28,841 nucleotides of DNA from IMG/VR virus record IMGVR_UViG_3300028045_000069, positions 1-28,841 of that record, one strand, 5' to 3'. Position numbers and translations under genes: made by a program. Below are positions 1 through 28,841 of the stretch, piece after piece. The stretch is from a virus. The notes below the pieces were generated by a model. The model saw only the letters and a list, made by a program, of their open reading frames with translations, did no database searches and was not told where the DNA came from. Positions within the stretch are counted from its first letter, which is position 1; each line of letters begins with the position of its first letter.

Positions 1-81
1 GGCATCTGGCTTATTGCCAGGGAGAATTTAATCACGGTTAGGATACATCAGTTTTCCAAGCCAGGCAATAAGCCAGATGCC
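1..81. repeat. 18-bp perfect inverted repeat, 45-nt spacer
   Basis: Bases 1-18 are the exact reverse complement of bases 64-81, separated by 45 nt. The other long hairpins in this window have loops of 0-4 nt, so this one differs in design. It lies at the window edge and inside an open reading frame. It could be an upstream terminator with a long loop, a structured element, or a fold-back artefact at a contig end. Confidence 0.7.
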
Positions 82-1086
82 ACCCCATTGTGTATATACC
101 ATTTCATAACTATGGGTCTTTGCGGAGCGCTCGAGAAGTATGGGTACCGATTCAATCGATCAGATGGCGCTACGGATGATTTTATGCTCACCGAGAGTGT
201 TAAAGAAGAATCTGGCGACTATGAGTATATCAAGATAAAGGACAATATGTTTATTAGGGTCCATGGTAGTATTTTGATGGAGCGATATAAACTTAGGGTG
301 CTACTATCTTTAACGCAAATAATAAAGTTCGAACCAAGAGTTACAGCAGAAGACCTACTTGATCCGGACGCCAATTACTTTAAATTTTGTCTTGGTAAGT
401 ATACGTCGGCAGCTTCCAGCAACCGGAAACTCTTGATGGGGAGAGCAATTGATCACTTGGTAACCAATGCTACAATGGTGGATCCCCCAGCTAAGCGGGC
501 TTGTCGCGGTATAGGCGTAGAAATTAATGATCTTTACGATCTCATTTATGTAATATTTTATCGTATAGATGAGTGGATGAACAATGAGCCCAATAACCTA
601 TTCAATAAGAAGATAGAAACTTTGGATATATTGATGCAGGGATTAGTACGTACTGTATTTACAGAGGCTTACAATATACATAACAATAAAAAGGTAGGAC
701 TAAATCAGAAGACTGTCGGTAGATTGATGCGATCTCCCGGCTTGCACCAATGGAAATCCATAGGACTTTTTAGTATTAACCCAACTGTTTATAATGATAA
801 CTGGCTTCTCAGTATAGGTGCTACGAGAACTAAGTCGTTAGAATTATCGGAGATGGGCAGCAAGAAGGGACAGCCGGGGGGCAAGTCCAAGACTGCTGGG
901 AGAAAGCCACCAATGGAATTGATAAAAGCTCATTATAGTCAATTAGTTTGTGAAACTTCCTTAACTATACCAACCAGCAAACCGTGTGAAACTGGGACCA
1001 TTAACCCATACATGCAAGTCGAAGATGACACTGGGAGTATAATAGAGCCGGAATGGAGCGAGCAGTTGAAGAATGTTTACGACTGA
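1..1086 (+). CDS. Unrecognised phage protein, 5' end beyond the window
   Basis: The reading frame is open from base 1 through the TGA at 1084-1086, so the true start probably lies upstream of the window. In-frame candidates inside the window are TTG at 88 and ATG at 112, but neither has a Shine-Dalgarno sequence, which favours a 5'-truncated gene. The visible protein is mixed helix and strand, with no signal peptide or membrane segment. A basic, Gly/Lys-rich linker (GSKKGQPGGKSKTAGRKPP) near positions 856-912 separates the main body from an acidic C-terminal tail. No family is recognised. It is followed 71 bp later by another plus-strand gene and sits beside virion genes, so a virion role is possible but only inferred. 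An 18-bp inverted repeat (1-18 and 64-81) lies inside the open frame. Confidence 0.6.
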   Translation, partial: GIWLIARENLITVRIHQFSKPGNKPDATPLCIYHFITMGLCGALEKYGYRFNRSDGATDDFMLTESVKEESGDYEYIKIKDNMFIRVHGSILMERYKLRVLLSLTQIIKFEPRVTAEDLLDPDANYFKFCLGKYTSAASSNRKLLMGRAIDHLVTNATMVDPPAKRACRGIGVEINDLYDLIYVIFYRIDEWMNNEPNNLFNKKIETLDILMQGLVRTVFTEAYNIHNNKKVGLNQKTVGRLMRSPGLHQWKSIGLFSINPTVYNDNWLLSIGATRTKSLELSEMGSKKGQPGGKSKTAGRKPPMELIKAHYSQLVCETSLTIPTSKPCETGTINPYMQVEDDTGSIIEPEWSEQLKNVYD

Positions 1087-1157
1087 TCATTAGTGAATCA
1101 AGTATATATTACTATAGTGAGGTACGTTACTTATAACTTTAATTCAGGAGAACAACT
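1087..1157 (+). promoter_or_regulatory. Intergenic leader, possible TTATAA-type promoter
   Basis: This is a 71-bp AT-rich gap between two plus-strand genes. It holds TTATAA at 1131-1136 and a CAGGAG ribosome binding site ending about 7 nt before the ATG at 1158. A similar layout (TTATAA, then TTAATT, then a CAGGAG-type site) precedes the portal gene at 6505. The promoter assignment is inference from this two-site resemblance. Confidence 0.25.
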
Positions 1158-2783
1158 ATGAGCATGGGACTGCAGCATTCTGCTTATAACCAGCCGGTTG
1201 GCGATACCTGGGAGACATGGATAAACAAGTGCCTGCCTGGTGTACTGTCTACAATGATGGCGCGTGGGATGATTGGTCAAATCCCGCAACACATAATTGC
1301 CGACTATTTTAATAGAAATGTAAACGCTTTCATACAGTCACTGCCGGCCGTGCAGCTCAGGGAAACGGAGTTTGAAAACTATATGGCAGACTTTATCGCC
1401 AACCGTGTACTGCCAGCCCTAACTAATACGTCGCCGTACCAAGGATTCAGCGGGTTTAACCATCAGGGATTCCAGCCGCAAGGGCATCCCGCTCAAGTGA
1501 ACTATGGACCTGCCCAAACTATGCACGGTTCATACATGCCGCGGCAGCAGCAGGTACCACCGGCGAGTTTGCTCAACCGTAATGAATCACCTACTAACTA
1601 TGCTCCATCTCCATATACATCAGGCGATCCTGCGCAGACGCCTGCTGGTATGCAGCGAGCAGAAGGAGAAGATATGCATCGTGAGGTATCAGGAGAACCG
1701 GCAGACATAGCAGAGCTACTAGATGTGATTTCAGATAAACATCGAATCACTGATTCCGTGGCGACAATACGGAATCAGAGGTTTCCTTCCGTTGATGGGG
1801 AGGTGGCAGTAAATGAAGTTACTTTTGAACGGGGATTTAACAACTACAGAGAGTTTGGTAATATCAGAGAGGGCCTATTACCTCCGATAAAGCAATCGCA
1901 AACGTTTGATATCTATAGTTTTAAGGCTTTGGATGTCATAGATGTTCCTGCGTCGGTGATAAAGCTACTATTTGAAGAAATTGGAAAGATTCTCCGTGGT
2001 GATCCGGAGCAAGTGGATAGTGGTAATATCTTGGATAAGTATGAGAGCGTACTTAAGGTCTTAGAAAACCAACCACCGAGAGTAACAAAAGAAGTATCTA
2101 CATATCTAACAAAACTACTGAATGAATTTCTGCGTCGGTATGTTTTCTTTTCTGACGATCCAGTTACAGAACTTTCCGTCGATGACATAACTGAATTTGA
2201 AGAAGTTGTTAACATATCCAATTCGGGAGTTCCAAGATTTGAGACTTATAGCGGGTACTACGAGCTGCTCAATCAAATTGCGGAAAATATTTTCGGGAAG
2301 ATTACTTACTCCTGCGAAGACGAATATGGCGCTGGCATTATCTGTGATCCGTTTGACCCAATGGGGATCGGGGATTGCCTACACGCATCTGGGAATCAGC
2401 ATATAGTCGGTAAGATCATGAATCGAGACTACAGTATGCTAATTGAGGATACTTTTAAGGCTACCGGAGATGATAGAATTATGGCAGAAAAAGCGCACTC
2501 CAATTTTCTAACTAACGGAGTGGGCAGTAGGACTGTGCTGCGTCAGCAAAAACATGTGATTGTGACGAACCATTTTGCTGATTTTAATGCTCTTAGTTAC
2601 TACGTTGGACGTATCGTACCAAGAAATAAAGTTCGCGCAGTGGATCTACTGACGGATTATCTTATTAGCAAATCGCTGCTAGAGAAATTGCCAATTGCGG
2701 ATATAGTATTTCCAGACCAGAACGTAAGGTTTAGTTGTTGCTTCGGCCTTGGTGATGAAAGACCCTTCATAAAAAGAATGTAA
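1158..2783 (+). CDS. Unrecognised protein with Gln/Pro-rich linker (541 aa)
   Basis: The ATG at 1158 has a good ribosome binding site (CAGGAG). The protein has three visible parts. Residues 1-90 form a helical N-terminal region. Residues about 92-180 form a low-complexity linker rich in Gln, Pro, Gly, Tyr and Ser. Residues about 181-541 form a mixed alpha/beta C-terminal domain with several Cys (for example CEDEYGAGIIC and FSCCFG). There is no signal peptide or membrane helix. The domain-linker-domain plan suits a virion or scaffold-like protein, but no family is recognised and function is unknown. The gene ends 10 bp before a long hairpin shared with the convergent minus-strand operon. Confidence 0.85.
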   Translation: MSMGLQHSAYNQPVGDTWETWINKCLPGVLSTMMARGMIGQIPQHIIADYFNRNVNAFIQSLPAVQLRETEFENYMADFIANRVLPALTNTSPYQGFSGFNHQGFQPQGHPAQVNYGPAQTMHGSYMPRQQQVPPASLLNRNESPTNYAPSPYTSGDPAQTPAGMQRAEGEDMHREVSGEPADIAELLDVISDKHRITDSVATIRNQRFPSVDGEVAVNEVTFERGFNNYREFGNIREGLLPPIKQSQTFDIYSFKALDVIDVPASVIKLLFEEIGKILRGDPEQVDSGNILDKYESVLKVLENQPPRVTKEVSTYLTKLLNEFLRRYVFFSDDPVTELSVDDITEFEEVVNISNSGVPRFETYSGYYELLNQIAENIFGKITYSCEDEYGAGIICDPFDPMGIGDCLHASGNQHIVGKIMNRDYSMLIEDTFKATGDDRIMAEKAHSNFLTNGVGSRTVLRQQKHVIVTNHFADFNALSYYVGRIVPRNKVRAVDLLTDYLISKSLLEKLPIADIVFPDQNVRFSCCFGLGDERPFIKRM

Positions 2784-2793
2784 TATGTAAGTC

Positions 2794-2836
2794 GGTTACT
2801 GATAGATGCTGTCTCAGACAGCATCTATCAGTAACC
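2794..2836. terminator. Bidirectional hairpin between convergent genes
   Basis: Two perfect 21-base arms (2794-2814 and 2816-2836) surround a single base; sterically this is roughly a 19-20-bp stem with a 3-5-nt loop. It lies between the plus-strand stop at 2783 and the minus-strand stop at 2870, so it can serve both directions. No U-tract abuts either side; the nearest T run (about 2850-2858) is 14 nt downstream on the plus strand. Confidence 0.8.
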
Positions 2837-2869
2837 TAAGGAGCAACTATTTTTTTTGTAAATATTACT

Positions 2870-3691
2870 CTACGCAATAAGTAATGATCCATTAGTAAAG
2901 ATAACAGATTCTATACTGCTACTTCCAGGAGCAGAGAAGTCCGTTCCAATAGTACATCGATGCGAAGCTAGTTGAGTGTAGATTGCTTCTGTGTACGTAA
3001 TGTCTTGCCCATTGTGGTCCTCTCCGGTCACTGATCTATCTTCCCCTGTGTAAAATCCATACTCGGATACTTTTGCATACCCAAGATTTCCATCACGTAG
3101 TATATTTATTGCCTCTGCCACTTCCATCCCAGTGACCTCACATTGGCACTGCACTGACACACGCCCAGTGTTTAAGTTTCCGGCTACTACTGGAACTGCT
3201 GGTGCCTTTACTGGTACCGGCGTGAGGTTTACTGGATTTATATTGTAGGGGACCTCAGTGCCGTCCAACTGAGTCTGGGTTAACTGGATTAGCCCGGTTG
3301 GAAAAGTTAGGACCTTTAGCCAGTAAGCGAAGTACTTGTTTGATCCGACTGTCACCAAGGTTCTCATACGATACATCGCACGTTCCGTTGGCGTAAGGTC
3401 CTCATTCCATGGAACTATGCGAAACGGTATTGGATCATACAAGTCCATATTGGATGCTCTTGGGTTATATGCCTCTGATAGGACATCATCGTCGATGTTA
3501 TAGTATCCCTTTATTCCTATTCCCATATACCTCAGAGATGGTATGATTGTAGGTTCGGCAAATGGCTCCACCCCTCGCTTAGAGTTTATGGTAGTGTTCA
3601 AGTCCGGAACGTATGGAAGGTTCGATAGCGCATAGTATTGATTTACCATTCCAAGAATTGTTTCTGTGGTTTTTCTTGTCTCACTGCTCAT
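2870..3691 (-). CDS. Unrecognised, probably virion-associated protein (273 aa)
   Basis: The start ATG at 3691 is preceded by an AAAGGA ribosome binding site. This is the last gene of a three-gene minus-strand operon (6457 to 2870). The protein is soluble with no membrane segment. It has a Pro/Tyr-rich N-terminal half (for example DLYDPIPFRIVPWNEDL), a central Val/Pro-rich stretch (PVNLTPVPVKAPAVPVVAG), and a beta-rich C-terminus. The general style recalls virion structural proteins of large myoviruses, but I cannot place it in a named family. It lies among structural genes, ends at a bidirectional hairpin, and could be a neck, connector or baseplate component. That role is inference only. Confidence 0.85.
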   Translation of the reverse strand: MSSETRKTTETILGMVNQYYALSNLPYVPDLNTTINSKRGVEPFAEPTIIPSLRYMGIGIKGYYNIDDDVLSEAYNPRASNMDLYDPIPFRIVPWNEDLTPTERAMYRMRTLVTVGSNKYFAYWLKVLTFPTGLIQLTQTQLDGTEVPYNINPVNLTPVPVKAPAVPVVAGNLNTGRVSVQCQCEVTGMEVAEAINILRDGNLGYAKVSEYGFYTGEDRSVTGEDHNGQDITYTEAIYTQLASHRCTIGTDFSAPGSSSIESVIFTNGSLLIA

Positions 3692-3729
3692 AGTTTTTGT
3701 ATCCTTTTATTGTTTGAAGAAAGATAGCG

Positions 3730-4245
3730 TTATAGCTTTAATACTGTCTTTATTACAGCAACATCGGTGACAGCATCCCTCACCTCTTTTCGTAGTACTG
3801 TGGAATTGCGATCAATCGCATGGATCTTATTCTGTAGAATCGGCACGTACTTAAGAACAGTATGCATGGTATGGAGTTCCTCAGTTATGTCTTCGTCAAG
3901 TTCTTTATGAGCTTCTTCGATAATACATATGGTGGCTTGTATTGCTTCTCTGGCTACAACGTTTGAGCGTTCGGCGTGTTTTTGTTGTAGCTTAAGATTT
4001 ACCAATGAGGAAGAATGCTCTTGTCGTATACTCGCCAGTTGTGCCTCATAAGATTGTTTTATATTATCAATGCGTAGAGTCATCGCCTGCTTTGTTAATG
4101 CCTGCTCCGTTTCAATATTGTCCATCCAGCTTATCATAGCATAGATCTGTCCTCCTACTGCAATGAGGATCGGTATAACCTTAATAAGTATACCGAAGAC
4201 CTTGGAGGCTGTCTCCGAGGGAACAATCGATTTAAGTGCTTGCAT
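3730..4245 (-). CDS. Membrane-anchored coiled-coil protein (171 aa)
   Basis: The start ATG at 4245 has a strong purine-rich ribosome binding site (GGGGGAG). Residues about 17-40 form a hydrophobic segment (core LIKVIPILIAVGGQIYAMIS) that should span the membrane, or form a membrane-active helix. Residues about 43-130 are charged and Gln-rich with a heptad-like pattern, consistent with a long coiled coil. The C-terminal 40 residues are also helical. One N-terminal transmembrane helix followed by a coiled coil is the topology of i-spanins, and the size fits, but no partner o-spanin lipoprotein is visible and the neighbours look structural. A virion membrane-contact protein is an alternative. 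It starts 16 bp after the upstream gene's stop. Confidence 0.85.
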   Translation of the reverse strand: MQALKSIVPSETASKVFGILIKVIPILIAVGGQIYAMISWMDNIETEQALTKQAMTLRIDNIKQSYEAQLASIRQEHSSSLVNLKLQQKHAERSNVVAREAIQATICIIEEAHKELDEDITEELHTMHTVLKYVPILQNKIHAIDRNSTVLRKEVRDAVTDVAVIKTVLKL

Positions 4246-4261
4246 AATTTACTCCCCCTAA

Positions 4262-6457
4262 TTAAGAATAGTTTTCATCTGTGGCCAGTCGATTACTATG
4301 AAGATATTCTCGTACCATAGTTGTTTCTTTACTACGAATGCTTCTATTTCTGGTCGAATATATGATTGTGATAGTTTTTGTATCTTCTTCGAACTCGAGA
4401 ACTTTGAGCAACATTTCCGTTAGTGCCGCACGGCGAGACATTATAGAAGTTAATTGAAAGTGATCAGCGGTACTCCGTTCAGTAACGTATACAGTCTGCC
4501 GGGCCATAGAAGACTTCGGGCCGCGACAGGTAATATAATTCGGTGCTGTCATTGTAATATATTTCGGGTATGATATTATTGGGTTAGTTATAATATGACT
4601 TTTTTGGGTCCGATCAGAATCGATAAATGCAATGTTGTAACTGCACAACTGCATAAACAATTTTTTCATAGCAGCATACGCATTCGAGTTAAGCCCCATG
4701 GGAGTTGCATATGACGCAAACTGTACCGGAAACAACTCATCGAATATATTATTAAAAAAGGATTCGTAGTACCCCTTTGCCTCGATGTGCCCCATGTTAT
4801 GTAACTGAGCCATGATCCCTTGTAAAGTTTCATTGCTATCGAACCAACTTTGGTAAGTGGTGTGGCCTGGAATAAGATCGATATCTACCATTTGTTCTCG
4901 TATCATATGACTATATATATGTTCTCTTGCGGCATGGTACACAGCATCACCATTCAGTCGTAGCAGAACTCCGGCTTCTTTTATTGCGGAGAACACTAGA
5001 TCAAAATAAATCATCATATGCTCTGAGGATTCTATCGCGCCTGGATGTATTGGTATCCTTGCTGTAAAAGTTTCGACATCTATCAAATTCGACAGGTTGT
5101 ATTTATGCCCGCCAAACCAGAAAGTATTAGGTATTTGAGTGTTCCTGCTGTAAAAATTAAAGAAGGTAACTCCCCCGGCTGGGATAGAAACTGGCATCAC
5201 TGTACCTCTTTCTCCAAAAGTACAATAGTGCATTAGTGCTGCCGCTTCCCCTATAGTAAATAGTCTGGCATTGCCTATAATCGGTAAGGTTATGGTAGTG
5301 TTGAATGCCAAATTCCCTTGTTGGTAATTAAAGAGAAATAAATGAAATATCGTGGCATAAAATAAATCCACATATTCGGTATTTAGGTCGATCTTAGTTA
5401 GCTCTACAAGTTTGGTAGGGATATAAGTAGATGTTGAAGATCCAAACAGTTTACTATAGCTAACTTTCCTTTCTTGTGAGGCATCAAGGTCTAGTCCGTT
5501 ATCATGTAGTCTTTGTGTGATTGATGATACGGATTCTGTGGAAGTATACATATCACTGTTTGACGCAAAGGCATTTCCGGCGATATTTTCTGATACAATT
5601 TCCGGTAATACCTTACAGTTACTTTCAGACCCAGATGTATCAACCACAATAGATTTAGTATTGAGGGTTATCCCGTGGTCACGTAGTAAGTTGTCAGCAA
5701 TAATATTTAGAGTACTAGTCTTTCCTCTTTCTCTATTAATGAACCGCATGTTATGGTATAAGAAAAGTTGTTGTCTGGTATCCAACACGGTTCGATAATC
5801 GTCCAGTCCTTTTGACTTAAGGTACTCCCATATATGGAACGGATGCACGTTGTTGGTCTTTAAATTTTTTAAGCGTTGTGAAAATAGTATGGTTGGAGCT
5901 ACCGCCCATAGGGTTGCCCATATTGCTAATGGGTAGTACTCTTCAACTTCTGCGAAAACTGGGATGATCCACCTTTGTTTGAAGTAGTTTACAAGTTCCT
6001 TGAAGGTATTGAGCATGCTCTCTCGCTCACTCTGCTCCAGTATGGTAGGATCAGTTCGAAGTATTGTCATATCGTCGGCATTTATAGCATCTTCTATATT
6101 ACTGATCGGATATACTATAGACTTAATAAGATCTATTTGAGTTGGGTATCTACCACATAATCTAAGATACTCTTCATTCGGAAGTTTATGGACGTTGGCA
6201 GTCTTAGGATGTAGCACTTCCATACCTCGGCTAAGGAGGATAGTGGAACCGTCGTCTATTGACTGTAGGGTCATTGGAATATCGGTACTGGCATATTGTC
6301 CCGCGAGACGAAGATAGTATGGATTTTCCGTATCAGGAATAGTTGTTTTCCCAACTCGCATCGCTTCCTGCCTACCAGCATGTTCTGCAAGTAACGTGCT
6401 TTTGATAGTGATAGTTTGTAAGAAATACATGATTTCTTTTATATATAGTTCAATCAT
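4262..6457 (-). CDS. Unrecognised large protein (731 aa)
   Basis: This is the first gene of the minus-strand operon. The ATG at 6457 has only a weak purine stretch (GGTG) upstream; a second in-frame ATG at 6430 (residue 10) is possible but no better supported. The protein is long, soluble and mixed alpha/beta. An N-terminal region (to about residue 180) contains YPLAIWATLWAVAPTILFSQ, which is hydrophobic but probably buried. A Ser/Asp-rich stretch lies around residues 265-320, followed by a Phe-rich beta region (for example GGVTFFNFYSRN). No catalytic motif or family is recognised. Given the portal gene 47 bp away on the other strand and structural genes all round, a virion component is likely, but this is inference. 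Confidence 0.85.
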   Translation of the reverse strand: MIELYIKEIMYFLQTITIKSTLLAEHAGRQEAMRVGKTTIPDTENPYYLRLAGQYASTDIPMTLQSIDDGSTILLSRGMEVLHPKTANVHKLPNEEYLRLCGRYPTQIDLIKSIVYPISNIEDAINADDMTILRTDPTILEQSERESMLNTFKELVNYFKQRWIIPVFAEVEEYYPLAIWATLWAVAPTILFSQRLKNLKTNNVHPFHIWEYLKSKGLDDYRTVLDTRQQLFLYHNMRFINRERGKTSTLNIIADNLLRDHGITLNTKSIVVDTSGSESNCKVLPEIVSENIAGNAFASNSDMYTSTESVSSITQRLHDNGLDLDASQERKVSYSKLFGSSTSTYIPTKLVELTKIDLNTEYVDLFYATIFHLFLFNYQQGNLAFNTTITLPIIGNARLFTIGEAAALMHYCTFGERGTVMPVSIPAGGVTFFNFYSRNTQIPNTFWFGGHKYNLSNLIDVETFTARIPIHPGAIESSEHMMIYFDLVFSAIKEAGVLLRLNGDAVYHAAREHIYSHMIREQMVDIDLIPGHTTYQSWFDSNETLQGIMAQLHNMGHIEAKGYYESFFNNIFDELFPVQFASYATPMGLNSNAYAAMKKLFMQLCSYNIAFIDSDRTQKSHIITNPIISYPKYITMTAPNYITCRGPKSSMARQTVYVTERSTADHFQLTSIMSRRAALTEMLLKVLEFEEDTKTITIIYSTRNRSIRSKETTMVREYLHSNRLATDENYS

Positions 6458-6504
6458 AATTACACACCATTTATAAGTTAATTGATTTCAGGAGGTATTA
6501 TATA
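6458..6504. promoter_or_regulatory. 47-bp divergent promoter region
   Basis: The short gap between divergent genes (starts at 6457 minus and 6505 plus) must carry initiation signals for both. It contains the palindrome TTATAA at 6471-6476, readable on either strand. On the minus strand this reads as part of TATAAATG, one base off the T4 late consensus TATAAATA. The portal ribosome binding site AGGAGGT is at 6490-6496. The promoter assignment is inference. Confidence 0.35.
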
Positions 6505-8898
6505 ATGTCAGCGGAGAATAAAAATATGCTCATACGAGGGATGGATAGATTTGTTCGAATATTCAATCCTTCCCCTACCGCTAAAGAGGATTCGCTAGAA
6601 ACAAAGGCTCAGGCCATGCCACTAGGCCAGTTTTCAAACAAAGAATTATCTCCGGCCTTTAAGACTGCGACCAAAAGCGATAAGCGGCGAGACACCGGAA
6701 AAGACATGCGACGTTATTTCGAAGAGACAAGTGCTGCAAGTAAGGATACCATGAAAGAGCTTGCCAGCTTAGCGACCATGGCCCCAGAAATAAAACGAGC
6801 AAGGGACATCTTAGTAGCATCCATAATATCCCCAAACGATATGCAAGAAAATTCCATTTCCATTACCGTAGACGTGCCGGAGCTAGAGACAGGGAAACTA
6901 CAAAGCGACATTAACAAATACCTAACTGATTTTTTCAACAACGATCTAGAGTTTGGGGTTAAACTGTCCTCTTACATAGGAGAATGTCTCTATGACTCAG
7001 GATCTAAGGCGCTCATGATTGTACCCAAGTATAACATTGGTACCCTATCCGGTGCTGCCGAATTACGAGATAAGGCGGAAGTCGGGTTAGAGCATTTGAT
7101 GCAGCATGAGAAATTATCCTCGACGTATAGTACTGATTTTTCAAACGCTTGCCGAGAGCTCGGCAAAGAGAAACAGTCTGGTATTGTCGGAGACTGCGTG
7201 GCCGACATCAATAATGATCCGGAGTTTAGGTATATAAAAGAGGCTGATATAACTAAGTTTGCTGAGGTGGCACTAGAAAGTACCGTCTCTAAACTTGGGG
7301 CTAAGGAGACTGAGCATAAAATAATATCAGTATCTGACAATCCTAGTCTTGTCAATATTGGAGATCGAAAAACTGATACCGCCCTGTCTGAGCTGTATGA
7401 TAGGGTAGGTAAACAATTCAAGAAGCTCCATAAAGATAATTTGTTTGTGCTATCTGAAAATTTAATTGGTGCTGACGGGGAACTCCCGGTTGTGGTAGAG
7501 TTACCGACAGAATCAGTTATTCCAGTAACCGTACCTGGGTATGAAAAAGAACATCTCGGTTACTTCGTTCTCGTCGATAACCATGGTAATGCAATCTCCG
7601 GCAAAGAACAAACAACGTCCAAGCAACTAACAGCGCAAGCAGCGAAAACCTTCTATGGTAGTAATATGAGTGGGGACATGGACGATAAGCAAAGATATCA
7701 TGTAGCATCTAGCGTGTTCAATATGACTATTAAAAGTCTTATAGAATCAAAGCTTGATGAGTATGGATTGACGGGCCTATCCATATCCCGGTACAACGCT
7801 ATTGCCGCCTCCATGTTCGATCATTTTATTAAAAAGAATAAAGTAGGATTAATATTTGTACCAGAGCCACTGATGGTCTATTATCGCTTCGAGCATAGAA
7901 AAAATGGTACCGGAAAATCTCTGTTGGAGGATGCTTCTTTTTTATTGGCACTAAGGACTACCACTATGGTGGCCCGTGTTATGGCGGCTTCAAAAGATGC
8001 GATAGATAAAAAGACTGTAGAGGTTGGGATCAGCGAGCAAGAAAAAAATCCAGAGGCGCTGATGGATATGGTCACCAACATGTTCGTTGAGAAGCGGATG
8101 CCTTCATTCTCCAATGATCCTATGGCGGTGGCCGAGAGGTTAACTAGGAATGCTCTTACCATTCAACCGAAGGGACTGGATGACTATAAGGAAGCATTTT
8201 CTGTAGTAACCGAGAGCAAGCCCTCTAATACTGTCCAGCCGGATCATGCCTTATTTGAGGTCCTGACTGATATGGTCATCGATTACTTGGTCGTACCGCA
8301 TGATGCGCTCAACCATACCAAAGAAACCGAGTATTCTCGATCTGTTGCTACTAATAGTATATTTTTCTCAAACACTGTTAGGGGGTACCAAAGGATAGTT
8401 CAAAAGTATAATAATAAGTTTGCCAGGATGTATCTAACCTACGCCCCGGCCGTGCAAGAAAAGATCAAGGAGATAATAAGTTCTTCAACTGATATGGATA
8501 AAGATTCTGCGAAGTTAAAGCATAATAAGATTATGCAGAGCCTAATTAAAAGTATCTCTATTAATTTGGCTTCCCCTGCAGTAAGCACCAACAAAGCACA
8601 GTTCGAGGAATTATCTAGTTTTATGGATATGATAGGCCGTACCGTAGACTCTCTGTTACCAGATGAATTTATTGATGCTGAGAATAGAGACCTTAAAGAA
8701 CTTATGGGTACGATGCGAGCAACTGTGAAATCGCAGTCCATTCGAAAATTTCTAGACAGCGTTGGATTCCAGGGAACTATAAATGTTCCTATGTTGGAGG
8801 ATATAGATACGGATTCTATCGAATCTGCACACCAATTGATGCTAAACTTACAGCGTATGCTGAAGGATCAAAAGGCAGCACTTGCTCCTGATGCGTAA
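6505..8898 (+). CDS. Portal protein (T4 gp20-like, 797 aa)
   Basis: The portal forms the dodecameric ring at the capsid vertex through which DNA is packaged and ejected. The start ATG has an ideal AGGAGGT site 8 nt upstream. Recognition rests on the overall pattern. A helical region with MAPEIKRARDILVASIISP is at about 92-110, and a stem-like segment (YIGECLYDSGSKALMIVPK) follows at about 157-175. A beta region with IPVTVPGYEKEHLGYFVLVD lies at about 339-358. The segment FVPEPLMVYYRF leads into KSLLEDASFLLALRTTTMVA at about 451-490. The helical C-terminus has many Lys and Asp/Glu. The size is larger than T4 gp20 (524 aa), with extra material between about 176 and 320. Being alone on its strand between minus-strand tail and unknown genes is unusual; terminase and protease genes are more than 10 kb away. 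Confidence 0.75.
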   Translation: MSAENKNMLIRGMDRFVRIFNPSPTAKEDSLETKAQAMPLGQFSNKELSPAFKTATKSDKRRDTGKDMRRYFEETSAASKDTMKELASLATMAPEIKRARDILVASIISPNDMQENSISITVDVPELETGKLQSDINKYLTDFFNNDLEFGVKLSSYIGECLYDSGSKALMIVPKYNIGTLSGAAELRDKAEVGLEHLMQHEKLSSTYSTDFSNACRELGKEKQSGIVGDCVADINNDPEFRYIKEADITKFAEVALESTVSKLGAKETEHKIISVSDNPSLVNIGDRKTDTALSELYDRVGKQFKKLHKDNLFVLSENLIGADGELPVVVELPTESVIPVTVPGYEKEHLGYFVLVDNHGNAISGKEQTTSKQLTAQAAKTFYGSNMSGDMDDKQRYHVASSVFNMTIKSLIESKLDEYGLTGLSISRYNAIAASMFDHFIKKNKVGLIFVPEPLMVYYRFEHRKNGTGKSLLEDASFLLALRTTTMVARVMAASKDAIDKKTVEVGISEQEKNPEALMDMVTNMFVEKRMPSFSNDPMAVAERLTRNALTIQPKGLDDYKEAFSVVTESKPSNTVQPDHALFEVLTDMVIDYLVVPHDALNHTKETEYSRSVATNSIFFSNTVRGYQRIVQKYNNKFARMYLTYAPAVQEKIKEIISSSTDMDKDSAKLKHNKIMQSLIKSISINLASPAVSTNKAQFEELSSFMDMIGRTVDSLLPDEFIDAENRDLKELMGTMRATVKSQSIRKFLDSVGFQGTINVPMLEDIDTDSIESAHQLMLNLQRMLKDQKAALAPDA

Positions 8899-8906
8899 GT
8901 ATATAT

Positions 8907-8942
8907 AGACAAGGCTGGGGAGAAATCTCCCCAGCCTTGTCT
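8907..8942. terminator. Bidirectional hairpin between portal and tail tube genes
   Basis: The 17-base arms 8907-8923 and 8926-8942 pair perfectly around a 2-nt spacer (effective loop of about 4-6 nt) with a GC-rich core (GGCTGGGGAGA). It lies 8 bp after the portal stop and 31 bp before the end of the convergent tail tube gene, so it serves both. There is no U-tract on either side. Confidence 0.85.
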
Positions 8943-8973
8943 AACAGCTACTCCGTTGAGACGCTCAGTACGG

Positions 8974-9798
8974 CTAACCCTGAGAAGCAATTATTTTATC
9001 TGCTTCCCCTTTAAGCCCATCATCAACTATAGTATTTTGTACTTCTGGAACGGGAACAAATTTTGAATTGTAGTTAATACCATTCAATCCAAGTTGGCTA
9101 CCGATATATTTTCCATACTCTCTAGTATAGTCATTATGTACTACTACACCAGAGAACGGGATCGTTCTCTCCATGTTCTTGGCAGTGCCAATCCCACGCT
9201 CTAGTCCGAGATCCCCAGTTTCTTTTGGGAATAGGTTGCAGTATAAAGCGGCCTCAAGCATTTGAGAGGATTCCATTGTGGGTGGAAACTGGAGACCCAT
9301 CATAGTCATGGCATACGTAGAAGGGACCATGTCCTTTGGTGACGCCATGCCAGACTGCGAGGCATTACTATCGGGATGCTGCATGTCCCATATCCATTTC
9401 CGAACCATGTTCCAGGCTAAGTTTCCAATTTTTTCAGGCCATACGAAAGAGGGAGAGATGGCAGCTCGTTTAGTCTTTCCTGGCTGCTCTAGCATCTGTC
9501 CATCCATCCCAAGTGGAGACTCCTGGGTCTCCAGGGAATAATTTAAGTCGATGCCAGTGATTGAAGTGGCGTGCGACTCTACCATGTTCTTAATTAATCT
9601 TGCAAACTCAGGATTGTCGTCATACATTGACGGCGTCTGTAGTACCACGAACACTGTGGGAGTAAACAGTTGTGGCGTGCTGGCATCAAGCAAACTTAGA
9701 TTCATGCCAGTTCCAAATTGTCCACCGTCCAGTGCGTTAGCTACCCTGAGACCGTCCGAGACGCCAAGATTTGCCATATGGGCTACTATGTTGTCCAT
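8974..9798 (-). CDS. Probable tail tube protein (274 aa)
   Basis: This gene lies 53 bp downstream of the tail sheath gene on the same strand, the classical sheath-then-tube order of contractile-tailed phages. The ATG at 9798 has a GGAGGA ribosome binding site. The protein is Met/Gly/Asn-rich with no membrane segment. Features include AISPSFVWPEKIGNLAWNMV at about residues 132-151, a helical centre, and a beta-rich C-terminal part (IPFSGVVVHNDYTREYGKYI). The tube monomer would stack as rings inside the sheath and line the DNA channel. The call comes mainly from position, size and composition; no diagnostic motif was seen. Alternatives are a tail terminator or another tail structural protein. 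Confidence 0.55.
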   Translation of the reverse strand: MDNIVAHMANLGVSDGLRVANALDGGQFGTGMNLSLLDASTPQLFTPTVFVVLQTPSMYDDNPEFARLIKNMVESHATSITGIDLNYSLETQESPLGMDGQMLEQPGKTKRAAISPSFVWPEKIGNLAWNMVRKWIWDMQHPDSNASQSGMASPKDMVPSTYAMTMMGLQFPPTMESSQMLEAALYCNLFPKETGDLGLERGIGTAKNMERTIPFSGVVVHNDYTREYGKYIGSQLGLNGINYNSKFVPVPEVQNTIVDDGLKGEADKIIASQG

Positions 9799-9851
9799 CT
9801 ATACTTCCTCCATTAATCGATGATATTGTACTATGAATGTTGTCAAAGATA

Positions 9852-11807
9852 CTACGCTACATTTTCGCGACTACAGACAACGTCGACTTCCCATACTCGA
9901 GAAGATGCGGGGCCTTCAATGGCGATGGTTACATGCTGTATGTAACCAACTCGAGCTTCCTCATCTGTCTGGTATACTATCACAGTAAAGCCATACTTTC
10001 CATTGACTATCTCAGACAACCGTGTTTCGAGGTCTTTTCTCATTTTTTCGTGCAATTGCTTAACTGGAATCTGTAACCCGGCATGCACTGCCCAGGATTC
10101 CCTTATTGCGTGTTTAAAATAAATGATTGCATCTGTGAACGTGTCGTCAACTAGTACGGATGAATCATATGGATAAACTGTCCTGACCCCCGCATAGTGT
10201 CTGATGGTCATGGTGGCGTATTGACAGTAGTTGGCTCCGGCATCCCAGGATCGTTCCTTGATGTCTTCGTTATTCGGAGTCCAGGAAATCTTTTTGAACA
10301 TTTCTATGTCCGAGTTCGGCCGACCCTTTGTCTCCTTGTCTAGAAAAGTTTTGTTGTTATACATAGCCTTCTTTATGGCGTACCATAAAGTCATCGGGAG
10401 GAAAGTATTTCCGTAGCCACCGATAGGAATTCCAGACTGCATGAATACCAAGGCGCGACAACAAGAGGTGCCCTTAATAACTGATTCTTTCATTAGTAGA
10501 GCGTAAGAGTTTAGAACCGCTGCTAGAGACTCATCCTCAGCTGCCGCAAGGACGCCACCTGAAGTTGTGTGGGTACCTACACATATCTTTACATCATCCC
10601 TAACGTCCATAAAATTAAGCATGTCCTTTTTGCCAGCTAGTGTAGCTCCGTGATCAATTATTGCAGTGAAGGGATATCTTGCTTTGTCAGCAAGATCAGG
10701 GTTTGCTGTAAGCTCGTATACCTGTTTTGATAGTGCTTCAATAGTCGACTCGATTAGCGACCCGTCGGCACCACCAGACATGTAATGCGTTACGTTAGGA
10801 CTCAATAGTATAGAGGCTGCAGAGAACTGTACGGAATCATAATAAAATCCATCCAGGTCTCTTCCGGTAAATAGGTTAACCGTCCATGCATCGCCCATAG
10901 CGATATTTCCTACGGCGGTTTCTTTTGCCAGAACTAGCTCGGAAATTATTTCAACGTTATCCGGATACGACACGACATTGAAAGGTAAGGCGGTATTACC
11001 CACGTAGTTTCTATCAATAACCGCATCTGCCGAAACTTCAAGTTTCGTTACCGGATCAATAGCATTAGGACGGAAGCAATAATCTGCTGCGGTGTTTCCA
11101 TACTTATCTTTTAATACCGTGGTAGTAGAAGCATTAAATCCTTTATTGACTGGGGACATAGTTAGAAAAATACTACCGACCCGGCCCACCAACGCTGTGT
11201 CGTTTGCTCCAGCATCGTATGACAATCTTAATCCTCTGTCATTGCCGTGTAACCCAGGAGAGGTGGCCTCGTATGCTTGAATTGGATAAGTAGTTACTGC
11301 GCCGGTCGTGGTCGGAATAAGAGCGTCCTTGTCCTCAGTACCAAGCAATTCGCGAAAGCTCCAAGTAAGTTCAATTCCCGGTTCCGTTACTGGGGGAGAT
11401 GCTTCCACAAACTCCCCATTAGAATCGACTGTTCTTCGTCCAGACCCATCCTTTTCGTATTGTGGGACGTCTACTTCTTGAACGGATAATTCCAATACTC
11501 CATTTGCGGGTATCGCAGCATCATCTGCTACGCGCATGATGAAGGCCCCACAATAAGGTAGTGTCTGGGACAGATAAAATGCCTGTGCACTAAAGTAGGT
11601 ACTGTTCGTTGGATTGAAAGTTTCTTGACCAAATGTCTTTCTGGCGACCATAAAAGTTGGACACCATACGGGAACATTCACCACACCTTGCTGTGCCTTT
11701 ATGACGAACAAAGGTCGGTGCAGTGGTAGCTCGCTTACAGTCAAGGGCTCTTGGATACTGATGTCTTCTACATTTACTGTGAAGTGTGGGTAGCTCTTTG
11801 TTGTCAT
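9852..11807 (-). CDS. Contractile tail sheath protein (651 aa)
   Basis: The sheath contracts during infection and drives the tube through the cell envelope. The length is very close to T4 gp18 (659 aa). The N-terminus has a beta-rich region with VNVPVWCPTFMVARKTFG, then the ETFNPTNSTYFSAQAFYLSQ segment and AFIMRVADDAAIP, which are typical of sheath N-terminal domains. The centre holds insertion-domain-like beta material (about residues 150-330) and the AIIDHGATLAGKKDMLNFMD segment. The C-terminus contains the conserved-type helix and strand region with Arg, Trp and Tyr (FKHAIRESWAVHAGLQIP) and ends in a beta strand, as expected for the interlocking sheath core. The ATG at 11807 has a GGAG site (AAGGAGTCATTA) upstream. 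It is transcribed with the tail tube gene. Confidence 0.8.
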   Translation of the reverse strand: MTTKSYPHFTVNVEDISIQEPLTVSELPLHRPLFVIKAQQGVVNVPVWCPTFMVARKTFGQETFNPTNSTYFSAQAFYLSQTLPYCGAFIMRVADDAAIPANGVLELSVQEVDVPQYEKDGSGRRTVDSNGEFVEASPPVTEPGIELTWSFRELLGTEDKDALIPTTTGAVTTYPIQAYEATSPGLHGNDRGLRLSYDAGANDTALVGRVGSIFLTMSPVNKGFNASTTTVLKDKYGNTAADYCFRPNAIDPVTKLEVSADAVIDRNYVGNTALPFNVVSYPDNVEIISELVLAKETAVGNIAMGDAWTVNLFTGRDLDGFYYDSVQFSAASILLSPNVTHYMSGGADGSLIESTIEALSKQVYELTANPDLADKARYPFTAIIDHGATLAGKKDMLNFMDVRDDVKICVGTHTTSGGVLAAAEDESLAAVLNSYALLMKESVIKGTSCCRALVFMQSGIPIGGYGNTFLPMTLWYAIKKAMYNNKTFLDKETKGRPNSDIEMFKKISWTPNNEDIKERSWDAGANYCQYATMTIRHYAGVRTVYPYDSSVLVDDTFTDAIIYFKHAIRESWAVHAGLQIPVKQLHEKMRKDLETRLSEIVNGKYGFTVIVYQTDEEARVGYIQHVTIAIEGPASSRVWEVDVVCSRENVA

Positions 11808-11887
11808 TTAATGACTCCTTCATCGACAATCTTATAGCAATTGTCTTGTTAATATTAAATCACTTTAAAAAAATTTGGAGGTTAGAA
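11808..11887. promoter_or_regulatory. Divergent promoter region, sheath versus 11888 operon
   Basis: This 80-bp AT-rich gap between divergent genes carries the sheath ribosome binding site (minus strand) and GGAGGT at 11877-11882 (plus strand). A small inverted repeat, GACAAT and ATTGTC (11825-11830 and 11840-11845), brackets CTTATAGCA. It could be an operator-like element or chance. Back-to-back promoters are implied by gene orientation, but no clear -35 element is visible. Confidence 0.3.
11877..11882 (+). promoter_or_regulatory. Ribosome binding site deciding the start at 11888
   Basis: GGAGGT lies 5 nt before ATG 11888. The same frame extends upstream to an ATG at 11786, but that one lies inside the opposite-strand sheath gene and has no ribosome binding site. 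Confidence 0.8.
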
Positions 11888-12946
11888 ATGCAAAAACCAA
11901 GTATATACACAACCCCATTTGGGAAAGCAATATATCTCGAAGGTCATCATATTCCTAACGCGGTAACCTTTCTTACCAAAAATGTTAAAATGTTAGAACT
12001 ATCTCCAGAGAATGTACAATGGGTATTGACCACTCGAGTAATAGCCCAAACTCCAATCAGTGGGATAGTACAACATATCATAGATGCTAAAAAAGCACCC
12101 GCGTTCCTTTTCCTAGACTTTACTAGGTTTACTTTATCCGACATCCCAGAACTGTTCACTATGGATGAAGTAACCATAGATGGCGGAAATTTACCAAAGA
12201 ATATAGACTCAATAACATCACCTAACCTCAAACGGATATGGATTAATGTCACTCCTATAGTTAAAAGTAAAAAACAACCCGGAGATAAAACTGAAATTTC
12301 TGATATTGGAAAACTTCATAGCCAGATGGTAAGGGGTATATTATGTCGATCATATGATCAAGCGACGGGCATGTGGTTACCTACTAACATCGCAACATTT
12401 ATTATTGAATCCTATAGTATGATTGCCAATTTGTTGCGAAGAAAACTCAATTTAAGCAACGATCAATATAAACTATTGCGTATTCTTTTAGCTACCTACT
12501 ACGCGCAGCTATTAGGAGATCCGAAAGACTCTCTCAAGATGCCCAAGCTGCTACATGGATGTACGAAAACTCTTGGTAACATTGCGGACATCATTGGAAT
12601 AATGGAAGAGATCGAAGAGTTTAGACCAAACAATGGGGAATCATTATTAACACTGCCGACAATAGTAGAAGTGCTACGACGTCATCCCACCACATCGGAG
12701 AGAATGAAAACTTTTACGTTATTTGAATTTAATCGTGTTGTGGCTGGAGCAACGGACACTCAGTCTATGTTAACCTCTATAGACTACCCACCTTATTTTG
12801 TGCACATGATGTTAAAGATAGCCAGTGGCCACAAACATCCTGCCATGAACTCACTATTTTGGGATGCTAAGGTAAAGCGAGAGCTTGGGAATTTCTGCAG
12901 TGATCTGAACCGAAGTCCCGAATTCATTAAAAAGGTTATGATATGA
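11888..12946 (+). CDS. Unrecognised protein, first of three coupled genes (352 aa)
   Basis: The start is set by GGAGGT 5 nt upstream. The N-terminal part (residues 1-125) is beta-rich (for example YTTPFGKAIYLEGHHIPN), and the remainder is mostly helical (for example QYKLLRILLATYYAQLLG and YPPYFVHMMLKIASGHKHP). There is no signal peptide or membrane segment, and no family is recognised. Its TGA overlaps the next ATG as ATGA (12943-12946), so it is translationally coupled to the 873-residue structural-looking protein. A baseplate or neck component is suggested by context: it follows the tail sheath divergently and leads an operon of beta-rich proteins. Confidence 0.85.
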   Translation: MQKPSIYTTPFGKAIYLEGHHIPNAVTFLTKNVKMLELSPENVQWVLTTRVIAQTPISGIVQHIIDAKKAPAFLFLDFTRFTLSDIPELFTMDEVTIDGGNLPKNIDSITSPNLKRIWINVTPIVKSKKQPGDKTEISDIGKLHSQMVRGILCRSYDQATGMWLPTNIATFIIESYSMIANLLRRKLNLSNDQYKLLRILLATYYAQLLGDPKDSLKMPKLLHGCTKTLGNIADIIGIMEEIEEFRPNNGESLLTLPTIVEVLRRHPTTSERMKTFTLFEFNRVVAGATDTQSMLTSIDYPPYFVHMMLKIASGHKHPAMNSLFWDAKVKRELGNFCSDLNRSPEFIKKVMI

Positions 12947-15564
12947 ATGAGCAACTTTGTGAGCACCTAAATAAGTATTTATTTGGTTCCATCTGGAATT
13001 CTCCACTGAAGGAGTTCCGACGGACCATACTTCCACACATGTTGAATGGCCGTTCTGTTCAGGGGATATATATGGACCCGTTGCATCAGGTCAAACTTCC
13101 CACCACAGCAGACCCGTATTATCTGTACGTGATAGATCAATCAGTTCTCGGTAAAACAATATCAGCAAATGAATGGATCACGGTTGCTTCTTACATAGGC
13201 AATGGTAGATTATCCATACGTTTGCATACGGACGAAGGAGAGCTATTATACAGAAATCAAGTATGGATGAAAGAGGGTTGGGATGGAAAAATACTTTACA
13301 TCGCAGTTGATAAGTATATGCTTGCTGCAATAGCGGAAGGCATGTCTTCTTTCGAACCGTCCAAAGTATATATGGCAATCTATTACGATAGTAACCCAGA
13401 AGATAACGTTACCAGAGAATTGGCAATCTTAGATACTGATCAGTTACGAGATCAATTTTTTAATAAAGCACTCCATTCAGATACTTCTAGAGTATTTCTC
13501 GATGGTAACGAAGCGCGAGTTACCCAGTTGTCAGATTTAAAACTAGGAGCAAGAATAGAAGTTATAAAGGATGCCAATGTACAATATTCTTTTGAGCTTG
13601 ATTTAACCACAGATGCCGACACTTCCCAGTATGTGTCCAGTACTGATGCGACAATTAAGCAGATCGTGCACATACCAAAAGCTCTTAATCCGGACAATAG
13701 AGTCATTACTCACAATACATGTGATATCTACGTCAGGCCTACGAATGGCTTACCTGGAAACAACCTCAGGGGAAAGCTACTACATCGATGCCAAACAAAA
13801 CATCCCATTACGCAATTGACACATAATGACTTTTCGATACCGGTTGTAGTACTGGATGCCTTTCGATCAAGTATCGGATCGGCGGATATATCTCTATATG
13901 TTGAATGCCGGCATCATGGCAAAGATCAATACTTGCTTCGAGAAAAAATGTATATAGACTTACTTTATACACTACCGGACGAGGAGATCATTAAATTTTT
14001 TATTGATGAGGGCGATAGAACATTACCATTCTGGACAGCTACGGAACTAGAGAATGCCCCGTATCCCAAAATGCTGTTTGATTCCCCTAGTTACGTGACT
14101 GCAGAAAATATCGATAAGTACGTTAACGTTTTTGGATACAACAGAGTGCTGTCCCTCATCGGCCCAAGAGTACATCGACACCTTAAGACTGTTGAGCTGG
14201 AGAGAGATTTTTTTATCAGCATTCCGCTCCTGTTTCAGAGCAAACCACTCACTGCTAATGTGTTTATGGACGGATTAAAGATTCCTAAATCCCTTACAAC
14301 TACTTCAATCAATTCTCCAACAAATATGCAAATAGTTATAGATCCATCGTACCCTTGGCCCGCCAATGGAGAAGTCATAGTAGAATTTCTTGAATCTCCG
14401 GACGTACCAGCGTATCAGTTTGTTCCAACTGATGAGAATATGTCAATATCTATTACGTATAGTAATTTTAACCTATACCAAGAAACAACCGGAGCTGTAT
14501 TCACTGGAGTAAACAAAACGTCAGATAAAGTTTTTATTCCGATCCCAATATCCTCCGGTATTGCATCTTCCGTTACAATAGACGGAATAACTACAATTAC
14601 TTTTACCGATACAGCTAAGAATAACATTTATCATATTCAGTGCGAGCAGGGATCTTTTTCTATAGAAAAAGATCTAGCCCCGTTGTATTCTTTTGCAGAA
14701 CCCTTTACTATCGATCTCGAAGTGACTACGGAAAACACACTTGTTCGAGTTCCAATACTCGGCCAAAAAGCAACTATAGTGTATTTGAATGGTAAAGAGT
14801 TGATACCGAACGTAGACTTTCAGATTATAACACTAGAAACCAGCGCTGAAAATGAATCATTCTCGCAGATACTGATACAGAATTTAGAGTATATAACCGA
14901 GGATAACAACACGGCCGAGGTACACATTCTAAGGGATTCGATTATAAATCAAAAGAGTGGATTTATCGGTGAGCCGATTATAGAGGATGCCGATGTTGCT
15001 TCTACCTGGCTAGATGGATTGAGCGTGGCTGTCGTTGATGGTAAACTAATCAAAGATATTGCTATATTGGGGAACGCTGCCGTAATAGGAAATTATACCC
15101 CAAGGCTCGGTGCTTTTTATGGGGTTAGGACAGTAGTCCCAGCAACCATCAAGGAGTTTCTTAGTGACTACAGCACGGATGATGATACAGCCAGAATATC
15201 ACTCATCAACACCTACCTAAACTCTGTACCAAACGGACCAGACGATGCTTATCAATGGTTAGAACATTCCCATAAGATTTATAGTGTGTTTACGCACATG
15301 ATAATACGGGATATACTGGGGGGAAATTTTACACTTGGAGTTGAAACAGATCGTGACAAAATACTAAAGGCAGTTAGTTCCTACGATTACTTAAGAGCAT
15401 TCGATGTTGTATTTCGACCCAACCTTAACCTTAAGTTTATTGATGCTTATCCGACATATCGAAACTTCAATACTGATGATATGTTACAATACCAAGCAAT
15501 ACATCAATTGGTAGAGGCCGCGTTGCCGCCAGATGCCATAACACATGGAGACGTCGTATCATGA
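12943..15564 (+). CDS. Beta-rich virion-like protein with repeated modules (873 aa)
   Basis: The gene overlaps its neighbours on both sides by ATGA (at 12943 and 15561), giving three coupled genes. The protein is mostly beta in residues about 50-720. Three segments share a similar pattern: FISIPLL followed by VFMDGLKIP (424-448), FIPIPIS followed by VTIDGI (531-549), and LVRVPIL followed by VYLNGKELIP (600-622). These look like repeats of one beta-sandwich module. The hydrophobic-Asn/Asp-Gly turn followed by Pro is common in phage tail and baseplate decoration domains. The C-terminal 150 residues are helical (for example VVPATIKEFLSDYSTDD). A baseplate, neck-whisker or fibre-attachment role is plausible but inferred. 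No catalytic site was seen. Confidence 0.85.
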   Translation: MNEQLCEHLNKYLFGSIWNSPLKEFRRTILPHMLNGRSVQGIYMDPLHQVKLPTTADPYYLYVIDQSVLGKTISANEWITVASYIGNGRLSIRLHTDEGELLYRNQVWMKEGWDGKILYIAVDKYMLAAIAEGMSSFEPSKVYMAIYYDSNPEDNVTRELAILDTDQLRDQFFNKALHSDTSRVFLDGNEARVTQLSDLKLGARIEVIKDANVQYSFELDLTTDADTSQYVSSTDATIKQIVHIPKALNPDNRVITHNTCDIYVRPTNGLPGNNLRGKLLHRCQTKHPITQLTHNDFSIPVVVLDAFRSSIGSADISLYVECRHHGKDQYLLREKMYIDLLYTLPDEEIIKFFIDEGDRTLPFWTATELENAPYPKMLFDSPSYVTAENIDKYVNVFGYNRVLSLIGPRVHRHLKTVELERDFFISIPLLFQSKPLTANVFMDGLKIPKSLTTTSINSPTNMQIVIDPSYPWPANGEVIVEFLESPDVPAYQFVPTDENMSISITYSNFNLYQETTGAVFTGVNKTSDKVFIPIPISSGIASSVTIDGITTITFTDTAKNNIYHIQCEQGSFSIEKDLAPLYSFAEPFTIDLEVTTENTLVRVPILGQKATIVYLNGKELIPNVDFQIITLETSAENESFSQILIQNLEYITEDNNTAEVHILRDSIINQKSGFIGEPIIEDADVASTWLDGLSVAVVDGKLIKDIAILGNAAVIGNYTPRLGAFYGVRTVVPATIKEFLSDYSTDDDTARISLINTYLNSVPNGPDDAYQWLEHSHKIYSVFTHMIIRDILGGNFTLGVETDRDKILKAVSSYDYLRAFDVVFRPNLNLKFIDAYPTYRNFNTDDMLQYQAIHQLVEAALPPDAITHGDVVS

Positions 15565-17213
15565 CTACAATATTATTCAATGCGCAAAGTCCTAAGGTAT
15601 ACAGGATAGGCGACATTTACGATCCGGATGCACATGGTGACTATCCTACTGAGGATGGCAAAGTTGTCCCGAGTATTGGCTCTATTCTAATAGATGGGAC
15701 GGCGCTATTTACAGTGATAAAGGTTAATCCGATAACGCTCAAGACTACCTACAAACCCTCCACGGTGGTAACTACAGTGGGGGACGGTGGAAATGAAATA
15801 CTAAGCTACGGTAATGATAAATTTATGTTATATTTCGACAATCGAAATACCCCAACTAAGCTTATCGTCGACAGTAGATATTCTGATACTTCTGGTACTG
15901 GCGTGGAGTATACTTTGGTCAAGGTAGATGAAGAGGGGGGTCGTAAACCTATTTCACTATATGTCGACACGCAGGATGCGTTTGCGGGGGAGCGAATACC
16001 GATGGTTGAAACGGCCATAGAAGGAATCCCAAAGTGCGCTAATTGTTACACCCTGGATCCATTGGTTGAAGGGGAAATGGTAGAGTTAGAAATCTATGAT
16101 AACGCTGGAGTACTAACTACTATTGTGAAATTAACAAGCAAGAAAGCTAACGTTCTCAATGACTTTGGAAGTGAAGTAAATCCTGTGGTAGATTTTATTG
16201 CCGGGGCTTCGCAGGAATCTGGTGATGAGTGGCTGTTATACGTTGGACAGGATCCGGACGATCTTGCAATATGGCTGAAGCTTGTTTTTGCCGATGGGTC
16301 CCTACAAAATATTGCCGTTGATAATCTATCATGTTTTATGTACGGCTTCGATCAAATTGAGTCCAATTTCCCCTGCAAAAAATTTACTGTCTTGTTTAAA
16401 TACTTCCTTCCTAAAAAAGTTCCGACAACGCTACCGATCGATCTGGATGCTAATTTTATAACCTTGACAAAGACTGTATTCGTAGACTCTAAAACAAAGA
16501 CCAATTTTTCTAAGATATCTCCGATGCTGTTCTGGAATCAAACTACAGCTAGTTGGGACATTAAGTACTTTGCTTACTTTCAAACTAGAGATACCTTCGA
16601 AGATGTGACAGCATTGGTTACTTATTCCGGCGAGGCATTTGATCCAAGTATGATCGGTGTTTCTCAGGATATAGTTATAGTGGTTCCTAATAATACTGGG
16701 GATCCGACAGTTCCGATAGAAGACTACACGCAACACATAACGATCCGTTTAAACACTCCCTTGGACATGGAACCTTATCTGACGTCTGAAACCGGGGATA
16801 CCATGAATGTCTACGGGACCCATGCCGGAACTATAGCAAGACCTGTTATTAGATACGATGCTGCGCTGGAACAGTATTTTATACCAAACAGTTTGTTTTC
16901 CAGTAAGGAGGTTATGGTTAATTTCTTTTACACGCGAGCCGCAGCACCTTGGTTAGCCGCAGTGGAAACACAGGCTCCAGTTCCAACACATTTTACCATA
17001 AGAGAAATAACGTCCAGACGACTACTGCTAGCAGAGCCGATGTCCATGGATAATTACACTACCACCATGACGTTTCTAACCACCAGTCAAAATTCAGCAG
17101 CACAATTCGTTGATGCGACGGTAGCAGTAGAGTTTCTTACAGAGGACTCCGGATCATACAGTATACTTTATGGCGTTCCGGTCGACGTAGGTACAGGAAA
17201 CTATAACGGATAG
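15561..17213 (+). CDS. Beta-rich virion-like protein (550 aa)
   Basis: This is the third coupled gene; its ATG overlaps the previous stop (ATGA at 15561-15564) and it ends in TAG. The protein is almost entirely beta with Asp/Gly/Thr-rich turns, for example SIGSILIDGTALFTVIKV near residue 38. There is one Cys pair (KCANC, about 155-159), no signal peptide and no coiled coil. The composition and coupling suggest a baseplate or tail-associated structural protein acting with the two proteins encoded just upstream, but no family is recognised. A hairpin 9 bp downstream closes the operon. Confidence 0.85.
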   Translation: MTTILFNAQSPKVYRIGDIYDPDAHGDYPTEDGKVVPSIGSILIDGTALFTVIKVNPITLKTTYKPSTVVTTVGDGGNEILSYGNDKFMLYFDNRNTPTKLIVDSRYSDTSGTGVEYTLVKVDEEGGRKPISLYVDTQDAFAGERIPMVETAIEGIPKCANCYTLDPLVEGEMVELEIYDNAGVLTTIVKLTSKKANVLNDFGSEVNPVVDFIAGASQESGDEWLLYVGQDPDDLAIWLKLVFADGSLQNIAVDNLSCFMYGFDQIESNFPCKKFTVLFKYFLPKKVPTTLPIDLDANFITLTKTVFVDSKTKTNFSKISPMLFWNQTTASWDIKYFAYFQTRDTFEDVTALVTYSGEAFDPSMIGVSQDIVIVVPNNTGDPTVPIEDYTQHITIRLNTPLDMEPYLTSETGDTMNVYGTHAGTIARPVIRYDAALEQYFIPNSLFSSKEVMVNFFYTRAAAPWLAAVETQAPVPTHFTIREITSRRLLLAEPMSMDNYTTTMTFLTTSQNSAAQFVDATVAVEFLTEDSGSYSILYGVPVDVGTGNYNG

Positions 17214-17221
17214 GATGCGTG

Positions 17222-17255
17222 TATGGAACAGATAGGACATCCTATCTGTTCCATA
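17222..17255 (+). terminator. Hairpin terminator after the 11888-17213 operon
   Basis: The 16-base arms 17222-17237 and 17240-17255 pair perfectly around 2 nt. It lies 9 bp beyond the TAG at 17213 and before a 156-bp AT-rich spacer leading to the next plus-strand gene. No U-tract follows directly; a T5 run occurs at 17289-17293. Confidence 0.75.
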
Positions 17256-17411
17256 TCGTTACTCGCAGTCTTGCCGCAGTTCAGTATCTTTTTAATTAGA
17301 TAAGAAATACTATAATAGCCATTTAAAAAAAAGTTCATCTGTATCTTAAACATATATCATTAAAATGAGAATTAGTTGTATACACATTTAGGCCAATAGG
17401 AGTGTATTAGT
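17256..17411 (+). promoter_or_regulatory. Probable promoter region of the head morphogenesis run
   Basis: This 156-bp non-coding, very AT-rich stretch follows a terminator and precedes the first gene of a long plus-strand series. TATAAT at 17311-17316 matches a sigma70 -10 box, but the bases about 17 bp upstream (CTTTTT) are a poor -35 box. AGGAG at 17398-17402 is the ribosome binding site for ATG 17412. Its position between a terminator and a ten-gene run makes a promoter likely; the exact box is uncertain. Confidence 0.4.
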
Positions 17412-18704
17412 ATGGAGTTAAAATATGTAATAATTATTAACCCTGGAGATGTTAGATGTTACTCGCCGAGCTATATGACCTATCTGCAGACATTAGAAGC
17501 TATAAAAATTCAGACTAAGATAATTTTAATTATTGAGCATGCCTCCATCCTGAAGTCATTTAATCTTTCTAGCGCTTTAGTAGCGACTAAGATATGTCAG
17601 GCTAATAGCTGGACTGCGCTAATGGGAACTTACATAACAGAACAACTATTAGAGTTTTATGTTACAGAGATTCCCAAACTACTACACTACCAGGAAGAGG
17701 TTGGAGACACCAACACAGTCAAGATACTTCCGTTAGATCTTCCGACCAATAAAAAGTTAGTCCGGCATTATTCGTGCGACGATGCGCTCGACATACAACT
17801 TGGCTATGTCTCATTTAAGAACGATCCTAGTTTGCGTAATAAGAATAGTTTTAAGTGGAACTTAGGCGACATAGTTTTTACGAAGCTCGACACTCATGAT
17901 AGTAGTGTTAACTTTGACAACTGTATCCCAATTGTTAATGGGGTGGCAAGATGGCCAACAGTATATGAGAATGAATTGTATGCTATCGATAGCACTGCAT
18001 TACTCGCATCGGCAGGTAATAGAAATTCTAATGTAAGCCTGATAGACTTCACTCCCGTTGGCGATATTGAAACTATAAAATTTACGGAGTGTGCAGTCTC
18101 TGTTGTTGAAGAAAATCTTATTCAGGTAGCATTACCGGATGGAGTAAGTCTACAGAATAAAACTCCAATCCTCGTGATAGAGGGAAGATTATTTTTTGCG
18201 CACGAACTACACCAAGTGTCAAAGTTCATGTTATCGATAGACTTAGCGAGACTGCCACTTCAGGCTGCCGCTGTCCGAAATGATTTTCTAATGGAGAAAT
18301 TTAGTTCTATCATTCCGGTGGTGGATATTGCAAACATAAAAGAGAGACTACTTTCTACCGCGGTTGGGCAAAATGCATCGGCATTTATTATTATTGTCGA
18401 TAATCCGAGTATTGATGTTCTATATACCCGACCACTATATAAGAGCACAGTCAATTCATTTTTCTTTCCAAAGAATTCTCACGGGATCCTAACGTCAACT
18501 ATAACTAGGGACATCATAGACTTCGTTAATATCCCATACGAGGATAATGATCTACTTACCATGTCACTTCCCATTCCAGGAAAGCTGCTGCCTTGTCGGC
18601 AGAACGAAACTGGGGCAATAGCCATTGAGTACACTACAGATAAACAATTAGAGTATAAGGATATAGGTACTTGGGATGTAAAACTAATCAACCTAACGGG
18701 CTAA
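17412..18704 (+). CDS. Unrecognised virion-like protein (430 aa)
   Basis: This is the first gene after the terminator and AT-rich spacer, with AGGAG 9 nt before the ATG. It has a mixed alpha/beta N-terminus and a beta-rich middle with the string VARWPTVYENELYAIDSTAL near residues 176-195, followed by LIDFTPVGDIETIKFTE. The C-terminal part is again beta-rich. There is no membrane segment or signal peptide. No named family can be assigned. It is tightly packed against the next gene (3-bp gap) and the prohead protease cluster, so a neck, connector or head-vertex role is possible; this is inference from position. Confidence 0.85.
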   Translation: MELKYVIIINPGDVRCYSPSYMTYLQTLEAIKIQTKIILIIEHASILKSFNLSSALVATKICQANSWTALMGTYITEQLLEFYVTEIPKLLHYQEEVGDTNTVKILPLDLPTNKKLVRHYSCDDALDIQLGYVSFKNDPSLRNKNSFKWNLGDIVFTKLDTHDSSVNFDNCIPIVNGVARWPTVYENELYAIDSTALLASAGNRNSNVSLIDFTPVGDIETIKFTECAVSVVEENLIQVALPDGVSLQNKTPILVIEGRLFFAHELHQVSKFMLSIDLARLPLQAAAVRNDFLMEKFSSIIPVVDIANIKERLLSTAVGQNASAFIIIVDNPSIDVLYTRPLYKSTVNSFFFPKNSHGILTSTITRDIIDFVNIPYEDNDLLTMSLPIPGKLLPCRQNETGAIAIEYTTDKQLEYKDIGTWDVKLINLTG

Positions 18705-18707
18705 CTT

Positions 18708-19379
18708 ATGAAATCATTTTTTAAAACGACCAAAAATAACACGGTTGAGTTTGTAGGGGATAAGTTGGAAATATTCCTACCAAAGCGATTCGATCAGTAT
18801 GGAACCAGTATAACGGATCATGTGGAATGTATGGGCATTTTCTCCCTGCTTATTAACGATAAAATTAAGAAGGGTTTTTTTCTTCCAGCTATGATTACCA
18901 TTGAGCCATCAGAAGTTGGCAATGCCTCAATAAACAAAGTGCCGTTTCATAAATTTACTTTAGTCAAGGGGGACAAATTTTTACGAACGACTGAAATAAT
19001 AATGAATCAGTCCCTAGCATTTATATGCTTCCTAGAATTTATTTTTCTCGGAAACCGGATGGAGTTCATGGACTACGACTTTTCTGCTCTTATGTTCGAG
19101 GTAGTCCAAACTACCTGTGGTGTTAATTTTGGCGTAGAACGAACACTATTTGAGATCATTATTTCCCATCTAGAACGAATGCCAAATAATTTGACTGCTT
19201 ATTTTCGATCATCTGACATGAAAGGAGATAGCGTTTCAATCCCTATGCGAGCAGTAGCGCAAGCTGCAGTATCAACCTCTAGCAGAATGATGGGATCGTA
19301 TCTAAATGATTCAATTAATTCTTCTTTAGTTAATCACTCCGACGAGGTATCCCCAATAGAAAACTTACTACGACAATAA
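18708..19379 (+). CDS. Unrecognised virion-like protein (223 aa)
   Basis: The start ATG lies 3 bp after the previous stop, and the weak ribosome binding site is inside the upstream gene's end, suggesting translational coupling. The protein begins with a beta-rich segment (for example EFVGDKLEIFLPKRFDQYG), passes through hydrophobic helical stretches (FICFLEFIFLG) and ends in a Ser/Asn-rich helical tail finishing with SPIENLLRQ. From memory, jumbo myoviruses carry similar-looking proteins next to head genes, but I cannot name the family with certainty. It directly precedes the prohead protease, so a role in the head or neck is likely. The hydrophobic stretches look too short and broken for a true membrane anchor. 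Confidence 0.8.
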   Translation: MKSFFKTTKNNTVEFVGDKLEIFLPKRFDQYGTSITDHVECMGIFSLLINDKIKKGFFLPAMITIEPSEVGNASINKVPFHKFTLVKGDKFLRTTEIIMNQSLAFICFLEFIFLGNRMEFMDYDFSALMFEVVQTTCGVNFGVERTLFEIIISHLERMPNNLTAYFRSSDMKGDSVSIPMRAVAQAAVSTSSRMMGSYLNDSINSSLVNHSDEVSPIENLLRQ

Positions 19380-19392
19380 TGAGGAATAGATT

Positions 19393-20211
19393 ATGACACC
19401 AATGCCGCGCAATTCCAAGTACGCGATCGAACTTAGAAAATTAGATGTGATAAACGGGCAACGGCTTAAGGAACTTAGGCCAAATTCAGCAGGGTTTTAT
19501 AAGGTTCCATTGTTTGTGATGGATGCCGTTTCGAGAAATGCTTCTTGGTATTATCCAGAATCAGTTATTGCTGCGCACAACAATCCAAATATGAAATTCT
19601 ATAAGGCATTAACGGAAGGGAATCTTGAAGGGGAATGGCAGCATCCTTTCATGGACGACAGTATCAATCGTATAGTTAAAATTGATAGAACAAAAACTTC
19701 TCATGTTATCTCTGCTATAGCAACGGAACAATCTCCGGATGGAAAGGCAACTATCATTTATGGTTGGATTCGTCCAGCAGGCCCATACAAACAAGCATTA
19801 GTGGATTCCTTCGCAGACCCACATATTAATACTGCATTCAGCATCAGAAGCTTAGTGTCTATCGTTAAGAAAGTTAAAGATGTGGATCATAAAAAAATGC
19901 TAGCAGTGATCACCTACGATTCTTGCGATGGACCTGGGTTTGAGATGGCATCTAAACGATATGCCCCGGATGTTTCGAGCAACGAATCAATGTCAGTAGA
20001 CTTTGATATAAAGGATACTGCGAGCTGTGATGATCTGTATTCTGGGCTTGCGGTAGAGAGTATAGAGAACGGATCTATTATGGATCTTTTTGGAACAGAC
20101 GAAATCAATATAGTTTCTAAAGTTCTTGGAATCTACGATCCTGCTACCAGAAAAGTGTTAGACAATGCTAAGCCGCAATCTATTTTTCATAACTGTTTCA
20201 GGCATGCCTAA
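19393..20211 (+). CDS. Prohead maturation protease (T4 gp21/S80-like, 272 aa)
   Basis: This serine protease would sit in the prohead core, process scaffold and capsid precursors and then degrade itself. The sequence shows the family hallmarks. The GEWQHP segment carries catalytic His84 (as in the Gly-Glu-x-x-His-Pro pattern), and the FSIRSL segment about 65 residues later carries candidate nucleophile Ser150. In T4 gp21 the equivalents are His85 and Ser140. A third triad residue cannot be assigned by eye. The C-terminal 70 residues are Ser/Asp-rich and less conserved in character, as expected for a self-cleaved tail. The ribosome binding site is GAGGAA before the ATG at 19393. It is followed 11 bp later by the ClpP-like gene. 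Confidence 0.75.
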   Translation: MTPMPRNSKYAIELRKLDVINGQRLKELRPNSAGFYKVPLFVMDAVSRNASWYYPESVIAAHNNPNMKFYKALTEGNLEGEWQHPFMDDSINRIVKIDRTKTSHVISAIATEQSPDGKATIIYGWIRPAGPYKQALVDSFADPHINTAFSIRSLVSIVKKVKDVDHKKMLAVITYDSCDGPGFEMASKRYAPDVSSNESMSVDFDIKDTASCDDLYSGLAVESIENGSIMDLFGTDEINIVSKVLGIYDPATRKVLDNAKPQSIFHNCFRHA

Positions 20212-20222
20212 AGGAATCTATT

Positions 20223-20819
20223 ATGGCGCAAATACGTTTCAATGAAGATAACCCATTACCAAAACAGGATACTGCCCATTCAGTCCTTGTTACGTCGACT
20301 ATCTCCGGGACCAATACTTACACCGTAGCAACCATACACGGAATAGTAGGTCCTTCTCGGACACTGCAGACATTATTAGCCGTGCTAACTAATGCTACCA
20401 AAGGAGACAAAGTAGATATAATTATCGACAGTCCGGGAGGGCATGTCTCTACTGGAATAATAATAATGAATGCAATAATGCAATCAAGCGCTAGCGTAAA
20501 GACTATCGCCCAAGGCGACTGTGCTTCCATTGCCTGTTGTATATGGTCAGTTGGGGACGAACTTGAAGCACAAGACTGGTCAGAGATCATGGTGCATATG
20601 TCTTCTCATGGTGCCCGAGGAAACAGTAAAGCCATAGAACTTGATGCCCAGCAAATCATTAGGTTTATGGAGTTTATCTTCGAGTATCAAAAAAATCGTG
20701 GACTATTTACGGAAGAAGAAATTGATAGAGTTTGCAACAATAAACTTGATCTATATCTTACTGGGACCGAAATGCAAGAACGATTAAAGTCCATTAAGTC
20801 TAGCGGAAAGGAGTTATAA
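20223..20819 (+). CDS. ClpP-like serine protease with intact triad (198 aa)
   Basis: This is a small Clp-family protease, close in length to bacterial ClpP (about 200 aa). Motifs in order are the IIIDSPGG oxyanion-type loop at 66-73, DCASIA with nucleophile Ser102, IMVHMSS with His125, and NKLDLYLT with Asp176. The spacing fits the ClpP Ser-His-Asp triad. No ClpX-type ATPase is encoded in the window, so it could act alone in capsid maturation, use a host unfoldase, or process a specific precursor. Many phages with other head types use ClpP-like proteins as prohead proteases; here an S80-type protease lies directly upstream, so two different head-type proteases sit side by side. AAAGGA precedes the ATG. 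It overlaps the next gene by one base (TAATG). Confidence 0.8.
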   Translation: MAQIRFNEDNPLPKQDTAHSVLVTSTISGTNTYTVATIHGIVGPSRTLQTLLAVLTNATKGDKVDIIIDSPGGHVSTGIIIMNAIMQSSASVKTIAQGDCASIACCIWSVGDELEAQDWSEIMVHMSSHGARGNSKAIELDAQQIIRFMEFIFEYQKNRGLFTEEEIDRVCNNKLDLYLTGTEMQERLKSIKSSGKEL

Positions 20820-21553
20820 TGAAATTTACTATTACAGATCCGGTACCAGAACTGGTTTCGGTAGACGAAGCTTTTCAGGCGTCCTTTGAGAGTATTGATT
20901 TCCGACCGCTTGACGATCCGCCATTACCGGCAACCGAAGCGTGGATAGACGATTTGGTCATTGGGGAAAATTATCTTTTAAGTAATGAGGACAATAGATA
21001 TAAAGGATCAAGAGAACGACCACCCTATTTAATTATGCAAGATAGTACTACTGATAAAAGCATAGTACATATCAGAATATTTGATTTTGTACAGGATTCC
21101 CCAGAGTTACTATTACTCTTGGGTATGGCGAGCCAGCACACAGAGATAGTTATCTTTTTTGATTGCTGCTCATTTAGTGACAATTTCCAAAAGGCTTTGA
21201 TGAATGCTATCAAGTATTCGAAAGCTTCAGTTGTCACTGTAGCTAATGCTATCTTCGAACTATCTTCATTATTAGTATGGTTGTCTGGTAGCCGGCTCAA
21301 GGTAGGGCCATTTTCACGAGTACAGTTTGGAGACAGGAGTATCGTAACATACGGTTCCAGGCAGGATATAGCCGAGGGACTAGAGCACAATAACAAAACT
21401 GCAGAAAATTTTTTTAAGTATGTCATAGATCATGGACTACTTACAGCAGAAGAGTATAGTGATATTATGGTACGTAAGGCCTCAGTAAATCTTTATGGGG
21501 AAGAATTGACAGAACGAGTAGCTGTCGCCAATGAGATTAAATCCAAACTGTAG
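20819..21553 (+). CDS. Degenerate ClpP-like paralogue, catalytic residues lost (244 aa)
   Basis: The ATG overlaps the TAA of the ClpP-like gene (TAATG), with AAGGAG inside that gene, so the two are coupled. Residues about 105-235 align by eye with the neighbour from its residue 60 onward: shared MNAI, VW/IW in the nucleophile helix, GL[FL]T.EE near the C-terminal helix, and NLYGEELTER against DLYLTGTEMQERL. The SPGG loop is replaced by FDCCSFSD. The His position appears to be Gln169, and the Asp is Asn224. A Ser pair (149-150) lies near the nucleophile site but the alignment there needs a gap. An N-terminal extension of about 75 residues is Asp/Pro-rich. It is probably inactive and may be a structural or regulatory partner of the active protease. 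It could also be a separate virion protein on the same fold. Confidence 0.75.
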   Translation: MKFTITDPVPELVSVDEAFQASFESIDFRPLDDPPLPATEAWIDDLVIGENYLLSNEDNRYKGSRERPPYLIMQDSTTDKSIVHIRIFDFVQDSPELLLLLGMASQHTEIVIFFDCCSFSDNFQKALMNAIKYSKASVVTVANAIFELSSLLVWLSGSRLKVGPFSRVQFGDRSIVTYGSRQDIAEGLEHNNKTAENFFKYVIDHGLLTAEEYSDIMVRKASVNLYGEELTERVAVANEIKSKL

Positions 21554-21585
21554 TTGATTTATTATTAAACGAGAAGGGATAAGTC

Positions 21586-22563
21586 ATGGATGCACATTGC
21601 GATACGCTTAGTGACATAATAGAGTATATGTCCACAATAGAGAATTTTAAACACGAAATAAGGGTGCTGTTAGATTTACATACTTCGATTGAGGCGTATG
21701 GAATGTCCCCAGCACTATCTGCTTTTGTTGATCGGTCGGGCGGTCTCACGCAGTTGTTCGGAGAAGAGTTCGGAGACCTTTCCCCAGAAGCAGCATGTGA
21801 GGGATTACTCTCCTCTGTTAAGGAAGCATTCATTAAGTTCATCGAGATGGTTAAGGATTTTTTTGCCAAGCTTCATGCGTTTCTATTCAGGACTACTAAG
21901 GATAGCGAAGCTTCAACGGATCGAATTGTAAAGACTGTGAAGAGAATGACCAAACTTCCTGATGTCAGTACTGTTCCATTAAAGACAAAGGTTCCCTCGG
22001 TAGAAACTGCTCAGTTATACGGGGATCTAGCCAGTGAGGCAAGTCGGGCGTACACTAAAGTATTCGAACATTTTAGGGACAGTGATCCTATAACATTTTT
22101 GGATGAGCCTATTAGACAACTGTACGAGAATTTTCGACATAAGATCAAGTGCGGTCGTTCAAGGGCTCAAAAGAAGCAGGACGTTTATTTCTTTAAGATC
22201 GACGACCCAATCATGGAAGAGGGACAAACCCTTGATACCTCTGGATGGGGATCGCTTATCTCTAATCCGGCAGAGTATAAGAGGATGGAAAAATCAAACA
22301 AAGAGCAGCTCCGCGCCGTGCAGGCTCGCTCGGGACTTTTTGTCAATGTGATGCAAGCGACTAAGTTACGGCTCGACGAGCTCGAACCGAAACAAGCTAA
22401 GCTATTAATGGGAGATATGCAAGCATGCACAAAGCATTTTAATAAGTTATTATCCCCTTCCGTTAAAATAGCCTTGGCCCTCAAGAGCATGAAAGAAGAA
22501 GTAGAGGGTATTCTTAGGGCACATAATTCTAACAGTGGAGCCGAGTCTTTTTCAATGACATAA
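21586..22563 (+). CDS. Internal-head-like protein A, paralogue of 24750-25718 (325 aa)
   Basis: The ribosome binding site GAAGGGAT precedes the ATG at 21586. Residues 24-94 match residues 30-100 of the protein encoded at 24750. Shared features are EIR.LL, GMS.ALS (39-45), VD..G.LT, ACEG (70-73) and DFFA (91-94), with a further SGW match in the C-terminal half. The centre of the N-terminal domain forms an amphipathic, Phe-rich helix, and the rest is Lys/Glu-rich and helical. This plan recalls internal head or prohead core proteins of large myoviruses, and the position between proteases and terminase supports that. Direct evidence for function is absent. A scaffold or inner-capsid component cleaved by the nearby protease is the working inference. 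Confidence 0.8.
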   Translation: MDAHCDTLSDIIEYMSTIENFKHEIRVLLDLHTSIEAYGMSPALSAFVDRSGGLTQLFGEEFGDLSPEAACEGLLSSVKEAFIKFIEMVKDFFAKLHAFLFRTTKDSEASTDRIVKTVKRMTKLPDVSTVPLKTKVPSVETAQLYGDLASEASRAYTKVFEHFRDSDPITFLDEPIRQLYENFRHKIKCGRSRAQKKQDVYFFKIDDPIMEEGQTLDTSGWGSLISNPAEYKRMEKSNKEQLRAVQARSGLFVNVMQATKLRLDELEPKQAKLLMGDMQACTKHFNKLLSPSVKIALALKSMKEEVEGILRAHNSNSGAESFSMT

Positions 22564-22590
22564 GTAACCCCATAACCATACTACGCACTG

Positions 22591-22609
22591 CACGGGAAGC
22601 CTTCCCGTG
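22591..22609 (+). terminator. Short GC-rich hairpin before the terminase gene
   Basis: CACGGGAAG (22591-22599) pairs with CTTCCCGTG (22601-22609). Weaker outer pairing GCAC/GTGC may extend the stem to about 22586-22616. It lies between the stop at 22563 and the terminase ATG at 22635. There is no U-tract, so it may be an attenuator, an RNA-processing site or a weak terminator. The terminase ribosome binding site AGGAGG (22621-22626) is just outside the hairpin. Confidence 0.5.
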
Positions 22610-22634
22610 TGGGTGCTCACAGGAGGCCGCCACT

Positions 22635-24734
22635 ATGATTCTATTTGAGCAGGACATACGTGCTTCGAAGGTGTTAATTGACTACCAAACAAAAAATGCC
22701 TCCTTTATACATATGTCTATGGTGCTACAGCGCATGGGCGTTGCAAACAATAAATTCTTTTTAGCGCTTCATCAACAGGAACTGCAAGGGATTGATCCGC
22801 ATAACCTGAAAGATACTTCATTGGAACTCAAGCAACGAATAGCGTATGAATCTAAAATAAATCCATGGTACTACGTTCGAGAAATAGTTCGAGTTCCAGT
22901 TACTGGACCAATACCGACACCGTACCAGCTTAATCGAGCAAATCTTGCGCTGACCTGGTTATTCCTTAGTAACATCGATACCTTCTTAACCATGCCTCGA
23001 CAGATAGGAAAAACAGTAGCGGTGCTTGTTCCTGATAGCTGGTTAATGTATATAGCTGGGGTCAACTACCACATGGCCTACTTAGCTAATAGTACTAATC
23101 TTATTCATCAAACAGTAGATAAGATGAGAGAAATTCGAAACGAACTGCCCCCATATCTCGTGCACAAACATGTCCGAAATACTGACAACAAAGAAGGCCT
23201 TTCTTATCATCCGCTCGGAACAAGGTACATAACTAAGGTAGCTCAATCTGATAGGAGGGCAGCCATAAAGTTAGGAATGGGACAATCTAATCCAAAGCAA
23301 CATTGGGATGAAGTATGTAACTTTCCAAATATAGATATCTCTCTACCATCGGCCATCTCGGCGACATCGGCGGCTAAGGATCAAGCAAAGTTGGCCGAGA
23401 TTCCAGTATCGAATATGTACACGTCTACCGCTGGAGATCTACAAGATCCATCAGGACAATACGCATACAGTATGAAATCTGGGGCTCTTCGATTTAATGA
23501 GAAAATGTATGACGCGCCAAATGTCGAAGCCTTACACGCCGTGCTAAACCGTAATTCTCAAAATAAAATGTTTTATCTGGAATACTCATATCTGCAGTTA
23601 GGAAAGTCCAAGGAATGGTTTAGAGAAAAGACTGCGAATATTACTTGCCAAAAAACTATAGAGAAGGATTATTTAAACAGGTGGCAGAAGGGAAGTAAGG
23701 ATGCTATTGTTCCTAAGCGGATGATAGATCTGCTTGAGAATGGAAAGGCAGAGCCACTAAAGACTACTATTTTTGAAACCTTAATTATAAATTGGTACGT
23801 AGATCCAGAAACTCTCACGATGAAAGGTTTCAAAGAGAGACGATTTATAATGGGCGGTGATACATCGGAAAATATCGGTATAGATTTTACCACGCTTGTG
23901 ATGGTCGATCCGCACGATATGACCTTAATTTTTACAATGAGGTGCAACACCTCTAATTTAATATATGTTGCTAAATTGATAGTGAAGTATCTGAAAAAGT
24001 TTGAAAACAGTATTGCGGTGCTAGAACGAAACTATGCAGCTACTTTAATCGACCTCATTATTGTAGAGCTATGCAATGCCGGCCTGAATCCGTTTTTGAA
24101 ATTATTTAACACCGCCATACAAGATTTTAAACCAGGTAACCCGCATCCGAGTACGCTGACCCCAGACGGACCTATACGAAAATGTTTCGGATTTCGGACT
24201 ACCTCGGCGGCTAATTCGAGAAAGTTACTATACAAAGAAGTTCTCATGACGGCAATAGAAAAGAATCATGATAGGATGTTTGATGCTACTTTGATAGATG
24301 AAATAACTAGTCTAACTATTAGAAATGGTAGAGTGGATCATCCGGAAGGATCGCATGACGACTTGCTCATAGCGTACCTACTTACTATATTTTTCATACT
24401 GTTTGGAAAAAATTTGCATATGTACGGAATCAAAGAGGGAGAGTTTTTAGCCGGTATGGCAGACAACGGATCTAAAGTTGATCCAACTGTCAAGGAACGA
24501 CAACGGCAGATACAACAAGAAATAGATAGGATAGAACGATTAGTAGAGAAAACCTCTTCGGAGTTGTTAAAGATTTCTTATGCGAGGGAGCTCAAACATT
24601 TAAAATCTTTGGTCAATGAAGATATTATTTCTGACTCGAGCAATCATGTTATAAGCGTACAACAAGTCAAAGAAGCGGTCAAGCCACCAAAAAGATCCTT
24701 GACCGATCTACACAAACTAATTAATTTCCTATAG
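22635..24734 (+). CDS. terL: Terminase large subunit (699 aa)
   Basis: This is the DNA-packaging motor: an ATPase that pumps DNA through the portal and a nuclease that cuts the concatemer. The ATPase domain has Walker A PRQIGKT (121-127), Walker B with KQHWDE (acidic pair Asp225-Glu226), and the coupling motif TSTAGD (263-268). The RNase H-fold nuclease carries GGD (Asp409), VLERN (Glu464) and SHDDLLIA (Asp575/576), giving the expected acidic triad. It is about 90 residues longer than T4 gp17 (610 aa). The extra C-terminus, about 610-699, is charged and helical (KERQRQIQQEIDRIERLVEK). The ribosome binding site is AGGAGG, 8 nt from the ATG. No small terminase subunit was recognised in the window. 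It is flanked by two paralogous internal-head-like genes. Confidence 0.93.
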   Translation: MILFEQDIRASKVLIDYQTKNASFIHMSMVLQRMGVANNKFFLALHQQELQGIDPHNLKDTSLELKQRIAYESKINPWYYVREIVRVPVTGPIPTPYQLNRANLALTWLFLSNIDTFLTMPRQIGKTVAVLVPDSWLMYIAGVNYHMAYLANSTNLIHQTVDKMREIRNELPPYLVHKHVRNTDNKEGLSYHPLGTRYITKVAQSDRRAAIKLGMGQSNPKQHWDEVCNFPNIDISLPSAISATSAAKDQAKLAEIPVSNMYTSTAGDLQDPSGQYAYSMKSGALRFNEKMYDAPNVEALHAVLNRNSQNKMFYLEYSYLQLGKSKEWFREKTANITCQKTIEKDYLNRWQKGSKDAIVPKRMIDLLENGKAEPLKTTIFETLIINWYVDPETLTMKGFKERRFIMGGDTSENIGIDFTTLVMVDPHDMTLIFTMRCNTSNLIYVAKLIVKYLKKFENSIAVLERNYAATLIDLIIVELCNAGLNPFLKLFNTAIQDFKPGNPHPSTLTPDGPIRKCFGFRTTSAANSRKLLYKEVLMTAIEKNHDRMFDATLIDEITSLTIRNGRVDHPEGSHDDLLIAYLLTIFFILFGKNLHMYGIKEGEFLAGMADNGSKVDPTVKERQRQIQQEIDRIERLVEKTSSELLKISYARELKHLKSLVNEDIISDSSNHVISVQQVKEAVKPPKRSLTDLHKLINFL

Positions 24735-24749
24735 TAAGGGAGACCAGTC

Positions 24750-25718
24750 ATGGATCAACTAGAATATTTTATTGCTGATTACGAATCACACACAATGGTA
24801 TCTGAAAAAATCGCCAGCATGGAGCAACTTGAATATGAGATTCGAATGCTTCTTAATATACATGATGTTATTAAGGCGCACGGAATGTCCGAGGCCCTAT
24901 CACACTACGTTGACATCGATGGAGCGCTCACCGCTATTTGTGGGTCGAACTTTAAAAATTTAGATGCAGCTGCAGCATGCGAGGGAATACTACAAACTAT
25001 CTATGAAGCAATAGTGGCATTGATCCAGAGAGTGGTAGATTTTTTTGCTAACCTCTTTAGTACTTCCCAGAGTAGCGCCGTTAGAAGCGATCGCCTAACT
25101 GAAAACTTTGAAGCTCTCACTAAACAATACCCACACATTAAGGATATTCCAGTGTCTAAGATGTTAGAGGAACAATATTTTAACGGATCAATCATCACGC
25201 ATGAAGAAGCAACTAAGAGAACCATGGCCTACGGCAATTTAGTTATTGCCTACAATCGAATTATCGCACAGGCCGCCGACGGAAAACTTATAGTGACCCG
25301 AAGCGCGCTACATGATTTGATCAAGCAATACAAGGATTTTTTTCAGAAGTCTGCGAGCAATCCATATGCTTTAGCAATAAGTCCTTGTGCCTTGGAAGAT
25401 AAATTGCTCGCTACTAAGTCTGGATGGGACCTCAACACGAATGACTTTGAAAAGTTAGATAAGAAGTATGCACAGATACTAGTGGATATAGTTAAGTATG
25501 AAAAAACCTTAGTTAAGTCCCTGAAAGAACTTAAGAAACGAGTCCTGGATCATGCTGATATTTCTGCCAAGGCATCAATGAATCAAGTAGTAAACATAAT
25601 GTCCGGACTGGGAATATTTGCTACCGAAGTGAAAAAACTTAGTGCTGAAATAAACAAGGTTAAAGTACAGCTTCGGGGCATGATCGAAAAATATGCTAAG
25701 AAAACTAAAGGTAAATAA
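24750..25718 (+). CDS. Internal-head-like protein B, paralogue of 21586-22563 (322 aa)
   Basis: It starts 15 bp after the terminase stop with a GGGAGA ribosome binding site. Residues 30-100 match protein A of the pair, with GMSEALS (45-51), ACEG (76-79) and DFFA (97-100) shared. The Phe-rich amphipathic helix is at about 83-104. The remainder is Lys-rich and helical, ending in a very basic tail (MIEKYAKKTKGK), which could contact DNA inside the head. The N-terminus is about 6 residues longer than in A, and sequence beyond the first 105 residues has diverged strongly, so duplication is old or the two have specialised. The function is not proven. An internal head or core protein is inferred from gene position, helicity and basic tail. 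Confidence 0.8.
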   Translation: MDQLEYFIADYESHTMVSEKIASMEQLEYEIRMLLNIHDVIKAHGMSEALSHYVDIDGALTAICGSNFKNLDAAAACEGILQTIYEAIVALIQRVVDFFANLFSTSQSSAVRSDRLTENFEALTKQYPHIKDIPVSKMLEEQYFNGSIITHEEATKRTMAYGNLVIAYNRIIAQAADGKLIVTRSALHDLIKQYKDFFQKSASNPYALAISPCALEDKLLATKSGWDLNTNDFEKLDKKYAQILVDIVKYEKTLVKSLKELKKRVLDHADISAKASMNQVVNIMSGLGIFATEVKKLSAEINKVKVQLRGMIEKYAKKTKGK

Positions 25719-25733
25719 TGGTGGGGTGATACT

Positions 25734-26990
25734 ATGGCAAATGACTCGACTCTTAAAAAACTACTAAAAGCTAAATGGAACATCCCCATAACCCCAAAAC
25801 ATATCAAAGAGTTAGAGTACATGGTTAAGATATACGAGCTTCGGGACCGTCACCCCGAAGCCCTTAACACACCACTACTTGGAGTGGTTGATATGTTTTT
25901 TTTAGCAAGAGATCAACAAAGATTACACGAAATATTTGAGGTCTATAACATAGATGAATTTACTCGAACCTTTCAATCAAGCCCAGCAATCGATACTACA
26001 CATAAAGTCGCTAGTGATCCATACAATTTTTTTACTATATGGCTGGCGCATCTGATAGCGAACAGTAAGTTATCAAACAAACAAAAAGAATCCGGCTTGT
26101 TTAACTTATTCAAATTACTTCATTATAAGTTCTTTACTTCAGTGGTCAATCATAATTTCCCATACAAGGCTGACGTAAATGTAATGAACTTGACTATAGA
26201 TGAATTACCGGCCAAGTTCATAATTAAGAAGGGCAGTACCTCTACCTGGAAGTTAGCTATAGAACAACGGGCCAGAGATGTGTATGCAAGGGACAGTGTG
26301 CATTATAAAGTTATTCAGTCCTTTGTGCCAGATAAAAAGATTCTATACATCATATCGGATATATCCTCTAGGCTTCGTATGCGGCTAAGACTTATAATAC
26401 AAAATTATTATAAGAATAAAGCCGAGAGTAAGAAGTTGCAGGAGTATCAAATAGTTAAAGATGTTGATGGCGAGAAGATAATACAAAACACTATAGCGTC
26501 TTACGATAAGATGTGCACCGGAGTAGCCAGCGAGGCACTCATAATACATAAGTTCATTAACTTCAAACATATAGAAATAGTATGTCAGCTACATGCCGTG
26601 TTGTCACCTGACATTTTTAGAACATTTCTTAATGGTTTTTCCGGTTTGGCTTCCTATCAATATGGGAAGCATCAGATAGATGAGGTCATCACTTCTAAAA
26701 AAGCAACTCGCTATACCGGATACCGCGCACTTATAACTGCTATTATTCAAACTACTTATCGAATCTGTATAAGAGATAAGGTACGCATGGACAAACCTAT
26801 TATGATATTGTCCCGAGCGAGAGATGTTTTTAAAAGCTCCCGCGTAACCGACCCAACGATTCGAGATATCAAAGATAGTGTCGACTCACTTATCAATGAT
26901 CAAAATATAACGAACAAGGATCCCATTAAGGTAGCACTTCGTATAGGGTTTATAACGTATATTTTGCTATTAAGTTTTGAACAACTGTAG
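25734..26990 (+). CDS. Unrecognised helical protein downstream of terminase (418 aa)
   Basis: The ATG follows a GGTGGGG site in a 15-bp gap after the previous gene. The protein is mostly alpha-helical, basic and Tyr/Phe-rich, with a dense basic helix (SSRLRMRLRLIIQNYYKNK) at about residues 211-229 that could bind nucleic acid or another protein. The last residues (GFITYILLLSFEQL) are hydrophobic but very short for a membrane anchor. No conserved motif or family is recognised. As last gene of the head morphogenesis run it ends at a bidirectional hairpin. A virion or packaging-related role is possible from position only. Confidence 0.85.
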   Translation: MANDSTLKKLLKAKWNIPITPKHIKELEYMVKIYELRDRHPEALNTPLLGVVDMFFLARDQQRLHEIFEVYNIDEFTRTFQSSPAIDTTHKVASDPYNFFTIWLAHLIANSKLSNKQKESGLFNLFKLLHYKFFTSVVNHNFPYKADVNVMNLTIDELPAKFIIKKGSTSTWKLAIEQRARDVYARDSVHYKVIQSFVPDKKILYIISDISSRLRMRLRLIIQNYYKNKAESKKLQEYQIVKDVDGEKIIQNTIASYDKMCTGVASEALIIHKFINFKHIEIVCQLHAVLSPDIFRTFLNGFSGLASYQYGKHQIDEVITSKKATRYTGYRALITAIIQTTYRICIRDKVRMDKPIMILSRARDVFKSSRVTDPTIRDIKDSVDSLINDQNITNKDPIKVALRIGFITYILLLSFEQL

Positions 26991-26994
26991 CTAT

Positions 26995-27028
26995 AAGAGA
27001 AGGTGCTGGGATCCCAGCACCTTCTCTT
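26995..27028. terminator. Bidirectional terminator between convergent genes
   Basis: A perfect 34-base palindrome (arms 26995-27011 and 27012-27028; effective loop of about 4 nt around GATC) lies 4 bp after the plus-strand TAG and 2 bp before the minus-strand stop. On the plus strand the stem runs into TTTTT (27026-27030), the only hairpin here with an adjoining U-tract, so it fits an intrinsic terminator in that direction. Confidence 0.88.
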
Positions 27029-27030
27029 TT

Positions 27031-27843
27031 TCATAGCATGTAAGCCAAGAATGTTTTCACTCTTCCCGGATCTAATCGGGCACCACTTGCAAAATCGGTT
27101 ACCAACTCTTCATATCGGGCATTCTCTTCCCGGTACTCTGATACTATATCCTTGATGGTGCCTATTTCTGCTCCGCCCATGATGTAACCACGATCTATGC
27201 TGATTACCAAGGTGTTGTAAATATAGGCTTTAGTTGCTGCGACAGCCATACGTCCAAATGCTTCGACGGCGCTGGCGTTGAGGTTATTGAATCCTTCGTC
27301 GTAGGCTATTTTAACCGATAGCCTCCAGTCCTGATGTGAGTGCATCGGAGGATCTAACCGTATGAGATCTCCAGACAGCACTTCCGCCATCGGAGTTATA
27401 ACTCGATTGTGTCCAGTATGTGAAGACAGCATTGCGTCCATGTTACCAGGTACGGTTACTCCAGATTCAGAATGCGGCCCTCCGTAATATCCAACGTTTC
27501 CGTAGAATGCCGGCGGGGAGATATGGTTTACCCCAATGATAGGAAGATTATCTCTTTCCTCTGGGGGTATTCTATATACTGCATAATTTCCAAGGTTGGA
27601 TATATTAGTATGTACGCTATTGTTCGTTCTTTCCCACCAATTCCCATGCAACGTAATATCTTTTATTTTTCCTCCGTTTAGGTTACATCGTAATGCGATT
27701 CTGTTTACTATTACAGCAGTGTACACGCGTTCGGATAGAGCCGTTGGAGGTCCTAAGGGGTTTTGTGGGAATCCTATCTCCATAACTTCCATTGGAATGC
27801 TATGGAATATTTCGGTCATTGTATAAGCAAGTGTATTGTGCAT
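27031..27843 (-). CDS. Unrecognised, probably virion-associated protein (270 aa)
   Basis: The single minus-strand gene between two convergent or divergent junctions has an AAGGAG site before the ATG at 27843. The first 160 residues are beta-rich, with many Asn/Gly/Pro, including LHGNWWERTNNSVHTNISN and PPAFYGNVGYYGGPHSES. The last 90 residues are helical (AVEAFGRMAVAATKAYIYNT, then a Glu/Arg-rich helix). There is no membrane segment or signal peptide. No family is recognised. Its size and composition resemble small neck or head-tail connector proteins of myoviruses, but this is only analogy. It is monocistronic, with its own divergent promoter region. Confidence 0.82.
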   Translation of the reverse strand: MHNTLAYTMTEIFHSIPMEVMEIGFPQNPLGPPTALSERVYTAVIVNRIALRCNLNGGKIKDITLHGNWWERTNNSVHTNISNLGNYAVYRIPPEERDNLPIIGVNHISPPAFYGNVGYYGGPHSESGVTVPGNMDAMLSSHTGHNRVITPMAEVLSGDLIRLDPPMHSHQDWRLSVKIAYDEGFNNLNASAVEAFGRMAVAATKAYIYNTLVISIDRGYIMGGAEIGTIKDIVSEYREENARYEELVTDFASGARLDPGRVKTFLAYML

Positions 27844-27925
27844 GATACTTCTCCTTGGCGGTTATTAAAATATCTATCCCCTACATAATATGCTCTAAAC
27901 TACTTAATAAAGGACGTAATTAAAA
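27844..27925. promoter_or_regulatory. Divergent promoter region
   Basis: This 82-bp AT-rich gap separates the minus-strand 270-aa gene from the small plus-strand gene at 27926. It contains the ribosome binding site AAGGAG on the minus strand, CATAATATG around 27882-27890, and AAAGGA before ATG 27926. Promoters in both directions are implied by orientation; no convincing -35 element was seen. Confidence 0.3.
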
Positions 27926-28087
27926 ATGACTAAAGAAACTGACGATAAAACAATATGTATTATTGAGCCTACCAACCACAAGGTAGATAGGGTCAGTGTA
28001 CTAGGAATAATTGCTACTGCGGTTCGCAATAAGGGAGATAAAAAGAATGGCAATACGACAAAGCGACGGAACTGGGTTAGAGGTTAA
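27926..28087 (+). CDS. Possible small protein (53 aa)
   Basis: ATG at 27926 is preceded by an AAAGGA site (about 11 nt spacing) and runs to TAA at 28085-28087. The product starts MTKETDDKTICIIEP and ends in a basic tail (KKNGNTTKRRNWVRG). It overlaps the next gene by 41 nt in another frame, which is more than is usual here but common for small phage genes. The only other reason to believe it is that it fills the gap after the divergent promoter region and the downstream ribosome binding site lies inside it. Function is unknown and it could be a chance frame. Confidence 0.45.
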   Translation: MTKETDDKTICIIEPTNHKVDRVSVLGIIATAVRNKGDKKNGNTTKRRNWVRG

Positions 28088-28244
28088 CGTTGATTTAATT
28101 GAGGACGATCGGAACACTAAGAACGAAGATGTCGGTAGATGTGTACGTTGTAAAACCGTGCGTTCTTTAACTTTTGCTCCAGAGATGCCGTGCCTTGCGT
28201 GTGGCTGGATCCCAACTTCTCCGGAACCCTGGACCTGCAGTTGA
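28047..28244 (+). CDS. Small zinc-ribbon-like protein (65 aa)
   Basis: ATG 28047 is chosen over the in-frame upstream ATG at 28011 because AAGGGAG (28031-28037) lies 9 nt before it. The protein has two Cys pairs, CVRC (32, 35) and CLAC (49, 52), separated by 13 residues. This is the pattern of a treble-clef or rubredoxin-like zinc ribbon. A fifth Cys is next to the C-terminus. The N-terminus is acidic (DLIEDDRNTKNED). Small zinc-ribbon proteins in phages often bind nucleic acid or host proteins, but no specific role can be assigned. It is flanked by a possible 53-aa gene and the 166-aa gene. Confidence 0.7.
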   Translation: MAIRQSDGTGLEVNVDLIEDDRNTKNEDVGRCVRCKTVRSLTFAPEMPCLACGWIPTSPEPWTCS

Positions 28245-28294
28245 GCAGTTTTAGCTATACCTAATGTTACTTAGCGATAGGGGATAGTCAATGT

Positions 28295-28795
28295 ATGAAT
28301 GCCATCGATTACTTCGGGATAGGAGATGGAAGATTTAGTGCTCTTGATATGTGTAAAATATTTGGAGCGGTGACTTCACGAGAATATAGTTTGAACGAAC
28401 CTTACGTAGACATGGACAAATTAGAGCTACACCACGAAGAGCATCGCAATAAGCTAACTATTGATTGTCATATAAATAACAAACCAATTTCAGGACATTT
28501 TCAGAAACGTTTCCATAATGCTGGCGAAGAGGCTACTCTAGGTATCGCCCAAGGCGCGAATAAAGTATGCTACTGTATTCTTCGGCCGGCATGTCATGGA
28601 GTATCTCTACTGTGTTTACCAATGCTGTCGTTTGATTATAGGATAGCTCTGACTAATTTTGATAGTGCTTTCTTACAAATATTGGTAGACTCTATTGAGA
28701 TGATTGAACCATTTGGGCCAAGACGAACTTGGCGTTCAAGTTATGATGGAGAAAGATTGACGTTAGACCGAACGTTACATGTACCCACCACGTAG
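28295..28795 (+). CDS. Unrecognised protein (166 aa)
   Basis: ATG 28295 is preceded by GGGGA about 10 nt upstream. The protein is soluble and mixed alpha/beta, His- and Cys-containing (LELHHEEHRNKL and CYCILRPACHG), with no clear catalytic motif, signal peptide or membrane helix. No family is recognised. The last codons (for LHVPTT) and the TAG stop lie inside the left arm of the downstream hairpin, so the gene's end and its terminator are overlapped. It is the last gene in the window and, with the zinc-ribbon gene, forms a short non-structural-looking cluster. Confidence 0.75.
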   Translation: MNAIDYFGIGDGRFSALDMCKIFGAVTSREYSLNEPYVDMDKLELHHEEHRNKLTIDCHINNKPISGHFQKRFHNAGEEATLGIAQGANKVCYCILRPACHGVSLLCLPMLSFDYRIALTNFDSAFLQILVDSIEMIEPFGPRRTWRSSYDGERLTLDRTLHVPTT

Positions 28796-28820
28796 GGCTC
28801 CCTACGTGGTGGGTACATGT
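28777..28820 (+). terminator. 20-bp perfect hairpin overlapping the gene end
   Basis: Arms 28777-28796 and 28801-28820 pair perfectly around the 4-nt loop GCTC. The stop codon (28793-28795) of the upstream gene is in the left arm. The bases after the stem (TACCCCATTTC) hold no U-tract. The remaining 21 bases of the window show no gene. Confidence 0.82.
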
Positions 28821-28841
28821 TACCCCATTTCAACATGCTCG

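Follow-up and report, generated by a model that had tools for sequence, protein, structure and literature searches.

Bacterial ClpP1/ClpP2 hetero-complexes, such as those of Listeria, Mycobacterium tuberculosis and Pseudomonas aeruginosa, bring two ClpP paralogues together in one system, and neither subunit has lost the Ser-His pair. For cyanobacteria, plastids and apicoplasts, it is established that ClpP is accompanied by inactive ClpR subunits (PMC7966870). Phage heads have proteases of their own: the S80 proteases of phiKZ-like phages remove long N-terminal propeptides from capsid, portal and ejection proteins, with cleavage after S/A/G-x-E in phiKZ, S/A/G/T-x-E in 201phi2-1 and A-x-E in SPN3US (PMC5694885, PMC10052503). 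ClpP-type maturation proteases (phrog_94, phrog_133, phrog_2976) are, like the S80 enzymes of phiKZ and SPN3US, head-cluster proteases. The closest published phage case to the locus described here comes from the gene table of BONAISHI, which lists two neighbouring ORFs as Clp protease subunits (PMC6207643). Our literature search, confined to open-licence papers, found no paper on an active/inactive ClpP pair in phage heads, in keeping with the original prediction, which knew of no such pair described for a phage head cluster.

The window analysed here (28,841 nt) is a complete 28.8-kb IMG/VR virus record. It carries phiKZ-type genes for a tail sheath (phrog_3242), structural proteins, an S80 head protease and a terminase, and by this gene content it comes from a phiKZ-like jumbo phage, of which it covers only part. 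Unlike the head proteases mentioned above, the ClpP pair that we describe is additional to an S80 enzyme that is itself already a maturation protease. The genes of the locus are:

18708..19379, plus strand: virion structural protein (PHROG match, phrog_2926), a further upstream neighbour whose position is kept in relatives
19393..20211, plus strand: S80 prohead protease, phiKZ gp175 family (PF20034, 1.7e-27; phrog_3014, 1e-26), the conserved upstream neighbour
20223..20819, plus strand: ClpP1, a ClpP-type serine protease of 198 aa with intact triad (PF00574, 5e-17; phrog_1827, 3e-35)
20810..20821, plus strand: GGAG Shine-Dalgarno sequence (20810-20813) and TAATG stop/start overlap (20817-20821), suggesting translational coupling of ClpP1 and ClpP2
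20819..21553, plus strand: ClpP2, a ClpP paralogue of 244 aa without catalytic triad (phrog_1827, 2e-11; hhalign; AlphaFold and Foldseek to ClpP)
21586..22563, plus strand: internal-head-protein-like ORF between ClpP2 and terminase (PF12699 phiKZ_IP, 9e-5, under the gathering score)
22635..24734, plus strand: terminase large subunit, the downstream neighbour (phrog_32359, 4e-36; 35% identity to Vibrio jumbo phage vB_pir03)

The one-base overlap of the two ORFs had been noted from the sequence alone, as had the Ser102, His125, Asp176 and SPGG loop of the first protein, and all of these stand. ClpP1 is a ClpP (MEROPS S14) by its sequence family (PF00574 over cut-off), its Ser-His-Asp triad and its SPGG-type loop at residues 70-73, and it also matches the three ClpP-type head maturation PHROGs named above. 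The second protein matches the first along the protease fold, again as originally proposed: a single blastp comparison gives 27% identity over 138 residues without gaps (E=4e-10), and hhalign joins the ClpP1 and ClpP2 families at 99.6% (E=8e-25). Pfam does not recognise ClpP2. An AlphaFold model built from an alignment of ClpP2 proteins only has a core (residues 70-243) mostly at pLDDT >90, and all but one of the 50 Foldseek matches listed for it are ClpP chains, the exception being 5jbw (LiuC) at rank 40. A different fold, which would have counted against the proposed homology, was thus not what the model gave. The catalytic positions of the two proteins compare as follows, with contigs and lineages as defined below:

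20526..20528, plus strand: codon of ClpP1 Ser102, the nucleophile (from the sequence; Ser in 19/19 contigs)
20595..20597, plus strand: codon of ClpP1 His125 (from the sequence; His in 19/19 contigs)
20748..20750, plus strand: codon of ClpP1 Asp176 (from the sequence; Asp in 11/17 lineages, elsewhere N, C, A, T or E)
21260..21262, plus strand: ClpP2 Leu148 at the Ser position (gapless alignment and family profile alignment)
21320..21322, plus strand: ClpP2 Gly168 at the His position (same two alignments)
21482..21484, plus strand: ClpP2 Ser222 at the Asp position (same two alignments)

ClpP2 therefore lacks the Ser-His-Asp set of MEROPS S14, and the SPGG is missing as well, as had been claimed. 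The catalytic degeneration is in fact stronger than first described, since the nucleophile, unmentioned at that time, is also lost, and no intact triad was found elsewhere in the protein. Two of the replacements had been misread: the Gln assigned to the His position (Gln166) and the Asn assigned to the Asp position (Asn224) each lie two residues off in the gapless alignment. By sequence and predicted fold, ClpP2 is a true ClpP paralogue with a dead catalytic site. Our preferred reading, to which we give a probability of roughly one half, is a phage ClpP/ClpR-like hetero-oligomer that acts in head morphogenesis, with ClpP1 as its active and ClpP2 as its inactive subunit, the latter bringing the complex into the prohead.

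A cassette of S80 prohead protease, ClpP1 and degenerate ClpP2, usually followed by a terminase, is found in 18 further IMG/VR contigs, which together with the window make 19 contigs and, with near-copies merged, 17 lineages. These relatives were retrieved with terminase and S80 alignments; single-protein scans of viral contigs with ClpP1, ClpP2 and the window terminase gave no match, and a ClpP alignment across unlike phages yielded no usable pattern for searching. Where compared, the relatives' terminases share about 38-45% identity with that of the window. The S80 protease adjoins the pair in all 19 contigs, which answers the neighbourhood check proposed with the original prediction. ClpP1 retains Ser and His in every lineage and Asp in 11; the other six have N, C, T, A, T and E at the third position (L024, L026, L028, L031, L034 and L196, respectively), so that full ClpP1 activity is uncertain in some lineages. 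A complete triad occurs in ClpP2 in none of the 17: His is never kept, Ser only in L026/L027, and Asp only in L031 and L189. ClpP2 is present in all 14 group records searched with ClpP1 (by ORF search in G002 and G003, as a fusion in G049), and whole-record searches of the group turned up no further ClpP beyond the cassette. We rejected a general distribution among phiKZ-like phages, as the ClpP1 profile matched 0 of 35 other phiKZ-like records compared with 14/14 positive records; the cassette therefore marks one group. A contig from a sheep colon MAG has a related terminase, and the cassette is absent from the stretch of it that was examined.

The pair is also not a one-off pseudogene. All ClpP2s form one clade (support 95/92) and the subgroups L029+L189 and L020+L103+L105+L106 recur in each half of the tree; the single clade implies that the pair is old and co-inherited. 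It might still be asked whether ClpP2 is a decaying, functionless duplicate, as the disappearance of every catalytic residue and the long branches could suggest. We hold this to be very improbable, given that an intact ORF persists in 17 diverged lineages with one old origin and a retained N-terminal motif (see below). ClpP2 does diverge rapidly (median identity 16%; for ClpP1, 29%), and for that reason its contact surface is perhaps not conserved.

In one lineage the two proteins are naturally fused: L028:5584-7116 is a single 510-aa ORF comprising ClpP1, a disordered linker and a dead ClpP2, the second half of which matches the ClpP2 profile (E=9e-9) and, when modelled alone, gave a structure of middling confidence. 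This fusion bears on whether ClpP2 might work apart from ClpP1, as a homo-oligomeric structural head protein that has kept the ClpP fold as a scaffold and lost the enzyme. The lost triad, fast divergence and propeptide-like N-terminus would all fit such a protein; however, ClpP2 never occurs without ClpP1 in the loci read, the two are usually coupled or adjacent, and we judge this role distinctly unlikely. A shared hetero-oligomer is the simplest reading, because ClpP2 has been retained without catalysis, is coupled to ClpP1 and has once been fused to it. The likeness to ClpP/ClpR suggested at the outset is accordingly apt as a working model, the pair being kept in 17 lineages with one clade of inactive members and one natural fusion.

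The N-terminus of ClpP2 may point to the prohead. An extension of about 75 residues had been proposed for it; this is loose as a length, ClpP2 being 46 residues longer than ClpP1, with predicted disorder over residues 1-56 and a first core strand that begins at residue 70. Within it we place one further feature:

20819..20890, plus strand: ClpP2 residues 1-24, a putative capsid-targeting propeptide ending S-F-E|S (S22-F-E24|S25) at a predicted S80 site (motif statistics; disorder 1-56; motif of PMC5694885)

The S80 proteases of this group have conserved sites of the same kind in their own C-terminal part, and at most of these Ser and a hydrophobic residue come next. The corresponding extended pattern, [AGST]-x-E-[ASTG]-hydrophobic, occurs in the ClpP2 N-termini of 14 of 17 lineages (shuffled mean 2.3; 0/5000 shuffles as high), and in 11/14 ClpP2s as against 25/226 other genes of the same loci. 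The P1'/P2' part of this pattern was picked after inspection of the sequences, and the bare S/A/G/T-x-E motif is not enriched (16, versus 14.6 in shuffles); for these reasons we grade S80 cleavage of the predicted propeptide as likely and no higher. The window ClpP1 has no S80-type site of its own. In the fused protein two sites, SGLE|S and GTE|S, lie in the linker between the halves, and the fusion may thus be a polyprotein split by S80. The candidate site in the disordered ClpP2 N-terminus appears to be a new point.

A propeptide of this type would equally suit a protein that is packaged and then ejected with the DNA, such that an injected ClpP1-ClpP2 protease would act early in the host cell; the heads of giant phiKZ-like phages contain numerous ejection proteins whose propeptides S80 cleaves off (PMC5694885, PMC10052503). 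The present data do not separate a protein that is packaged and stays from one that is ejected. Action after ejection is, along with dependence on host unfoldases, one of the two main rivals to a role of the hetero-oligomer in head assembly, although we think it unlikely.

The second main rival concerns the ATPase partner. AAA_2 (PF07724) exceeded its cut-off in 0 of 10 group records of up to 287 kb, and no ClpX/ClpA/ClpC-type unfoldase that would make up a Clp AAA+ system was found in the same genome in these 10 phage records; PF00004 was over its cut-off in 1 of 6 records, so that AAA proteins are no constant feature. Host ClpX or ClpC could serve the phage pair, and it is conceivable that a ClpP/ClpR-like hetero-oligomer joins host Clp unfoldases in the cytoplasm to remodel the proteome of the host, its genes lying among head genes only by chance. 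Known ClpP/ClpR complexes do operate with ClpC (PMC7966870), and a lone ClpP is found outside head clusters in other phages, namely UAVern (beside PhoH), Vequintavirus and ICP1. ClpP genes also lie beside RNA polymerase and helicase genes in the Vibrio phiKZ-like phages BONAISHI, pir03 and Yong XC31. Against this, strict S80 adjacency in 19 contigs and the S80-type site in ClpP2 favour the head, and we regard a cytoplasmic role as rather unlikely.

It should be noted that ClpP without an ATPase cuts peptides and unfolded chains, and an ATPase-free ClpP would for this reason be suited to the clearing of S80 fragments. Our proposal for how the hetero-oligomer would act in head morphogenesis is as follows. 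Translational coupling would keep the amounts of ClpP1 and ClpP2 matched, and ClpP2 would have a structural role, occupying ring positions without cutting. Its disordered N-terminus, ending in S-x-E, would be a capsid-targeting propeptide that carries the complex into the prohead, a placement suggested by the predicted propeptide together with the constant S80 neighbour, and the neighbouring S80 protease would then remove it. Inside the prohead, the ClpP1 sites, needing no Clp ATPase, would cut what S80 leaves behind (scaffold, core and propeptides) to short peptides, which would exit before DNA packaging. The full combination, that is, a mixed ClpP/ClpR-type procapsid protease without ATPase whose inactive subunit is a targeting adaptor with an S80-removed propeptide, and which in one lineage is made as an S80-cut polyprotein, is put forward tentatively, as something short of an even bet. 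A pair of this kind beside the prohead protease would give a compartmented protease a place in phage head assembly, and could explain how giant phages dispose of scaffold and propeptide remnants ahead of DNA packaging.

As in the ClpP/ClpR systems of cyanobacteria, plastids and apicoplasts, an active ClpP is combined here with a homologous subunit that lacks the triad. Homology to ClpP, the ClpP fold, the lost triad and the active ClpP alongside mark ClpP2 as a putative ClpR-type pseudoprotease in its way of working, with no claim to membership in the cyanobacterial/plastid ClpR lineage, since our tree contains no cyanobacterial ClpR and the ClpP2 clade stands beside phage ClpPs. In the PDB, the ClpP2 profile finds its best sequence match in 7eko_A, a chain of the Chlamydomonas chloroplast Clp complex in which Thr aligns with the catalytic His. 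ClpP2 differs from ClpR in lacking all three catalytic residues and the SPGG, in its S80-type site and in grouping with phage ClpPs; it also matches phage PHROGs. The ClpP/ClpR systems also differ in having ClpC/ClpX chaperones (PMC7966870), whereas none of classical type was found in the phage. Several bacterial hetero-complex structures (4ryf, 6iw7, 9ndj) are among the Foldseek matches of the ClpP2 model, but in the phage the second subunit is dead. Ring asymmetry through a dead subunit would have evolved more than once, this being an apparently independent viral case, fixed at a place beside the prohead protease across a phage group.

The closest phage family of both proteins is the phrog_1827 ClpP of ICP1, Vequintavirus and UAVern. 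Unlike the cassette, the single active ClpP gene that whole-record searches show in UAVern and YP-6 lies outside the head cluster. ORF86/ORF87 of BONAISHI and their equivalents in pir03 and Yong XC31 are also tandem ClpP-like genes with one degenerate member in phiKZ-like phages. They differ in their neighbours, the polymerase and helicase genes mentioned above, and in their reversed order, a degenerate ClpP-like ORF preceding the active ClpP (BONAISHI L018:5277-6340, pir03 L017:5716-6731, Yong XC31 L019:6637-7721). Recognition of the first member is marginal in pir03 and fails in Yong XC31. That this is the same pair was rejected, as the degenerate member reaches only 17.6% probability against the ClpP2 family, and by these comparisons the tandem looks independent of the cassette.

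Some relatives show variations in the locus. The ClpP1s of L103:3536-5116, L105:3889-5055, L106:1765-2841 and L020:7462-8496 have long C-terminal tails, acidic and of low complexity, that span about 130-330 residues. In L033:8259-9083, a very acidic 274-aa ORF is inserted between ClpP1 and ClpP2; it was considered as the ClpP2 of this contig and rejected, being an unrelated protein with the real ClpP2 one gene further on.

A search of the window for RNA families and tRNAs found none. In several cultured phiKZ-like phages, the terminase lies directly 3' of two ORFs positionally equivalent to the window's phrog_3184 and phrog_3430 genes; in the window, these genes are separated from the terminase by others, including the S80 protease and the ClpP pair. 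Finally, the terminase is flanked by two ORFs (21586-22563 and 24750-25718) that both resemble phiKZ internal head proteins (PF12699, under cut-off) and have a common 'A[YH]GMS.ALS' stretch near the N-terminus.
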